Source of the DNA: Anaerolineaceae bacterium
Lineage (GTDB): Bacteria > Chloroflexota > Anaerolineae > Anaerolineales > Anaerolineaceae
Direction of reading: 5' to 3'
DNA length: 64,000 bases
Assembly: GCA_012839565.1 (NCBI GenBank)
Contig: DUMZ01000005.1
Coordinates: forward strand, 1 to 64,000
Positions 1-64,000 of the stretch are shown here, piece by piece. The position numbers and the translations under genes were made by a program. Under the pieces are notes generated by a model, which was not told the origin of the DNA, searched no databases, and saw only the letters and a list, made by a program, of their open reading frames with translations. Numbering within the stretch: the stretch's first letter is position 1; the number at the start of each line of letters is the position of its first letter.

Positions 1-2850
1 GTGTCCAGTCAACGTCATTCGCCAATACACCAGGCACAGCAACAGTCAATAAGATATCTTCTTCAGTTGTATAGGCGTCATCATTTGCTACTGGAGCAAC
101 GTTATTGACAACCAGCGTAGCACCCAACTGAACCAGTGCATTACCAGCCAGGTCTTTCACCGATCCGGCAGGAACACTAAACTCAAATGTGCCAGGCAGT
201 GTAGCAACCTCGTTGCCCGCATAAGGTACAACCGTCAACTTCGTGCCATCCGCGGTAATCGTGCCATAAGGCTGTCCGCCTATGCTCACTTCCGTGCCAG
301 CCTCAACCGTCACGACTTCATTCAATACAATTTCTGTTCTTGCAACGGTGTAGCCCTGATCAACAGTTAGCGTACTGCCAACCGCCACCACGTCGCCAAA
401 GCCATCCGCACCAATCGCGGTAACACTGACAACTTCAGGTGCAACGTTATCAACCACGGTGATCGTCACCGTTACAACTTCGCTATACAGTTCGCCATCA
501 TAGGCTTTGTAACTAAAGTTATCTGTTCCGTTGTAACCAGCAGCAGGCGTGTAGCTGAAGCTACCATCTCCATTGAACTCTAAGGTTCCATGGCCCACAC
601 CTCCAACCAGGACTGCGGTGATTGGCGTCCAGTCGAAGTCGTTCGAAAGAATACCAGGCGCTCCAACAACAAGCGCAACATCCTGATTAGTCGTGTATGC
701 ATCAGCAACGGCTACTGGTGCAACATTGTTCACTTTCAAAGTGATACTCATTTCGGCCAACTCATTGCCAGCCAAATCCTTCACCGATCCGGCAGGAATG
801 CTCAACACGAACGTGCCAGGCAGACTCGCTATGCCATTACTGCCGTATGGGGTAACGGTCAACAAACTGCCATCTGCAACAATGCTGCCATATGGCTGGC
901 CATGGACACTCACTTCCGTTCCGGGTTCAACCGTCACGGCTTCTGTCAATGCGATTTCTGTTCGTGCTACGGTGTAGCCCTGATCAACAGTGATGACATT
1001 ACCTACCGCCACCACGTCGCCAAAGCCATCCGCGCCAATCGCGGTAACACTGACAACTTCAGGTGCAACATTATCAACCACAGTGATTGTCACCGTTACT
1101 ACATTGCTGTCCGCTAAACCATCATTCGCTTTGTAACTAAAGCTGTCAACACCGCTCCAGCCAGCATCAGGCGTATAGCTAAAGCTGCCGTTGGGGTTCA
1201 AAGCCAAAGTACCATGTGACACATCCGTCACCAATTCAGCAATGAGTGGCGTCCAGTCAACGTCATTCGCCAATACACCAGGAACAGGTACAACAAGCTC
1301 AACGCCTTGATTAGTTGTGTATGCATCAGCAACAGCCACCGGCGCTACATTGACCACATTCAAAGTGACAACCGTGTCAGCCAAAGCATTGCCAGCTAAG
1401 TCCTTCACCGATCCGGCAGGGATGCTCAGCATAAACGTGCCAGGTATGCTCGCTATGCCATTACTGCCGTATGGAGTAACTGTCAACATGCTGCCACTTG
1501 CTGTGATGCTGCCATAAGGCTGTCCGCCTATGCTCACTTCCGTACCAACCTCAACCGTCACGGCTTCATTCAGTACAATTTCTGTTCTTGCAACGGTGTA
1601 GCCCTGATCAACAGTTAACGTACTGCCAACTGCCACCACATCATCAAAGCCATCTGCGCCAATCGCGGTAACACTGACAACTTCAGGTGCAACGTTATCA
1701 ACCACGGTGATCGTCACCGTCGTAACATCGCTGTACAATTTGCCGTCATAGGCTTTGTAAGTAAAGCTGTCTGTTCCGTTGTAATCAACAGCAGGTGTGT
1801 AGCTGAAGCTACCATCTGCGTTCAAAGTCAAAGTACCATGTGACACATTCGTCACCAAAACAGCCGTAATGGGAGTCCAGTCAAAGTCGTTCGCCAGGAC
1901 ACCAGGTGCTCCAACAACAAGTTCAACACCTTGATTGGTTGTATATGCATCAGCAACAGCCACCGGAGCGACGTTATTGACAACCAAAGTAACGTTGGCA
2001 TCAGGCAAGATATTACCAGCCAAATCCTTCACCGATCCGGCAGGGATGCTCAGCACAAACGTGCCAGGTATGCTCGCTATGCCATTATTGCCGTATGGGG
2101 TAACTGTCAACAGATTACCATCTGCAACAATGCTGCCATATGGCTGTCCGCCTATGCTCACTTCCGTACCAGGTTCAACCGTCACGGCTTCATTCAATAC
2201 GATTTCTGTTCTTGCAACGGTATAACCTTGATCAACAGTGATGACACTACCAACCGCCACCACATCACCAAAGCCATCCGCGCCTATCGCGGTAACGCTG
2301 ATAACTTCAGGAGCAACGTTGTCATTGACGGTTATGGTCACCGTTACGACTTCACTTTCCAGTTCACCATCGCTGGCTTTGTAAGTAAAGCTGTCTGTTC
2401 CGTTGTAACCAGCAGCAGGTGTGTAGCTAAAGCTACCGTCCGCGTTCAAAGTCAATTCACCATGTGACACATCCGTTACCAAAATAGCTGTGATTGGCGT
2501 CCAGTCAACGTCATTTGCCAAAACACCAGGGGCGGAAACATTTAGCGCAACATCTTGATTAGTTGTGTATGCATCAGCAACAGCTACTGGAGCGACGTTA
2601 TTGACAACCAGTGTAGCACCCAACTGAACCAGCGCATTACCAGCCAGGTCTTTTACCGATCCGGCAGGAACACTAAACTCAAATGTGCCAGGCAGTGAAG
2701 CAATTTCGTTGCCCGCATACGGTACAACCGTTAGCTTCGTGCCATCCGCGGTAATCGTGCCATAGGGTGTCGTACCAATCTTCACCACCGTTCCTTCAAC
2801 AACGGTCACGGCTTCATTCAGCACGATTTCTGCTCGATCCACGGTGTAGC
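1..2850 (-). repeat. Tandem 624-bp coding repeats (208 residues), about 4.5 copies
   Basis: The landmark tagccctgatcaacag, or its close variant, recurs at 351, 975, 1599, 2223 and 2847, exactly 624 bp apart each time. Each unit encodes one cadherin-like domain and one Ig-like domain of the giant surface protein. Copies differ by scattered substitutions without indels, since the spacing is constant. The array continues past the left edge. Confidence 0.93.
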
Positions 2851-5800
2851 CCTGATCAACGGTAATGACACCGTTAACTGCTGCTACATTTTCAAAGCCA
2901 TCCGCACCAATCGCGGTAATGCTTACGATTTCAGGAGCGGTCGTGTCATTGATGACGATGATAAAGGTCACCGTCTCAGTATGGATACCATCGCTCACAG
3001 TAAAGGTTACCCCAGTGCCAGGATCAATCAAGCCATTCTGGAAGTCAGCACCAACCACACTCACCAAAGTGGTGCCATTGGCATCTTCCCAGTTGCTGCC
3101 CTTGTTTGTTCCATTTGGATTCCAGGTGTAGTCTACACCGTTGTAATGAATTCCAATAACCGTCGCGTTCGCCTGGCGATACAAAGCGCCCAGGTAGCGA
3201 GCCAGGTCGTATAGCGCGCCAGGGTTGTAGTTGACATCTGTGTAAGTAGCCGTGTAGGTATTGCTTGCATCGTCAAAAGCGAAGGTACCCACATAGGTGT
3301 ACACAGGATCATATACATAAGCCGGAGCGGATTCAATCTCATCATCCAGCGTGTTGGTTGCATCCACCACGAAGCTCACGTCTTCTGTATAGAAGCTATC
3401 AGCCACGGTCACCGTAAGATTTCCAGGAACCTGATTTGCCAGGTCAGCTACGATGACACTCACCAAGGTAACGCCATTCGCGTCTTTCCAGTTGCTGCCA
3501 GCCAGCGGTGGATTACCAGGTTGCCAGGTGTAGTCGACACCATCATAGGTCAGCTTATTGATAGTAGAGCCATCCTGGCGATACAAAGCACCCAGGTAAC
3601 GAGCCAGGTCGTTCATCGCGCCACCAGCCAAATATTCAGGAGCCGTGTATGTCGCGGTATAAGTCAGGCTGGCCGCGTCATAAGCAAAGTCGCCCACGTA
3701 TTCGTAAACAGGATCGTAAACGTAAGTCGGAGCGGACGCGATTTGCTCAGCCAGTGTGTTAGGTGGATTGTTCACGGTCAGCGTTGTTTCATAGCTGGCA
3801 ATCTTTACCGGTGTCGCTCCAGATGTATCATACAGTGAACCTTCAGCAGGATAGGTACCCGCCGTAAGGAAGGTCACGCGGAAGGTCAGCGTCACAGTTT
3901 GGTCAGGCAACAACGGGAAGTCTCCTGTTGGAGCAAGATTAATTCTCAAGCCAGTACCATCAACCTCAGGTATCAATTGCACCCAGTCTTGAGCAATAGG
4001 ATGGAATACTTCTACCTTCTCAAAATCAGCAAGCGTGATGTTATCGATGAAGACATACGCGCTTAGGCTCATGTACAACGCGCCATCGACAGGGTTCGTC
4101 AAGGTGATATTGAATTCTCTTCTCACACCTACCGTGTATGGGCCTTCAATGTCAGGAGAACTGATCACAGGCAACGGAATGACTGTAATAGTTACCGTCG
4201 CCGTGTCTACCCAGGGATCAGAGCTAATCCTGGGAGTAGTAATTAATTGATAAACGAAGGTATCTTCACCAAAGAAATCGGTTTCAGGTGTATAGGTAAA
4301 GCTACCGTCATTTCTGAAATTCAAATGTCCATGCGTAGGACCGCTAACGAGTGCCGCGTACTGATTGTTCAGGTCAACATCAACGTCATTGCCTAAGACA
4401 CCCGGCGCGGGAACTTCCAATACCGCGTTTTGATTCACAAAGTAGAAGTCATCGTTAGCCTGCACTGGGTCTTTCACCGGTGTCACGGTGATGGTCACGG
4501 TAGCGATATTACTCGTCGTTTCACCGGAAACAATCTTATAAGTAAAGGTATCTTCACCAAAGTAGTCCTGGCCAGGCTTATAACTAAAGCTGCCATCAGG
4601 ATTAAGCGTGAAACCATTTACAGCAGCATGAGTAGGACCAGTCACAAGTACAGCCGTCAAAGGATCACCTTCCGCATCTGTATCGTTCTTCAAAACGCCT
4701 TCAGCTGCAGAGACGGTCAATACAGTATCCTCCGCAACGGTATAAGCGTCATCCATGGCTACCGGCGCAGTATTTACCACATAAGTGTAAGGATCCACGC
4801 CATTAATCTCGCGGACATATACGCTATCATCATAGACCTGGCGGAAATCCTCCACCATTTCGGTCATTTGGTCGCTTGTTGCCTCAGCAGGCAGATAAAC
4901 AACCAATTCGTGGCTGCTAATATCAGTAAAGGTGTTGCCAGCAAAGCTGTAATCCGCTGTACTGATATCATCGCCCTTACCCGCGTCTCCATGACCAATC
5001 TGAATACCGTTCACACTGTCGTGAATCGTGTTATTTTCGATCACGAAGCTGGGGGTTCGGTCTGTTGTGAAGGCATAGAACCGCATCGCGGCTTTGCTCG
5101 CATGCGTCGTCTGCAAATCATTGCCGCTGATTGTCTGGGTCCCTTCATTCCACTGCGCAATCTGAATAGCAGGTTGATCCGCCACAGCAGTGTTATTGCT
5201 TACGGTAACGTTATTATTGCGGGCAAGCTGAATACCGTTGTAGGCAGCGTCCTCAATCACGTTGCCGTCCACCAGCAGATTTTCCCCGCCCATCACAACA
5301 ACCGCGGAACCAGCGTTGTAGTCAACACCGCCAGCACTGGTAATTGCGTTGAAGAGGTTATTTTGAACGGTCACATCAGCGGAGTATTCACCCGGCGCGT
5401 TTCGTCCATCGCGCAGATAGAGCGCGGTACCACTCACATTGGTGAAGATGTTGTTCGAAATATCAACACCACCGAATTGGTTCGTCAGCGTACCAGTCGC
5501 CCCACCATCTATGTAGTTATTAATGCGGACATTATCAAAGGTGAAGCCTTTCACCACCACATTTTCCGCATCCAGTTCAAAGAGCGTGCTCATCGCTGGG
5601 GCAGTTGTGGAACCAAGGATGATGGCTTCAGGGCCACGGTTAACGGTGCCGTTGGGGTTCACGTCCATATTAGGACCGTAGAGATTGACAGCCTTGTCAA
5701 CCACCACAGCTTCCTGATAGGTACCAGGCAAGACGTAAATCGTGCTGCCGGAAACCAGGTCAATCGCTTCCTGGATGCGTCCAACCGCTCCAACCTGGAA

Positions 5801-8800
5801 GCTGTCATCATCCACATACAAGGTGCTAAAGTCACCCTGGAAGCCAGCCACATCAGCATCGTTATCGGTGCCCGAAGCCAGCCATGGGGTATAGTCTGAA
5901 CCCGCGGTTACACCAGCAAAGAGCGCGGCCGCGTCAGTCGTACCCCACCAGTTGCCAGAGGCATCCAGGAGATTGGGATCAATATTAACCGTTGTCGTGT
6001 TGTTGATATAAGTGTCAAAGTTATCAAAGGCATTGTTATGAACAATGGTCTTCGTGCCAGGAACGCTTGGGCCCTCATTAGAGTCAGGGTTCGCGCTCGA
6101 AATTCTAACTGCTGTCGTCGAAGCCATTCCAACGGTCGTAGCAGGGTCATAAGTACCGTCTAAAATGTTGTTATAGAATTCCGCCAAAGGAGGCTCGCCC
6201 GTGCCACCATACAAACCATGGTTGATGACATGGATGCCTCTAAAAGTGACATCTGTTGTATATGGCAAGTAAACACCCATTTCAGCGGTACCGCGGGGGT
6301 TCTCTGCCACACCAACGGTGTTGGCAATCCACTTATGCGGACCACTGCCAGCGTATTGGTTGTTATTATACAAGCCAATGCTATAGGCTTTAATATCATT
6401 GTATTGCGCGGTCAAACCGGTTGGTTCGCGATGGGGCAGGAACTGGATACCGATTGAAACGTGGTCAATCACGTTATTCTGGATCAAACCGCCCATGCGG
6501 TAAATGTACATACCACGGTTGTAGCGACTGTTCACAAACGGACCACCATCAATGAGGTTGCCCTCAACCAATAAACCGGTGTTATTTACAGTGCCAACAG
6601 GTGCTGCATGAATACCAGCCTCACCACCATAGATAATATTGTTCTTAACCGTAAGGTTATCAACACCATTGGTACGGATCATATATGGCAGCAAATTTAA
6701 CATATGCTCACCATATTCAAACTTCAAACCAACGATGCTTACGTCACTTGCTGTAACGTTAACCAGGCGTTGGGCTTGTTCTGTGATACCCTCAGGGAAG
6801 GTCACAATGGCTTCTGCCACACGGTCTTCCGCGTAACCTGCCTTATCAGCGTTCGGGCCCTGAATGGTAAGCGCTTTGTTGATTACGATTTGTTCAGCAT
6901 ACGTACCCGGGCCCACAAGTAGCGTATCCCTAGCAGTCGCGGCATCAATCGCGCTCTGGATAGAACAATAAACTTTACTTGTTCTTTCATTGGTCACCAC
7001 ACCACCAGAGATTAACTGACCATCAGGCGCGGGGGCATCCAACCAGCCACAGATATGCACCAAACCAACGTAATTAACATTGGGCACTGGTTGATTGGCA
7101 GAACCCCACCAGTTGCCGGTTGCTTCAACCGGCAACGACGCGATATTGAGAATACCTTGAGGGATATTGCTGTTGGCAATAATCATTTCGCCACCAGCAT
7201 TACCGCGCAAAACGACTGAGCGCATGTAATTACCTGGTGTAGGAACAAATCCACCGGGATTATTTAGTTCCAAGGTTGAATTGCTGACATGGAAATCCAA
7301 AACGGAGGGCGCGCCGGTTGTATTACCTTCACCGAAGCGCACCGCGTAAAGTTGTTTATCGTTTCTCGTAACCTCAGCAACGATGCTTGAATCGGTAATG
7401 GTCAGGTTTCCACCACCCATGATATTCATACCAGCCTCAACATGGCTGATATCGCTGTTCTGGATGGTCATATTCAAAGCGCGACCGTAAACACCAATCA
7501 GGAAGTTTTCCATCTTCACGTTATCGATGGTGTAATTCTTCGCCCGACCACCCACACTCAGGCCGTACTGGATAGCAAACATTGAGTTAGGCTCAGTACC
7601 CACCATCTCAAGATTGCGCAGTTGGGCAATTTCAAAGTTTTCCACCCAGAGCGCATGGCGTGTCGTTCCATACAGTGAAGTATCGGTGAGGTTGGCTTCA
7701 ATGCGGAAGTTCTCTAAAACAAGATTTTTATGTACATAATCACCGCCAAGGTTTCGATCCCGGCCAAACTTCATGGAACCTTTCACCAAGGGGTAATCAC
7801 CATCCGCATCTGGAATACCACGCACCGTCAAGCCCTTGACAACGCGTGTATCGCCAGTATAGACATTTTCTTCATAAGTACCAGAAGCTACTAAAACAGT
7901 ATCACCGGGATTAGCCGCGTCAACGGCTGCCTGAATGGTCATGCCCGGGAACACAAGAAGATTTGAAGTCGCAATATCTCGGATGTAACTATCTTCAGGA
8001 TGGGGCATATACGTGGCAATAAGCAAAGCATATGCCTGGTCTTTAGCATAGAACGTGTAGTTGAGTCTATCGGTATTGTTAACCACCGTGAAATGAAATT
8101 CAGGTACGTTTAGATTAGTCGGCGGATAATTCGGATCAATTTGTGTATAAAAACCAACAGGCTCATTAGAACTATTCGTCGCTGAGATGTTGATATTGTC
8201 TGCACCTTGGCTATATGATGTGGAATCGGTATATACCGCCACGCCACCCCAGGCATTCCCGCTGGTGGTGATATTTGTAACGGTCACATTACTGCTATTT
8301 GTGAGAGAAAGCCCATTACCACCATTGTTTATAAGTTCCACATCCGTGATAACAGCCTTGTTTAAGCCATTCAGGTCAAGACCTGTCCGATAGGATTCTT
8401 TAACCAGAACGTTGGTGATGGTTGTCTCAGCATTTTCACCTGCAATCTTGAGGCCATAGCCTTGAGCGGATCCAGGTCCGATTAAGGTAAAGTTCGCAAA
8501 AGACGTTACAAAATCGCCATTGGCGTCAATACCATAGCCTCCAAACGAGCTGGTGTCAATGATGACACCATCGCGGCTCTCACCCACAATATGGATGTCT
8601 TTGGTTATATACAAGGTTTCGGGATAGGTGCCATCGGCGACATGCACTGTACCGCCCGGCACAACACGTGCAACACCTTGTGAAATGGTCTGGTAAGGTT
8701 TAGCAGGTGTACCATCACCGCCAGGAGCCGCATCTTTATCAACATAAACAACAGACAGCAAATTTGTCCCGCCACGTTGGTCCTCAACGATGGCGTTATT

Positions 8801-11272
8801 GTTAGCCGCGGAAAGAGCAGGGACATCGGTGTAATATTCAGGGTTTACTGTAGCAAGGATGGCAATGTCAACGGCGTTGGCATCCGCCCCGGTACCCCAG
8901 GTGTTATCCAGGAAGGTGAAGTTACCACCTTCAACGACCCAACCACGGGTGTGATAGACGTAGTTTTCTGAGATTAAACCTGTGTGCAATCCGCTGATAT
9001 AAGCGGGTTGTCGCAGGTGATAGAAGGTGTTACCGGTGATAGCTACATCGCTAAACCCGCCAGCATTGACGATGATCGCGCGTGAGACTTCAGGATCACC
9101 CATATTATATTGACCATGCATCACATTATTAAGGAGTTGAACACCACTGCTACGAATGGTCACGATTGTACCAGTCACATCGGTTTTTTCAATTTCAAAG
9201 CCCTTCAATGTTGCTGCAGCCGCCATTTCAAAAATAGGTCCTGCACCAGAAACTTCAATTTTAGCACCAGGAAGGCCTTCGATCGTGATGGCTTTATCTA
9301 CCAGGATGGAGCTTGTTTCTGTATATGTACCAGCACCTGCTAATATTTCGTCACCAGCTACTGCGGCAATGACCGCTTCTTTAATCGTTGTATACCATGT
9401 ATTTTGCGTTTCATTATGAACCCGCAAGTCAATCGCGTTGACTGCCGGACCACCATAAATTGGACCTGCCTGGCCTTCACCATAGCTGGTTACAGTTGTG
9501 TTGTTGTTTACATTTCCGCCAAAGGTTGTATATTGACCACCCAAACGGCCAACGATACCACCCGCCCAGGCACTTGTCTCGGTGCCATGTTCATCTGAAG
9601 CGGTTACAGTGCTATCCGTAATGGTGTTATTGTAAACCTTATTATTGGCGTTGGTTGTGCCGAATAAACCGCCGACATCACGGATACCCGTTACTGTAAC
9701 GTTGGTACCGGTGTTGTTTTCAAGCACGTAAGCACCCTCGCCAACATAACCTGCCAAACCGCCCAATTTGTTGCCCAGCTCACCAGCTAATTCGTTGTGG
9801 GCTAAAACCTCAACGTCCGTTACAGAGCTGTTTTTCGCGTTACCGTAAAGATGCCCGGTAACACCTCCGCCAAAATGGTCAGATAAAATCGTGCTGTTGC
9901 TAACGTGCACATTTTCAATCGAAGCTCTAAACATTTGTCCCGCTACAGCACCAGCATAGTCGGGTGCCTTGATGTCAAAACTGTCCACATTCAGGTTTTT
10001 AACGCCACCTTCATCGATGCGGGCAAAGAAGCCGGCACGGCTCGTGGCTTGGGTTAAACTAAGATTGGACAATGTGTAATTTTGTCCATCAAAGGTACCT
10101 TTAAAGATATTGGTAGAGCTGCCTAAGGGCAAAAAGCTTTGACCGGCAAGGTCAATATCCGCGCCTAAAAGGACCGTTTTACCCAGAAAACTCGTGCCAC
10201 CATTGATCAAATTATCAAAACCTTTTAGCTCTGGAATAGTGGTGATGACGTAATTATCACCATCGGGGTCGTACCAGCGTGTATCCACACGGTTATCCAA
10301 ACCAACCAAAGCAGTAAATGGTGCGCCATTGTAAGTCACGGCCGTAGCTGTTGAATTGGGATTGATGACAACGTTTTCCTGCGCGGTACCAATAAGAGCA
10401 CCCACTTGATTTGTTTCAAGGTAGCCATCATCAGCAATAACAGTGATGGTGACATTCGAAACAGTGGCGTTGTCTAAGACACCCGCATTATTTAAACCAA
10501 TCAAACCACCAACATGGGGTTTATCCGCGCCAATTTCAGTGATATTAAAAGTGATATTCTCCGCTGAAACGTTGGTCATGTTCGAGGTGCCATATGCCGC
10601 GATCGCGCCAGCGTATTTGCTTGCAGTAATCGTGGCATTTTTGACATGCACGTTCTCGTAATGCCCCATCCAGTCTTCACTGCCAGTGATGACGCCCGCG
10701 TAAGAGCGAACAGTGGTAGATCCTTTTAAAACTGCGCCATCAACTGTCAGATTCTGGATCTTGGCATGAGCAGCATTGGGGACACGACCAAACAATCCAA
10801 GGAAGTATCTATTATTCGAACTCTGATACGTACCTCCATCCACAAACAAATTGCTGATGGTGTAACCACCACCGTCAAAAGTGTTGGCTTGGCTGGGACC
10901 TGCCGCCACGCTTGGCGTCCATGGATAATTTGCCAGGTCAATGTCCGTGTTCAGGCGCACGGTATTTACACCGCTTATGCCATCCAGGAACATATTTGGC
11001 TGGCTCATAATCCAGGCAAATTCCTCGGCAGTGTTGATGTCGATGATGTAGTCACCAGCACCATCATCCATGCCGGCAGGTCGCGTAGTTGGATACGTGC
11101 CATTCCAGGTGACAGCATTTATTCCTGCTTCCTGGGCTTGGATGATTTGGATCTCGCGTTCAGCTACAGTGCCAGTAAAAACCGCACTCACCTGAGCGAC
11201 GTTACCAAAGGTCAGGAAAATCACAAGCAAAATGGCTGTGATTTTCGTAATAAGATTATTTTTAATATGCAT
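1..11272 (-). CDS. Giant secreted beta-helix / Ig-like repeat surface protein (C-terminus beyond window)
   Basis: This is an uninterrupted minus-strand reading frame from ATG 11272 to the left edge, at least 3757 residues. I checked the frame at 11272, 5950 and 4. An AAGGAGAG site (11278-11285) precedes the ATG. Residues 1-30 are a signal peptide ending in VSA. Residues about 60-600 hold GLUG-like units (FDGGGYTISNL, FDGQNYTLSNL). Residues about 620-2160 contain five right-handed beta-helix modules, each opening with a motif like IQxAIDxAxxGDTIxVxxGTY and some ending in NWWG. Two cadherin-like (tandem-95) domains follow at about 2164-2357, then two 134-residue repeats at about 2500-2775. The rest is 208-residue units, each a cadherin-like domain plus an Ig-like domain (NVAPEVVSVTAIGADGF). 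Such proteins usually act as adhesins or sheath proteins. No enzyme motif is recognised, and the anchor would lie outside the window. Confidence 0.9.
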   Translation of the reverse strand, partial: MHIKNNLITKITAILLVIFLTFGNVAQVSAVFTGTVAEREIQIIQAQEAGINAVTWNGTYPTTRPAGMDDGAGDYIIDINTAEEFAWIMSQPNMFLDGISGVNTVRLNTDIDLANYPWTPSVAAGPSQANTFDGGGYTISNLFVDGGTYQSSNNRYFLGLFGRVPNAAHAKIQNLTVDGAVLKGSTTVRSYAGVITGSEDWMGHYENVHVKNATITASKYAGAIAAYGTSNMTNVSAENITFNITEIGADKPHVGGLIGLNNAGVLDNATVSNVTITVIADDGYLETNQVGALIGTAQENVVINPNSTATAVTYNGAPFTALVGLDNRVDTRWYDPDGDNYVITTIPELKGFDNLINGGTSFLGKTVLLGADIDLAGQSFLPLGSSTNIFKGTFDGQNYTLSNLSLTQATSRAGFFARIDEGGVKNLNVDSFDIKAPDYAGAVAGQMFRASIENVHVSNSTILSDHFGGGVTGHLYGNAKNSSVTDVEVLAHNELAGELGNKLGGLAGYVGEGAYVLENNTGTNVTVTGIRDVGGLFGTTNANNKVYNNTITDSTVTASDEHGTETSAWAGGIVGRLGGQYTTFGGNVNNNTTVTSYGEGQAGPIYGGPAVNAIDLRVHNETQNTWYTTIKEAVIAAVAGDEILAGAGTYTETSSILVDKAITIEGLPGAKIEVSGAGPIFEMAAAATLKGFEIEKTDVTGTIVTIRSSGVQLLNNVMHGQYNMGDPEVSRAIIVNAGGFSDVAITGNTFYHLRQPAYISGLHTGLISENYVYHTRGWVVEGGNFTFLDNTWGTGADANAVDIAILATVNPEYYTDVPALSAANNNAIVEDQRGGTNLLSVVYVDKDAAPGGDGTPAKPYQTISQGVARVVPGGTVHVADGTYPETLYITKDIHIVGESRDGVIIDTSSFGGYGIDANGDFVTSFANFTLIGPGSAQGYGLKIAGENAETTITNVLVKESYRTGLDLNGLNKAVITDVELINNGGNGLSLTNSSNVTVTNITTSGNAWGGVAVYTDSTSYSQGADNINISATNSSNEPVGFYTQIDPNYPPTNLNVPEFHFTVVNNTDRLNYTFYAKDQAYALLIATYMPHPEDSYIRDIATSNLLVFPGMTIQAAVDAANPGDTVLVASGTYEENVYTGDTRVVKGLTVRGIPDADGDYPLVKGSMKFGRDRNLGGDYVHKNLVLENFRIEANLTDTSLYGTTRHALWVENFEIAQLRNLEMVGTEPNSMFAIQYGLSVGGRAKNYTIDNVKMENFLIGVYGRALNMTIQNSDISHVEAGMNIMGGGNLTITDSSIVAEVTRNDKQLYAVRFGEGNTTGAPSVLDFHVSNSTLELNNPGGFVPTPGNYMRSVVLRGNAGGEMIIANSNIPQGILNIASLPVEATGNWWGSANQPVPNVNYVGLVHICGWLDAPAPDGQLISGGVVTNERTSKVYCSIQSAIDAATARDTLLVGPGTYAEQIVINKALTIQGPNADKAGYAEDRVAEAIVTFPEGITEQAQRLVNVTASDVSIVGLKFEYGEHMLNLLPYMIRTNGVDNLTVKNNIIYGGEAGIHAAPVGTVNNTGLLVEGNLIDGGPFVNSRYNRGMYIYRMGGLIQNNVIDHVSIGIQFLPHREPTGLTAQYNDIKAYSIGLYNNNQYAGSGPHKWIANTVGVAENPRGTAEMGVYLPYTTDVTFRGIHVINHGLYGGTGEPPLAEFYNNILDGTYDPATTVGMASTTAVRISSANPDSNEGPSVPGTKTIVHNNAFDNFDTYINNTTTVNIDPNLLDASGNWWGTTDAAALFAGVTAGSDYTPWLASGTDNDADVAGFQGDFSTLYVDDDSFQVGAVGRIQEAIDLVSGSTIYVLPGTYQEAVVVDKAVNLYGPNMDVNPNGTVNRGPEAIILGSTTAPAMSTLFELDAENVVVKGFTFDNVRINNYIDGGATGTLTNQFGGVDISNNIFTNVSGTALYLRDGRNAPGEYSADVTVQNNLFNAITSAGGVDYNAGSAVVVMGGENLLVDGNVIEDAAYNGIQLARNNNVTVSNNTAVADQPAIQIAQWNEGTQTISGNDLQTTHASKAAMRFYAFTTDRTPSFVIENNTIHDSVNGIQIGHGDAGKGDDISTADYSFAGNTFTDISSHELVVYLPAEATSDQMTEMVEDFRQVYDDSVYVREINGVDPYTYVVNTAPVAMDDAYTVAEDTVLTVSAAEGVLKNDTDAEGDPLTAVLVTGPTHAAVNGFTLNPDGSFSYKPGQDYFGEDTFTYKIVSGETTSNIATVTITVTPVKDPVQANDDFYFVNQNAVLEVPAPGVLGNDVDVDLNNQYAALVSGPTHGHLNFRNDGSFTYTPETDFFGEDTFVYQLITTPRISSDPWVDTATVTITVIPLPVISSPDIEGPYTVGVRREFNITLTNPVDGALYMSLSAYVFIDNITLADFEKVEVFHPIAQDWVQLIPEVDGTGLRINLAPTGDFPLLPDQTVTLTFRVTFLTAGTYPAEGSLYDTSGATPVKIASYETTLTVNNPPNTLAEQIASAPTYVYDPVYEYVGDFAYDAASLTYTATYTAPEYLAGGAMNDLARYLGALYRQDGSTINKLTYDGVDYTWQPGNPPLAGSNWKDANGVTLVSVIVADLANQVPGNLTVTVADSFYTEDVSFVVDATNTLDDEIESAPAYVYDPVYTYVGTFAFDDASNTYTATYTDVNYNPGALYDLARYLGALYRQANATVIGIHYNGVDYTWNPNGTNKGSNWEDANGTTLVSVVGADFQNGLIDPGTGVTFTVSDGIHTETVTFIIVINDTTAPEIVSITAIGADGFENVAAVNGVITVDQGYTVDRAEIVLNEAVTVVEGTVVKIGTTPYGTITADGTKLTVVPYAGNEIASLPGTFEFSVPAGSVKDLAGNALVQLGATLVVNNVAPVAVADAYTTNQDVALNVSAPGVLANDVDWTPITAILVTDVSHGELTLNADGSFSYTPAAGYNGTDSFTYKASDGELESEVVTVTITVNDNVAPEVISVTAIGADGFGDVVAVGSVITVDQGYTVARTEIVLNEAVTVEPGTEVSIGGQPYGSIVADGNLLTVTPYGNNGIASIPGTFVLSIPAGSVKDLAGNILPDANVTLVVNNVAPVAVADAYTTNQGVELVVGAPGVLANDFDWTPITAVLVTNVSHGTLTLNADGSFSYTPAVDYNGTDSFTYKAYDGKLYSDVTTVTITVVDNVAPEVVSVTAIGADGFDDVVAVGSTLTVDQGYTVARTEIVLNEAVTVEVGTEVSIGGQPYGSITASGSMLTVTPYGSNGIASIPGTFMLSIPAGSVKDLAGNALADTVVTLNVVNVAPVAVADAYTTNQGVELVVPVPGVLANDVDWTPLIAELVTDVSHGTLALNPNGSFSYTPDAGWSGVDSFSYKANDGLADSNVVTVTITVVDNVAPEVVSVTAIGADGFGDVVAVGNVITVDQGYTVARTEIALTEAVTVEPGTEVSVHGQPYGSIVADGSLLTVTPYGSNGIASLPGTFVLSIPAGSVKDLAGNELAEMSITLKVNNVAPVAVADAYTTNQDVALVVGAPGILSNDFDWTPITAVLVGGVGHGTLEFNGDGSFSYTPAAGYNGTDNFSYKAYDGELYSEVVTVTITVVDNVAPEVVSVTAIGADGFGDVVAVGSTLTVDQGYTVARTEIVLNEVVTVEAGTEVSIGGQPYGTITADGTKLTVVPYAGNEVATLPGTFEFSVPAGSVKDLAGNALVQLGATLVVNNVAPVANDDAYTTEEDILLTVAVPGVLANDVDWT
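2950..3770 (-). repeat. Two 402-bp direct repeats within the giant protein
   Basis: The segment around cctggcgatacaaagc occurs at 3172 and 3574, 402 bp (134 residues) apart. Both encode a module with the signatures YVYDPVY, DLARYLGALYRQ and GSNW.DANG.TLVSV. The copies are more diverged than the 624-bp array. Confidence 0.85.
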
Positions 11273-11277
11273 CGTTT

Positions 11278-11285
11278 CTCTCCTT
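11278..11285 (-). promoter_or_regulatory. Ribosome binding site of the giant surface protein
   Basis: AAGGAGAG on the minus strand lies five bases before ATG 11272 and fixes that start, which is followed directly by a signal peptide. Confidence 0.85.
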
Positions 11286-11340
11286 CTGAGAAATAAAGAA
11301 CTTAGGTTTTTGAATTTTCATTGAATTCCTAAATTAAAGC

Positions 11341-11520
11341 ACAAACCGCCTGGAAAACCGGCGGCTTTGTTACAAAAAGAATTGGACTGCTGAATGGATA
11401 GAGTTCTACTTGCACCAGAAATAGAATTGGTTCGATGTTTTCCTTGCATACATAACGGAGACAAATAAATTTGCAGATTCGTGGTTATTTGTAACAGGCT
11501 TTTGTTTCTAATATCCATCT
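11341..11520 (-). ncRNA. Candidate structured 5' leader of the giant protein gene
   Basis: On the minus strand ATGGATA (about 11518-11512) can pair with TATCCAT (11400-11394), closing a domain of about 125 nt. Inside it ACAAATAA and TTATTTGT form a perfect 8-bp hairpin. Downstream, 11341-11370 folds into a strong hairpin with arms ACAAA-CCGCC and GGCGG-TTTGT but no following U tract. It matches no riboswitch class I know. It could be a regulatory leader or an mRNA-stabilising structure. Confidence 0.35.
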
Positions 11521-11527
11521 TCAGCTG

Positions 11528-11557
11528 ATTATAGCTATATACCTATGGTATCTCCAA
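11528..11557 (-). promoter_or_regulatory. Possible second promoter of the giant protein gene
   Basis: TTGGAG (11552-11557), an 18-bp spacer and TATAAT (11528-11533) on the minus strand. A start near 11521 would begin the transcript at the proposed closing helix of the leader. Confidence 0.4.
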
Positions 11558-11729
11558 AACCAGGTTTATACAGGACTGTTTATAGTCTTAATATCTGACA
11601 AAACAGTGTTACAAAGTCTATCGAGTGTTTAGCAATAAATTTAATCTCTTAATGACAGGTCGAAAAATCGTGTAAAGAAAGAAATTTTTCGATCATTTGT
11701 ACCCACTATCAGATTTATAAGTTTGCGTC

Positions 11730-11758
11730 ATTATAGCAGGCTTGTCTGTTTTTGTCAA
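11730..11758 (-). promoter_or_regulatory. Consensus sigma-70 promoter of the giant protein gene
   Basis: TTGACA (11753-11758), a 17-bp spacer and TATAAT (11730-11735) on the minus strand, an exact match to the housekeeping consensus. The predicted start near 11723 gives a leader of about 450 nt. Confidence 0.75.
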
Positions 11759-11882
11759 GGTGTCAACTTTGACCGACTGTGACCGACTTTTACCGATTTG
11801 CCAATTTTATACCCATTCGATTATCTTTTCAGCTTATGGAAATAAACAGGACTCTCGCCCCTGCGTCTCGCCATGGGCTAAA

Positions 11883-11998
11883 GCGCGTGGCACTGAAGCC
11901 ACGCGCCAGTATTTAACCCAATCAGAAGCCAATCCACCTGGCGCGTGGCGTCCAATTAGGCACGAAAGCGGGCTTGGCAATCCTCCCCCGCCACGCGC
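11883..11998. repeat. Nested inverted repeats GCGCGTGGC / GCCACGCGC
   Basis: GCGCGTGGC (11883-11891) pairs with GCCACGCGC (11898-11906) across a 6-nt loop. The same pair recurs at 11941-11949 and 11990-11998 across a 40-nt spacer. Confidence 0.75.
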
Positions 11999-12072
11999 AC
12001 TTTTTCCCCGTTCTCTGAAACCTTCTCGCCGAAGCAAAAAAATCTTCACAGAACACAAGTTTTCGGGGATTA

Positions 12073-12102
12073 TCAAAACATGGTCAGGAGACCATGCTTT
12101 GA
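12073..12102. repeat. Palindromic element CATGGTC-AGGA-GACCATG
   Basis: Arms CATGGTC and GACCATG flank an AGGA tetraloop (12079-12096), extended by TCAAA and TTTGA with one mismatch. The same GGTC-AGGA-GACC core occurs at 25844-25871 and, inverted, at 26000-26023. Confidence 0.75.
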
Positions 12103-12162
12103 TTATTACGTTGAAGTCCATGATACTATTGATTAATCTGCGCGCCTGCATTAGAAACCTGA

Positions 12163-12256
12163 TGTCCTCGGTGTCCACACCGTAGGACACTTCCACGGTC
12201 TGGAGACAGGTAAGATGGTGGGTTTACAACATTTTATGTGCTCGGTGAGGACACCG
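12163..12256. repeat. Related short hairpins with 4-nt loops
   Basis: TGTCCTCGGTG / CACCGTAGGACA flank TCCA at 12163-12189, with a one-base bulge. CGGTG / CACCG flank AGGA at 12243-12256. A similar CGGTG-TTCC-CACCG hairpin lies at 25889-25902. Confidence 0.55.
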
Positions 12257-12327
12257 GCACGAGACACAGAAAAACATGGTCTGAAAAACCACGTTAGAAC
12301 TAAGCTTCATCTACATATATACGTACA

Positions 12328-14166
12328 CTATGCGGCAGTAGCAGATGATGCTTGCTCGCCAAAAATGTCGTACTTGCTTTCCAGGTCGTGGCGGAATTGC
12401 TGGGTATATAAATTGTAGTAGTGCCCTTTTAACTTCATCAACGCTTCATGCGTGCCACGTTCCGCGATTTGCCCATGATCAATCACAAATATCTGATCCG
12501 CGCTGCGAATCGTTGAAAGCCTGTGCGCGATAATAAAACTGGTGCGGCCTTCCATGAGCTGATGCATACCACTCTGGATGAGCGACTCGGTAATCGTATC
12601 CACCGAGCTGGTGGCTTCGTCCATCACAAAGAAATCCGGATCCGCCAGCAAGGCACGCGCGATGCTAATCAGTTGCTTTTGCCCAACCGAAAGCAAGTTA
12701 CCGCCCTCACCCACGTTCTGCTCATAACCGTGTTCGAATTTCATAATGAACTCATGCGCGCCTGCCAGCCTGGCAACCGCTTCAATCTCATCATCCGTGG
12801 CTGAAAGACGCCCGTAGCGCAAGTTCTCACGCACTGTGCCAGAAAAGAGATGGGGCGTCTGCAAGACCACACCCACACGCGATTGAATGTCCTTTTGAGC
12901 GTAATCAAGATAGTTATGCCCCGCAATGGAAATCGTTCCGGAAGTCGGCTCGTAGAACCTGCACAAAAGGTTTACAATCGTCGTCTTTCCGCCACCGGTT
13001 GGACCAACCAGCGCGATATTCTGCCCTGCGGGAATGCTGAAGCTCAAATCGCGAATGACCGGCTCGCCATCCTCATAATGGAAGCTGACATTATCAAACA
13101 CTACCTCACCAAGCAAAGAGTCCACCGGTGTTGTGACCGGTTTATCCTGAATGGCAGGTTTGGTTTCAAGCAAACCAAATACGCGCTCAGACGACGCCAC
13201 CGCGTTTTGCATCTCAGCATAAACACGCGCCAGATCCTGGATGGGCCACAGAATCATCATGATGTAAGAAATAAAAGCCTGCAAGCCACCCACAGTGAGG
13301 CTACCCACCACGGGACTGCTAATCATCACTCCACCCCGCCACATCACAACCGCCAGAGAAAGAGCCGAGATGGTTTGGATGGTAGGTAAAAAGATCGCCG
13401 AAAGAAACGCCGCGCGATAGCTGTTGCTGTACATATCATGTGAAAGTACCTTGAAATCAGCCAGGTTACGATCTTCGCGGCGCAAGGCTTTGACCACACG
13501 CACACCCGTGATATTCTCATTCAGCGCGGCGGTCATTTTGGAATTGGCTTTGCGCGACAGGCGATAGTGGTGGTAAATTTTGACTCTGAATTTAAATGCC
13601 ACAAATATTATAAGAGGCAAACTCAGCACAACGATCACAGCCAAACGCGCGTTGATGGTGAACATGAAAAATGAAGCAAAGATAATGTTCGTAATCGCCC
13701 AGGAAACATCAATAATGCCCCAGCTGAGCAGCTCGCCCATGCGTTCGGTGTCGGAAGTGACGCGCGACATAATCCAGCCCAGGGGCGTTTTGCTGAAATA
13801 GCTGAGCGAGAGTTTTTGCAGATGTTTGAAAAGCTTCATGCGCAGTTCATAGCGCAATTTTTCGCCCAGCATACTGGCATTGTATACAAACAGAAAGAAA
13901 CCCGCGCTTGATAACAGCAAAACAGCCATATAGGTTCCCAAAAGGCGGATAAGTACGCCTTTTTCGCCACCGAGTATGCCCTGGTCGATGATGTTTTTGT
14001 CAATGATGGTAAAGTAGGAATCCAAAAAAGAGACAAAAATGATTCCAAACAAACCCAATGCCAGGGATTTCCAGTGGGGTTTAAGCACCGAGAAGAGTCG
14101 CTTCATCACACCTGTCGTGATGTGGACATCATCTTCTAATTCGTTTTCATCATAGTTTTGTGACAC
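12328..14166 (-). CDS. ABC exporter half-transporter, consensus-ATPase partner
   Basis: A 612-residue ABC exporter subunit: six membrane helices in the first 330 residues, then an ATPase domain with Walker A GPTGGGKTT (about residue 390), a signature reading LSVGQ instead of LSGGQ, Walker B FFVMDEATSSVD with the catalytic Glu, and the IIAHRLST switch. I chose GTG 14166, with GAGGAAA just upstream; it overlaps the upstream exporter gene by 17 bases. A longer ATG reading has an implausible N-terminus lying inside the neighbour. Canonical Glu here and Asp in the partner indicate a heterodimer of the TM287/288, BmrCD or LmrCD type. The substrate (drug, lipid or peptide) cannot be told from sequence. 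Confidence 0.93.
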   Translation of the reverse strand: MSQNYDENELEDDVHITTGVMKRLFSVLKPHWKSLALGLFGIIFVSFLDSYFTIIDKNIIDQGILGGEKGVLIRLLGTYMAVLLLSSAGFFLFVYNASMLGEKLRYELRMKLFKHLQKLSLSYFSKTPLGWIMSRVTSDTERMGELLSWGIIDVSWAITNIIFASFFMFTINARLAVIVVLSLPLIIFVAFKFRVKIYHHYRLSRKANSKMTAALNENITGVRVVKALRREDRNLADFKVLSHDMYSNSYRAAFLSAIFLPTIQTISALSLAVVMWRGGVMISSPVVGSLTVGGLQAFISYIMMILWPIQDLARVYAEMQNAVASSERVFGLLETKPAIQDKPVTTPVDSLLGEVVFDNVSFHYEDGEPVIRDLSFSIPAGQNIALVGPTGGGKTTIVNLLCRFYEPTSGTISIAGHNYLDYAQKDIQSRVGVVLQTPHLFSGTVRENLRYGRLSATDDEIEAVARLAGAHEFIMKFEHGYEQNVGEGGNLLSVGQKQLISIARALLADPDFFVMDEATSSVDTITESLIQSGMHQLMEGRTSFIIAHRLSTIRSADQIFVIDHGQIAERGTHEALMKLKGHYYNLYTQQFRHDLESKYDIFGEQASSATAA

Positions 14167-15973
14167 TGTCAATTTCCTCTTGCAACGCGCTCTCAATACG
14201 CGTTTGAATTTCATAGATTTCTTTGTAAATGCCCTCTTGCGCCAAAAGCTCATCATGCGTACCGTGTTGCACCACCTCGCCACGATCAAAGACCAATATT
14301 TGGTCGGCAGTCATGATACTTTGAATACGATGCGCGATGACGAAAGTGGTGCGGTCGGTCATCAGCTTATCCAAAGCGGCGCGGATTTGCACTTCAGTTT
14401 CCATATCCACCGAGCTGGTCGAGTCGTCCAGAATAAGAATGCGTGGGTTGAGCAACAAAGCGCGCGCGATGGCGACACGTTGCTTCTGCCCACCGCTCAA
14501 GGTCACACCCCGCTCACCTACCATGGTGTCATAACCCTCTTTGAACTCGAGAATAACATCATGAATGGCAGCCTCGCGGGCGGCGGCTTCAACTTCTTCC
14601 TGGCTCACCTCACGACGCATCCCATAGGTGATATTATCGCGAATGGAGCATGAAAACAGGAAAGGTTCCTGCTCTACAATGCCAATTTGCGAGCGCAAAT
14701 AATCGCGTGAGTAGTCATTAAGATTGACGCCATCTAACAAAATCCTGCCACTGTTAACATCATAAAAGCGTGGCAAAAGGTTCACCAGCGACGTTTTACC
14801 ACTCCCCGTAGAACCAAGCAACGCGATCACATCGCCAGGTTTACATTCAAAAGAAACATCCTTAAGCACAGGCTGGTTTTCTTCATAGGCAAAGCAGACC
14901 TTTTCGAACCGGATTGCACCCTGGGTGTCGCCTTCAGGCTGATAAACCGCGGTGAAGAGATCTTCTTCTTGCGCTTTCAACACAATCAAAATACGGCCAA
15001 AGGAAACCAACGCCCGCGAAGTGTCAATAATCAAACGTCCCAAACCGCGAATGGGCCAAATCAGCCAGCCTAACAAGCCCTGGAAGGTAATAAACTCGCC
15101 CAGGCTCAAGGTCTGATCAATAACCGCACTCGCTGCAGTGTAAGTGCTAAAAACACGTTGCAAACCGCAAATAATATCCGAGATTGGCCAGAAAATGGAT
15201 TGTAAAAACATCATGCGCTTGCCCCGCTGAAGTTTTTCCATGTTGTTAACAGCAAATTTTTCAGTTTCGTAATCCTGACGCGCGAATGCCTTGACGACAC
15301 GCACACCGCTGAGGGTTTCTTGAAGGTGGGTGGTAATGATGGCTTCCTGTTCCTGGTATTCTTCGTAGGCTTTGCGTAACTTACGGAAGAAAAACATCGA
15401 GATAGCGAGCGTAACAGGCACAATCGCGATTGAAACCCAAGCCAGGCGTGCTTGCATTCGGAAGATGAGCACGAAGTTGATGACGAAAATAAACACGATG
15501 CGCCCCATGCCAATCGCCTGGTCGGCGAAAAATCGGCGCAAGGTGTCCACATCAGATGTAGCACGTTCGAGCAAGTCGCCAGTTTTGGCTTCCGCATGAT
15601 AGGCATAGGTAAGTCGCTGAATGTGATCAAAAAGCTGATCGCGCAAACGGCGCGTCGTATTTTCAGCGGCAAAACTTGCCATCCAGCTACTCATAAAGGT
15701 GCTCAGTGCCTGGAGCATAATCAGCCCTAAAAAAGCCAGGGCGGAGCTGATGATCGCTCCGGCTTGCATACTGTTATCGCGCAGAGCATCAATAAAATTG
15801 CCCAAATGCAGGTAAATGCCAGCCCGCGCGAATGCCGCGATGGCAAGAAACACCGTTGCCACCAGGTAGTTGAAATGATAGCCCTTCATAAGATGCCATA
15901 AACCCAGCATTCTGGGGCTGTTAAGTACTTTTTCTTTATTTAAGCTCTGCTTTTTCTCAGCTGTGCTTTCCAC
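14150..15973 (-). CDS. ABC exporter half-transporter, degenerate-ATPase partner
   Basis: A 607-residue ABC exporter subunit with an N-terminal six-helix domain and a C-terminal ATPase: Walker A GSTGSGKTS, signature LSGGQKQRVAIARAL and Walker B LILDDSTSSVD. The residue after the Walker B Asp is Asp instead of Glu, marking the non-hydrolysing site of heterodimeric exporters. GTG 15973 is chosen because GGAG sits six bases upstream; an in-frame TTG at 15985 is the alternative. The 3' end overlaps the next exporter gene, so the two are translationally coupled. A promoter lies at 16033-16060. Confidence 0.93.
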   Translation of the reverse strand: MESTAEKKQSLNKEKVLNSPRMLGLWHLMKGYHFNYLVATVFLAIAAFARAGIYLHLGNFIDALRDNSMQAGAIISSALAFLGLIMLQALSTFMSSWMASFAAENTTRRLRDQLFDHIQRLTYAYHAEAKTGDLLERATSDVDTLRRFFADQAIGMGRIVFIFVINFVLIFRMQARLAWVSIAIVPVTLAISMFFFRKLRKAYEEYQEQEAIITTHLQETLSGVRVVKAFARQDYETEKFAVNNMEKLQRGKRMMFLQSIFWPISDIICGLQRVFSTYTAASAVIDQTLSLGEFITFQGLLGWLIWPIRGLGRLIIDTSRALVSFGRILIVLKAQEEDLFTAVYQPEGDTQGAIRFEKVCFAYEENQPVLKDVSFECKPGDVIALLGSTGSGKTSLVNLLPRFYDVNSGRILLDGVNLNDYSRDYLRSQIGIVEQEPFLFSCSIRDNITYGMRREVSQEEVEAAAREAAIHDVILEFKEGYDTMVGERGVTLSGGQKQRVAIARALLLNPRILILDDSTSSVDMETEVQIRAALDKLMTDRTTFVIAHRIQSIMTADQILVFDRGEVVQHGTHDELLAQEGIYKEIYEIQTRIESALQEEIDSVTKL

Positions 15974-16032
15974 AAATAACTCCAATTAATCGCGTAGGGG
16001 TGTTAGATAAAAGTCTATACGCCAACCAAAAA

Positions 16033-16060
16033 AGTATACTCTTCTAAGAAGAATAGTCAA
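16033..16060 (-). promoter_or_regulatory. Promoter of the ABC exporter pair with possible operator
   Basis: TTGACT (16055-16060), a 16-bp spacer and TATACT (16033-16038) on the minus strand. The spacer contains the inverted repeat CTTCT-A-AGAAG (16041-16051), a plausible repressor site. Confidence 0.6.
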
Positions 16061-16220
16061 TTGTTATCAACAAATTGTCAAAGCTATGCACAAAATTCAG
16101 TCCCTGCACATGATGATCCCATTCACCTGCTTTCAAAAAAATCTCTTTCAAATTTCCCCATTATTAAAGACTTATTGCCTCAAAATAAAACGAAAGAAAT
16201 AATGAGTAACTTTTTTAGCG

Positions 16221-16226
16221 TATAAT
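16221..16226 (+). promoter_or_regulatory. -10 element for the alpha-oxoamine synthase gene
   Basis: TATAAT about 50 bases before ATG 16276. No clear -35 is seen. AAGGA precedes the ATG. Confidence 0.45.
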
Positions 16227-16275
16227 CGTTCTTAATATATGTAGATCTAGAACAAGGTTATTAAAAAGGATTATT

Positions 16276-17457
16276 ATGGATATTTTCAAGAAATGTTTCG
16301 ATTATCAGGACGTGCGCGTTGCCAAAGCTGCCGGTGTCTACCCCTATTTCCTGCCTCTTGATCGCAACGAAGGCACCGAGATTGTCTATGAAGGCCGCCG
16401 CATCATCATGTGTGGCTCAAACAACTACCTGGGCCTCACCGCCCACCCCCGTGTGAGAGAAGCCGCCATTGAAGCCATCAAAAAATATGGCACCAGTTGC
16501 ACCGGTTCACGCTTTTTGAACGGCAATATGACCATCATCGAAGACCTCGAACGCGACCTGGCAGACTGGGTCGGCATGGATTCCGCCCTGATTTTTTCAA
16601 CCGGTATGCAGGTCAACCTGGGTACGATCAGCGCGTTGGTGGGCAGAGGCGATATCGTTATCCTCGATAAAGAAGACCATGCCAGCATCTATGACGGCGC
16701 GCGCCTGAGCCATGGCAAAATCGAGCGTTTTAGACACAACGACATTGAGCATCTCGAACGGGTGCTAAAAAGCCTGCCCGAACAAGGCGGTCGGCTTCTG
16801 GTGGTGGACGGACTCTTTAGCATGGAAGGCGACATCGCGCCCCTGACTAAAATTATTCCGCTTTGCCAGCAATATGGTGTGCGTTTGATGGTGGATGACG
16901 CGCACGCCATGGGCGTTTTGGGTGGCGGACGTGGCACAGCGGCGCACTTTGGTGTCACCAAAGATGTTGACCTGATCATGTCCACCTTCAGCAAATCATT
17001 CGCCTCGATTGGTGGCTTTGTTGCCGGACAAGCCGATGTGATTGACTACATCAAGCACGTGGCGCGCAGCCTAATTTTCAGTGCCAGTATCCCCCCTGCC
17101 AACGTGGCAACCGCCCATACGGTGCTCAGGATCATGCGCGAGGAACCCTGGCTGGTTGAACAGGTCAACGAAAACGGTCGCTTTATGCGCGAAGGACTGA
17201 CCTCCCTGGGCTTTGATATCGGCACCTCCGAGTCGCCAATTGTGCCAATTATCATTGGTGATGATATGCTCACCTTCAAAACCTGGCGCGATATGTTTGA
17301 TGCTGGCGTGTTTGTCAACCCAGTCATCTCCCCCGCCACCGCGCCCGGTCGCCAACTCTTGCGCACCTCGTATATGGCATCGCACACCCAGTCGCAACTC
17401 GAGCAAGTGCTGGATATCTTTGAAAAAATCGGCAAGCAAAACGGCTTGATTGGTTAA
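16276..17457 (+). CDS. Alpha-oxoamine synthase family PLP enzyme (KBL / BioF / serine palmitoyltransferase-like)
   Basis: A 393-residue fold-type I PLP enzyme of the alpha-oxoamine synthase family, which condenses an amino acid with an acyl-CoA and releases CO2. Visible features are GSNNYLGL near residue 56, GTSCTGSRFLNG near 75, EDHAS (about residue 135, cofactor-stacking His), VDDAHAMGVLG near 209 and STFSKSF with the Schiff-base Lys240. Candidates are glycine C-acetyltransferase, 8-amino-7-oxononanoate synthase, or a serine palmitoyltransferase-like enzyme making sphingoid bases. The N-terminal extension and the MCGSNNYLGL context lean towards the last, but the call is not secure. It is monocistronic with its own promoter and terminator. 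Confidence 0.88.
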   Translation: MDIFKKCFDYQDVRVAKAAGVYPYFLPLDRNEGTEIVYEGRRIIMCGSNNYLGLTAHPRVREAAIEAIKKYGTSCTGSRFLNGNMTIIEDLERDLADWVGMDSALIFSTGMQVNLGTISALVGRGDIVILDKEDHASIYDGARLSHGKIERFRHNDIEHLERVLKSLPEQGGRLLVVDGLFSMEGDIAPLTKIIPLCQQYGVRLMVDDAHAMGVLGGGRGTAAHFGVTKDVDLIMSTFSKSFASIGGFVAGQADVIDYIKHVARSLIFSASIPPANVATAHTVLRIMREEPWLVEQVNENGRFMREGLTSLGFDIGTSESPIVPIIIGDDMLTFKTWRDMFDAGVFVNPVISPATAPGRQLLRTSYMASHTQSQLEQVLDIFEKIGKQNGLIG

Positions 17458-17474
17458 AGTTTTGCTTTTTGATA

Positions 17475-17515
17475 GACACAAAAACACCCCGTTTGGAGTG
17501 TTTTTGTGTCTTTCT
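17475..17515 (+). terminator. Intrinsic terminator after the oxoamine synthase gene
   Basis: Perfect 13-bp arms GACACAAAAACAC / GTGTTTTTGTGTC (17475-17487 and 17498-17510) followed by a T-rich run. Confidence 0.85.
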
Positions 17516-17615
17516 CAATAATAAATAAAGCTCCCAACAAACAGGGTCTAACGTAACAATGTTTCATCACCATTTTTCGCATTTCCACACCCGCTTGTGG
17601 TAAACTATCTGAGTT

Positions 17616-17690
17616 ATGGAAACACAAACAACCATCGGAAGCGAGACCATCTGCTCTGACGATACGCCAGAGCCTGCAAGTATTTGCTAA
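17616..17690 (+). CDS. Candidate leader peptide upstream of the Mg transporter pair
   Basis: A 24-codon ORF, ATG 17616 to TAA 17690, encodes a peptide starting METQTTIGSE with the acidic/proline cluster DDTPEP at residues 15-20. No ribosome site is visible. A -10-like TAAACT at 17601-17606 would make the transcript leaderless or nearly so. The stop lies five bases before one strand of an antiterminator-like stem. In E. coli mgtL an acidic/proline-rich leader peptide destabilises ribosomes at low Mg2+ and opens the downstream transporter gene. That this ORF works the same way is an inference; it may not be translated. Confidence 0.4.
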   Translation: METQTTIGSETICSDDTPEPASIC

Positions 17691-17694
17691 TCCG

Positions 17695-17752
17695 CTGTAA
17701 GCCTCCTTTCCACGGTCGGTTTACAGGGGAATAGCAACCACCGTGGTTTTCT
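17695..17752 (+). promoter_or_regulatory. Mutually exclusive stems: candidate attenuator
   Basis: CTGTAAgCC (17695-17703) can pair with GGtTTACAG (17718-17726). The alternative is CCACGGT-GGTT (17710-17720) pairing with AACC-ACCGTGG (17736-17746), followed by TTTTCTT as in a terminator. The two structures share bases, so only one can form. Confidence 0.5.
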
Positions 17753-17782
17753 TCCACAAATACAACGATTAAGAGGTGACTT

Positions 17783-19048
17783 ATGATTTATTTAAGCAAC
17801 TTGCTAAACCAGAAAGTCTGGGATGCTTTTGGTCATGTCGTCGGCCACGTGGAAGATATCCTCGTCAGCCATACCGACCAGCCCATGCCTCCCATCGATG
17901 CTATCCTGCTCAAACACAGCAAGAGCGAGGTGCGCCTTGTGGATGGTTCGCTCATCGCCACCCTTTGGCCCAGCCTCACACTGAGTGTTGACTTGCGCCA
18001 GCTCAAAGCTTACCAGCCCCATGGACACGAACTTCACCTCAAACAACGCGTCCTCGACCAGCAAATTGTTGACACCGAGGGCAAACGCCTGGTGCGGGTC
18101 AACGATGTGGTTATCGCGCGCAAAAATCAACAGTTTTTGGTAACCGGTGTGGATGTTGGTGTTCGCGGGCTTTTGCGCCGATTGGGTCTGGACACCCCCG
18201 CGAAGTTCCTCGCCAAGACCTTCAAGTTCAAACTCAATAGTCAAATCATCGCCTGGGAAGACGTTGCCAGCATCGAACATGATGACCCTTTACGCCTTAA
18301 AGTATCCCAGGAACGTCTGGTGCAAATGGAGCCCGTGGATATCGCTGCCATTCTTGACAGTTTAGACCACCACACCAGCAAAGCCTTGCTGGAAGGTTTT
18401 GATGATGAAATCCTTGCCGATACCCTCGAACAAAGCTCTTTTGAAGTGCAACAAGCCGTTTTGGCAGCCATGGAACCGGAACGCGCCGCGGACGTGCTTG
18501 AGGAAATGGATCCTGACGAAGCCGCGGACCTTTTGGCGGAACTCGACGACGAACACAGCGAGCAATTGCTGAGCCTGATGGAAGACGAAGACGAAATTGA
18601 GATGCGCCAACTGCTGGCTTACCCCGAAAACAGCGCGGGCGGCATCATGACCACCGAGTTTGCCTGGGTTCCGGGCGAGTTCAACGTGGAGCAAGCCCTC
18701 ACCCACCTGCGCACATCCGAAGAAGCCAAAGAAGATGAGTTTATGTACTATCTCTACATTTTGGACAATGATGAAAAGCTGGAAGGCGTGGTGAGCTTGC
18801 GCGACCTTGTTACCGCACCACTTGATAAGTCTCTACAGGACTGGGCTGATGATGACGTCGTGCATGTTGAACCCCTGACCCACCAAAACGAAACCGCTTA
18901 TTTGGTGGCGAAGTATGATCTCATGGCTATCCCGGTCATTGACCCCGAAAGTCATAAAATGTTGGGCATCGTCACCGTTGACGACGCGCTGGACACCGTC
19001 CTGCCCACCGCATGGAAGAAACGCCTGCCCAGATTCGCAGGAAAATAA
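17783..19048 (+). CDS. MgtE-type cytosolic regulator: PRC-barrel, MgtE N-domain and CBS pair
   Basis: A 421-residue soluble protein with a PRC-barrel-like N-terminal half, a helical MgtE N-domain (about residues 185-290, with repeats such as LEEMDPDEAADLL) and two CBS domains (about 300-405). The MgtE membrane domain is absent. In MgtE the N-domain and CBS pair sense cytosolic Mg2+ and gate the channel. Here the sensor half is separate and is followed 15 bases later by an NRAMP-type transporter, so it probably gates that protein. AGAGGTGA precedes ATG 17783. The leader carries the candidate attenuator described above. Confidence 0.88.
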   Translation: MIYLSNLLNQKVWDAFGHVVGHVEDILVSHTDQPMPPIDAILLKHSKSEVRLVDGSLIATLWPSLTLSVDLRQLKAYQPHGHELHLKQRVLDQQIVDTEGKRLVRVNDVVIARKNQQFLVTGVDVGVRGLLRRLGLDTPAKFLAKTFKFKLNSQIIAWEDVASIEHDDPLRLKVSQERLVQMEPVDIAAILDSLDHHTSKALLEGFDDEILADTLEQSSFEVQQAVLAAMEPERAADVLEEMDPDEAADLLAELDDEHSEQLLSLMEDEDEIEMRQLLAYPENSAGGIMTTEFAWVPGEFNVEQALTHLRTSEEAKEDEFMYYLYILDNDEKLEGVVSLRDLVTAPLDKSLQDWADDDVVHVEPLTHQNETAYLVAKYDLMAIPVIDPESHKMLGIVTVDDALDTVLPTAWKKRLPRFAGK

Positions 19049-19063
19049 CGAAAGGAGCATAAA

Positions 19064-20326
19064 ATGAAGGACACTATCAAGAAAAAACGCCCGGTATGGC
19101 TTAGCAAATTCATTTTCTTGCTCAGCATTCTTGGTCCGGGTTTAATAACCGCCAGTGCAGATAACGACGCACCTGGCATCGCAACCTATTCAGTGGCTGG
19201 CGCGACCTATGGCTACAAACTGATTTGGGTTATCCTCGTGATTACAATCGGCGAAGTGGTCATCCTTGAGATGGCAGCGCGTATGGGTGCGGTCACTGGT
19301 AAAGGCACCGCGGACCTTATTCGCGAACGCTTCGGTGTGAAGATTTCCACCCTGGCCATGTTGCTGTTAATCGTTGCTAACCTTGCCACCACCGTCGCAC
19401 AGTTCGCCGGTGTTGCCGCGGCGGGTGAACTCTTTGGCATCAGTCGCTACATTAGCGTACCGATTGCCGCGGTTGTGATGACTTTTATCGTGCTCAAAGC
19501 GGAATATAAGTATGTCGAGCGTGTGCTTTTGGTTTTGTGTTTGGCGTCGCTCAGTTATGTCGTGGCTGTTTTCACCGTCAAACCCGACTGGGCAGCCATC
19601 GGACAAGCCATCATCCGCCCCCAAATTGAACTTTCGGGAGATTTCCTGGTCACGATGCTGGCTGTCATCGGTACTACCATCACCCCCTGGGCCATTTACT
19701 ACCTGCAAGCCTCGGTAGCTGACCGCGGTGTTGATATGAAAGAATATCGCTACACACGCCTGGATGTCAGCTTTGGTTCTGCCTGGGGCAATGTCATCTC
19801 AGCCTTTATCCTCATCGTTACCGCAGCCACGCTCTATGTGAACGGCGTAGCGGTGAACGACGCCAAAGATGCTGCCCTGGCACTGCAACCTTTGGCTGGG
19901 GAAGCTTCAAGCATTTTGTTCTCGGTTGGGCTCCTGGGCGCGTCGTTGTTGGCTGTCTCGGTTTTGCCCCTGTCAACCACCTACGCCTTTTGCGAAGCAT
20001 ACGGCTTTGAACGCGGGCTCAACCGCAAGGTGAAAGAAGCGCCTGTATTCTATGGCATGCTCATTGCGATTATGGCTATCAGCTCACTGGTGGTACTCAT
20101 TCCAAACGCCCCGCTCTTCCAAATGATGATTCTTTCGCAAACCCTGAACGCCATGCTTTTGCCCGTTTTACTCATCCTGGTACTTAAACTCGCTAACAGC
20201 AAAGAAATTATGGGTAAATACACCAACTCCAAACTGACCAACATCCTGGCGATCGGCATAACGCTATTGATTGTTGTCGTCACCATCGCGCTCTTCTTTG
20301 AGCCATTGTTGAACAAGATATTTTAG
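19064..20326 (+). CDS. NRAMP-related divalent metal transporter, probably Mg2+-type (NRMT)
   Basis: A 420-residue membrane protein of the SLC11/NRAMP family with about 11 helices. The first-helix metal site reads SADNDAPG instead of the usual DPGN. The sixth-helix segment reads TTITPWAIYY where Mn/Fe transporters have an Met-Pro-His motif. Loss of that methionine, which selects for transition metals, is a hallmark of NRAMP-related magnesium transporters such as the one characterised in Clostridium acetobutylicum. The MgtE-domain protein immediately upstream supports Mg2+ as substrate. Annotation as MntH would probably be wrong. AAAGGAG precedes the ATG. Confidence 0.88.
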   Translation: MKDTIKKKRPVWLSKFIFLLSILGPGLITASADNDAPGIATYSVAGATYGYKLIWVILVITIGEVVILEMAARMGAVTGKGTADLIRERFGVKISTLAMLLLIVANLATTVAQFAGVAAAGELFGISRYISVPIAAVVMTFIVLKAEYKYVERVLLVLCLASLSYVVAVFTVKPDWAAIGQAIIRPQIELSGDFLVTMLAVIGTTITPWAIYYLQASVADRGVDMKEYRYTRLDVSFGSAWGNVISAFILIVTAATLYVNGVAVNDAKDAALALQPLAGEASSILFSVGLLGASLLAVSVLPLSTTYAFCEAYGFERGLNRKVKEAPVFYGMLIAIMAISSLVVLIPNAPLFQMMILSQTLNAMLLPVLLILVLKLANSKEIMGKYTNSKLTNILAIGITLLIVVVTIALFFEPLLNKIF

Positions 20327-20345
20327 ACAAGCTGGCTGTAACGAT

Positions 20346-20380
20346 AAATCCCCAGAGTTTCATGCTGGGGATTTGTGTTT
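20346..20380 (+). terminator. Intrinsic terminator after the NRAMP-related gene
   Basis: Perfect 10-bp arms AAATCCCCAG / CTGGGGATTT (20346-20355, 20365-20374) followed by GTGTTTT. Confidence 0.85.
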
Positions 20381-20513
20381 TAAAAAGTAAATAAAACTAA
20401 TTGATGCTCAAAAAAGGATTGTCTGCGAAAAAAGCACTGAATAATTTGTTCTCTTTGTCACTTTTCAGAAATTTTCGTCTTTAATTAAGTGAGGTACCTC
20501 GACAGGAGTGAGA

Positions 20514-21077
20514 ATGCAGTCTGATAAACAAACAGCAGATTCAACAGAAATCAACAGTGAAGAGGAAATAGTATTGTTGGTTAAACAAGATATTAGGAAC
20601 TTTCCTTTGCTCTATGACAGATATGTTGATCAAATTTATAAATACTTTTTATCCAGAGTTCAAAACCGCGAAATCGCTGAAGATTTAACTTCTGAACTGT
20701 TTTTCACTATATTAAAGAACTTTAATAAATATAAGCACAAAGGTTATTTCCGCGCTTGGATGTATAAAATTGCACAAAATCTGTTTTACAGACAATTGCA
20801 AACGCCATCTCAACCTGCCATTGAAGATTTCGAATATGTACCTTCAACAAAATCTCTTCCTGAACAAAATGCTATTGAAAAGGAAAGAATTTCTAAAGTT
20901 CGGCAATTTATCCTGGAGGATTCAGATTTAAATCAAGAAATTTTGAGACTACGCTTCGTTGCGGAATTAAAGTTTTCAGAAATAAGCATGCTTATTGGAA
21001 AATCTGAATCAGCCACAAAAAAGCATTTCTATCGGCTTTTAGAAAGAATAAAGGAATTTGTGGAGAATGAAAAATGA
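20514..21077 (+). CDS. ECF-type RNA polymerase sigma factor
   Basis: A 187-residue sigma factor. Region 2 includes FPLLYDRYVDQIYKYFLSR, the DLTSELFFTILKN segment and FRAWMYKIAQNLF. Region 4 is a helix-turn-helix (LRLRFVAELKFSEISMLIG, then KSESATKKHFYRLL). ATG 20514 has GGAG five bases upstream; an in-frame GTG at 20508 overlaps that site and is less likely. The gene overlaps the next by four bases (ATGA), the usual layout of sigma/anti-sigma pairs. The coding DNA is visibly richer in A and T than the neighbouring genes. Confidence 0.9.
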   Translation: MQSDKQTADSTEINSEEEIVLLVKQDIRNFPLLYDRYVDQIYKYFLSRVQNREIAEDLTSELFFTILKNFNKYKHKGYFRAWMYKIAQNLFYRQLQTPSQPAIEDFEYVPSTKSLPEQNAIEKERISKVRQFILEDSDLNQEILRLRFVAELKFSEISMLIGKSESATKKHFYRLLERIKEFVENEK

Positions 21078-22534
21078 ACACAATTGAAAACATACCATTA
21101 GAAAAAACTATTGCTTTGGCTATGGATGAACCCGTACCAAATAATGGATTCAAATATCGTTTGAGATCAGAGTTAAATTCAGCTGTTTTGAGAAAAAGTA
21201 CACAAGCAAGATTTTTCTCTCTAAAATTAAAACCAGCCTTAATAACTCTGACCGTTGTAGCAGCTATCGCCTTGGTTTTCTTAAATCCGAAAATCGTTAG
21301 TGGCATTCGCGCGTTTCTTTCTTTTATACCAGGCATAGGCATAACACAAACAGAACCTGGCAACTATATCGTTAATCCCCAAGAAGCAACATTAATGGAA
21401 GGCGTCTCTTTTCAGGTCTCTAAAGGTGTCGCTACGGGTCAAAACATTACTTTGCTCCTGGAAGTAAAAGGGCTGACAGAAGAAATGCTCTTCACATCAG
21501 ATGAACACTCCAGATTTCCTGAAGTTGTCTATTCGCTTGAAATCAACCAAGCAAACACATTGGAATTGCAAGAAAAGAGTGCCCGTTGGAATGGTGATTC
21601 AGGCTACGAAATAAAACTTGTTTTTCCAGCAACAGATAAAAACTTAAGTAGAGCAACCTTAAGTTTGAATCACACACCGTTTGCTAATCCTGATTTAAGC
21701 CCAAATAACATTACTATACCGATTGTTTTTAAAGAAATAACTGACCCTGATTTTGCACTACCAGTTATTGATATTCAAACGACCCCATATCTTCCAGCCC
21801 CGTTGACCTATTCAAGCAAGCAAACCGATGAGAATATTCCAGCTTCACCAACACAAATCCGTGAGAAAACACAATTTATCAGTACAGAAGATATGTATTG
21901 CGCGGAAATTCATCACATGATACAAGAACAGGATGGCACAATTCTATTAGGTCGCATATATTGGGCAGATGAATCAGCGAAAATGCCGCGGTTTTCACCT
22001 CTTTCAGTTGAATTGAAAGATGAAAATGGGAATATTATTCAAACAAGCTATTTCAACACACAGGATGATATACCAACAAGCACCGATATGTGGTTGCCAT
22101 GGAGCTTAAAGACTACTCAGCCTTTGGTTAGCGGTAAATATTACCTTGCTTTCAATGGACTAACCGTGCGAGTGTTTACAGATGAAAAAATCGTTTTACC
22201 CGATTCAATCATCTCTAATTCTAAGCAACCTGGAGAATATACACTTGATATCAATATCAATGGGATAAGAATGTCTCTGTCAGAAATCAGTTTTTCAAAA
22301 ACAACTGATGGAAGCCATTTGTCATTCATTGTTCACTCCGACAGTCAAGTAGAAAGTTTGACCTTGTTCCACGAAAAACTAAGAAACATGGATATTTCAC
22401 AAATAGACATAAAAAAATTCACGGTCAATGTAGGCTTTTCAGATGTCATTGATCTCAAAGATGGAAGCCTGGTTATTACAAGCATTGACTTTCATCTAAG
22501 TGAAGCGATACAGCTAGAGTTTTTGATACCCTAA
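21074..22534 (+). CDS. Putative single-pass membrane anti-sigma factor with large extracytoplasmic domain
   Basis: A 486-residue protein with a cytoplasmic segment of about 53 residues, one membrane helix (about 54-72, LKPALITLTVVAAIALVFL) and an outer domain of about 400 residues containing beta-rich DUF4179-like sequence. It is coupled to the ECF sigma gene by a 4-base overlap, so an anti-sigma role is the simplest reading. No classical zinc anti-sigma motif is visible, so this rests on gene order and topology. Like the sigma gene it is A/T-rich compared with its surroundings. Confidence 0.7.
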   Translation: MNTIENIPLEKTIALAMDEPVPNNGFKYRLRSELNSAVLRKSTQARFFSLKLKPALITLTVVAAIALVFLNPKIVSGIRAFLSFIPGIGITQTEPGNYIVNPQEATLMEGVSFQVSKGVATGQNITLLLEVKGLTEEMLFTSDEHSRFPEVVYSLEINQANTLELQEKSARWNGDSGYEIKLVFPATDKNLSRATLSLNHTPFANPDLSPNNITIPIVFKEITDPDFALPVIDIQTTPYLPAPLTYSSKQTDENIPASPTQIREKTQFISTEDMYCAEIHHMIQEQDGTILLGRIYWADESAKMPRFSPLSVELKDENGNIIQTSYFNTQDDIPTSTDMWLPWSLKTTQPLVSGKYYLAFNGLTVRVFTDEKIVLPDSIISNSKQPGEYTLDININGIRMSLSEISFSKTTDGSHLSFIVHSDSQVESLTLFHEKLRNMDISQIDIKKFTVNVGFSDVIDLKDGSLVITSIDFHLSEAIQLEFLIP

Positions 22535-22560
22535 GAAAAGTTTGTCATAAGTATAAGCAG

Positions 22561-22604
22561 GTGAAGCAAACGATTTGTACAAGAGATTTGCTTCACTTGC
22601 ACTT
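22561..22604. terminator. Bidirectional terminator-like hairpin
   Basis: Perfect 10-bp arms GTGAAGCAAA / TTTGCTTCAC (22561-22570, 22587-22596) around TTGTACAA, with a T run on the plus side. It lies between the convergent anti-sigma and cobU genes. Confidence 0.6.
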
Positions 22605-22605
22605 T

Positions 22606-23157
22606 TTACAGTTCTTTGATTACCATCGGAATGCCCGCCACCATAAAGACAACTTTTGTGGCGACTTTTGCCAGGCGTTGATTAGCCCGCCCTAACTCAT
22701 CACGATAGTAACGCGAAAGCGCGTTGGGTGGCACAAGCCCCAAACCAACTTCGTTGGAGATAAGCATCCAGCTCGCGTCCTGCTTGTGCCAGGCATCAAT
22801 CAAAGCCTCAATCTCTGCCTGCATCGCATTTTGATAATCCATCTCAACAACGGGTTCCGGCAAGCTAAACAAAACATTGCTCGCCAGCATGGTAACACAA
22901 TCCAGCAAAACCCAGCCCTGCGGCCTGGCTGCTACAATCGCCTGTCCCACATTCAGCTGAGCTTCAAGCGTTTGCCAGTGCGCGGGTCGGCTGGCACGGT
23001 GTTTTTGAATGCGACTGCGCATTTCTTCATCGCCCGCGGTAGCCGTCGCCACAAAAAGCACGTCCCGCGTGCAGGTTTCAAGCTGACTTTGCGCCCAGTC
23101 CGATTTTCCACTGCGCGCGCCACCCAGCACCAATACCAGCTCTTTTTTCGCGCTCAT
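22606..23157 (-). CDS. cobU: Adenosylcobinamide kinase / adenosylcobinamide-phosphate guanylyltransferase
   Basis: A 183-residue bifunctional CobU/CobP enzyme. It phosphorylates adenosylcobinamide with NTP, then transfers GMP to give AdoCbi-GDP. The P-loop GGARSGKSDWAQ is near residue 12. HRASRPAHWQT contains the His that carries GMP. LDCVTMLASN and ISNEVGLGLVPPNALSRYYRDELGRANQ are family landmarks. ATG 23157 is chosen over 23208 because AGGGG precedes it and the longer reading runs into cbiR. It is the last gene of cobT-cobS-cbiR-cobU. Confidence 0.95.
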   Translation of the reverse strand: MSAKKELVLVLGGARSGKSDWAQSQLETCTRDVLFVATATAGDEEMRSRIQKHRASRPAHWQTLEAQLNVGQAIVAARPQGWVLLDCVTMLASNVLFSLPEPVVEMDYQNAMQAEIEALIDAWHKQDASWMLISNEVGLGLVPPNALSRYYRDELGRANQRLAKVATKVVFMVAGIPMVIKEL

Positions 23158-23158
23158 T

Positions 23159-24016
23159 TCAGCCCCTGCTTTCGTAAAGGTCGCGGTGATACTTGGCGGG
23201 TTTGGCACTTTCGCCTGATTGCGCCTGCCAGCTAAGCCCCAGTTGTGCCAAAGCGAGATTGAGCTGCGTTAACGAACCGCTAAAATCTTCTTCATTGAAA
23301 ACTTCTATTGTCATCACGCCATCAAAACCCGACTGATGAATAACAGTTAATACGCGCTTGAGCTCTTCAAGCGGCACATGTCTTAAGGACTTATGGTCAC
23401 GCTCCGCCACGCCATGAATATGCAAAACCCTGGCGCGGTGAATATGTTTTTCGAGATAGGCCACCGCGTCGTGCCCTTCAAGCCAGAGATGTCCGATATC
23501 AATGCAGCGGCTAAACGTATTTCCCTCAAAAACATCATCGATAAAATCAACTGGATAATTATCAAGGTTCTCAATTGCCAAAAGGTGTGGTTCGCCAACC
23601 CATTCGCTCAGCTGATTGAGCGAGAGTTCAGCCTTTTTCAGCCAATCCGCCTTGCTCTGTTTGCCCGCCAAACGCTCGCGCCCTTCAAGGTGCAAAACGT
23701 AAGCCCAGGGTTCCAGTCCCAGGGTGCAGTCAATCGCCTTTTTGGCTTTTATAAAGGATACATCGCGCAAGCCGGCATCTTCAGCCAGATTCAAATCCAG
23801 GGGCAAATGCACGGTATAGGTCATGCCATTCTGCTGTGCCAGCGATGCCAGTGCCGCCTGTTGTGCGGGGGTCAGCAAGTTACTCGGCCCATCATCTACC
23901 TCGAACAGAACAAGCTCAATGTCATCTGTCTTGCCACCCAAATAACGCACGTTGGGGATAATATCATCCGGAATAATATATGATGTCGTTCCAATTCGAA
24001 AATTAATATTCTCCAT
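23159..24016 (-). CDS. cbiR: CbiR-like cobamide-remodelling phosphodiesterase
   Basis: A 285-residue TIM-barrel protein of the AP-endonuclease-2 / xylose-isomerase-like superfamily with the metal-site motifs HLPLDLNL, VLHLEG, LLAIENLDN, CIDIGHLWLEG and VLHIHG. CbiR, characterised in Akkermansia muciniphila, hydrolyses the nucleotide-loop phosphodiester of imported cobamides so that a new lower base can be installed. Placement between cobS and cobU, in an operon also carrying cobT, fits that role well. The name rests on context plus fold; a generic sugar isomerase is the less likely alternative. The stop lies one base before the cobU ATG. Confidence 0.83.
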   Translation of the reverse strand: MENINFRIGTTSYIIPDDIIPNVRYLGGKTDDIELVLFEVDDGPSNLLTPAQQAALASLAQQNGMTYTVHLPLDLNLAEDAGLRDVSFIKAKKAIDCTLGLEPWAYVLHLEGRERLAGKQSKADWLKKAELSLNQLSEWVGEPHLLAIENLDNYPVDFIDDVFEGNTFSRCIDIGHLWLEGHDAVAYLEKHIHRARVLHIHGVAERDHKSLRHVPLEELKRVLTVIHQSGFDGVMTIEVFNEEDFSGSLTQLNLALAQLGLSWQAQSGESAKPAKYHRDLYESRG

Positions 24017-24022
24017 AAAACC

Positions 24023-24766
24023 TCAAAAAACAGTCAGGCAAAAGACAGTCAAAACAGCCAGTTCGCTCAGTTCCGCGCACAAACCAAAGATATCGCCAGT
24101 GAGCCCGCCCAGCTTTTTGCTCGCGCTCACAAAGACCCATAGTATAAGCAAATGAGCCACACCAAACGCGATGAGAGCCTGCCACCTGCCGAAATAAACC
24201 GCCACCGCCAGCATGACCAGCATCTGCAATGCCGCAAGTAGCCAGCTGCTTTTTCGCATGCCTTGTTTGGTCATGTCGCCCAAACCGCCCGGTCGCGCGG
24301 ACGGTTGCAACGCTGCCAAAACCAAAGCCCAACGCCCTGTGGCCGCAGCCAAAGGTATCGCGAAGAAAAGCTGCTCTTTAGGCAAGCTGAACAGTAAAAC
24401 CACCTTTGCCAAGAGTGCCAACACCAGTCCTATTACGCCAAAAGCGCCCAGGTGAACGTCCTTTAAAATGCTCAGTCGTTTTTCACGCGACACAGCCGGC
24501 AAAAGCCCGTCGAAACTATCCGCCAGCCCATCCAAATGCAAGCCACCGCTCAAAGCCACCCAGACGATCGTGGCAAACACCGCCACAAGCGGCGCAGGCA
24601 GGATAAAGCCTAAGCCATAATACGCGCCACCGACCAGCCCGCCAATCAGCAAACCCACTATCGGGAACCATGCCGTGCTGCGCCCAAGCGCGTCAGGCTC
24701 ATATTCGCCGATTTGGGGCACAGGAATGGTGGTGAGAAAACCGATGGCAATGAGCAGAGATTTCAT
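24023..24766 (-). CDS. cobS: Adenosylcobinamide-GDP ribazoletransferase (cobalamin synthase)
   Basis: A 247-residue integral membrane CobS, which joins AdoCbi-GDP and alpha-ribazole(-phosphate) to give adenosylcobalamin(-phosphate). The N-terminus FLTTIPVP, the metal-binding motif LHLDGLADSFDGL (about residues 90-105) followed by LKDVHLGAFGVIGL, and several hydrophobic helices are diagnostic. The length is normal for the family. Its start overlaps the cobT stop by four bases (ATGA), so the two are translationally coupled. Confidence 0.95.
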   Translation of the reverse strand: MKSLLIAIGFLTTIPVPQIGEYEPDALGRSTAWFPIVGLLIGGLVGGAYYGLGFILPAPLVAVFATIVWVALSGGLHLDGLADSFDGLLPAVSREKRLSILKDVHLGAFGVIGLVLALLAKVVLLFSLPKEQLFFAIPLAAATGRWALVLAALQPSARPGGLGDMTKQGMRKSSWLLAALQMLVMLAVAVYFGRWQALIAFGVAHLLILWVFVSASKKLGGLTGDIFGLCAELSELAVLTVFCLTVF

Positions 24767-25809
24767 AGTTTTTCGTCAACACCTGCTTCGTCAAAAGTCG
24801 CCATTTCGTCTTGAATACGTGCCGCCGCTTCGACCAGTTGAAAAGCCAGCACGGATCCGGTGCCTTCGCCCAGTCTGAAGTTCAGGTCAAACAAAGCTTC
24901 CAGACCCAAAAGCTGGGTGCAAATTTCCGCACCAGGTTCAGCAGATTCATGCGACGCGATGAGATATTTTTGCGCTTCCGGTGCCAGACCAATCGCAATC
25001 AGCGCCGCCGCGCCGGCAATATAGCCATCAACCACTACCGGCACGCGCCGGGATGCCGCTGCCAGGACAACGCCCGCCATGCCACCCAGTTCAAAACCGC
25101 CCACATTTGCCAACATCGCGATGGGGTCACCGCAGTCGTCTTTATGGCGTTCAATAACCGCTTCAATCACTTTGATTTTATGCGCCAGGCCGGGGTCATC
25201 CAAACCCGTGCCACGACTGGTCACTTCCGCTACCGGCTTGCCAGAAAGCATGGCGATAATCGTCGCACTGGGCGTGGTGTTGCCAATCCCCACCTCACCG
25301 ATACCCAGTAACTGCGCGCCACTATCGATAAGGTCGTTGGCCACGTCCATGCCGATTTGAATCGATTGTTCCGCTTGCTCGCGGTTCATCGCTGGCCCAT
25401 GCAACATATTTTGTGTGCCCATAGCGATTTTGCGGTCAAGCAAGCCTTCCACGCCGCCAAAATCATAGGCCACACCGATATCCACCACGGTCAACGCCGC
25501 CTTAGCCATGCGCGCGAAGATGTTTACCGCCGCGCCACCGCTCAGAAAATTTAAGACCATCTGCGGGGTCACTTCTTGTGGATAAGCGCTCACACCTTCT
25601 TCGGCGATGCCATGGTCGGCAGCCATAATAATATGCGCTTTCTTTTCAAAACGCGGACGCACTTTGCCCGTCATGCCGGCTAAGCGCACAGCCAGCCTTT
25701 CCAGCTTGCCCAGGGAACCCAAAGGCTTGGTCAAACTTGCCTGGCGCGCCTGCGCTGCCTCGGCAGCTTTTTCATCAAATGGTGGGATAGTTGGGATAAT
25801 CAAAGACAT
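24763..25809 (-). CDS. cobT: Nicotinate-nucleotide:dimethylbenzimidazole phosphoribosyltransferase
   Basis: A 348-residue CobT, which activates the lower-ligand base (for example dimethylbenzimidazole) to alpha-ribazole phosphate. Recognisable segments are LTKPLGSLGKLE near the start, HIIMAADHGIAEEGVSAYPQEVT, a long glycine-rich GEVGIGNTTPSA, and RLGEGTGS carrying the catalytic Glu near residue 315. ATG 25809, with AGGA just upstream, is preferred to ATG 25827. The gene follows a 248-bp spacer with palindromic repeats, so it may have its own promoter or be read through from btuFCD. Confidence 0.95.
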   Translation of the reverse strand: MSLIIPTIPPFDEKAAEAAQARQASLTKPLGSLGKLERLAVRLAGMTGKVRPRFEKKAHIIMAADHGIAEEGVSAYPQEVTPQMVLNFLSGGAAVNIFARMAKAALTVVDIGVAYDFGGVEGLLDRKIAMGTQNMLHGPAMNREQAEQSIQIGMDVANDLIDSGAQLLGIGEVGIGNTTPSATIIAMLSGKPVAEVTSRGTGLDDPGLAHKIKVIEAVIERHKDDCGDPIAMLANVGGFELGGMAGVVLAAASRRVPVVVDGYIAGAAALIAIGLAPEAQKYLIASHESAEPGAEICTQLLGLEALFDLNFRLGEGTGSVLAFQLVEAAARIQDEMATFDEAGVDEKL

Positions 25810-25843
25810 AATTTCCTGTTCAATCATTATTTTTCAAAATGTG

Positions 25844-25871
25844 TTTTTCGTGGTCAGGAGACCACGAAAAA
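25844..25871. repeat. Palindromic element TTTTTCGTGGTC-AGGA-GACCACGAAAAA
   Basis: Perfect 12-bp arms flank an AGGA tetraloop, sharing the GGTC-AGGA-GACC core with 12079-12096. The T-rich arms could also terminate transcription in either direction between btuD and cobT. Confidence 0.8.
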
Positions 25872-25953
25872 ACCCGTTAATATGTCGCCGGTGTTCCCAC
25901 CGCGCGACTTTGTTCTTGGTGTGCAACAACGTGTTAGGTAAGGTCGTGCTTCT

Positions 25954-26001
25954 ATTCGCGTTCGTTTTATTTACGTTCGTTCGCGTTCGGTTCGCGTTCG
26001 A
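25954..26001. repeat. Short direct repeats of CGCGTTCG
   Basis: CGCGTTCG and shorter CGTTCG copies recur several times over 48 bases, next to the inverted GGTC element at 26000-26023. Confidence 0.6.
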
Positions 26002-26023
26002 ACATGGTCTCCTGACCATGTTC
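26000..26023. repeat. Palindromic element GAACATGGTC-TCCT-GACCATGTTC
   Basis: Perfect 10-bp arms flank TCCT, the complement of the AGGA loop, so this is an inverted copy of the element at 25844-25871 and 12079-12096. Confidence 0.8.
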
Positions 26024-26057
26024 AATAAAAGTCCTGAATGCCTGATTATATCTATCA

Positions 26058-27080
26058 CTACTCAGCTTTTTCCAACTCAACATGCCGCAATGTCTGCAGC
26101 AAGTCATAAATGTTTTCAAAACTTTTTTGTTTATGCTGATAACTCAGACGCCAGGTGTTTTCGACAAATTCAAGCTGAATTTCCGCCTCATCTCCCACAG
26201 AAAAACCAGCCCGGTTGAGTGCTTTCTCAGCCCAAATACGATTGAGCCCTTCTGCCTTTAGCATAACCTGACGCGTTGGCATACCGTTCATTTGAAACTG
26301 ACCGGTATAAGCATCAAATTGCACCTTACCTATCGAAAAGACTCTACTAAAGCTGCCATCCAGGGCCAAATCCTCCGGCGCGCCCTGCAAAAACTCCCCG
26401 TTTCTGCCCATCAGCCACACCCGGTCCGCGATACGCATCGCCAAATCCAGGTCGTGTGTGGAAGTCAGGATAGCTTTGTCGTGCCCGTGTGCCAAATCGC
26501 GCAAAAGTTGCATCACTGAGACCCGTCCGGGCAAGTCCAAAAAAGCTGTCGGCTCATCAAGCATCAACAGGGACGGCTCCTGCGCCAAAGCGCGCGCGAT
26601 CATCACTTTTTGCCGTTCACCATCGCTAAGCGTGTGCACAAAACGCTCCGCCAGGGGCGTGGCACCCGCCATTTCCAGAGCGGTGCGCACCACTTTGTGG
26701 TCTTCTTCGCGCATTTGGTCGAACATATCCGTAAACGGAAAACGCCCCAAGCCCACCAGGTCATAAGCGCGCATCGCGCCAACCCGAACAGGCGTCGTTA
26801 GCACAACACTAATGACCTTGGCCAAAGCCTTGTTGTCGTAGCTTTCGATGGGCTTGCCATGCAACATGACCTCACCCGCCAGGGCTTTTTGCAATCCGGT
26901 AATCGTGCGCAAAAGTGTTGACTTACCGGAACCATTCGGGCCAACCAAACAAATCAGCTCTCCGGGACAAAGTTCCAAATTCAGCCCGGTGCTGACAACT
27001 TTTTCAATCTGATTGCCTCTTTTATAGCCAATATCAAGGTCTTTGGCAATTAAGACCGGCGCGCTTAAACCACGAACGAT
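26058..27080 (-). CDS. btuD: Cobamide ABC transporter ATPase, apparent ATC start
   Basis: An ATPase of the iron-siderophore/B12 uptake family with Walker A GPNGSGKST (residues 47-55), signature LSDGERQKVMIARAL and Walker B LLMLDEPTAFLD. A C-terminal extension of about 90 residues has unknown role. The first TTG (26978) would remove the conserved N-terminal strand. Upstream sequence encodes a proper ABC start (SAPVLIAKDLDIGYKRGNQ) with no ATG, GTG or TTG before the in-frame stop. The best start is ATC 27080, four bases after GAGGTGA and inside the end of btuC. A sequencing error is possible. Gene order and the riboswitch support cobamide uptake. Confidence 0.85.
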   Translation of the reverse strand: MVRGLSAPVLIAKDLDIGYKRGNQIEKVVSTGLNLELCPGELICLVGPNGSGKSTLLRTITGLQKALAGEVMLHGKPIESYDNKALAKVISVVLTTPVRVGAMRAYDLVGLGRFPFTDMFDQMREEDHKVVRTALEMAGATPLAERFVHTLSDGERQKVMIARALAQEPSLLMLDEPTAFLDLPGRVSVMQLLRDLAHGHDKAILTSTHDLDLAMRIADRVWLMGRNGEFLQGAPEDLALDGSFSRVFSIGKVQFDAYTGQFQMNGMPTRQVMLKAEGLNRIWAEKALNRAGFSVGDEAEIQLEFVENTWRLSYQHKQKSFENIYDLLQTLRHVELEKAE

Positions 27081-28144
27081 GTCTCACCTCGCCTTTGTCT
27101 CAAAATCACCCAAATCACGAATGGCGCGCCAAAAATAGATGTGACCACGTTCAGCGGCAAGATATAATGACTGCCCGGAAGTTGCGAAATCATATCTGCC
27201 ACCAGTGCTACAATGGCTCCCAAAAGCAAAGTGGCTGGGATAAGCTTTTTATGATCAGAAGTGCGTAACAAATTGCGCGCGATATGCGGCACAGCGATGC
27301 CCAAAAAACCAATCGGACCGGCAAATGCCGTCACCGTCCCTGCCAGGAGTGATGAGCTAATCAAAATCAAGAAACGGGTTTTCTTCACGTTCAGGCCCAT
27401 CGTTTTGGCATAATCCTCGCCCAAAAGCAAAACATTGAGCGCCTTAGGTAAAAACATCACCAGACCAATACCAATCAAAATCACCGGTGCCATTACCCGC
27501 AACTGATTCCAGGTCACGCCACCAAAAGAGCCATAACTCCAAATCATAAAAGCATGCACGCGATCAGGGCGGCTAAAGTAGATTAACAGGCTAACCAAAG
27601 CGTTGGTGGCATAGCCGAACATCAAACCTAAAATCAGCAAGGTCGTCACATTGCGTACCCAGCGACTTACCAGCAAAATCAAACCCAAAACGAGTCCCGC
27701 GCCTATCGATGCCGCCACAGCCAGGGAAATATCACCCAATGTGGTCAAGCCCGAAATAAAGGCACCACTCAAGACCCCTGTGCCCATGACAACCAATGCC
27801 ACACCCAGGCTCGCGCCCGAGTTGATGCCTAAAATAAAGGGGTCAGCCAGCGGGTTGCGGAAAAGCGTTTGCATCTGCAAACCTGCCACACCCAGCGCCA
27901 TACCCGAAAGCACCGCGGCGATGGCTTTCACCAGGCGGTAATTCCTGAAAATATAGACCCAGCTGGACTTTACCTGGTCGGGATTAAAGATAATATCTGC
28001 TATACTCTTAAGCGGAATGTTGACTGAGCCAATCAAAAGGCTCAGCAGAAAAACAATCGGCAGGGCAATCAGGAGAATGGTCAGCCAGTTTTTGGCTGAT
28101 AAACGCCTTCTGAAAACGGGTTTCGTGTGTACCGATTTTTGCAT
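27065..28144 (-). CDS. btuC: Cobamide ABC transporter permease (FecCD/BtuC family)
   Basis: A 359-residue permease with about ten membrane helices and FecCD family landmarks: RLVKAIAAVLSGMALGVAGLQMQTLFRNPLADPFILG near the N-terminus, then GFLGIAVPHIARNLL and LLGAIVALVADMISQ towards the C-terminus. It forms the membrane channel with the adjacent ATPase. The final 16 bases overlap the proposed btuD reading. It follows the binding-protein gene by 27 bases in the riboswitch-led operon. Confidence 0.92.
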   Translation of the reverse strand: MQKSVHTKPVFRRRLSAKNWLTILLIALPIVFLLSLLIGSVNIPLKSIADIIFNPDQVKSSWVYIFRNYRLVKAIAAVLSGMALGVAGLQMQTLFRNPLADPFILGINSGASLGVALVVMGTGVLSGAFISGLTTLGDISLAVAASIGAGLVLGLILLVSRWVRNVTTLLILGLMFGYATNALVSLLIYFSRPDRVHAFMIWSYGSFGGVTWNQLRVMAPVILIGIGLVMFLPKALNVLLLGEDYAKTMGLNVKKTRFLILISSSLLAGTVTAFAGPIGFLGIAVPHIARNLLRTSDHKKLIPATLLLGAIVALVADMISQLPGSHYILPLNVVTSIFGAPFVIWVILRQRRGETSFVV

Positions 28145-28171
28145 CCTGATTGCCCTGCCAGCCTTACAGGC

Positions 28172-29416
28172 TTAGTCGAGTTGCTTGTAATAATACAGCT
28201 CGTAGCCTTCCAAAAGTCCCGGATGGAAAATTTGAATCAAGTCCATCAAGACCTTGTCGGGGTTGGCAACGCCACTTTCGTAGTAATCAGAGCCACCAAA
28301 ATCATTCACTCGGGCGGTGGTGTTATAAACATTACCCGCGCCATAAGCGGCAAAATCAGCATAGCGCGCGTCCATGGCAGCCAGGCTGGCCAAATCCGTT
28401 GCCATACCGGGGTTCAGCCAGAACTCAGCATCTTTGGCGACATCTAAAATCGCTTCAAAGCCAAAGTACGAAGAACCCGTGCCTTCTTCACTGGCAAACA
28501 AATAGTCCGCACCAGCATCACGGAGCAAAACGCCCACGTAACTGTCTTTTTGTGGCACGCTCCAGCTGTCTTCCCAGGCACTGTTTAAAAAGACTGTAGG
28601 CCGGTAAGAAATAGCAACAACCTTTTGTTTGGCTTCTTCGTAGCGCGCGACCATCTCATCAAAGAGTTTGGCAGCTTCGGCTTCTTTATCATAAAAAGCC
28701 GCGATAAACTTGCCCCACTCCGCGCGTCCCAAAGGATGTGGTTCAAGATAGTCTGAGTTCAATACGACGGGTTCGCCAGCTTCAAGCAATTGCGGGTGCA
28801 CATCGTACTCAGCATAGCCACTGGCAGATGCCATAATCACATCAGCGTTCAGCTCAACCACCGTTTCAACATCCAAGGGTGCCATGCTTCCGCCACCGCC
28901 GACTTCCTTAATCATGCCACCCTCAACCCAGTTGCGGACGTCCTGGTTGTAGGTGAACATGGCGGTATCCACGCCAACGATGCTTTCAAGCATGCCAATT
29001 TGCTCCAGGAAAGGGAAATAGGTCGTTGAGAAGGTGATGATGCTTTTGATGGGGGTCGGAATAACCATCGCGTTCCCCACATCAACCATGCCCACGGACT
29101 CTTCAGGCACCAGGGCATAGCTAAAGCTTTGTTCCGCGCCAATCCAGGGTTGGGTCACGGTAAGCAGCTTGTAACCTTCGAAATACTCAAGGGTGAAGTT
29201 TTGGGCATAGTCAATGCTCACTTCTTCCACTGGCTCAACGGTTACGGGCTCGACTTCAGGCTGTTTTTCTTCAGCCTCTTCATCCTGGACTTCTGATTCT
29301 TGTCCAAGACTTAAATCGGCTTCAGGTGAATCAACAGCGACGGGTTCCTTAACGGCAGTACAAGCCGCGCCGAAAAGGAAAACAAACAGGGTCAATACAT
29401 TTAATACTTTCTTCAC
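28172..29416 (-). CDS. btuF: Cobamide ABC transporter substrate-binding lipoprotein
   Basis: A 414-residue binding lipoprotein. The signal peptide ends in the lipobox FGAAC (Cys19), followed by an acidic Glu-rich tether to about residue 75, then a periplasmic-binding type III fold. It includes a segment beginning PTPIKSIITFSTTYFPFLEQ and MASASGYAEYDVHPQLLEAGEPVV. It is longer than E. coli BtuF because of the tether. The start is GTG 29416 with AAGGAGA upstream. The GTG directly follows the TGA of a small ORF in the riboswitch leader. Substrate is inferred from the cobalamin riboswitch and cob neighbours. Confidence 0.9.
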   Translation of the reverse strand: MKKVLNVLTLFVFLFGAACTAVKEPVAVDSPEADLSLGQESEVQDEEAEEKQPEVEPVTVEPVEEVSIDYAQNFTLEYFEGYKLLTVTQPWIGAEQSFSYALVPEESVGMVDVGNAMVIPTPIKSIITFSTTYFPFLEQIGMLESIVGVDTAMFTYNQDVRNWVEGGMIKEVGGGGSMAPLDVETVVELNADVIMASASGYAEYDVHPQLLEAGEPVVLNSDYLEPHPLGRAEWGKFIAAFYDKEAEAAKLFDEMVARYEEAKQKVVAISYRPTVFLNSAWEDSWSVPQKDSYVGVLLRDAGADYLFASEEGTGSSYFGFEAILDVAKDAEFWLNPGMATDLASLAAMDARYADFAAYGAGNVYNTTARVNDFGGSDYYESGVANPDKVLMDLIQIFHPGLLEGYELYYYKQLD

Positions 29417-29482
29417 TCAAATCTCCTTAGAAAAAGATAAACCCCTTCGCGGGAGGAAGGGGCTTGAGTAAATCACGCTCAT
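29417..29482 (-). CDS. Candidate 21-residue leader ORF in the cobalamin riboswitch expression platform
   Basis: ATG 29482 follows a strong AAGGAGG site (29489-29495) with six bases between. The ORF (starting MSVIYSSPFL, 21 residues) runs through the terminator hairpin and ends TGA at 29417, with no gap before the btuF GTG at 29416. CCTCC in the hairpin loop is complementary to GGAGG of the ribosome site. Translation would disrupt the hairpin and couple to btuF. Translation itself is unproven. Confidence 0.5.
   Translation of the reverse strand: MSVIYSSPFLPRRGLSFSKEI
29432..29466 (-). terminator. Attenuator terminator of the cobalamin riboswitch
   Basis: Arms CCCCTTC / GAAGGGG (29456-29462 and 29442-29448) with loop CTCCCGC, followed by TTTATCTTTTT, between the aptamer and the btuF start. 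Confidence 0.75.
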
Positions 29483-29522
29483 CGACCACCTCCTTAATCC
29501 GAGAAGGCTGAATTGGGTCTTA

Positions 29523-29637
29523 GATCAAAGCAGGTCATCTGGCTTGCCAATAAGGCTTACAGTTGCGGTACAGCGCTGGACTCTCACCAGCTTCCACCTT
29601 TACGCCCACGCATCCGGGCATTCGGGCTTCTTTGATC
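29523..29637 (-). ncRNA. Cobalamin riboswitch (B12 box)
   Basis: On the minus strand the 8-bp closing helix CTTTGATC-type (GATCAAAG 29630-29637 with CTTTGATC 29523-29530) encloses the conserved aptamer core: GGTGGAAGCTGGTGAGAGTC, then CCGCAACTGTAAGCC, then AAGCCAGATGACCTGC. These match the B12-box consensus. The element lies between a strong promoter and btuF, followed by a terminator, so bound adenosylcobalamin should switch the uptake operon off. Confidence 0.95.
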
Positions 29638-29653
29638 ATTTTTCGTTGCACTC

Positions 29654-29682
29654 AGTGTACCCCCTGGCGTGAATAAAGTCAA
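29654..29682 (-). promoter_or_regulatory. Promoter of the cobalamin-riboswitch operon
   Basis: TTGACT (29677-29682), a 17-bp spacer and TACACT (29654-29659) on the minus strand, placing the transcript start just before the aptamer. Confidence 0.75.
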
Positions 29683-29734
29683 TACTATTCTGATTCATGG
29701 ATGTTTTGGACATTAAGAAAGTTATGGCCTAAAC

Positions 29735-29763
29735 AAAAAAAGACCACCCGAAACGGATGGCCT
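29735..29763 (-). terminator. Terminator of the lysine fermentation operon
   Basis: On the minus strand GGCCATCC pairs with GGGTGGTC (two G-U pairs) across GTTTC, then seven T residues, 40 bases after the atoA stop. Confidence 0.8.
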
Positions 29764-29802
29764 TATTTATTGAAATTCGTTTTCTTTTCAGAAACAGTCG
29801 AG

Positions 29803-30468
29803 CTAAACCACCATATCAATCAAATTCGGGCTGATGTGTAAAGGCGCGTCAGTGGCAGCCTGAACTTCTTCAACCGTGTATTCAGGGTTGATTTCAATCA
29901 GCTCGAAACCTTTTTCATTGACCTCAATCACACCCATTTCAGTCACGATGAGTTTAACAGCCTTAACAGCGGTTAGGGGCAAGGTACATTCTTTGAGAAG
30001 CTTCGGATTGCCTTTAACGGTGTGCTCCATCGCCACAATAACACGCTTGGCGCCGCTGGTCAGGTCCATCGCGCCACCCATGCCGGGTACCATTTTGCCG
30101 GGAATCATGTAGTTGGCGATGTCGCCGTTTTGGGCAACTTGCAAGGCACCCAAAACAGTAGTTGCCACATGGCCACCACGAATGAGTCCAAATGAGGTTG
30201 CACTGTCAAAGAAAGCCCCACCAGTCAGAATGGTTACAGGCATACCGCCAGCGTTAGAAATGTGAGCATCGTGATTGCTTTCATCAGGAGCAGGACCCAC
30301 ACCCACCATGCCGTTTTCACTTTGGAAGGTAACATTCCGGTCTTCAGGAACATAGTTTGCCACGAGCGTGGGCAGACCAATGCCAAGATTGACTAATTCG
30401 CCATGTTGAAGTTCGCGAGCGACACGTTTGGCGATAAATTCTTGTGTTTGTTGCTTATCCATTGCCAT
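29803..30468 (-). CDS. atoA: CoA-transferase subunit B (butyryl-CoA / acetoacetate type)
   Basis: A 221-residue beta subunit of a class I CoA-transferase with the active-site SENG motif (the Glu that forms the covalent CoA thioester, near residue 50) after GIGLPTLVANYVPED. It also shows GGMPVTILTGGAFFDSATSFGLIRGGH. In lysine fermentation this enzyme moves CoA between butyryl-CoA and acetoacetate (or acetate), releasing butyrate and recycling the acetoacetate arm. Its ATG overlaps the atoD TAA by one base. It is the last gene of the kam operon, followed by a terminator. Confidence 0.94.
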   Translation of the reverse strand: MAMDKQQTQEFIAKRVARELQHGELVNLGIGLPTLVANYVPEDRNVTFQSENGMVGVGPAPDESNHDAHISNAGGMPVTILTGGAFFDSATSFGLIRGGHVATTVLGALQVAQNGDIANYMIPGKMVPGMGGAMDLTSGAKRVIVAMEHTVKGNPKLLKECTLPLTAVKAVKLIVTEMGVIEVNEKGFELIEINPEYTVEEVQAATDAPLHISPNLIDMVV

Positions 30469-31121
30469 TATTTAACTCCTTGCACGATATTATCAACGAA
30501 GACGCCAGGAACGACGACTTCGTTTGGTGAGATTGCGCCAACTGGAACAATTTCTTCAGCTTCTACCACAACCCAGTCCGCCGCGGTTGCCATAACGGTG
30601 TTGAAGTTGCGCGTGGTTCCGTGATACCAAAGATTGCCATTTTCATCAGCTTTATTTGCGAAAAGAATAGCCACATCCGCGCGGAGAGGTTTTTTCAAGA
30701 GATAATCCACACCATCAACATTGATGACTTCTTTTCCTTTTTGGATTTCGGTTCCCAAGCCGGTTTTTACCAAAAAACCACCTATTCCATTTCCACCAGC
30801 ACGGATTTTTTCGACCAAGCTACCTTGCGGGACGAGAACAACTTCAGTTTCGCCTTCAACCATTTGGCGTCCGGTTTCGCGGTTGGTGCCGATGTGTGAG
30901 GCGATAATTTTCTTAAATTGCTTATTGACAACCATCTTGCCAACGCCACGGTCAACAAAACCAGTATCGTTACAAATAAGCGTGAGATCTTTAACGCCTT
31001 TTGCGACCAGGGCATCAATCAAACTTTCAGGGGTGCCGACAGCTAAAAATCCGCCAACCATGATGGTATCGCCATCTTTGATTTTGCTTACGGCTTCTTC
31101 AATGGTGATTCTTTTATTCAT
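30468..31121 (-). CDS. atoD: CoA-transferase subunit A (butyryl-CoA / acetoacetate type)
   Basis: A 217-residue alpha subunit of the class I CoA-transferase, partner of AtoA. Landmarks are IKDGDTIMVGGFLAVGTPESLIDAL at the N-terminus, GNGIGGFLVKTGLGTEIQKGKE in the middle and RADVAILFANKADENGNL. It completes lysine fermentation as butyryl-CoA:acetoacetate CoA-transferase. The kamE-atoD spacer of 93 bases holds a hairpin (31155-31183), so the last two genes may be expressed at a different level. Its ribosome site, AAGGAG, is unusually far from the ATG. Confidence 0.94.
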   Translation of the reverse strand: MNKRITIEEAVSKIKDGDTIMVGGFLAVGTPESLIDALVAKGVKDLTLICNDTGFVDRGVGKMVVNKQFKKIIASHIGTNRETGRQMVEGETEVVLVPQGSLVEKIRAGGNGIGGFLVKTGLGTEIQKGKEVINVDGVDYLLKKPLRADVAILFANKADENGNLWYHGTTRNFNTVMATAADWVVVEAEEIVPVGAISPNEVVVPGVFVDNIVQGVK

Positions 31122-31154
31122 CTATACTTTAGAACTCCTTCTATATTTTTTAAG

Positions 31155-31183
31155 AGACGACCTACTTAGGCGCCAGATCGTCT
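31155..31183 (-). other. Intra-operon hairpin between kamE and atoD
   Basis: On the minus RNA AGACGAUCU pairs with AGGUCGUCU (one G-U pair) across an 11-nt loop. No U run follows, so it looks like a processing or stability element instead of a terminator. Confidence 0.5.
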
Positions 31184-31214
31184 TGATTATATCTTTAATT
31201 TTTTCTTAATTATA

Positions 31215-32003
31215 CTAATGTTGTTGACGCGCTAACAGTTCTTCGCAGAAGTAACTTGCCACGTCGTTGGCATACTTGCCAGGTCCAAAACCAGCATCCG
31301 CGCCAAGCTCCTTAGCCAGTTCATGGCTGATGCGGGGCCCACCGATGATGAGCAAAAAGCGATTACGCAACCCTTCGGCTTCAAGCAGCTCGACCAATTC
31401 GGTCAGGTTTTGGATATGCACGTTCTTTTGGGTGACGGTTTGCGAAACCAGCAAAACGTCCGCGTCAAACTCAACCGCTTTGCGGATGAACTCTTCATTA
31501 CTCACCTGACTGCCCATATTCAGCGCTTCAATCATGCGATAGCGTTCAAGCCCAAAATGCCCGGCATAGCCTTTCATATTCATAATGGCGTCAATACCCA
31601 CGGTATGCGCGTCGGTACCCGTGCTGGCACCCAAGACGCGCAACTTGCGTCCAAAGTTTTCGCGGATAAAGTCGTCCGTTTCTTCCATAGTCATTACATT
31701 GACGTCAACCGATTCAACCTGTATCTCGTCATAGTCAACACTGTGTTTCAATGAGCCGTAAACGACGAAAAAGCTGAAGTTTTTATCAAGCGCGATATGC
31801 GTGGCGACATTCGGTTCCACCAGGCCCATTTTAAGAGCCAGCTGACGGGCAGCCTCAACCGCGCGTTCTGAATCAGCAACGGGTAAAGTGAACGAAACCT
31901 GAACCTTGCCATCGTTCATTGTGTCGCCATAGGGCTTTAGCTTTTTGAGATCCAGGGTAGTACCCAAATTGCTTTGGCGTGTGCTGTAAAGTCCACTACT
32001 CAT
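31215..32003 (-). CDS. kamE: Lysine 5,6-aminomutase beta subunit (B12-binding)
   Basis: A 262-residue beta subunit of lysine 5,6-aminomutase. It holds adenosylcobalamin in the base-off/His-on mode through DAHTVG (residues 131-136, axial ligand His133), followed by a Rossmann-like B12 domain with SQTVTQKN and LLIIGGPRI. With KamD it moves the terminal amino group of beta-lysine from C6 to C5, giving 3,5-diaminohexanoate. Its start overlaps the kamD end by eight bases. The length matches known KamE. Confidence 0.96.
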   Translation of the reverse strand: MSSGLYSTRQSNLGTTLDLKKLKPYGDTMNDGKVQVSFTLPVADSERAVEAARQLALKMGLVEPNVATHIALDKNFSFFVVYGSLKHSVDYDEIQVESVDVNVMTMEETDDFIRENFGRKLRVLGASTGTDAHTVGIDAIMNMKGYAGHFGLERYRMIEALNMGSQVSNEEFIRKAVEFDADVLLVSQTVTQKNVHIQNLTELVELLEAEGLRNRFLLIIGGPRISHELAKELGADAGFGPGKYANDVASYFCEELLARQQH

Positions 32004-33573
32004 TGCTCACCTCCTGAGCGTTCTTACCTGCCGCGAGCAGATACGGGATGAATGGGTTCATATAATGATCTTCTTTTTGGACCACGCCACTAAGGCCTTT
32101 GCCACCGTCGAAGGGGCGTTTAACGCCACCAAATTTACCTTCTTCAATCGTTCTAAAGAGACCTTCGCGCTGAATACCCTGCAGTAAGTCAAGCGCTTCA
32201 TCAAGCACCTTGTTGGCGCGGGTTTCCATAATGCCACCTTCGCGGAATTCGATATCATCGCCAAAGTCCTTCATGGCACGGGCGATATAGCGCGCGTTCT
32301 CAATCGACAAAGCGCGGTCACTAAGAAATGGCGTGTGAATGGCTTCAGTAAGCATCCCCAAAAGGTGAATGCGCTGATGACTGGTGACAGTGACCATATT
32401 AAAGAGCGCGTCTTGCACATGACCAAAGAAGATATTACCGGTCTTGAACTTGGTGGGCGGCATGTACTTCAGGGGCGCTTTGGGGAAGATTTGGCGCGCC
32501 ATTTGAGCCTGGGCCAACTCATAAAGGAAACTGTTCTCCAGTTTTGGGTCCATCTCAAAAGCGTGCCCCAGCCCCATTTGCTCTTCCGGCATGCCAGCCT
32601 TGAGCGCGAACTGTTCGTTAATCAGCTGCGAGGCCAAAACCGTGTGGGCTTCTTCAAAAGCATCGGCGGTAGTCAGATAGTTATCCTCACCGGTATTGAT
32701 GATAATACCCGCCGCGCTGTTGATCATGCGCGAGAAACCCTGGTCAATCAGCGTGCGCTGCATGTTGATATCGCGGAAGAGAATGCCATAAAGCGCGTCA
32801 TTGAGCATCACATCCAGCCCTTCCAGCGCGCCCATCACCGCGATTTCGGGCATACACAAACCCGAGCAGTAGTTACACAAACGGATATGGCGCTTGAGCT
32901 CTTCGCCACTCTCGTTGAGTGCGGCGCGCATCAGGCGGAAGTTTTCCTGGGTCGCCATGGTACCGCCAAAGCCCTCAGTTGTCGCGCCATAAGGCACGTA
33001 GTCGAGCAGACTTTGACCGGTGGTGCGAATAACCGCGATAACGTCAGCGCCCTGACTGGCAGCCGCTTTGGCCTGTACGATGTCCTCGTAAATATTACCC
33101 GTCGCAACGATGACATAGAGCAAAGGACCTTGCTTGTCGCCAAATTCTTCAAGCTTGGTATCGCGATGGGCGCGGTTGCGCGCGATGCGTTCAAGCGCGG
33201 GCTGGGCGTGTTTATCCGCCCACAGTTGCACCTCAAAGGGGTCTTGCGGTTCAACCTGGGTTAAGTCCAGCTCGCCTTTGGCAACGGCTTCGGCAAGTTC
33301 CTGGGGCGTTTTACCGGTTGCCAAAGCTGCCTGGCCCAGCCAAAATGCCGCGCCATGTCCCAAAATATTGTGTTGCTGAAGGTGGTCAACAACGACATTT
33401 GGCAAAGGGACATCGGTTTCGTCGACGCCATCAATGCCATAAAGACGACAGATAGCACGTTCAACGGTTGTAGTGGTGAATTGATCAAGATAAAGTTGCG
33501 TATCATCGCTGATTATGCGCGCTGCTTCGCGCGCTTTTTCAACCTTGACCCAATCGAGATTAAGATTTGCCAT
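31996..33573 (-). CDS. kamD: Lysine 5,6-aminomutase alpha subunit
   Basis: A 525-residue alpha subunit of the adenosylcobalamin- and PLP-dependent lysine 5,6-aminomutase, a TIM-barrel protein. Recognisable segments are LYLDQFTTTTVERAICRLYG, VDHLQQHNILGHGAAFWLG, YVPYGATTEGFGGT and NYCSGLCMPEIAVMGALEGLD. It makes the radical rearrangement of beta-lysine together with KamE. The ATG overlaps the kamC stop by 14 bases, so the pair is tightly coupled. Confidence 0.96.
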   Translation of the reverse strand: MANLNLDWVKVEKAREAARIISDDTQLYLDQFTTTTVERAICRLYGIDGVDETDVPLPNVVVDHLQQHNILGHGAAFWLGQAALATGKTPQELAEAVAKGELDLTQVEPQDPFEVQLWADKHAQPALERIARNRAHRDTKLEEFGDKQGPLLYVIVATGNIYEDIVQAKAAASQGADVIAVIRTTGQSLLDYVPYGATTEGFGGTMATQENFRLMRAALNESGEELKRHIRLCNYCSGLCMPEIAVMGALEGLDVMLNDALYGILFRDINMQRTLIDQGFSRMINSAAGIIINTGEDNYLTTADAFEEAHTVLASQLINEQFALKAGMPEEQMGLGHAFEMDPKLENSFLYELAQAQMARQIFPKAPLKYMPPTKFKTGNIFFGHVQDALFNMVTVTSHQRIHLLGMLTEAIHTPFLSDRALSIENARYIARAMKDFGDDIEFREGGIMETRANKVLDEALDLLQGIQREGLFRTIEEGKFGGVKRPFDGGKGLSGVVQKEDHYMNPFIPYLLAAGKNAQEVSNE

Positions 33574-35086
33574 TGATAGTTTGATCCTTCTTCCAAATAG
33601 TTTTCATGTTTCTAATCAGTTCTTCATCCATGCCCAAGAGTTCAGCTACGCGAATAGCGCCAGAAGGTACATCGGTATGCGCGCTGACTTCTGACAGGCG
33701 ATAGTCCATTAAGTTTTGAATAAAACGCACCCGTTCCAGGTCCTCTTTGGCATAATCGCCATCTTTTTGGGCTTTGGCTGGAACGCTTTCAGCTTGCCAG
33801 GCGGGCAGTTGCTGAAGGTCTTCCGGACGAATACCACGAATCTGATAAAAACGGATGCCTTTTGCAGGGTGAACCTGATAATGCGTGGCAATCAGGAACA
33901 TACTCGCGCTCAGCCCATAGGCTTCACAGAGCGTTTGCACAATCGCGCGCGCTTCGGCAGGGTTGGTACCCCGCGCGGGTTCGTCCATGATGATTAAGCC
34001 CCGTCTGCCCTGACTGTAGCGATAATGATTGCGTATTTTTACTGACTCCAGCCCAAACGAAGAAAGCCCTTTGTTTAACTCACCACTTTGGCTTGAATCG
34101 AAAGTGAAAAAGTCAAAAAGGGGCGTGCTCAATACCTGGCATACCGGGAAATAACCCATTTGCGTGATGAGCAAATTGATGAAAATCGTTTGCAGTGCCA
34201 CGCTTTTGCCAGCCATGTTCGCCCCGCTAATCACAGTACTGCCAGGCTCTAGGCGAATGCTTTGCGGGCTGAACTGCGAACCCTGGCTTTCAAGTTTCTG
34301 GGCGATGATAGGGTGAACCGCTTCCTTAAGGTCAGCAGGCTGATTATCAGCCACCAGTGTGGGCTGGCAGGCGTTCCATTTGATAGCCAGTTCGGCTTTT
34401 GCCAGGCGGAAATCAAGCATCGCGCAAGCCCTGGCGTTGGCTTTAAGCATGGGGAGATGGGCTTGCAAAGCAGTACCCAGTTCCTGGCGAATGCGGTCTT
34501 CTTCGTTGTTTTCGCGCGAAACCAACAAACTGCGCTGGCGCATCAGGTTTGGGCGATCGGCTGCTTTTGCCTTGGCAATTTCCCGTTCAAGTTCGCGTTT
34601 TTCGGCGCGGATTTCTTTTAATAAGTCAGAATAATCACTGTAAATATGGAAGCCTGGGCTTTTACTGCCCGATGGTTCCAGAATTTCACCGGCTTGGGTG
34701 CAGTCTTCAAAGGCGATTTGGGCTTTTTCTTTGAGTTTTTCAAGGGCATTCAGCTTGCTGAATATCAGCATGGCGCTTTTCAACTCAAAAAAGTTTGTGT
34801 CGCTAAGCAATTTGCCTTTTTCAAGATAACTTAGCGTGCCCTGTAACTCACGAAGACGCATCAGCTGGCTTTGCGCTTCAGTTACCTGAGGGTCTTTTTT
34901 TGCCACGAGCGGAATAAGTCCGGCAATGGCATCAAGTTCATTTTGCAAAGTCTGGCGTTCGTTAGGCCGATAGATTTTCCGCTGATTGCGTAAACGCACG
35001 CCTTGTGGCGAGCGGCACTGACAAGCATCTAAAATCTCACGGATGCCCGATTTGCTTTCTTCTTCTCGAGAGATAAAAAGACTCAC
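33560..35086 (-). CDS. kamC: KamC: MutS-like ATPase of the lysine aminomutase operon
   Basis: A 508-residue protein. Its C-terminal half is a MutS-type ABC ATPase with Walker A SGANMAGKSVALQT (about residue 295), the Walker B region LIIMDEPARGTNPAEA and the THYQ switch. The N-terminal half is helical and charged with a coiled-coil-like stretch (EIRAEKRELEREIAKAKAA). The MutS mismatch-recognition domain is absent. KamC proteins accompany lysine 5,6-aminomutase and are thought to help keep it active; the mechanism is unknown to me. GTG 35086 with AAGGAG upstream is chosen. A longer ATG reading lies inside kamB. Confidence 0.88.
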   Translation of the reverse strand: MSLFISREEESKSGIREILDACQCRSPQGVRLRNQRKIYRPNERQTLQNELDAIAGLIPLVAKKDPQVTEAQSQLMRLRELQGTLSYLEKGKLLSDTNFFELKSAMLIFSKLNALEKLKEKAQIAFEDCTQAGEILEPSGSKSPGFHIYSDYSDLLKEIRAEKRELEREIAKAKAADRPNLMRQRSLLVSRENNEEDRIRQELGTALQAHLPMLKANARACAMLDFRLAKAELAIKWNACQPTLVADNQPADLKEAVHPIIAQKLESQGSQFSPQSIRLEPGSTVISGANMAGKSVALQTIFINLLITQMGYFPVCQVLSTPLFDFFTFDSSQSGELNKGLSSFGLESVKIRNHYRYSQGRRGLIIMDEPARGTNPAEARAIVQTLCEAYGLSASMFLIATHYQVHPAKGIRFYQIRGIRPEDLQQLPAWQAESVPAKAQKDGDYAKEDLERVRFIQNLMDYRLSEVSAHTDVPSGAIRVAELLGMDEELIRNMKTIWKKDQTINGKS

Positions 35087-35096
35087 GCTTGTCTCC

Positions 35097-36188
35097 TTAT
35101 ACCAAAGCCAAACCCAGATCAAGCACTGGGATATCGGTCACCTGGCGTAACGCTGCCTGCATTGCGATTGAGTCAACCGGCGCGCCATCACTGCGGCTGG
35201 GGTTGAAACAGATGAGATTTACTTGCAACGGATGCAAAACAGCGCAATTAATTTTACGCGATTTCAGGCGTTTAAGCGTTCGTGGATTAATAAAAAGTCG
35301 CGTACCATCTTCAACCGCCAAAGTCAGATGACGAAAATGTTTGTCTTTCAAGAGTTCATTGATAACTTCATCGGTAATGGCGCCGCGCAAAAATAAGTGC
35401 TGAGTATTATCGCTGATAAGTTCTGCGATTTCGGATGAATGCCCCAACAAGGTTGGCAACACCAGCTTTTGAATCAGCGTTTGGCCGTTCTGGTCTGCCA
35501 GACTGATGACCCGCGCGTTTGGCAACTGTTCAATAGCCTCGTTTAGCATGGCCTTTTGTTCTCGGTTCAATTCCGGAAGACTCAAAAGCTCAAGACTATG
35601 CGCAAGGTGTTCGGCCAGTTCACTGGGAATGGCACTCGTTTCGCCACTGGTGGCAAGAATGATGTTTTGGGTGATACCCCCGCCAGCCTGCGACCGCCGG
35701 CTAAGCGCGCCATCGATAATATAAAGACAATCTGGGGCAATTTCACGCAGGAGTTTAGCGATTTGCAGGAGATCACTGGCCGAAGACGGCCCCGCCAGTT
35801 CAATATAACCATCGCTTATCGCCCGGCAAATGACGATTTCGCCAAAAGCGGTGCGCACACCACTTAATGCCAGCACATCCAAAAGCGCGTCAGCGCGACG
35901 CATAGCATTTTCCGCGGTTGCCAGCAAAGTGCCAGCGTAAACATAAATGCGCGGTTTGGCACGCCCACTGACCACATCTTCGTCTTCACCATCGCGGCCG
36001 ATAGACGTTATTGCCAAAGGACGCACGATTCCCGCATCACGCCAGGCAGCGATGATGTGGTTTAGGCAAGTTGTTTTCCCAGCATTTTTACTGGTGCCAA
36101 CAATCGCCAGTGTTTGCAGGTTTTTCAGCCCTGCCAGTTCCAGGAGTTCCGCCCCGTTTGGCGGAACTCCATTGTTTGTTGTCCTAAT
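35097..36188 (-). CDS. kamB: KamB: P-loop protein of the lysine aminomutase operon, apparent ATT start
   Basis: A 363-residue protein by my start choice. The first GTG (36026) would delete the P-loop GTSKNAGKTT (residues 31-40) and the preceding strand NLQTLAIV. These are encoded in frame upstream with no ATG, GTG or TTG back to the kamA stop. ATT 36188, three bases after that stop and with AGAAGGA upstream, is the best start. Family members have the same LLELAGL..L..IAIVGTSKNAGKTT opening. KamB is always near KamC/D/E and probably serves activation or repair of the aminomutase. A sequence error upstream cannot be excluded. Confidence 0.83.
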   Translation of the reverse strand: MRTTNNGVPPNGAELLELAGLKNLQTLAIVGTSKNAGKTTCLNHIIAAWRDAGIVRPLAITSIGRDGEDEDVVSGRAKPRIYVYAGTLLATAENAMRRADALLDVLALSGVRTAFGEIVICRAISDGYIELAGPSSASDLLQIAKLLREIAPDCLYIIDGALSRRSQAGGGITQNIILATSGETSAIPSELAEHLAHSLELLSLPELNREQKAMLNEAIEQLPNARVISLADQNGQTLIQKLVLPTLLGHSSEIAELISDNTQHLFLRGAITDEVINELLKDKHFRHLTLAVEDGTRLFINPRTLKRLKSRKINCAVLHPLQVNLICFNPSRSDGAPVDSIAMQAALRQVTDIPVLDLGLALV

Positions 36189-36191
36189 GGT

Positions 36192-37463
36192 TTAGTCCTT
36201 CTTTTTCCGGCGGCTGCGCAACAGTCCTTCGGGTTCAAGCGTGGTTTGGTTGCCACTCAGAAGTCCAGAAACACCGATTTGACCCTTGTTGCATTCCGCG
36301 CAATGGCAGTTGTCTTTGTAATCATCCGGTTCAGTGTAGGTCGTAATCACGCCTTCAAAGTTGCGCAAAACAACATGGCGTGTACCTTGCGAGATGAGAT
36401 ACTGTGGCATGACTGGAATCTTGCCACCGCCACCGGGTGCATCCACCACAAAAGTAGGCACACAATAACCGGAAGTATGGCCACGCAAGCCTTCGATAAT
36501 CTCGATGCCCTTGCTGACCGATGTGCGGAAGTGGCTGATACCCAGCGACAGGTCGCACTGGTAAATATAGTAAGGGCGCACACGGATATACGCCAAAGCG
36601 TGAACCAGGTCAAGCATTGTATGCACACAGTCGTTTACGCCACGCAAAAGCACACTTTGGTTACCCAGCGGAATGCCCGCGTCTGCCAACAAGGCGCATG
36701 CCTTTTGGGCTTCGGGAGTGATTTCGTTGGGATGGTTGTAGTGTGTGTTGAGCCATACGGGGTGATATTTCTTCAACATTGCCACCAGTTCGGGTGTGAT
36801 GCGTTGGGGCATCACCACAGGTGTACGCGTGCCCAGGCGAATAATCTCAACATGGTCAATTTCGCGCAGTTTCTTGAGGATGTACTCTAATTTATCATCA
36901 CTAATCAAAAGCGCGTCACCACCCGAGAGCAAAACGTCGCGCACAGCGGGTGTTTCGCGGATGTAGTCGATACAGGCATCGATTTCCGCCAGGGTGCGGG
37001 CGCCATCGCGCTGGCCAGCCAGGCGCCGGCGCGTACAGTGACGACAGTACATCGAACACATGTCCGTAATCAAGAAGAGCACGCGGTCAGGATAGCGGTG
37101 TGTCAGACCGGTTACAGGCGAGTCGCCATCTTCTTCCAGGGGATCGACCAAATCTTCCGGGCTGCGGTAAGCTTCTGCGCCCACCGGCACAGATTGCGCG
37201 CGCACGGGGTCATGCGGGTCGTTGGGGTCAATAAGACTAAGATAATAAGGCGTGATTGCCATGCGGAAATTTTCCAAAGCTTTCTTAACGCCTTCTTCTT
37301 CTTCAGCGCTCAGGGGAATGTATTTCTTGAGTGTTTCCAGGTCCGAAATACGATTACCGACTTGCCAGTGCCAGCTGTTCCACTTCTCATCCGGCACATC
37401 GGGGAAGAGTTCCTGCCTTCGCGCTACGCCAGCTTTGTTTATGTATTTATCTTCTGCTTTCAT
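36192..37463 (-). CDS. kamA: Lysine 2,3-aminomutase
   Basis: A 423-residue radical SAM enzyme that interconverts L-lysine and L-beta-lysine, the first committed step of lysine fermentation. The [4Fe-4S] cluster motif is CSMYCRHC (about residues 137-144). DVLLSGGDALLI is the SAM/PLP segment, and PGGGGK near residue 327 carries the PLP-binding lysine. The C-terminus has a Cys pair region (CHCAECNKG) typical of clostridial KamA. The spacing to kamB is three bases. Confidence 0.97.
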   Translation of the reverse strand: MKAEDKYINKAGVARRQELFPDVPDEKWNSWHWQVGNRISDLETLKKYIPLSAEEEEGVKKALENFRMAITPYYLSLIDPNDPHDPVRAQSVPVGAEAYRSPEDLVDPLEEDGDSPVTGLTHRYPDRVLFLITDMCSMYCRHCTRRRLAGQRDGARTLAEIDACIDYIRETPAVRDVLLSGGDALLISDDKLEYILKKLREIDHVEIIRLGTRTPVVMPQRITPELVAMLKKYHPVWLNTHYNHPNEITPEAQKACALLADAGIPLGNQSVLLRGVNDCVHTMLDLVHALAYIRVRPYYIYQCDLSLGISHFRTSVSKGIEIIEGLRGHTSGYCVPTFVVDAPGGGGKIPVMPQYLISQGTRHVVLRNFEGVITTYTEPDDYKDNCHCAECNKGQIGVSGLLSGNQTTLEPEGLLRSRRKKKD

Positions 37464-37485
37464 TGCTTATCCTTCAAAGTCTTCA

Positions 37486-38523
37486 TTAAAGATAGTTTTT
37501 CTCGAAAATTTTTCGCAAAGCTTCTGATTCACGGAGAATTTCGAGCGTCACCACATCATGATTCTTGGTATAGCCATTACCGATCATCATGGTAAGGTCC
37601 TTGCCCACGCCTTCAGCACCAAGCGCGGCACGGGTGAAGCTGGTTGCCATGCTAAAGAAGTAAACCAGTCCGCCATTGCGCACGGGTAGAATTGTGGACA
37701 TTTCTGTGCCAGGAATGTTGACCACGTTGATGGCGACATCGTATTCCTTGCCGTCGTTGGCTTCAAGTGCTTTTTCCAGCACTTCAACCGGACTTGCGGC
37801 GTCTGCTACAAAATACTTATGCACGAGTTTGTTATCCAGTAAAATGTCTCGGTATTTGTCATTGCGGCTCATGCCTACAACGTTGCCAGCAGGCCCAACT
37901 CGTTTCATGGCTTCATAGCCACACAGCATACCGCTTTTACCACCTGCACCGAGAATGAGCACAGAGTCGCCAGGTTTGACGATGTTCGCGGTTTGAGCCG
38001 GCGCGCCAGCCACGTCCAGGGCTGCCAAAGCCAGGGCTTCGCTCATGTCATCGGGCAGCTTGGCATAGATACCGCTTTCAAAGAGAATGGCTTTACCTTT
38101 AATATCCACGCGGTCAATGTCGGGGTGAATTTCAATAATTTCATCAATGCGCAAGGGGGTCAGAGAGAGTGACACCAGGGTAGCGATACGGTCACCAACT
38201 TTAAGGTCGGTGTCAGCCTGCAGGGCAGAACCGATTTCAGCGATGGTGCCCATGAGCATACCACCCGAACCGGTAACTGGGTTTTGCATCTTGCCCCGTT
38301 CATTGACGATGTCAAGAATCATCTGCTTGACTTCTTCTTTATCCTTGTCAGCCGCGTTCCACAGTTGGGTAAAACTGGCTGAATCGATGTTCAGTGCGGT
38401 AACGTCGATGAGAATTTCATTGTCGTAAATTTCCATCGTGTTATCAATTTTTTGCGCTGCCTGGGGCAGCAAACCTTTTGGTTCGATGACGCGATGCGCG
38501 CCGTATTTGTTACCTTTTGCCAT
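37486..38523 (-). CDS. kdd: L-erythro-3,5-diaminohexanoate dehydrogenase
   Basis: A 345-residue NAD(P)-dependent dehydrogenase that oxidatively deaminates 3,5-diaminohexanoate to 5-amino-3-oxohexanoate. The N-terminus (GAHRVIEPKGLLPQAA) is typical of Kdd. The Rossmann glycine motif VLILGAGGKSGMLCGYEAM lies near residue 170, with NVVNIPGTEMSTILPVR later. ATG 38523, with GGAG upstream, is chosen over 38592, which runs into kce. The gene lies 13 bases after the kce stop. Confidence 0.96.
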   Translation of the reverse strand: MAKGNKYGAHRVIEPKGLLPQAAQKIDNTMEIYDNEILIDVTALNIDSASFTQLWNAADKDKEEVKQMILDIVNERGKMQNPVTGSGGMLMGTIAEIGSALQADTDLKVGDRIATLVSLSLTPLRIDEIIEIHPDIDRVDIKGKAILFESGIYAKLPDDMSEALALAALDVAGAPAQTANIVKPGDSVLILGAGGKSGMLCGYEAMKRVGPAGNVVGMSRNDKYRDILLDNKLVHKYFVADAASPVEVLEKALEANDGKEYDVAINVVNIPGTEMSTILPVRNGGLVYFFSMATSFTRAALGAEGVGKDLTMMIGNGYTKNHDVVTLEILRESEALRKIFEKNYL

Positions 38524-38536
38524 TTTCTCTCCATTC

Positions 38537-39370
38537 TTATTGTTTGCGTGCGGGCATGCCCAAAATCTCGCGGGCTTCGTCTGGTGTCGCAATGTCGCGA
38601 CCTAATTCCCTGGCTAAACGCACAACACGTTCAACAAACTGTCCGTTGCTTTCGCCATTCACACCACGGGTGTACTGCAAATTGTCTTCAAAGCCAACGC
38701 GGATATGTCCACCCATAGCCAGTGCCATAAAAGTAAGGGGCAACTGGGTGCGACCCACGCCGGAAACGGTCCAGGTCGCGCCTTCGGGCAGGGATTCAAC
38801 CAGGAATAAGAGATCTCTTGGAGTTCCAGTCGCGCCACCATTCACACCCAAAACGATGTTGAAATGCAAGGGCGGATGGATATGCCCGCGGCGCACGAGA
38901 CGCAGAGCCATATCGATGTGGCTTTTGTCAAAGCATTCCAGTTCAGGTTTGATGCCACGTTCAATCATGCGCGCGGAGAATTCGATAATCATGTTTTCGG
39001 TATTGACAAAAATTTCATCACCGCCAAAGTTCAGCGTGCCACAATCAAGACTTGCCATTTCGGGGTTCAACTCGGTGGGTTGCAAGCGTTCTTCAGCAGT
39101 CATGCCAGTCGCGCCACCAGTGCTGGGCTGAATGATGACATCCGGGCAAGCTTCCTGGATAGCGTCAATCAAAACACGGAAGCGTTCACGGTCCTGTGTG
39201 GGCGTGCCATCATCCCATCGGGCATGCAGGTGAATGATCGCTGCGCCGGCATCGTAAGCTGATTTCGCTTCACGCACGTACTCTTCCACAGTGTAAGGCA
39301 CCATGGGGTTCATCTCTTGGGTCACTTCAGCGCCACTGATGGCGGCGGTAATGATAACTTTATTTGACAT
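38537..39370 (-). CDS. kce: 3-keto-5-aminohexanoate cleavage enzyme
   Basis: A 277-residue BKACE-family enzyme. It condenses 5-amino-3-oxohexanoate with acetyl-CoA and cleaves it to 3-aminobutyryl-CoA and acetoacetate. The zinc-site motif IHLHARWDDGTPTQD, the substrate segment IIQPSTGGATGMT, and the VGFEDN and SNGQFVERVVRLA segments near the end are all present. The length is normal. It follows kal by 18 bases. Confidence 0.97.
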   Translation of the reverse strand: MSNKVIITAAISGAEVTQEMNPMVPYTVEEYVREAKSAYDAGAAIIHLHARWDDGTPTQDRERFRVLIDAIQEACPDVIIQPSTGGATGMTAEERLQPTELNPEMASLDCGTLNFGGDEIFVNTENMIIEFSARMIERGIKPELECFDKSHIDMALRLVRRGHIHPPLHFNIVLGVNGGATGTPRDLLFLVESLPEGATWTVSGVGRTQLPLTFMALAMGGHIRVGFEDNLQYTRGVNGESNGQFVERVVRLARELGRDIATPDEAREILGMPARKQ

Positions 39371-39388
39371 ATTTTCTGTTTCCTCCGT

Positions 39389-39775
39389 TTAGTTAAAGCG
39401 TTGTTTATTTTTGGGAACGATACAAACGCCTTCAGCCCTGCACACCAAAATGGGTTCTTCCAGGACTTCGGCAGCTGAATCGGAAATTTCGGGTTTGGGG
39501 GCGATGACTTTCCAGGCTTCAAAAACCATCTTGCGGGAAGTGTTGCCTTCGCTCTCAATCCAGCCTTTGGCTTCAATGAAGTCGCCGGCATAGACTGGGG
39601 CATTAAACTCAATGTTACTGTAGGCTCTAAAGAGACCTTCGTCACCATCACGGCGGATAAGCAGCTCAGTGGCAACGTCGCCAAAAAGCTTGAGCATGAA
39701 GGCGCCATCTACGAGACCACCGCCATAATGGGCGTTTTCGGCACCGATTCTAATTCTGATTGTTGATTCGATCAT
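39389..39775 (-). CDS. kal: 3-aminobutyryl-CoA ammonia-lyase
   Basis: A 128-residue hot-dog-fold enzyme that eliminates ammonia from 3-aminobutyryl-CoA to give crotonyl-CoA, which is then reduced to butyryl-CoA by enzymes not in this window. The segments [18 protein letters not shown] and [20 protein letters not shown] are family landmarks. ATG 39775, with AAGGAG ahead, gives the usual length; a longer ATG reading would start in the leader hairpin. It is the first gene of the operon, directly behind the lysine riboswitch. Confidence 0.96.
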
Positions 39776-39815
39776 TTTCATCTCCTTTGCGGGCTTGTTG
39801 GTATTTAAGTAACAA

Positions 39816-39848
39816 GCGCTATGTGATTTTATAAGTTCACATAGCGCT
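39816..39848 (-). terminator. Expression-platform hairpin of the lysine riboswitch
   Basis: On the minus strand AGCGCTATGTGA pairs with TCACATAGCGCT across about ten bases, then TTGTTACTT. It resembles a weak terminator between aptamer and kal. It could equally be a translation or stability element. Confidence 0.55.
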
Positions 39849-39861
39849 CCATGTTCACACA

Positions 39862-40003
39862 TGACAGTGGCACGTTCTTAGACCGGCACACCAAGGTCGA
39901 AGAGAGGACTCTCTTTTGACCCTTCGGCGACGGATAATTCGATTCTTCCCTCAGTCCTGAAGCACACAAAGTTTCTACGCGATCCGCCGCGCCTCTATTG
40001 AGT
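39862..40003 (-). ncRNA. Lysine riboswitch (L box) ahead of the lysine fermentation operon
   Basis: Minus-strand landmarks of the lysine aptamer appear in order: ATAGAGGCGCGG, GGGAAGA, CGTCGCCGAAGG, CCTTGGTGTGCCGG and GTGCCACTGTCA, with intervening helices such as GGTC/GACC. They match the lysine riboswitch core. The P1 closing helix is not obvious by eye. Lysine riboswitches usually repress biosynthesis and transport genes. Here the target is a catabolic operon, so an ON switch is expected, by inference. Confidence 0.9.
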
Positions 40004-40039
40004 TTAAATTGTAAATTAACTCTTAACGAGTCGTTTACC

Positions 40040-40068
40040 ATTATAGCCGTAAATCTATTTTTTAGTAA
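40040..40068 (-). promoter_or_regulatory. Promoter of the lysine fermentation operon
   Basis: Perfect -10 TATAAT (40040-40045) on the minus strand, 17-bp spacer, weak -35 TTACTA (40063-40068). The start would lie about 30 bases before the lysine aptamer. Confidence 0.6.
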
Positions 40069-40144
40069 GGGTATTTCTGGAAATTTTCCCCACAAATTTT
40101 GTTCTTTTTAAGATATCCAGGCATAAAAAAGGTATTGAAGCTAT

Positions 40145-40176
40145 AAAAAAGCGAGCAGGGTTTGTACCCTACTCGC
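40145..40176 (-). terminator. Terminator of the FdrA-amidase operon
   Basis: On the minus strand GCGAGTAGGGT pairs with ACCCTGCTCGC (one mismatch-like G-U) across ACAA, followed by six T residues, 26 bases after the amidase stop. Confidence 0.9.
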
Positions 40177-40201
40177 AAAACTGACATTAAAGCAAGTGTT
40201 T

Positions 40202-41446
40202 CTATTTTATGGACGCCCTGTAAGACTTCACCAGGTCAGCGGAAAGATTAGCCAGTGCCAGGTCGGTGTTGAATCCGCTTAACAAGGACAGACCCAACGG
40301 CAAACCATCTGCCATCACCATCGGCAAAGTCATTTGTGGCACCCCACTTAACGGAGAGACACACAAGAGATAGGTCGATTGCAAGCGCGTTGCATTAATT
40401 TCTTCCAGTGGCGCTGATCGCAAAGGTGCCACCGATGCGGCGGTAGGCATTACCAAAACCTCCCCATTGGCAAGCATATCACGCACATACCTGGAAATTT
40501 CACGCATCTTGACCAAACCTGCATTGTATTCCTGCAGTGTTATTGTTGAAGCCCATGCCAGGCGTTCCCGTGGACCACGCGAGAGGATCGGGCGATATTT
40601 GCGCACCCATCCACCATAACTACGCCAAACTTCATAGCCCTGAACTTGCTGAAAAACCTTAATCCAATTATCCAAACCATCTGGGCTAATCTCTCTTTCT
40701 TCAACTGAAGAGAGATTAGCACCGATATGGTCAATAGCTGGTTTCAGGTCTGCAAACACTTGGGGACTAACCGCATCAAAACAATCTTTTGCGATAATAA
40801 GTTTGCGTAATTTGACTGGTTCGGGATCTTCTCCCAGAATGACTTTGGAAACCTTCCTAAAAACTTCCGGGTCAGATGCCATATAGCCAAAGACATCCAT
40901 GCTAGGGCAGTATTCTGCTTCTCCATCACTTGGAACACGGTCGTAGGTCGGTCGTACACCGAATACGCCGGTATAGCTGGCTGGCACGCGAACACTGCCA
41001 AGACAATCACTCCCCAATGCAAAATCAACCAAACCACCTGAAGTTGCCGCACCAGATCCACTTGATGAACCTCCCGTAAAGCGTCGTGGGTCATGGGGAT
41101 TAAGGGGTGAACCATAATTCCAGTTTTCGCCACTGATACTAAAGCAAAGTTCATCACACACCGTTTTTCCGACTAAATCAGCGCCATTGTCAAGCAAGCG
41201 TTGAATCGTTGACGATGTGAAGTCATCTGGTTCGTGTGTGCGGAGCCAATCCGGATGACCATTTCCAAAAGTGCTGCCACGAATTTTGAAAACGTCTTTG
41301 GCTGCAAAAGTCAGACCGTTTAACTCGCCTGTGCCTGAGCCTTTCAAAGCGATGTGGTTTTCACGCACAAAGGCTTGAAGCGCGTCATACGGTAGCTCCG
41401 CATTTACTTCCAGTCGTTTGTTGTCGAGCATTTTATTGACTGTCAT
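40202..41446 (-). CDS. Amidase-signature family hydrolase
   Basis: A 414-residue amidase-signature enzyme with the Ser-cisSer-Lys triad: Lys50 in TFAAKDVF, the cis-Ser in TGGSSSGSGAATSG (about 125-137) and the nucleophile in GSDCLGSVRVPA (Ser151). The family hydrolyses amides, including allophanate, ureidoglycine-like and indoleacetamide substrates. As the last gene behind an oxamate-carbamoyltransferase-like fusion, it might hydrolyse oxamate or a related carbamoyl amide; that is inference. A terminator follows. Confidence 0.88.
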   Translation of the reverse strand: MTVNKMLDNKRLEVNAELPYDALQAFVRENHIALKGSGTGELNGLTFAAKDVFKIRGSTFGNGHPDWLRTHEPDDFTSSTIQRLLDNGADLVGKTVCDELCFSISGENWNYGSPLNPHDPRRFTGGSSSGSGAATSGGLVDFALGSDCLGSVRVPASYTGVFGVRPTYDRVPSDGEAEYCPSMDVFGYMASDPEVFRKVSKVILGEDPEPVKLRKLIIAKDCFDAVSPQVFADLKPAIDHIGANLSSVEEREISPDGLDNWIKVFQQVQGYEVWRSYGGWVRKYRPILSRGPRERLAWASTITLQEYNAGLVKMREISRYVRDMLANGEVLVMPTAASVAPLRSAPLEEINATRLQSTYLLCVSPLSGVPQMTLPMVMADGLPLGLSLLSGFNTDLALANLSADLVKSYRASIK

Positions 41447-41487
41447 ATCACTTATGAATAGAATTCATTCCTTTACTTGCTCTACTC

Positions 41488-42771
41488 TTATTCCGCAGCT
41501 TCAGGGCGGACGTAGTCCGGATTCTCCGCGGTTAACTTGAACAGTTCACGGTCAAGTTCGTTTTCACTGTCTGCTACCAAAATCGCTGAGAAGATGTCCG
41601 AGTCGACGTTCAAAATGGTGCGCAAAGCGCCCACGAACCAACCCACACCAGCGAAGATAGCGATGCTTTCAATGGGGAGACCCAACTGCGGGACGATAAT
41701 GGCCAGGGAAACCAGGTCCGCGCCAGGAGCGACAGCATTCGCGAGAGACAACAAGGTTGCCATAAGCGCGATATAGAAATAATGGCCGACAGTATAATGA
41801 GCAGCAGCGCCATAAATCTGAGCAATCGTAATCACCGTGAGTGCCATATGCATGGCCGCGCCATTACTGTTCAGGGGCATACCCATTGGCAGAACCAAAT
41901 TGGTTACATAATCACTCACACCAATCTTTTCGCGCGTGTCTTTCATTGCGACAGGCAGACAAACCGCAGAGCTGGTGGTAACGATAGCCAAAATTGATAC
42001 TGGGGTTAATTTCTTAATCAGCTGGAACAGGTTTAATTTCGTCTTGACTGTTACAACGACGAGCCAGAGAATCATGAAAATCACAACGCCCAAGGCAAGC
42101 ACACCCAGGTATTTAATCAGTGGCAAGATGACCTGCGCGCCCATCTGACCGATTGTTGATGCCAGGAGAACACCAATACCGATGGGGGCAACCGCCATCA
42201 CGTAGTTGATGATCTTCATGATGATGTCGTTAAAGGTTCCGAGAGAATCGAGAAATGCTTGTTTTTTCTCTTTCTTGGGATACGCTGCCAGAGCAACACC
42301 GAAGAACAATGAGAAGGAAATGATTTGGATAATTACCCCTTTTGCCATTGCGTCAACGACGTTCGAGGGTATAAATCCAATGAGTGTTTGGACGATGTCG
42401 GTATCCGGCACTTCAATTGACAGTTCTGCAGATGCAGGGACCACAATTCCAGCACCTGGTTTGAAGATAACCGCGAAGAGAGCACCAAACAAAGCAGCCA
42501 ACAGTGACGAAATAGCAAAAACAGCGATAGCTTTACCGCCAACACGTCCAAGATCTTTGGGATCCGGCGTGCCAACAGCTTCGATGATTTGCCCCATAAT
42601 AAGAGGCACGACACACATTGAGACCAATCGCAGGAAGAGGTCACCAATAAATTTTACGGAGGCAACTTTTTCTTTGAAAATGAGCCCAGCCGCAATGCCA
42701 AGTACCGTGGCAAGGAGCATCTGTGCCGTAAAGTTGAATTTGAATTTGAACTTAGGTTTTTGTTTTTCCAT
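41488..42771 (-). CDS. Dicarboxylate/amino acid:cation symporter (DAACS family)
   Basis: A 427-residue transporter of the glutamate/aspartate/C4-dicarboxylate sodium symporter family. It has eight helices plus re-entrant loops: FLRLVSMCVVPLIMGQII near residue 47, TTSSAVCLPVA (first re-entrant loop, serine-rich), then PMGMPLNSNGAAMHMA, where the family usually has NMDGTA. The last change suggests a substrate other than aspartate. It lies in an operon with an MFS transporter and an amidase. A hairpin at 42868-42897 precedes it. Confidence 0.9.
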   Translation of the reverse strand: MEKQKPKFKFKFNFTAQMLLATVLGIAAGLIFKEKVASVKFIGDLFLRLVSMCVVPLIMGQIIEAVGTPDPKDLGRVGGKAIAVFAISSLLAALFGALFAVIFKPGAGIVVPASAELSIEVPDTDIVQTLIGFIPSNVVDAMAKGVIIQIISFSLFFGVALAAYPKKEKKQAFLDSLGTFNDIIMKIINYVMAVAPIGIGVLLASTIGQMGAQVILPLIKYLGVLALGVVIFMILWLVVVTVKTKLNLFQLIKKLTPVSILAIVTTSSAVCLPVAMKDTREKIGVSDYVTNLVLPMGMPLNSNGAAMHMALTVITIAQIYGAAAHYTVGHYFYIALMATLLSLANAVAPGADLVSLAIIVPQLGLPIESIAIFAGVGWFVGALRTILNVDSDIFSAILVADSENELDRELFKLTAENPDYVRPEAAE

Positions 42772-42867
42772 TTTCGGTTCCTTTCTTTTGTTTTTTGTTT
42801 TTGCGAAAGAGAAACAAGTTTTGCCTCACTCTCGACTTTGAAACTAGATGGACGTTCAAATTGAGCC

Positions 42868-42897
42868 ACTTCCGGGAGTGGGGAGGCCCCCGGAAGT
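42868..42897. other. Intra-operon hairpin before the symporter gene
   Basis: Perfect 9-bp arms ACTTCCGGG / CCCGGAAGT in the 220-bp spacer between the MFS and symporter genes. No T run follows on the minus strand, so a stability or processing element is more likely than termination. Confidence 0.5.
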
Positions 42898-42991
42898 TTG
42901 GTTTTGAATTAAGATTTCGTTCTCTTTGGCACTTTGTAATAATGGGAAAGCAAAGTGCCGATGGAACAGGATATTAAGGTGCTGTTAAACT

Positions 42992-44242
42992 TTATGCGAC
43001 GCTAACTTGAGCATCACTTTTCTTTTCACGATAGATGAAAAGGGCGACAAGCAAACCAACAAACGCAAGGCCAGCAGCCAGATAAAAAGTGCCTTGAAGT
43101 GAATGCGTTTTATCTTGCAGGAAACCGCCGATAATAGGCGCAAGAATTGAGGCACTCACACCAATAGAATTGAAGGTGCTAAATAATGTACCTGGGTTCG
43201 TTGATGGCGCGTTATCAGCAATAGCAGAAACGAGAATAGGCTCCAGCCCTAATTTCCCTGTCAGACCGTATAGGATCAATGACACAATCAGCAAGGGGAA
43301 GTTTTCCAAAAGAACCGCGCCTAAGGTGGATATCACCGCAAAAAAGAGCAGGCCAATCATAAAAGGCTTGCGGGTTTTAAGGCGGTCAGAAAGATGCGCC
43401 CACAGCAACGCGCCGGGGATGGATGACCACGCAACCAAAGAACTGACGAAGCCCGTATTTTCCGGTGCGATACCGCGTTCAACTTGAAGATAGTAAGGCA
43501 ACCAGCTTTGGATAAAGAAAAAGCCAAAGAAGGAACAAAAGACGATGATGAAAATCGCAATAATATTACGTCGATCGCCTTTGTGCTCAGCATGGGCTTC
43601 TTCTGCATTTTCAAAGTGATCAGCGGGTCGTTCCTGCTCGCTGGCTTTGTTCTTCCTAATCACAAACTGGAAGAGAAGGGCAATCAAAAACACTGGGATA
43701 GCAAAAATGTAAAAGTTATAGCGCCAGCCCAATTTGCTGGTGATAAAACCACCACCAATCAAACCCAGGGAAGTACCAAATGCCATACCGCTGTTGATAA
43801 TCGCATTACCAACACCACGGTTTTTCTTGGGGACATTCAATGACGAAAGCGCATACTGTGGTCCATAATACGTTCCCTGGCCAATTCCAACCAAAATTCG
43901 CATGATTAGAAGGATTGTAAATGAGGCAGCAATGCCCGTTAGTCCAGTGAAGATACCATAAAAGACGAAGCCAAAGACTAGAACGACTTTAAGACCAATT
44001 TTGTCGGCAATAATACCAGAGGGGATTTGCGACAATGTATATGCTAAATAAAACAAGGTGTTTAAAAGACCCAGCTGAACACCGGTTAACTTGAACTCAT
44101 CGCCAATTTCGACCATCGACGCGCTTAAAATGTTGCGCGTGGCGTACATGAACACCCAACCAAGGAAGAAGATCAAGGCTAATTGAAGCCAATATGGGAA
44201 CTTGGATTTCTTGGTTTCAGCGCTTATTGTGGTTTTTTCCAT
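42992..44242 (-). CDS. Major facilitator superfamily transporter (anion:cation symporter-like)
   Basis: A 416-residue twelve-helix MFS protein. Motif A appears as GIIADKIGLKVVL after helix 2, and RILVGIGQGTYYGP resembles the anion:cation symporter subfamily. A charged central loop (RPADHFENAEEAHAEHKGD) separates the halves. The substrate is unknown; organic anions from purine breakdown would fit the operon. AAGGAG precedes ATG 44242. Confidence 0.9.
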   Translation of the reverse strand: MEKTTISAETKKSKFPYWLQLALIFFLGWVFMYATRNILSASMVEIGDEFKLTGVQLGLLNTLFYLAYTLSQIPSGIIADKIGLKVVLVFGFVFYGIFTGLTGIAASFTILLIMRILVGIGQGTYYGPQYALSSLNVPKKNRGVGNAIINSGMAFGTSLGLIGGGFITSKLGWRYNFYIFAIPVFLIALLFQFVIRKNKASEQERPADHFENAEEAHAEHKGDRRNIIAIFIIVFCSFFGFFFIQSWLPYYLQVERGIAPENTGFVSSLVAWSSIPGALLWAHLSDRLKTRKPFMIGLLFFAVISTLGAVLLENFPLLIVSLILYGLTGKLGLEPILVSAIADNAPSTNPGTLFSTFNSIGVSASILAPIIGGFLQDKTHSLQGTFYLAAGLAFVGLLVALFIYREKKSDAQVSVA

Positions 44243-44351
44243 TTTTCAATCTCCTTATACTCTTTCGTATAGTGAAGCTAATCATTAACATTAACAACTA
44301 TGTTTTGAAAAGGTTATGCAAATTTAACCATAGGCTACTCCAGTTATTCCT

Positions 44352-45218
44352 TTATAAAGCTGAATTGATTGATTTTTCGCTAAAAACGTTCTCAGCGAGT
44401 ATTCTCTTAAGGGCCAATTTTACACCCATTAAGGTGTCATAGCCGGAACTTGCACCAATTTCGGTAATTCTCGATAAACTAAGTCGCAAATGTTGAATTT
44501 TGCGATATTGAATCGCCTTATTAAAGCGCTTAAAACTTTCACCGATATAGCCCAGACCAAGCATTTTCAGATAGTTGGCGCTAACCAAAGTCGTTTTTTT
44601 AAGCACTTCCTTCGAATAAAGCAATTCACTGGAAATGGGCAAATCAAACAACATAAAAGTCATCAAATATCCCAGGAGAATGTCATCTCCACTGGGTGTC
44701 AATCCCTTTCCGCGCCCGATGAGAAAATTAACTGTTGCTTCAAACTCATCCTGGGACAAAAAAGGAGCCGTGAGTGCGTCCAAATACTTTTGGGTATAGG
44801 CATCAATAACTAAGCCAGTATTCTCTTCAATAGAAAACTCATCCAAAGTCTTGATGATTGTTCTAATCAAAGTTGCATCTGCTTGCACAGGAATAATCTT
44901 TAGGTCAACATTCGTCAGCCTTGAAAGCTTAATCTCAAACACGCCGCCGAGACTGGTGTAAATCGTTAAGCGGTCTTCCTTTCGGATTGCACGATCGCCA
45001 ATCAGGACATACATGCGAAGATTTTCAAAATCAAGTTCGGGCAAGGTTATTCCAAAGCTTGAACAGTCCAAACGTGAACTAGCCACATTGAGCAGGTCTT
45101 CCTCAAAAGCAATATTAAAGCTGTGGTCAAACAGACTATCTATCTGACCACTAGCTTTTGAGAAAGGGATCTGGACTAATCCCGAACTGATTAGTCCAGA
45201 TTTCAACTCTTGAGTCAT
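44352..45218 (-). CDS. DUF2877 protein, AllH/YlbF-like oxamate carbamoyltransferase component
   Basis: A 288-residue protein of the DUF2877 family with the invariant segment GRGKGLTPSGDDILLGYL (about residues 168-185). In E. coli the family member YlbF (AllH) is one of three proteins, with FdrA and YlbE, needed for oxamic transcarbamylase. The ATG overlaps the FdrA-YlbE fusion stop by one base, the same gene order as in E. coli, which supports a common complex. Its exact catalytic role is not known to me. Confidence 0.85.
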   Translation of the reverse strand: MTQELKSGLISSGLVQIPFSKASGQIDSLFDHSFNIAFEEDLLNVASSRLDCSSFGITLPELDFENLRMYVLIGDRAIRKEDRLTIYTSLGGVFEIKLSRLTNVDLKIIPVQADATLIRTIIKTLDEFSIEENTGLVIDAYTQKYLDALTAPFLSQDEFEATVNFLIGRGKGLTPSGDDILLGYLMTFMLFDLPISSELLYSKEVLKKTTLVSANYLKMLGLGYIGESFKRFNKAIQYRKIQHLRLSLSRITEIGASSGYDTLMGVKLALKRILAENVFSEKSINSAL

Positions 45219-48217
45219 TAAGCTTCGATGCCTAATTTCTTGGCGTAAGCCACAATGGCTTTTTCAAAACAGGCCACAGGCGCTTCAGCAGTACCAGCAC
45301 CAATTTGGCCAAGACCAGCGATGCGGTGAGCAATACCGGTGTTGATTAAGGGTGCGATACCAGTAGCGACAACCTTTCGGGCGTCGATGCCACAAGGCGC
45401 GCCCTTGAAGTTCCAGTTGGGAATAGGCCAGTTGGGATTGTTGGTTATGAAGATTTCATTTTGGCGGTCGGTAATTGCCAAAGCGTCATCATAACCGCCA
45501 CCAGAACCGACAAAGCGTGTTACTGCAGGTGCAGCGACTGTAACAATCGCGCCAACGCCAACTGTTTCGGTGATGGCTGAGTCGCCGATGTCGGGGTTGC
45601 CATCTTCTTCCGTGTAACCCGTGAAATAAAGTCCTCTGGGTTTGTTGACAGGTGCGGTAAACCATTCGTCGCCCATTCCAGCGATGCGGATACCAAAATT
45701 CTTACCGTTGCGGGTCATCGTGGTAACCACAGTACCTTCTTGAATCTTGCGCGCGTAGTCAACAATCGCTTTACTGGTTGCCATCATGACGTTGAGGAAG
45801 AACTGGTCGGTATCAGCCAGGAACTTGATAACACGTTGTTTTTCGTTATTATCCATATCCAGCGTGGTGATAAGCGGAACCAATTCTTTTAGGATGAGCA
45901 ATGAGCCGGCAATGTTGCGCTGATGGAATTCATCACCCATGGCGATAGCTTTCGAGACGATCACATTAAGGTTGATGCCATCTTCAGTTTGCTTGAGTGC
46001 TTTGGCAATGGTTGGGCCAAGGCTGTCAGCCATCCAATGCAGGCGGTCAACAACTTCTTCGCTGAAGGCGCCAAATCGCAGAACCTTACCGATGCCTTCG
46101 TTCATCGTACAGTAAGCAACCGTATCATCAAGTTTGTTGCGCACAACCAAAACCGCCATATTACCTGAGGTAATACCACCCATCGGGCCTACAGCGTGAA
46201 CATGGTGGCAGGGCACAAATTGCACTTCGCCAGCCTCGAGCATACGTCGGGCGTCTGCTTCATTGTCAGCCCAGCCTTCAAAGAGAGCCGCGCCAACACA
46301 GGATCCCTGCATTGGACCAGTCATTTCGTGGTATTCAATAGGTGGGCCAGCATGCAACAAGGTTTTCGTATTCAAGATGGGGATGACCGATTTCGCGGGA
46401 ACAACGTCCACCAGGAATGGTTGTGCTTCAAGCATGCGGTCAACGACCTTCTGGTTGGCTTCATCGATACTTTCAATTTTTGCCAGTGCATTGAGGATGC
46501 GGATGAGCTTCTTGTTGCCACCAGCAATGGGTTTCCAGTTATATTGAATGGATTCACCGCCAAATTTTCCGATAGATTCATTGAAGCTTTCCAAACCGAT
46601 GTTGATAACACGTGGTTTAGTGGTCAGCAATTCCATAACGGCTTCGCTGGGTTTGGGGAGTTCAATCTTGCTTACGGGAACTTCTTTGACAGCTTTTTCA
46701 ATTTCTTTGAATGCAATTCCCTTGAATTTCAATGCCAGGCGCACTGCTTTGGCGTTGCTGTCTTCAATCAAAGCACCAGCTTGCTTGAGTGTGGCGATGG
46801 TAGCATCGTAATTTTGGGGATCCTGGCGGGTGCCGGTAACGGATGCGATAACATGCAGCTGGCGATTTTCGCCTTTTGCTTTGTCGAGCACTTCTTTGAT
46901 AGCGGGTGCCAGGGCGCCAGCCATATCAGCATGCGAGCCATAGCCTAAAACAATGTCCAAAAGGATGACACCTGTATCGGCTTCAGCGCCGGCTTTTTTG
47001 ATGGCTTCAATGCGGGTTGCGGGGTCAATCATGGGATGGGGTCGACCCTGGGTGTACATGTCGTCACCATAGTCAACAACCTGATAACCATGAGCATTCA
47101 AAACATAACCTTCTTCGTGGATAATCTCGCCCAAGCCTAAGGCTTCAGAGATGAGCATGGCTGCTTCACTGCCCAGGGTACCACCGGAGTAAAGTCCCTT
47201 AACGGTTGCGTTTTCTGGGAGAATTTCTTCCACATGGTTGTCGAGAGCTTCAATGTAGTCAGCTTTCACTTCTTTGCCATTCGCCAGGTCAACAGCGATA
47301 CGGGCAGCTTCTTCGAGCGTATGGGCTAAGTAAACGTTTTGTTCGTGATACTCAGGTCGTTCGCCGATGAAAACTGCGACAACAGGTTTAGAAAGGTTGT
47401 GTAGCAAATTGACGATTTCATTGCGGACACTCGGAGCGGGTGGTTTTGAGATTAATACGATGACGTCGGTCGGTGCATGGTTTTCAAGCGCAACCAAGGC
47501 GTCTTTAACAGTGATAGCGCCAACCGCTTCGCTCAAGTCGCGTCCGCCAGTACCGATGGCATGTACAACACCACCGCCAAGTCGGTCAATGATGCTGGAG
47601 ACTTCCTGAATACCCGTACCAGACGCGCCAACAATGCCGATATTGCCTGGTTTGACCACGTTGGTAAAGGCCATTGGAATGCCTGAGATGATGCCAGTAC
47701 CACAATCAGGGCCCATCATCAACAGACCATTTTCGTGGGCGTAGGTTTTCAGTCGAAGTTCATCTTCCTGGCTGACATTGTCGGTGAAAGAAAAGACATG
47801 TAATCCTGCTTCCAGGGTCTTCATCATTTCATCTGCGGCGTATTCACCGGGGATGGAGAACAATGCCAAATTAGCATCGGGTAAATGTTCAAGCGCGCTT
47901 TCCAAACTGGTGGCATAGGAGACACCCTTCTTCTCGCGTTTGACACTTAAATCGGAAAGAAAATGGTCAACTGTTTCCAATGCGGTTTCAATAACGCTTT
48001 CATCAACTGCATCAATGACAATAACCATGTCCGCAGGGGATGCTTCATTAGCTTCCTCGGTCAGAAGCCCAGAGTTTCGAAAAATGTCCTTATTGGCATC
48101 AGTACCCATCATCACGGCACTTTTAATGACACCTTCCAAGGCGTTGACTTCATTTGTGAGCAACATTAGATTGATTGAATCTTGATAATTGTTTTTGCGG
48201 ATGATCGTTTTTAGCAT
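45218..48217 (-). CDS. fdrA: FdrA-YlbE fusion: acyl-CoA synthetase-like / DUF1116 oxamate carbamoyltransferase
   Basis: A 999-residue protein. Residues 1 to about 515 match FdrA, an acyl-CoA synthetase-like protein with VGASGTGIQEVSSIIDRLGGG, HAIGTGGRDLSEAVG and LMMGPDCGTGI. Residues from about 530 match YlbE/DUF1116 (GPMQGSCVGAALFEGWA, VPCHHVHAVGPMGGITSGNM, GAPCGIDARKVVATGIAPLINTGIAHR). E. coli has these as two genes whose products, with YlbF, form oxamic transcarbamylase. It is the first gene of the operon, divergent from a PucR regulator. No carbamate kinase is present in the window. Confidence 0.92.
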   Translation of the reverse strand: MLKTIIRKNNYQDSINLMLLTNEVNALEGVIKSAVMMGTDANKDIFRNSGLLTEEANEASPADMVIVIDAVDESVIETALETVDHFLSDLSVKREKKGVSYATSLESALEHLPDANLALFSIPGEYAADEMMKTLEAGLHVFSFTDNVSQEDELRLKTYAHENGLLMMGPDCGTGIISGIPMAFTNVVKPGNIGIVGASGTGIQEVSSIIDRLGGGVVHAIGTGGRDLSEAVGAITVKDALVALENHAPTDVIVLISKPPAPSVRNEIVNLLHNLSKPVVAVFIGERPEYHEQNVYLAHTLEEAARIAVDLANGKEVKADYIEALDNHVEEILPENATVKGLYSGGTLGSEAAMLISEALGLGEIIHEEGYVLNAHGYQVVDYGDDMYTQGRPHPMIDPATRIEAIKKAGAEADTGVILLDIVLGYGSHADMAGALAPAIKEVLDKAKGENRQLHVIASVTGTRQDPQNYDATIATLKQAGALIEDSNAKAVRLALKFKGIAFKEIEKAVKEVPVSKIELPKPSEAVMELLTTKPRVINIGLESFNESIGKFGGESIQYNWKPIAGGNKKLIRILNALAKIESIDEANQKVVDRMLEAQPFLVDVVPAKSVIPILNTKTLLHAGPPIEYHEMTGPMQGSCVGAALFEGWADNEADARRMLEAGEVQFVPCHHVHAVGPMGGITSGNMAVLVVRNKLDDTVAYCTMNEGIGKVLRFGAFSEEVVDRLHWMADSLGPTIAKALKQTEDGINLNVIVSKAIAMGDEFHQRNIAGSLLILKELVPLITTLDMDNNEKQRVIKFLADTDQFFLNVMMATSKAIVDYARKIQEGTVVTTMTRNGKNFGIRIAGMGDEWFTAPVNKPRGLYFTGYTEEDGNPDIGDSAITETVGVGAIVTVAAPAVTRFVGSGGGYDDALAITDRQNEIFITNNPNWPIPNWNFKGAPCGIDARKVVATGIAPLINTGIAHRIAGLGQIGAGTAEAPVACFEKAIVAYAKKLGIEA

Positions 48218-48392
48218 TTTTCTCCTTTTCGAACTAATTTAAATTGTTTGAACTTGATACGACTGAAAACAAGTACAGAACGCACCGGTTACAATCGTAA
48301 ATTTAAGTTTATCAGGGTATTATTCATCTGTCATTAGCAGTTTTGGGGAAATTGTAAAGTATAATTTATCTATCAAGGATAAAAGGTGTGCC
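48218..48392. promoter_or_regulatory. Divergent intergenic region between fdrA fusion and PucR gene
   Basis: The 175 bases between the two starts must hold both promoters. A TATAAT at 48360-48365 fits the PucR gene, without a clear -35. No strong inverted repeat for PucR stands out by eye. Confidence 0.45.
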
Positions 48393-50033
48393 ATGCAAGA
48401 AACAACAATGACACTAAACAATTTACTGGCTTGTAAAAGCTTAAGATATGCCCGCATTATCGTCCTGCCAAAGGATTTAAACGTTCCAGTGACGGGGATA
48501 AATATTATTGAAGCGACCGATATCGAAAAGTGGGCAAAAAAGGGCATGGTCCTTTTAACCAGCTATTATGCTTTGCAAGATCTTGACCACGCTGGCCTAA
48601 ATGAGTTTTTCCTAAAACTTCAATCTATCGGCATTACTTGTTTAATCGTCAAAATAAACCGCCTGTTAAAAGAAGTTCCACAGGTCTTCATTGAACTTTG
48701 TAAAGCACTTGATATTCTCCTGATTGAAATACCTGAAACGACAAAGTATGAAGAAATTATGGTTGAAGTGCTTAGCTTTATCCTATCCAGACGCGAACAA
48801 CGCCTTCAGCTTTATTACCACCTGTCAGAAATCAGTACCAGAATGGCAATTGAGATGTTAAGTATGCGCGAGATTCTGTCTGAATTCAAAAAAATGTTGC
48901 TTTTTGACCTAAGCATTCAAAATCCAGCCGGTGAACTTAGTGTGAGCACTAATCCCGCACTGGCAAATTTCGAATGTTTTGAAGAACTCCCCATGGAGCA
49001 TTCCGAATACATGACCGTTGAATACAAGCGTTTTCGTTACAGATGCTCTAAGAACCAAAATGAGCCTGAAACAAGCTTCGTACACGTTGATTTGGCACCA
49101 GTCGGGGGAGATCGTTATGTGCTCATTGTTCATGAGGAACCTGATCGCCGTCTGGACATAAACGACATTATCATTGTTGAAAATCTTGTCCGCAATGTAC
49201 AACTTGAACTCCTGCGCGAATACAGCGGTAAACAACTCAAGCTTCTGAACAAAAATGCCTTGGTAGGAGACATCTTGAGAGGGGTCATAAAATCACAAGA
49301 TGAACTGAACACCATTTACCAGCAACTCGAACTTGACCCAAACGATATCGTGCGGGTGATGATTATCGATTATTACCCTGAAGTTCAAAGTGAAAACCTG
49401 GACCTGTTTAACTTGCGCACCAAAATACGCACCAGCATTCAAAACAAGCAAACTGGCACGGTCTATTTTATCGCTTCAAGTTACGACCAATTCATCATAC
49501 CCCAGGCAACGATAGGCCAAAACATGACTGCGGCTGATTTCCAGACTTTGGTGGCACAACATATCCACGACTATCCGGAATATATGCGTTTGCGTTTTCA
49601 TGGAGGCATCAGCAGTTTTCATCAGCTAAAAGAACTTCCTTTGGCGGATTTGCAGTCAAAAGCCATTTCCCGATTTATCTCCAACAACTATCCCAACAAT
49701 TACATTGAAGAATATGATAATTTAGGCATATTCAAACTCTTTATCGGTGAAGATGATACGAAACTGAACGAGCACATTCACCCAGAGCTTAAGAACCTTT
49801 ATGAAAATCACCCTGATCTTTATGAAACCTTATATGTTTATCTAAGCACTGGTTCAAGCTTCGCGCGGACTGCTGAAGAATTGTACCTGCACCCCAAAAC
49901 AGTTAAATATCGCATTGAAAAAATCAAAACACTCCTGAGCCTGGACATGGAAAACCTTCACGATTTATCCATCCTGTTTACTTCAATAGAGATTCTGAAC
50001 TTCCAGGCAGGTATAAGTACTTTAAACGCCTAA
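48393..50033 (+). CDS. PucR-family transcriptional regulator
   Basis: A 546-residue regulator with an N-terminal PucR domain (residues about 8-130; NIIEATDIEKWAKKGMVLLTS), a middle GGDEF-like/unknown domain and a C-terminal PucR helix-turn-helix (TAEELYLHPKTVKYRIEKIKTLL, about 490-515). PucR controls purine and allantoin breakdown in Bacillus. Divergent transcription from the FdrA-YlbE operon suggests it controls that operon, probably responding to a purine-derived or related metabolite. AAGGTG precedes ATG 48393; a second in-frame ATG lies five codons later. Confidence 0.92.
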   Translation: MQETTMTLNNLLACKSLRYARIIVLPKDLNVPVTGINIIEATDIEKWAKKGMVLLTSYYALQDLDHAGLNEFFLKLQSIGITCLIVKINRLLKEVPQVFIELCKALDILLIEIPETTKYEEIMVEVLSFILSRREQRLQLYYHLSEISTRMAIEMLSMREILSEFKKMLLFDLSIQNPAGELSVSTNPALANFECFEELPMEHSEYMTVEYKRFRYRCSKNQNEPETSFVHVDLAPVGGDRYVLIVHEEPDRRLDINDIIIVENLVRNVQLELLREYSGKQLKLLNKNALVGDILRGVIKSQDELNTIYQQLELDPNDIVRVMIIDYYPEVQSENLDLFNLRTKIRTSIQNKQTGTVYFIASSYDQFIIPQATIGQNMTAADFQTLVAQHIHDYPEYMRLRFHGGISSFHQLKELPLADLQSKAISRFISNNYPNNYIEEYDNLGIFKLFIGEDDTKLNEHIHPELKNLYENHPDLYETLYVYLSTGSSFARTAEELYLHPKTVKYRIEKIKTLLSLDMENLHDLSILFTSIEILNFQAGISTLNA

Positions 50034-50126
50034 AACAACCCTAACCGCTATTCGTTTGCTATTTTTAGGGAGATTTATCTATGCGCAATGCGTGGAGACG
50101 GTGCGTTTTTTACCAAAAGAGCCAGT

Positions 50127-50783
50127 TTATTTTGTTTCCGAATCTTGCTTGCCGTAAGTTTTGAACTTTTCAATAACCACGTTCATTTGTTCAGAATTTA
50201 ATATTTTTGCTTCGCCGATTGATTTGGCTTGAATGTATATCTGCGCGACAAGTTCCAGGGCTTCAGCGGTATCAAAAGCTTCATCCAAACTCGCACCCAA
50301 AGTAATCAGCCCGTGATTCTCAAGCAAGCAAGCTTTGTAATTCCCCAAAACCGACAAAATATTATCCGATAATGCCTGGGTGCCAAACGTGGCATACGGT
50401 GCCAAAGGCACCTTGTCACCACTGAAAGCCAGCAGGTAATGCACCGCGGGCAACTCAATGCCCATGCACGCAATCGTCGTGGCGTGCACCTGATGGCTGT
50501 GCAAAATAGCGTCAACGTCCGGGCGCGCGTGGTAAATCGCCAGGTGGAATTTGGTCTCACTGGATGGTTTCAGAACGCCATCAACGCGTTCCCCATCAGG
50601 GCGCAAAACAACCACATCCTGCGCCCGCATGCTTTGGTAAGGCACGCCACTGGGCTTGATGGCAATCAAGTTTTCCTTGCGGTTGAAAATGCTCAGATTT
50701 CCGCCTGTGCCTGTGGTCAGGCGCGCGTCAATCATCCGCTTGCCAGTCTCAACGATTTTTTCTCTTTCTTTCTCTAAAATCAT
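50127..50783 (-). CDS. Class II aldolase / L-fuculose-phosphate aldolase-like protein
   Basis: A 218-residue class II aldolase. The zinc site comes from HSHQVH (about residues 95-100) and the later His of ENHG; the catalytic Glu is in SSETKFH. TGTGGNLSIF is the phosphate-binding segment. Members split L-fuculose-1-phosphate, L-ribulose-5-phosphate or 5-deoxypentose phosphates. The last of these, from SAM by-product salvage, is a reasonable role for an organism rich in radical SAM and AdoCbl enzymes. Nothing nearby decides between them. Confidence 0.88.
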   Translation of the reverse strand: MILEKEREKIVETGKRMIDARLTTGTGGNLSIFNRKENLIAIKPSGVPYQSMRAQDVVVLRPDGERVDGVLKPSSETKFHLAIYHARPDVDAILHSHQVHATTIACMGIELPAVHYLLAFSGDKVPLAPYATFGTQALSDNILSVLGNYKACLLENHGLITLGASLDEAFDTAEALELVAQIYIQAKSIGEAKILNSEQMNVVIEKFKTYGKQDSETK

Positions 50784-50814
50784 AGCGCACCTGAATCCTG
50801 TTATCTAAAAAAGC

Positions 50815-51765
50815 CTAAAAAAGCGACTCGTGTGGGTGCTTCTCGTCAAGTTTGGCAAGCAAAAACGATGCCGCGAAGCCCGCCAGTGCCAAAAGCACGC
50901 AGATGACAATTGATTTTGGCTCGTTGATAGAGGCTAATTGCGGGAATTTATCCAGGGGAAAAGCATCCGCGCCAATCATCACACCTTTCGTCTCACTGAC
51001 GATGGGCACGATCGCCAACGTCGAGCCAAAGACCACACCCAGGATAATGTGATAAAGCAAAGCGTAATGCTTTTTGAAAAGCCAGCTAATCAGCTTGGCT
51101 AACGCGAAGATGACCGCGACCAGACCAAGCAACATCGGGATAATCACACCGAAATTGAGCGATTTTACACCCGCGGCCATCGGTTGATACAAGCCCATAT
51201 ACATCAGGAAGTTACTCGGGCTCAAACCCGGCACAATCAGACCCAGGCCGGTCAGCGCGCCACACATCATCCAAATCCAAAAGTTTTGGGGCATGCTGAT
51301 GTCCAAATTGCTTTGCATCCAGCGCAAGGCATAAAAAAGCACACCCGCGATGAACAGCATCATGATGATATGCCACGCTTTGCGACCTTCTTTGCCAGCA
51401 GTGCGCAAAATGGACGGGTAAGTGCCCACAATAAAGCCAATAATCAGCCAGGTGAACATCACCGCGTTGAGTTCGTAAGCCTTGTCGATCGCCGCGGAAA
51501 AAGCGACCACGCCAACCACCCCACCAATACCAACCGGGATAAAGAAAAGCAGATTGCGTAAGAAGTTTTGGCGGATATCAGCCAGCCACTTGAGCAGGGG
51601 TTCGTAAATGCCAAAGACCACCATCATCACCCCGCCAGAAAGACCAGGGGTAATCGCGCCAACGCCGGAGATAAAGCCTTTCAACAGGCGAACAAGCCAG
51701 GCGATAGGCGTATCTTTTTTGGCTTGCGGATTGTCGTTTTTCTTGCTTTCGAATTCTTGGGTCAT
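50815..51765 (-). CDS. DUF368 polyprenyl-phosphate transporter (PopT-like)
   Basis: A 316-residue membrane protein of the DUF368 family with about eight helices and the two repeated motifs ITPGLSGGVMMVVFGIYEPLL (N-terminal half) and LIVPGLSPSNFLMYMGLYQPM (C-terminal half), indicating an internal duplication. Family members recycle undecaprenyl phosphate across the membrane for cell-wall and glycan synthesis (PopT). The gene is separated by 31 bases from the aldolase gene, with which it may be cotranscribed. Confidence 0.9.
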   Translation of the reverse strand: MTQEFESKKNDNPQAKKDTPIAWLVRLLKGFISGVGAITPGLSGGVMMVVFGIYEPLLKWLADIRQNFLRNLLFFIPVGIGGVVGVVAFSAAIDKAYELNAVMFTWLIIGFIVGTYPSILRTAGKEGRKAWHIIMMLFIAGVLFYALRWMQSNLDISMPQNFWIWMMCGALTGLGLIVPGLSPSNFLMYMGLYQPMAAGVKSLNFGVIIPMLLGLVAVIFALAKLISWLFKKHYALLYHIILGVVFGSTLAIVPIVSETKGVMIGADAFPLDKFPQLASINEPKSIVICVLLALAGFAASFLLAKLDEKHPHESLF

Positions 51766-51913
51766 AGGTCCATCCTAATCGTTTTTTATATGGTTTCATT
51801 CTACAACAAAATTAAAATATATGTTTCATTGTTTAAATGCGTAACTAAAACGTATTTTGATGTGTTTCTAAGATTAAGCCAATAGACTGGTGATAAGTGA
51901 AAGAAGGTTAGTT

Positions 51914-52669
51914 ATGAATCGCATAGAAAATGTTGGTTTAGAAGTTTTTGAAAATGTCCCAAGCAACGATTGCGACCTGACCGGTCGCTTTACACCCGCT
52001 AATGTCTTTAAAAAGCTGACTGAATTAGCCGGCATCAATGCCATTCAACTCGGTTTTGGCTTTGATGACATGCTTGCCCATGACCTTTACTGGGTGCTCT
52101 CGCGCATGAAGGTGAAATTCCTACGCCGGCCAAATGCCGGAGAACTACTCCAGTGGCGAACCTGGCCAAAAACAATCCAACAAAAACTCTTTTATGTCCG
52201 TGATTTTAAAATCCTGGACGAAAACCAGCAAACCGTTATGCTTGCCAGTTCAGCCTGGCTGGTGATTCACGCCACCAAACGCCGATTACTGCCACCCAAC
52301 CGTTTGCCTGGGCTGGACTTGCCATCCCTTGAGCATCTTGTAGCCCTTGATGAAAGCCTGGAAAAATTACAAATTGACGATACATCCGAAGCCTTTACCA
52401 TGACTGCGCGCTACTCGTATATCGATATGCTGGGTCATATGAACAACGCCCGTTATGTTGAAGCGATTACCAACGCCGTGCCCTTCGACTTGATGACAAA
52501 GCGCGAGCTGGACTGGATACAGGTCAATTACGACAAGGAAGTCCGCCCACAGGAACGCTTGTCAATCCGTGTTGCTGAACTGTCTGAGAATCTGTATGGC
52601 GTTGAAGGTTTCAATCTTGATTCCGAACAACAGGCATTCACCGCCCAACTAAAGTTTTTGCCGGAATAA
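51914..52669 (+). CDS. Acyl-ACP thioesterase
   Basis: A 251-residue acyl-ACP thioesterase with two hot-dog domains. The N-terminal one contains LTELAGINAIQLGFGFDDML and WVLSRMKVKFLRRP. The C-terminal one holds the catalytic region SYIDMLGHMNNARYVEA. It releases free fatty acids from acyl-ACP, ending chain elongation. ATG 51914 has AAGAAGG upstream; GTG 51890 is the alternative and adds eight residues with no better ribosome site. It stands alone on the plus strand. Confidence 0.9.
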   Translation: MNRIENVGLEVFENVPSNDCDLTGRFTPANVFKKLTELAGINAIQLGFGFDDMLAHDLYWVLSRMKVKFLRRPNAGELLQWRTWPKTIQQKLFYVRDFKILDENQQTVMLASSAWLVIHATKRRLLPPNRLPGLDLPSLEHLVALDESLEKLQIDDTSEAFTMTARYSYIDMLGHMNNARYVEAITNAVPFDLMTKRELDWIQVNYDKEVRPQERLSIRVAELSENLYGVEGFNLDSEQQAFTAQLKFLPE

Positions 52670-52810
52670 AAACACTTTCTCCCGCAAAAAGACCGCTTTA
52701 AGACCAGGCAAACCAAATAATCCACCCAAAGGCTTAGCTGAATTAGTCCTTTATGCCGATGTCTGAAAACGCGTAAAAATCTATACTGGGGGTGTAAAAG
52801 GAGATAAGAC

Positions 52811-52909
52811 ATGATACCGACATTAATCATCACCACCGTTATTGCTGTTTTGGGCACCCTGAGCCCCCTGCTGGTTTCAGACGACATGCACGAAATCGTG
52901 GAACTATAG
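52811..52909 (+). CDS. Candidate 32-residue single-helix membrane peptide
   Basis: ATG 52811 follows AAAAGGAG with a good spacing, and a TATACT box lies at 52782-52787. The product starts MIPTLIITTVIAVLGTLSPL and ends in the acidic tail SDDMHEIVEL. Residues about 4-22 form one hydrophobic helix. The strong ribosome site, isolated position and clear membrane design support a real small protein, but no family is recognised and no homologue was checked. Confidence 0.5.
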   Translation: MIPTLIITTVIAVLGTLSPLLVSDDMHEIVEL

Positions 52910-53028
52910 CTTAATAATTATCAACCACAAACGTTTTCTTGATTCTTCAAGGGTCACTTTGCAAAAAAAGCGGGAAACACAAAATTTCCCCTTGCATAAA
53001 TTAAAACAATGGTAAAATGATTTACCTT

Positions 53029-53112
53029 GGGGCTGTGGCGGAATAGGCAGACGCAAAGGACTTAAAATCCTTCGATGGTGACATCGTGTGGGTTCGACCC
53101 CCACCGGCCCTA
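53029..53112 (+). tRNA. tRNA-Leu (UAA)
   Basis: Acceptor GGGGCTG / CGGCCCT with discriminator A (53112), D arm region TGGCGGAATAGGCAGACGC, anticodon stem AAGGA / TCCTT with loop CTTAAAA (anticodon TAA, 53063-53065), long variable arm CGATGGTGACATCG typical of leucine, and T arm GTGGGTTCGACCCCCAC. CCA is not encoded. Confidence 0.96.
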
Positions 53113-53126
53113 TATCTATCATTTTG

Positions 53127-53158
53127 AATCTCAGCACACACGCTGAGATTTTTTATTT
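53127..53158 (+). terminator. Terminator after tRNA-Leu
   Basis: Perfect 9-bp arms AATCTCAGC / GCTGAGATT (53127-53135, 53142-53150) followed by TTTTATTTT. Confidence 0.85.
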
Positions 53159-53287
53159 TCTTAACCAACAAAACAAACCTGACCCACACCAGGCGTTCTG
53201 AATTCTTTTATTAGCGCTCACATGGCGTTATAATTCATACGTATGCCATTTTCAAATGGCTTCGTGCGACATAAAAAAAGGTGACTT

Positions 53288-54955
53288 ATGAAGAATTACA
53301 AATTTTATTCTGCCCGGGCAATGATCGTCTTACTTATTATTAGCCTTATGACTGGCTGTGGTTTCACAACAGTCGGCGACCCCACCGCGACCAGCAGCGC
53401 GCCAACCCTGCCCCCCGCCCAGCCTACCATCATTATGGTTAATGGCACGCCTCAGGTGGTTTATGGGGAGCAATTCCAAACACCAACCGCCAACCTGCAA
53501 GACGCCAACCCAGTCCAACTGACCGAACTGAAGTTCATTCAAAATGGCACCAAAGTCACCCTGTTCGCCAAAATTCGCAACACCGTCAGCGATGCGATTG
53601 CCAAAGACGTCTTTTTTGAGATTTACGCCCGCGATATTAATGGCAACCGCCTCTACCAGGACACGACCATGGTTAAGTACATCTTCCCCCAGGAAATCAC
53701 CGGCTTAAGCCATCAATTTGAACTGATGCCCGGTTTTGTGGTCAACAATATTGAACTGCGTGTGATGAGTGGCGTACTTGACCATAACCTAAAATACAGT
53801 CAGCCCCTGGAAATCACCATGCCCAGCCTGCAAAAAACAGAAAGCAAATCCACCTTCACCGCATGGCTTGAAAACAGCGATCCCTACACCTACACCCAGG
53901 TTCGCCTGAACGCAATTGCTTATAACAAAAACAATGAAATCATCGGTGGCGGAACAAGCATTGTTGATTTTGTGCCCCACAAAGATAAAATCGGCGTGTC
54001 CATTCCCGTCGAAGCCCTTTCAGAAAGAGAAATCGCCTGGGTGGAAATTTATCCATGGATAACGCAATACTCCGCGTCACTCCAGGCCGGCAAATGGTGG
54101 GATACGATTGAAGTCAAGGACTGGAATTTTGAAGTCAACGGTTCCATGCAGTTTAGCGGTGGCGCAGTACTACAAAACCTTTCAAAGCATTTGGTAACCG
54201 ATACCTATTACATCATTACCTTGAGTGACGAACTAGGCCGCGTTGTTTTGAGTGATACCGGCTATGTGGACTATATTTGGCCCGAAGAAGAAATCCTTTT
54301 TGCATCCGCATTGCAGGACGTTCCCTTTACTGAATACTTCCCAGACACCAGCCCAAGCACCACGCAAGAACCCAGCGCGACACCCCAGGCACGTGGCTTT
54401 GGCGGACTGGCCCGGCCTATGAGCCAAGATACCTATCCCATCGAAACCCCAACCAACACACCTGAACCAACAGAAATCGTTGAGACACCCGAACCGCCTG
54501 GTGATGATTCGACACCCGAATCACCAACAGATGAAACCACATCACCTGAACAGACCCCAACGCCAACTGCAACTGCTGATCCCAACCTGCCGGAACCGAT
54601 ACGCGTCTACCCCGAACGCTTTACTGTGGATCTCATCATCGTGCCCGGCGAATTCGGCAGTTCACAGCTGGGCTACAATCCCCTTAGCGCGTCCCAAGCC
54701 GCGCTAACCGATGACAATCAAGCACGCGTTTCGGTAGTCAATAATCTCAACATCGACTTACAAAACGCGGTGATTTATGTCTTGGTCTACAACAAAGACG
54801 GTCAAATTGTCGGCGGTGGCCAGCACCTAAGCGAAACAATAAAATCTTCCAGCGCTACCGAAGTCATCGTGCCAGTTGCCTATCATGGCGACCGGGAAAA
54901 TCTAAGCCTAAAAGCTTTTGCCACTTTACCCAAAGAAGCATTAAACCTTCCATAA
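53288..54955 (+). CDS. Lipoprotein of unknown function with Thr/Pro-rich linker
   Basis: A 555-residue lipoprotein: signal peptide with lipobox MTGC (Cys24), a short TATSSAPTLPPAQPT tether, then repeated FxxLR/Fn3-like beta domains with recurring phrases such as VQLTELKFIQNGTKVTLFAK, ALQNASGTTIVDFVP-type turns and NLNIDLQNAVIYVLVYNKDG. A Pro/Thr/Glu-rich linker spans about residues 355-440. The C-terminal domain repeats the same fold as the N-terminal one. No enzymatic motif is seen. It lies just upstream of fhs (15 bases) but seems functionally unrelated. Confidence 0.8.
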   Translation: MKNYKFYSARAMIVLLIISLMTGCGFTTVGDPTATSSAPTLPPAQPTIIMVNGTPQVVYGEQFQTPTANLQDANPVQLTELKFIQNGTKVTLFAKIRNTVSDAIAKDVFFEIYARDINGNRLYQDTTMVKYIFPQEITGLSHQFELMPGFVVNNIELRVMSGVLDHNLKYSQPLEITMPSLQKTESKSTFTAWLENSDPYTYTQVRLNAIAYNKNNEIIGGGTSIVDFVPHKDKIGVSIPVEALSEREIAWVEIYPWITQYSASLQAGKWWDTIEVKDWNFEVNGSMQFSGGAVLQNLSKHLVTDTYYIITLSDELGRVVLSDTGYVDYIWPEEEILFASALQDVPFTEYFPDTSPSTTQEPSATPQARGFGGLARPMSQDTYPIETPTNTPEPTEIVETPEPPGDDSTPESPTDETTSPEQTPTPTATADPNLPEPIRVYPERFTVDLIIVPGEFGSSQLGYNPLSASQAALTDDNQARVSVVNNLNIDLQNAVIYVLVYNKDGQIVGGGQHLSETIKSSSATEVIVPVAYHGDRENLSLKAFATLPKEALNLP

Positions 54956-54970
54956 ATAACAGGAGAATAA

Positions 54971-56896
54971 ATGACAAAAGAAAAAGTTTTGAACAGAGCA
55001 GAATTCACCCCCACCAGCCTTGATATCAAGAGCCCTGTGCCCGCGGATTATGAAATCGCCCAAAACGCGACGCTAAAACCCATTCAACAAGTTGCGCGCG
55101 AACTGGGCATTTTAGATTCGGAGTTGGAACTCTACGGCAACTATAAAGCCAAAGTACGCCTGGACGTGCTTGAACGACTGGCGGATGTGCCCGATGGCAA
55201 ATACATTGACGTAACCGCCATCACCCCTACCCCTCTTGGCGAAGGCAAAACCACAACCACAGTTGGATTAAGCCAGGCCCTTGGCGCGCATCTGGGCAAA
55301 ACTGTCGTCACCGCTATTCGCCAGCCTTCGCAAGGCCCGACCTTTGGCATCAAAGGTGGCGCGGCTGGCGGAGGTTATTCTCAGGTCATTCCGATGGAAG
55401 ACATGAACCTGCACATGACCGGCGATATCCACGCTATTACCGCCGCTAATAACCTGCTGGCAGCCGCTATTGACGCGCGTATGTTCCACGAAAGCAGCCA
55501 AAGTGATAAAGCTTTGTTTAACCGCCTGTGTCCCGCTGATAAAAAAGGGAATCGCCAGTTTGCCCGAAACATGCTTGGACGTTTGGAAAGATTAGGCATT
55601 ACTGAACGCGACCCCAACAAACTGACCGACGAGGAAAAAAGCAAATTCGCCCGTTTGGACATCGACCCTGATACCGTCACCTGGCGTCGCGTTATAGACA
55701 CCAACGACCGCATGTTGCGTGGCATCACGGTTGGCCAGGGCCCCGCTGAAAAAGGTTTTGAACTCAAAACAAACTTCACCATCGCGGTGGCTTCTGAGTT
55801 GATGGCTATCCTGGCCCTTGCCACCGACCTGAAAGACTTACGCGAACGTATCGCGCGCATCGTGATCGGACAAAGCCGTTCAGGCGAACCTGTTACCGCT
55901 GATGACTTGGGTGTGGCTGGCGCGATGACTGTGTTGATGATGGAAACCATTAAACCCACTCTCTTGCAAACCCTTGAAGGCACGCCCGTGATGGTGCATG
56001 CCGGCCCGTTCGCCAACATAGCCCATGGCAACAGTTCCATTGTGGCTGACAAAATCGCATTGAAACTGGCAGATTATGTCATCACCGAATCAGGCTTTGC
56101 GGCTGATTTGGGCATGGAAAAATTCTTCAATATCAAGTGTCGCTATTCCGGCAATATCCCTAACGCGGTGGTTCTGGTAGCGACCGTGCGCGCCCTGAAG
56201 ATGCACGGTGGCGGACCCAAAGTTGTGGCAGGCACACCCCTGGCACCGGAATACGTCGAAGAAAACCTTGAACTGGTCAAAAAAGGTTCCGAGAACCTGT
56301 TGGCGCACATTGACATCGCCCGCAAATTTGGCGTGCCAGTCGTTGTAGCAATTAACCGCTTCCCCACCGACACCGACGCCGAAATCGAACTTGTGCGCAA
56401 AATCGCCAAAGAACACCCGGGAGTCGCAGACGCGGTCGCTTCGGACCATTTCAGTCAGGGTGGCGCTGGCGCGGTAGAGTTGGCCAAAGCGGTCATCAAA
56501 GCCTGCGAAGAACCGTCCAACTTCAAATTCCTGTACCCGTCAGAAATGAGCCTGAAAGACAAAATTGAAACTATCGCCACAGAAATCTACGGCGCGGACG
56601 GCGTTGACTACAGCCCCGAAGCTGAAGAACGCCTGAAGCGTTACACCGAACTGGGCTATGGCAATTTGCCGATTTGCATGGCGAAAACACACCTTTCCAT
56701 CAGCCATGACCCCACACTCAAGAACGTGCCCAAAGGCTTTAGAATACCCATTCAGAGTGTGAGCGCGTCTGTTGGCGCTGGATTTGTTTACCCGCTCCTT
56801 GGCACCATGTCCACCATGCCCGGCTTGCCCACCCGCCCGGTTTACTACGATATTGATATCGACTTTGAAACAGGACGCATTGTTGGCTTAGGCTAA
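54971..56896 (+). CDS. fhs: Formate--tetrahydrofolate ligase
   Basis: A 641-residue ATP-dependent ligase making 10-formyl-THF from formate. The P-loop [20 protein letters not shown] (about residues 83-102), [29 protein letters not shown]-like [18 protein letters not shown] and [20 protein letters not shown] are family hallmarks. The sequence is longer than the usual 555-560 residues through a small insertion and N-terminal extension. It supplies one-carbon units and can work in the methyl branch of reductive acetogenesis or in purine synthesis. AGGAG precedes ATG; a terminator follows. Confidence 0.97.
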
Positions 56897-56910
56897 GATT
56901 ATCGCTTTTC

Positions 56911-56950
56911 AAACGCCCTTGAAACCATTGCATTTTCAAGGGCGTTTTTC
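56911..56950 (+). terminator. Terminator after fhs
   Basis: Perfect 14-bp arms AAACGCCCTTGAAA / TTTCAAGGGCGTTT (56911-56924, 56934-56947) followed by further T residues. Confidence 0.9.
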
Positions 56951-57068
56951 TTTTCCTGACATTCTTTCTCATTATTTTTTTCTGTAACACGAAAATTAGA
57001 ATGAGAAATTTAATGAAAACTATACATTCCAGGCGTAGAATATAATCAGATATTCAAGTGAGGTAGTA

Positions 57069-58271
57069 ATGTCAAAGAAAACAATACAAAAGATTATTGC
57101 GTTAGTGCTTGTGTTTCTTGTACTTAGCGCATGCGGATTCACATCACTGTTGAGCAAAATTGCCCAACAAGTCCAGGAAACATCTCCAACCACAGAATTG
57201 CGTACTGACGCAACGCCCACAGCTAAACCAGCCTTACCGGAACCGGCAGTCCCAGGTTTTAATCCTGAACTGGAAGATAATCAGGATCTGCTGGAAGCAC
57301 TTTACGAACACGTCAGCCCTGGTGTCGTTTCTATTCAAGCCGCTGGAATGCGGTCTGGTGGCTCGCAGGGTACTGGCTTTGTCGTTGACACCCAGGGACA
57401 TATCGTCACCAACTATCATGTTGTAGCAGACCAAGACACGATTGAAGTGCATTTTCAATCTGGTTTAAAGAGTTATGCCGAGATTGTGGGCATGGATATG
57501 GATTCAGACCTGGCCGTTATCAAAGTCGATGTTGACCCCAGCGAACTTGTACCGCTTGCTTTTGGCGACAGTGACCTGGTGAAAGTTGGCCAAACGGTAG
57601 CTGCTATCGGAAATCCTTATGGCTTAAGCGGAACGATGACCGTTGGCGTGGTATCCGCCCGTGGTCGTGTATTAGACTCAATGCGACAATCTGCAGGTGG
57701 CGGTTATTTCTCATCCGGGGATACCATTCAAACCGACGCGCTGATTAACCCCGGCAACTCTGGTGGTCCCCTGCTCAACCTGCGGGGCGAAGTGATTGGT
57801 GTAAACCGGGCTATAAAAACTTCCGGTATTTCTATTACTGGCGATGCCATTAACACCGGCATCGGATTTGCGATTTCATCAAACGTAGCGCGCAAGGTTG
57901 TGCCATCTCTGATTGAAAAAGGCAGTTTTGACTACCCCTATTTAGGCATGACCAGCCTGAGCAACATCAGTTTAGGTGTTCAGGAAGCGCTCGATTTACC
58001 ACGTTCAACAGGTGTTTATATCAGTGACGTAGTACAAGGCGGGCCAGCACAAAAAGCCGGTCTGCGTGGCGGAACCCAACCCAGCCAGGTACAGGGTTAT
58101 TACAAAGGTGGCGACTTGATTATTGCTGTGGACGGCATTGAAGTCAAAGACTTTAGCGAAATGTTCAACTATATTGTCGTGAACAAAGACCCCGGTGATG
58201 TGGTCGTCTTTACCATTATTCGAAATGGCAAGGAAATGGACATCAACCTGACCATCGAAGCCCGCAGATAG
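57069..58271 (+). CDS. HtrA/DegP-type serine protease, lipid-anchored
   Basis: A 400-residue secreted protease with a signal peptide ending in lipobox LSAC (Cys22), a Pro/Thr linker, a trypsin-like domain with His in TNYHVV (about 116), Asp in DSDLAV (about 147) and Ser in NPGNSGGP (about 229), and one C-terminal PDZ domain (about 315-395). HtrA proteases degrade or chaperone misfolded envelope proteins. It is separate from fhs behind a terminator and has its own terminator. Confidence 0.93.
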   Translation: MSKKTIQKIIALVLVFLVLSACGFTSLLSKIAQQVQETSPTTELRTDATPTAKPALPEPAVPGFNPELEDNQDLLEALYEHVSPGVVSIQAAGMRSGGSQGTGFVVDTQGHIVTNYHVVADQDTIEVHFQSGLKSYAEIVGMDMDSDLAVIKVDVDPSELVPLAFGDSDLVKVGQTVAAIGNPYGLSGTMTVGVVSARGRVLDSMRQSAGGGYFSSGDTIQTDALINPGNSGGPLLNLRGEVIGVNRAIKTSGISITGDAINTGIGFAISSNVARKVVPSLIEKGSFDYPYLGMTSLSNISLGVQEALDLPRSTGVYISDVVQGGPAQKAGLRGGTQPSQVQGYYKGGDLIIAVDGIEVKDFSEMFNYIVVNKDPGDVVVFTIIRNGKEMDINLTIEARR

Positions 58272-58308
58272 CCCCTAAACCTTTCCCGCTGTTTGAAGAA
58301 ATTATCAA

Positions 58309-58345
58309 AAAACCGCGCTCTCAACAGGTGCGGTTTTACTTTTAA
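58309..58345 (+). terminator. Terminator after the HtrA gene
   Basis: Perfect 8-bp arms AAAACCGC / GCGGTTTT (58309-58316, 58330-58337) followed by ACTTTT. Confidence 0.7.
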
Positions 58346-58369
58346 CTTATTGAGACTTTGGGAAAAGAC

Positions 58370-58909
58370 TTATCTGATAATCTTTGAAATCGCGCGGAAA
58401 GCAGGGTGATTTGGGTCGCGCATCAAGGCATAGAAGACGGTTTCAACGTTGATAAGATGCGCCCCTTCGCCACGCAATTCTTTTAGGATATATTTCTTGT
58501 TCTGGGGATCACGCGAAGACACCGCGTCAGTCAAAATATAGACCTCGTAGCCGGCTTCCATCAGGTCAAGCGCGCTTTGATAAACACAGATGTGGCTTTC
58601 AAAGCCACATAAAATCATCTGTTTGCGTCCGGAAGCTTTAAGCGTAAGTCGAATTTCAGGACTGGTATAAATACTAAAGCCCATACGGGCAAATTCATGC
58701 TGCGTGGGGAGCAGTTCGCGCACCTGTTCGGTAGTGTGGCCGATTTTGTGGGGAGCCTGGGCGGTGAGCAGGATGGGTATTTCCAGAGCTTGCGCGCCGG
58801 CAATCATTCTCATCGCGGCCGCGTTATGTTTTTCGCTTTCGTGAACGACTTCGGCAAGCTTGCCTTGGATGTCAATAATCACCAAAAGCGCGTTATCAAT
58901 GTTCAACAT
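58370..58909 (-). CDS. Isochorismatase-family cysteine hydrolase
   Basis: A 179-residue hydrolase of the isochorismatase superfamily. VIIDIQGKL carries the catalytic Asp (about residue 12), and the nucleophilic Cys is in GFESHICVYQSALDL (about residue 107). Relatives hydrolyse nicotinamide, N-carbamoyl compounds, isochorismate or related amides; the sequence here does not decide. ATG 58909 has AAGGA upstream; ATG 58915 is the alternative, and 58942 is too long. Confidence 0.87.
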   Translation of the reverse strand: MLNIDNALLVIIDIQGKLAEVVHESEKHNAAAMRMIAGAQALEIPILLTAQAPHKIGHTTEQVRELLPTQHEFARMGFSIYTSPEIRLTLKASGRKQMILCGFESHICVYQSALDLMEAGYEVYILTDAVSSRDPQNKKYILKELRGEGAHLINVETVFYALMRDPNHPAFRAISKIIR

Positions 58910-58943
58910 AGTCATTCCTTCATATATTTTTGCTTGTTTCAAT

Positions 58944-58958
58944 TATAATCATAACATG
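58944..58958 (+). promoter_or_regulatory. -10 box placing the start codon at the transcription start
   Basis: TATAAT (58944-58949) lies six bases before ATG 58956. A start at the usual distance from the -10 would fall on the ATG. No ribosome site is visible, so the transcript may be leaderless. Confidence 0.4.
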
Positions 58959-59588
58959 AAAGAACTTAAGGCCAGAGACGCTTTCAAGGTTATCGGCGAA
59001 TCCATCAAACTATGGGCGGACGACTGGGCAAACCAGGCTTTGGTCGGACTTGTTGCTATTTTGTGCAGTTTCACCATCGTTCTCTTGCCGGCAGCTACCT
59101 TTGGCGTCTTTTACCAGGCACGCGATTTGGCAAGGGGTAATCGCAGTGGGCTGATGGGCTTTTGGCAAGGATTCAAAAGCTATTTTAAGCAAAACTTACT
59201 GTGGGGCATCGTCAATCTTCTGGTCTATGCCTTTTTGATTTTCGTGATTACGTTTTACTGGTTGAGTTCCGACACCTTAAAATCCAGTGTGCCTTTGGGT
59301 ATCGCGGGAGCATTTTTCACCGTTTTGGTGTTTTGGAGCATTTGGCAATTTTTAACGCTTTCCTGTTTCTTTTTACAGGATGAGCCGTCTATGAAACTCG
59401 CCTGGAAAAATGGCTGGGCAATATTTGTCCGTTTACGTTCTTTTAGCCTAACTATCGGTATTATCGTTTTTGTTTTTTCACTCTTCTCGGTCCTTACGTT
59501 TATCCCTTTGGTCCTCGCGGCTGAAGGGCTTATCGCTATAACTGGTGTGCGCGCTGTTCAAGCCACCATTCTCCCTGAACAAGGATAA
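58956..59588 (+). CDS. Four- to five-helix membrane protein, DUF624-like
   Basis: A 210-residue integral membrane protein with about five hydrophobic segments (for example LVAILCSFTIVLLPAATFGVFY, GIAGAFFTVLVFWSIWQFL and IGIIVFVFSLFSVLTFIPLV). The arrangement recalls DUF624/YesL-like proteins, though no diagnostic motif is certain. ATG 58956 is chosen because the upstream in-frame ATG lies in the divergent isochorismatase gene. It is followed 13 bases later by the zinc-ribbon gene. Confidence 0.75.
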   Translation: MKELKARDAFKVIGESIKLWADDWANQALVGLVAILCSFTIVLLPAATFGVFYQARDLARGNRSGLMGFWQGFKSYFKQNLLWGIVNLLVYAFLIFVITFYWLSSDTLKSSVPLGIAGAFFTVLVFWSIWQFLTLSCFFLQDEPSMKLAWKNGWAIFVRLRSFSLTIGIIVFVFSLFSVLTFIPLVLAAEGLIAITGVRAVQATILPEQG

Positions 59589-59601
59589 AGGAATCTCTAG
59601 C

Positions 59602-60618
59602 ATGGCAAGAAAAATTTTAGGATATGTAGAACTCATCTGGACCTGCGACAGCTGTGGTACCAAAAACCCAGGCGCAATAAAAACATGCACGGCATGTGGT
59701 GCGCCACAAGCCGTAAACGTTCGTTTTGAGCAAGTTGACGCGAACACTTTCAATTTCATCAAAGATGAAGCCCTCATCCGCATGGCGCAATCCGGCCCGG
59801 ACAAACATTGTCCCTATTGTGGCACACGCAACCTTGCCGACTCCCTGGTCTGCCGGCAATGCAGCGCTGATTTGACCGTCGGCGCGAAATCGCGCCCGAG
59901 TGGCATGGCGGTAGGCGAAGACGCCCAACCCACAGAATATGAAATTGACGATTCCACACTGCCGCCAGAGCAGGCGCACGCCACCAAGCCCTTATCGCGA
60001 AAAGTGCTTTTGATTCTCATGCTGGTTATTCTGATTATTTGTGGCTATTTTGCCTGGAACACGATCCGCGCCAACCGCACAAAAGACATCAAAGCCACCG
60101 TGGTATCAACTGCCTGGGAGCGCACCATGGCGATTGAAGCCTATACCACCGTAACCGAAAGCGACTGGCTTTCGGACATTCCCAGTGGCGCCAGTGCTTA
60201 TAACTGTTCATCACAGTTGCGTGATACTTCAGACACTTACGTTCCCGGGTCAATAGAAAATTGCAGCGAGCCCTACACCGTAGATACCGGCACAGGTATC
60301 GGGGAAGTGGTGCAGGACTGCGTCTACGAAATTTACGAAGATTATTGCGACTACGAGACGATGGCATGGGTGATGGCAGACACCGTCACCACACAAGGTA
60401 CTGACGTGTATGCCACCTGGCCCGACCCAAATTTGACGCAAAGCCAGCGCATCAGCGGACGGAGCGAAAGCTACACCATTTATTTTGATGCCAACGGTCA
60501 AAGTTACATCCTGCGCACCAGCGATTATGAAGTCTTTCAGCAAGCTACGCCTGGCAGTACCTGGAAATTAGCGGTGAACAAACAAGGGGATGTCCGTAAA
60601 GCGGAACCGCAAAACTGA
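59602..60618 (+). CDS. Zinc-ribbon membrane protein of unknown function
   Basis: A 338-residue protein with two N-terminal zinc ribbons (CDSCGT..CTACGA and CPYCGT..CRQCSA, residues about 15-95), a linker, one membrane helix (about 135-155, KVLLILMLVILIICGYFAW) and an extracytoplasmic C-terminal domain of about 180 residues with several cysteines. The zinc modules should be cytosolic, the rest outside. The ATG at 59602 is chosen because an earlier ATG lies inside the upstream gene. Function unknown. Confidence 0.8.
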   Translation: MARKILGYVELIWTCDSCGTKNPGAIKTCTACGAPQAVNVRFEQVDANTFNFIKDEALIRMAQSGPDKHCPYCGTRNLADSLVCRQCSADLTVGAKSRPSGMAVGEDAQPTEYEIDDSTLPPEQAHATKPLSRKVLLILMLVILIICGYFAWNTIRANRTKDIKATVVSTAWERTMAIEAYTTVTESDWLSDIPSGASAYNCSSQLRDTSDTYVPGSIENCSEPYTVDTGTGIGEVVQDCVYEIYEDYCDYETMAWVMADTVTTQGTDVYATWPDPNLTQSQRISGRSESYTIYFDANGQSYILRTSDYEVFQQATPGSTWKLAVNKQGDVRKAEPQN

Positions 60619-60645
60619 TTTCCCGAATTTACTTTTAGTATTAAA

Positions 60646-60681
60646 AAACAGCTTTCATGGTGATTGCCATGAAAGCTGTTT
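60646..60681. terminator. Bidirectional terminator between convergent genes
   Basis: Perfect 15-bp arms AAACAGCTTTCATGG / CCATGAAAGCTGTTT around TGATTG, between the zinc-ribbon and HerA-like genes. Confidence 0.85.
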
Positions 60682-60713
60682 GATTTAGCCTTTAAAAGTC
60701 AGTCAAAGCGCGT

Positions 60714-63236
60714 TTAAACCTCGTTAGCTGGAACCATCACGATGCGGTCCCCGGCTTTATAAGCGTACTGGGGCTCCCACGCCAAACCAAAAAACTCGAC
60801 TACAATGTCTTTCTTGAGTGGATTAATGGCAATCTCGCGGATTTCACCTTGCATTTCGGCATGTTTGTCTTGCAAGGCGTCCAGTTCTGCTTGCATTTGT
60901 TCGTCCACCGCTTCAAGTTCTTCCTTGTAGCGTTCAACCATCAATTCTGATTCTTCAACCGCTTTTTTAGCGCTGGCAGTAAGACGGCGTTTGGTCAGTG
61001 AACTGGTAATACTCTTGCGACGACCACCGATCACCTTGCCAACGGTCTTGTTAAAACTGCCCAGCCAGCTCAAGGCGGTGGTTAAGCCAGTCGCGCCTTC
61101 TTCAAGCCGGCGACCTTTGAGCGTTTCTTCAAGCTTTTCGAGTTTCATCTCTTCTTTCATCAGCCGGTTTTCTGCGGCACTCTTTTTCTTGGCATAGTCA
61201 TCGGTGATTTTCTTGCGCAGGGCTTCTTTATCCCCTTGCGAGGCTTCTTCACACCTTGCCTTGAAGTCTTCCAGACTTTCATCAACGCGCGAGCTGAGTT
61301 TTAGCGTTTCATTGCGGTAGACAGTCACGGGGGCATTGCGGTAAATCCATTCCACAAAATCTTTTTTCAGTTCGTTGATGGTCTTTTCATCATCAACCGG
61401 ATAACTGAGCGAACCAAAAGTGGCGTTGCTTAGCGGAGTACTGTCAACAGCATGCAAATCTATGGCTTCCGTGGTGTAGTCTTCCCAGCGCACCAAACCG
61501 CGTCCTTGCAAATCGCGCAAACGCACAGCGATTTTTTGTTGTGTGTCTATATTATGCGTGCGATTAGCGTAATAAACGGTGGCTTGTCCCATCAAAAGCG
61601 CTTCATAGTGGAAACTTGGCTGTTCTCCATGGGCGACATTCTGACGCATGGCCTGATCATAAGCCGCGCCGGGGTTAACATTGATGGGCAGATAGGCCAG
61701 GTCAACACTCGAGGGCAATTTGGGTTCTGTGTTCAAGGTCGCCTGTGTACCAGGTTCAGCAAAACTGACTGGCGAAGCACTTCCTTCTTCTTCAGCTTGC
61801 ATACTGGCATGCAAGATTGCCAAATCCGCGCCAACCAGGCGATTGAGATCTTCCAGCTTCTCGCGTGTGATAGGACCTGGCAAATAGTTCATCGCCCAGC
61901 GGGTTGTAAAGACTTCGGGCGCCTTGGCATGCACATTATGCAGTAAAAAGACCCGCTTTCCCAGCGCGGTGATAGCTTTGTCGAAGTACGCGCGGTCATA
62001 ACCACCAGCGATGCTGTCCAAACCGTCCAGCAGGCGCGCTTTGTCCTGTTCAGTCTGCAAGCGCCCGATCATCCAGGTGCCGGCGTTGCTGAGCGCTTTA
62101 TAGTCAAGGTCAATCGGGTTTTGGGTCGAAAGCACCAGGCCAACACCAAAAGCGCGTGCCATCTTGAGCATGCGTAGAATGATGGGTTTTGATGGCGGAT
62201 TAGCAACAGGCGGTAAATAGCCAGCAATTTCATCAAAATAGACTAAGGCGCGCAAATTCGTCGTGCCCGCCTGGCTACGCATCCAGGTTTCTATCGCTGT
62301 ATAGAGCAAGGTTACAAAGAACATGCGTTCCTGGTCACTCAAATGCGCCAGATAAAAGACGCTGTGCCGGGGTTTGCCATCAGGAGCATAGAGAATGGAT
62401 CCGATATCCAAAGCCTGCCCTTTGAGCCAGTTTTCGAAACTTGGCGCGGCGATAAAGTTGTTGAGCAGCATAGCCAGTTCAAAGCGGTCTTTTTCAGGAT
62501 AAAACTTAGTCATCGCGAAGACACCCAGCTTGTCAAAGGGTGGATTTTGAACTTGCAAAATGAGTGATTCAAGGTTTAGGTCAGCACCCTGACTCCAGTT
62601 GTGTTCAAAGATATTTGACAGCAAAATATGTTCGCGTGAGCGGATGGGGTCAATGTTTTTAAAGCCCACCAAACCAAGCAAGGCGGTAACCGTGCTGCTG
62701 ATGTTCTCGCGCAGCATTTCTTTGTTTTCTTCCCAGTCAAGTTTTGGCGCACGCAGTGAGCTGAGAATGCTTATCGGGAATGCGCTGGTCGAACCAGGCG
62801 AGTAAACAACGTAATCAACGTTCGTGGAAAGTTTTTCCATGCGGGCTTTGTCGATGCCGGAACGTTCAAGTCCTTTTGCCCAGTTGCTGGCAGCCGCGGT
62901 AGCGGCTTCTTGCACGGTCTGTCCATCGCGTTTGGCAGCGTCTTCGTCTATCCAGGGCGCGAAATCATCTGCCTGCAAATCTGGGAAGTGTAAAAGATGG
63001 TTGGTCAAGTCGCCCTTGGGGTCAATGAGAATAGCCGGGATGCCCTGCAAAGCGGCTTCTTCAAGCAGGATGATGCCCAAACCCGTTTTGCCCGAGCCGG
63101 TCATACCCACAATCACGCCATGGGTTACCAGGTCTTCCGGGTCATAAAAAGTTAATTTATCTGGGATAACTTTGCCTTCCGTCAGGTCGTAGGCTTGTCC
63201 GAAATAAAACTTTGATGAATCAATCTCCATTTTCAT
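60714..63236 (-). CDS. HerA-like DUF87 ATPase with C-terminal coiled coil
   Basis: An 840-residue ATPase of the HerA/FtsK superfamily: Walker A GMTGSGKTGLG (about residues 44-54), Walker B ALVYFDEIAGYLP (about 325-337), the glutamine/arginine switch STQNPIDLDYKAL. The C-terminal 250 residues are strongly charged and helical with coiled-coil character (KEALRKKITDDYAKKKSAAENRL). HerA-type proteins act in DNA processing or translocation, or in defence. No NurA-like nuclease or other partner lies nearby, so the role here is open. AAGGAG precedes ATG 63236. Confidence 0.85.
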   Translation of the reverse strand: MKMEIDSSKFYFGQAYDLTEGKVIPDKLTFYDPEDLVTHGVIVGMTGSGKTGLGIILLEEAALQGIPAILIDPKGDLTNHLLHFPDLQADDFAPWIDEDAAKRDGQTVQEAATAAASNWAKGLERSGIDKARMEKLSTNVDYVVYSPGSTSAFPISILSSLRAPKLDWEENKEMLRENISSTVTALLGLVGFKNIDPIRSREHILLSNIFEHNWSQGADLNLESLILQVQNPPFDKLGVFAMTKFYPEKDRFELAMLLNNFIAAPSFENWLKGQALDIGSILYAPDGKPRHSVFYLAHLSDQERMFFVTLLYTAIETWMRSQAGTTNLRALVYFDEIAGYLPPVANPPSKPIILRMLKMARAFGVGLVLSTQNPIDLDYKALSNAGTWMIGRLQTEQDKARLLDGLDSIAGGYDRAYFDKAITALGKRVFLLHNVHAKAPEVFTTRWAMNYLPGPITREKLEDLNRLVGADLAILHASMQAEEEGSASPVSFAEPGTQATLNTEPKLPSSVDLAYLPINVNPGAAYDQAMRQNVAHGEQPSFHYEALLMGQATVYYANRTHNIDTQQKIAVRLRDLQGRGLVRWEDYTTEAIDLHAVDSTPLSNATFGSLSYPVDDEKTINELKKDFVEWIYRNAPVTVYRNETLKLSSRVDESLEDFKARCEEASQGDKEALRKKITDDYAKKKSAAENRLMKEEMKLEKLEETLKGRRLEEGATGLTTALSWLGSFNKTVGKVIGGRRKSITSSLTKRRLTASAKKAVEESELMVERYKEELEAVDEQMQAELDALQDKHAEMQGEIREIAINPLKKDIVVEFFGLAWEPQYAYKAGDRIVMVPANEV

Positions 63237-63343
63237 CTCCTTGTTACTAGCGATGCCTAATTATAAGCGATTGATAGTAAAAATTAAGCAAATCCATTAC
63301 CCCCATCATTTCCCGGTTTTGTTTCTGTTTGCCGAACACAGTC

Positions 63344-63376
63344 AAAAAAAGACCCCCGGTTTTAGCCAGGGGTCTT
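63344..63376 (-). terminator. Terminator of the DUF2179 gene
   Basis: On the minus strand AAGACCCCTGG pairs with CCGGGGGTCTT (one mismatch) around CTAAAA, followed by seven T residues. Confidence 0.85.
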
Positions 63377-63396
63377 CTCATTCAAACAATTTAAGA

Positions 63397-63948
63397 CTAT
63401 CGACTCAGTTGCCCAGAGCCCCAATACCCACGATGGAGTGGGGTGATGTCTTCAATGGTAACAAAGGCATCAGGGTCAGCTTCGCGGACGATAGTTTCAA
63501 CGTCTTTCACCTTCTTACGTGCGACGGTAAGGTCACACAGCCACACATTGCCGTCTTTTCCCGTAGCGTGAATTTCCGTCACAGCAAAGTCACCAGCGCG
63601 CAAAGCATCAGCAACGATTGAACCTGGTAATTTGGTAATGATAATGATATGGGCATGTCCGATGGCTAATTTTGATTCGAACCACATGCCTACCACACTA
63701 CCTGTGGCAAAACCTGCTGAATAAGCAAACACTTTAAGCACATTACTGACATCGTCCAAGACAACACCAATGGAGAGAACGTAAATAACCGTCTCCAAAA
63801 AGCCTAAAACCCAGGCAATGCCTTGTTTCTTACGCATAACAAGCATGATACGTAAGGTATCAAGCGCCATACCAACCACACGCACAGCGAAAATGAGCAA
63901 TGAGATTAATATGGTCTCTTTGGAAAATTCAAGCACAAAAGGACCCAT
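63397..63948 (-). CDS. DUF2179 / UPF0316 membrane protein
   Basis: A 183-residue protein with three N-terminal membrane helices (ISLLIFAVRVVGMALDTLRIMLVMR, then GFLETVIYVLSIGVVLDD and FAYSAGFATGSVVGMWFESK) and a C-terminal cytosolic DUF2179 domain (HIIIITK, LRAGDFAVTEIHATGKDGNV, EADPDAFVTIEDI). UPF0316 proteins are conserved with unknown function. AGGAG precedes the ATG; nothing further is resolved in the last 50 bases of the window. Confidence 0.9.
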   Translation of the reverse strand: MGPFVLEFSKETILISLLIFAVRVVGMALDTLRIMLVMRKKQGIAWVLGFLETVIYVLSIGVVLDDVSNVLKVFAYSAGFATGSVVGMWFESKLAIGHAHIIIITKLPGSIVADALRAGDFAVTEIHATGKDGNVWLCDLTVARKKVKDVETIVREADPDAFVTIEDITPLHRGYWGSGQLSR

Positions 63949-64000
63949 TTATTCTCCTATTCTTTATTTTTTTGAGCGCCGAGCATAGCGGGATGATACA

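Follow-up and report, generated by a model that had tools for sequence, protein, structure and literature searches.

A candidate mgtL-like leader-peptide attenuator of independent origin in front of a magnesium uptake operon in Anaerolineae

How might the expression of a magnesium uptake operon follow the availability of Mg2+, if a short peptide rather than a metal-binding RNA precedes the operon? This question is raised by a small open reading frame that overlaps competing RNA stems in the window, the stretch of 64,000 nucleotides from an Anaerolineaceae bacterium (Chloroflexota) that has been analysed here, with features on the forward strand unless indicated otherwise. The precedent for a logic based on ribosome destabilisation is mgtL of mgtA in E. 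coli and Salmonella (PMC11282234, PMC11552253), and the mgtM, mgtP, mgtQ and corL leader ORFs equally control Mg transport genes in Salmonella/E. coli (PMC3641672, PMC8092293, PMC11552253). According to the literature searched, sensing of Mg2+ by ribosome stability was previously known only from such enterobacterial leaders (mgtL, mgtQ and possibly corL), and a published account of such leaders in Chloroflexota was not found in the open-access literature (subscription papers lay mostly outside this scope). We consider it probable that the leader in the window is a ribosome-controlled transcription attenuator which senses Mg2+ via the stability of the translating ribosome.

The first gene of the downstream operon (17783–19048) codes for a soluble PRC-barrel/MgtE_N/CBS protein, the cytosolic Mg-sensing module of MgtE without the channel (Pfam matches: MgtE_N 3.2e-23, CBS 2.4e-12 and PRC 8.8e-7). 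The second gene (19064–20326) codes for a predicted NRAMP-related Mg2+ transporter (NRMT), assigned by structure match and binding site. The preliminary description had placed the attenuator before an NRAMP-type transporter; the transporter is indeed part of the operon, but the MgtE_N-CBS gene comes first. The best solved relative of the NRAMP protein is the Mg transporter of Eggerthella lenta (7qia; 340 bits vs 105 for the next chain). In the published binding-site criteria for NRMTs, Asn and Met mark the transition-metal NRAMPs (PMC8806188). In the alignment, Asn is exchanged for Gly and Met for Thr/Ala in 9/9 sequences, and with NDAPG and GTTITPW the window protein itself appears to possess an NRMT site, in which the Asp is kept, the Asn of helix 1 is replaced by Gly and the Met of helix 6 is lost. 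Of the 84 loci of over 2.5 kb, 79 have the PRC-MgtE_N-CBS gene next to the NRAMP gene, as do most of those from other phyla, and the MgtE_N/NRMT pair occurs also in Coriobacteriia, relatives of Geobacter, Acidobacteria, Clostridia and others. A CorA or MgtE channel was not found in the genome of the window, which is 95.6% complete. Ribosomal protein bL31, which counters ribosome destabilisation and drop-off in E. coli, is present in this genome. As a separate observation, the gene directly 5' of the MgtE_N gene in L038–L041, L097 and L105 has a CorA-like end (..FFKKINWL before the stop), and some genomes thus seem to group CorA with the MgtE_N/NRMT pair. Further along the window, Rfam gathering matches identify a cobalamin riboswitch (29512–29644, reverse strand) and a lysine riboswitch (39834–40005, reverse strand).

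Upstream of this operon, the leader ORF of 24 codons (METQTTIGSETICSDDTPEPASIC; 17616–17690, with start ATG at 17616 and stop TAA at 17688–17690) contains the DDTPEP codons (codons 15–20; 17658–17675), a putative ribosome-destabilising motif conserved across the genus in a D[DE]xPxP-like form. A putative extended -10 promoter element (TGGTAAACT; 17598–17606) can be read in front of it, with the transcript start predicted just a few bases 5' of the leader ATG, and TATAAT or TATACT is located approximately 25–45 nt 5' of the leader ATG in most congeners. In the comparison of the genus, the leader ORF is kept before the same operon in all 28 of the 28 congeners that hold the gene. These leaders are 24–36 amino acids long and variable in sequence, with the acidic positions around the motif maintained via exchange of Asp and Glu. 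Columns 11, 18 and 3 are acidic in 28/28, 27/28 and 27/28 congeners, respectively, with swapping of D and E (in column 18, the codons are GAT 11, GAC 10, GAA 5 and GAG 1), the acidic codons differ at their third position, and Pro22 is invariant (28/28) although encoded by all four Pro codons. The overall pN/pS of 0.60 is modest because RNA structure overlaps the ORF, which is expected to leave little synonymous freedom. An upstream acidic ORF, defined by an ATG start and at least four acidic residues among the first 20, is present in 96% of congeners compared with 35% of unselected other loci of the class, 3.9% of shuffled sequences and 0% in other phyla, where 64 loci with the same gene were searched. 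By computation, the acidic character of the leader is thus under selection, and the conservation at the codon level suggests that the leader is translated.

A leader peptide combined with competing stems around its stop codon has the layout of a classical attenuator, and Asp, Ser and Pro are enriched in the leader, as might be expected if the leader responded to scarcity of tRNAs charged with Asp, Glu, Ser or Pro. Such classical amino-acid attenuation is nevertheless very unlikely, as a run of a single codon is missing and the targets are Mg transporters rather than amino-acid genes. Moreover, a tRNA sensor would forbid precisely the interchange of Asp and Glu which is observed at the conserved columns.

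The leader ORF is followed by a terminator-like hairpin, CCACGGT(23)ACCGTGG and then TTTTCTT (17710–17753; -13.4 kcal/mol), with its arms at 17710–17716 and 17740–17746 and the T-run at 17747–17753. The ORF with DDTPEP, the hairpin and the T-run are all present where the preliminary description had located them, whereas the gap between the leader stop and CTGTAA comprises four bases (TCCG) and not five. The stem in which CTGTAA was proposed to compete with the hairpin does exist, but is larger than described. In the minimum free energy fold, an antiterminator 5' arm (TTGCTA, TCC and CTGTAAGCC; 17684–17703, with CTGTAAGCC at 17695–17703) spans the leader stop codon and pairs with a 3' arm inside the loop of the terminator hairpin (GGTTTACAG, GGA and TAGCAA; 17718–17737, with GGTTTACAG at 17718–17726). 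Positions 17684–17689 thereby pair also with 17732–17737, and the stem straddles the stop codon. This antiterminator stem (17684–17703/17718–17737) excludes the hairpin (17710–17746). A long-range helix P1 (17637–17755) joins 17637–17650, the codons from Gly-Ser-Glu onward, with 17743–17755, the end of the hairpin plus the T-run, and a similar pairing, GGAAGYGA...CTTCC, is readable in most congeners. The first gene of the operon has its Shine-Dalgarno (SD) sequence, AAGAGG, at 17771–17776. A standard promoter and terminator scan of the window leader gave no call, the terminator being missed owing to the 23-nt loop of the hairpin and the interrupted T-run.

The fold of the leader RNA is very stable compared with shuffled sequences (z -4.66; 0/200 as stable), and P1 as well as stretches such as CCTGCAAGT are conserved in the genus. 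These features might point to a new Mg2+-binding riboswitch, with the ORF being secondary. However, an Rfam search of the leader relaxed to E <= 10 returned chance-level matches only, and the third positions of the acidic codons are free to vary. Across the class, a nucleotide motif common to the leaders was not found, whereas the acidic leader and the stop-centred antiterminator are common. In addition, a true M-box is a separate element that can lie 5' of an acidic leader, and a novel riboswitch is therefore extremely improbable. A covariance match to the M-box (RF00380) was found neither at positions 14000–24000 of the window at E <= 10 nor in its own genome nor in the genus; the match to an M-box or another metal riboswitch over the leader region that the preliminary description had considered thus did not appear. 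A Mn (yybP-ykoY) riboswitch, suggested by the string GGGGAAUAGC, has been dropped, as Rfam support was absent and the string is not conserved.

In the proposed attenuator, a ribosome at ample Mg2+ would traverse the acidic/proline stretch and arrive at the stop codon, where it would mask the antiterminator 5' arm, the terminator hairpin would form and the Mg-uptake operon would be off. At scarce Mg2+, the ribosome would drop off (or halt) on the acidic/proline stretch; the free RNA of the stop region would pair with the terminator loop and 3' half, and RNA polymerase would read into the MgtE_N-CBS and NRMT genes. This sequence of events has been modelled with the leader stop and terminator placed in 57 loci and a ribosome-stepping analysis on 54 loci, whereby folding is treated as an equilibrium and the ribosome as a crude mask (the P-site codon plus 12 nt). 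The pairing probability of the window hairpin is 0.00 with the leader free and 0.97 with the ribosome at the stop, compared with 0.78 in shuffled leaders. In most of the genus, the terminator probability equally changes from about 0.00 to about 0.97, and the means for 37 loci outside the genus are 0.59 with the leader free, 0.92 with the ribosome at the stop and 0.88 in shuffled leaders. A modelled ribosome at or before the acidic motif leads to antitermination and beyond the motif to termination. In the window, the switch is located at codon 22, just after DDTPEP, where the terminator probability rises from 0.0 to about 1.0. The behaviour expected from the preliminary description, termination upon completion of the leader and read-through upon failure at the motif, is seen in 40 of the 54 loci including the window, and 14 of the 54 have no switch at equilibrium. 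Among the 40 switching loci, the density of acidic residues is 0.233 before the switch and 0.065 after it (3.6-fold; 0/5000 residue shuffles), and three loci with an earlier switch at codons 9–13 (L108, L112, L115) likewise carry their acidic residues at the very start. Termination at the window hairpin itself would be the predicted outcome.

Covariation around the stop codon argues in the same direction. The complementarity between leader end and terminator is specific for each locus (0/5000 permutations; 0/20000 with one locus per genus) and limited to a 25-nt segment between stop-15 and stop+10 (z -7.0, compared with -0.6 to -2.5 for other segments), which is exactly the stretch under a terminating ribosome. 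Conservation of ORF and stems in relatives had been set beforehand as a check on the locus, and both are conserved, with covariation.

The last step of the switch might be of a different nature, with the ORF and stems acting on translation initiation by SD masking or on Rho-dependent termination rather than on an intrinsic terminator. In support, a segment located after the leader stop and before the terminator matches the SD of its own operon in a locus-specific manner (0/20000), with examples in L031 (CACTTCTTGTTGG with CCAACAAGAGGTG), L067, L069, L086 and L093. On its own, this anti-SD element would reduce the translation of the read-through RNA, an effect outside what the attenuator model accounts for. 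The U-tract is weak in the window and absent in several congeners (among them L014, L016, L017, L026, L044 and L049), so that a Rho-dependent or translational last step may be used there. Furthermore, one genus has MgtE leaders in which the SD is folded into a hairpin rather than placed behind a terminator, and E. coli mgtL operates via Rho (PMC11282234). On the other hand, strong intrinsic terminators with T-runs are present in nearly all loci outside the genus. SD masking as the main switch has been rejected and retained only as a second element, since the modelled SD accessibility tracks the ribosome position in no consistent direction. As an explanation for the whole system, control of translation initiation or of Rho is thus decidedly unlikely compared with attenuation at an intrinsic terminator. 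A CCCTGG/CCAGGG alternative stem considered for the MgtE leaders of one genus is disfavoured at equilibrium.

Beyond the genus, acidic leaders occur in at least 10 further families of the class Anaerolineae, with peptide sequences differing from the genus type. The leaders of the class are often acidic directly after the start, similar to MgtL (MDEDNSSS, MEEDDSSN, METDSSNS, MDADGSK, MKEENNLDLDPDP), with the acidic motif at codons 2–5 in many of the class's other families versus codons 15–20 in the window genus; another leader of the class possesses a mid-peptide acidic stretch, DSDSPADPD. Pro-Pro-stop is found at the end of the leaders of L085, L086, L087, L089, L091 and L094, and the leaders of several families end in or adjoin such a sequence (VDPP, HPP, TPP, GPP and PPQH before the stop; also L080, L082 and L083). 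It could prolong the stay of the ribosome at the stop codon and may sharpen termination.

Two other types of leader have been observed before the same genes. In the genus g39 (L053–L059, L061, L065), a longer conserved leader ORF, M.LEET..SKDVPPLS.., precedes the same gene with a terminator present; this leader is of a proline-proline and not of an acidic-proline type. In Eggerthellales and relatives (L131–L160), a micro-ORF, MKVRKxKPHSx followed by the stop, lies approximately 70–190 nt 5' of the MgtE_N gene of the same Mg operon. With a TTG or GTG start and a GAAAGG SD, it is basic and not acidic, and might possibly represent an arrest peptide.

The M-box, which switches genes off at high Mg2+, precedes the same MgtE_N/NRMT operon in Clostridium muellerianum (L185), Actinomycetota (L172, L190) and Geobacter (L163) and, within the class of the window, in L129, L050, L121, L124, L101, L109 and L219. 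Evolution therefore treats this operon as one that is switched off by Mg2+. In L222 (585–1110) and L220 (606–1090), both types of element are present in the order M-box, terminator, acidic leader with a strong SD, second terminator and MgtE_N gene, and the corresponding region of L219 and L221 was noted alongside them. The leader of L222 starts with MDDDSHKQ.., and the leader of L219–L221 is apparently AUA-initiated (GGAGGTGATCGCYATAGACGCGGATCAC). Equally, acidic/proline leaders precede full-length MgtE genes (PF01769) in the same family (MEEQQTPGDRDPEPDSCKPIN, MDALQTPGDRDPEPDKRSINS, MQEELALDPDPRRSF, MNDDDLAGDRYF), with MgtE leaders in other genera of the family in L234, L237, L238, L240 and L243–L247 and motifs such as DPEPD and DPDPRR. 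As MgtE is a Mg channel structurally unrelated to NRMT, Mg2+ is what the two gene families share. Mg2+ would consequently be the signal, because the transporter has an NRMT-type site, the genome lacks a CorA or MgtE channel, M-boxes precede the same operon elsewhere and acidic leaders precede MgtE; the NRMT site, the MgtE_N-CBS domains, the M-boxes and the MgtE leaders also bear out the earlier view that the downstream genes are Mg-related.

The same RNA switch might instead respond to general elongation stress, with ribosomes stalling at the acidic/proline codons due to a shortage of EF-P or an EttA-type ABC-F protein, to another cation or to polyamines. In the model, a stall at or before the motif yields the same antitermination as drop-off, EttA modulates the translation of acidic sequences including MgtL in E. 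coli (PMC11282234), and PP or PPx adjoins the leader stop in several families. The operon, however, is one for Mg uptake that carries an M-box elsewhere, and a second, unrelated family of Mg transporters equally resides behind acidic leaders. A signal other than Mg2+ is thus unlikely, and ribosome drop-off at scarce Mg2+ is the event which we would favour.

As such, the proposed Mg2+-responsive attenuator resembles mgtL in several aspects. A short acidic/proline ORF (EPDP in MgtL) precedes a Mg2+ importer, the acidic residues precede the switch point of the RNA, and efficient translation would mean off, while failure at the motif would free the competing stem and mean on. The differences concern the phylum, Chloroflexota, the transporters (NRMT and MgtE here vs the P-type MgtA), the intrinsic terminator in most relatives versus Rho in mgtL, the location of the motif at codons 15–20 in the window genus and the overlap of the antiterminator arm with the stop codon. 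Common descent with enterobacterial mgtL is not indicated, as the downstream genes are others, the leaders vary among the families of the class and a relation in sequence was not seen. The suggestion of the preliminary description, that the same logic arose in a distant phylum on a different transporter family, therefore appears to hold for sequences that would work like mgtL without being homologous to it. The best reading is an mgtL-like attenuator of independent origin with a mostly intrinsic terminator. The mgtM, mgtP, mgtQ and corL leaders share proline or acidic codons and alternative stems; the mgtCBR leaders, however, respond to charging of tRNA-Pro and to ATP, mgtQ acts on translation, and none of these is found in Chloroflexota. 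Clostridium, Geobacter, Actinomycetota and a part of the Chloroflexota have the M-box (ykoK, RF00380) before the PRC-MgtE_N/NRMT operon that the leader also precedes, but the M-box is a direct RNA aptamer without a peptide. A Mg-linked leader in which an M-box is accompanied by a conserved small ORF, rv1805A, has been described before pe20 in M. tuberculosis (PMC12810186). In contrast to the leaders discussed here, this uORF is specific for mycobacteria, and an acidic leader with a competing terminator has not been described for it.

Across the class, the evidence leans towards an independent recruitment of ribosome destabilisation by acidic nascent chains as a Mg2+ sensor in Chloroflexota, on two unrelated transporter families and with intrinsic terminators, which in some lineages would act in series with the M-box or replace it, so that two physically different sensors control one operon. 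If this is true, the weakness of the ribosome on acidic nascent chains would be a general gauge for Mg2+ that is open to evolution. Lineages in which an acidic leader has taken the place of the M-box, together with the tandem arrangements, would provide matched pairs for comparing a peptide sensor with an RNA aptamer in front of one operon, and dozens of natural leader peptides would constitute a library for the definition of ribosome-destabilising sequences.
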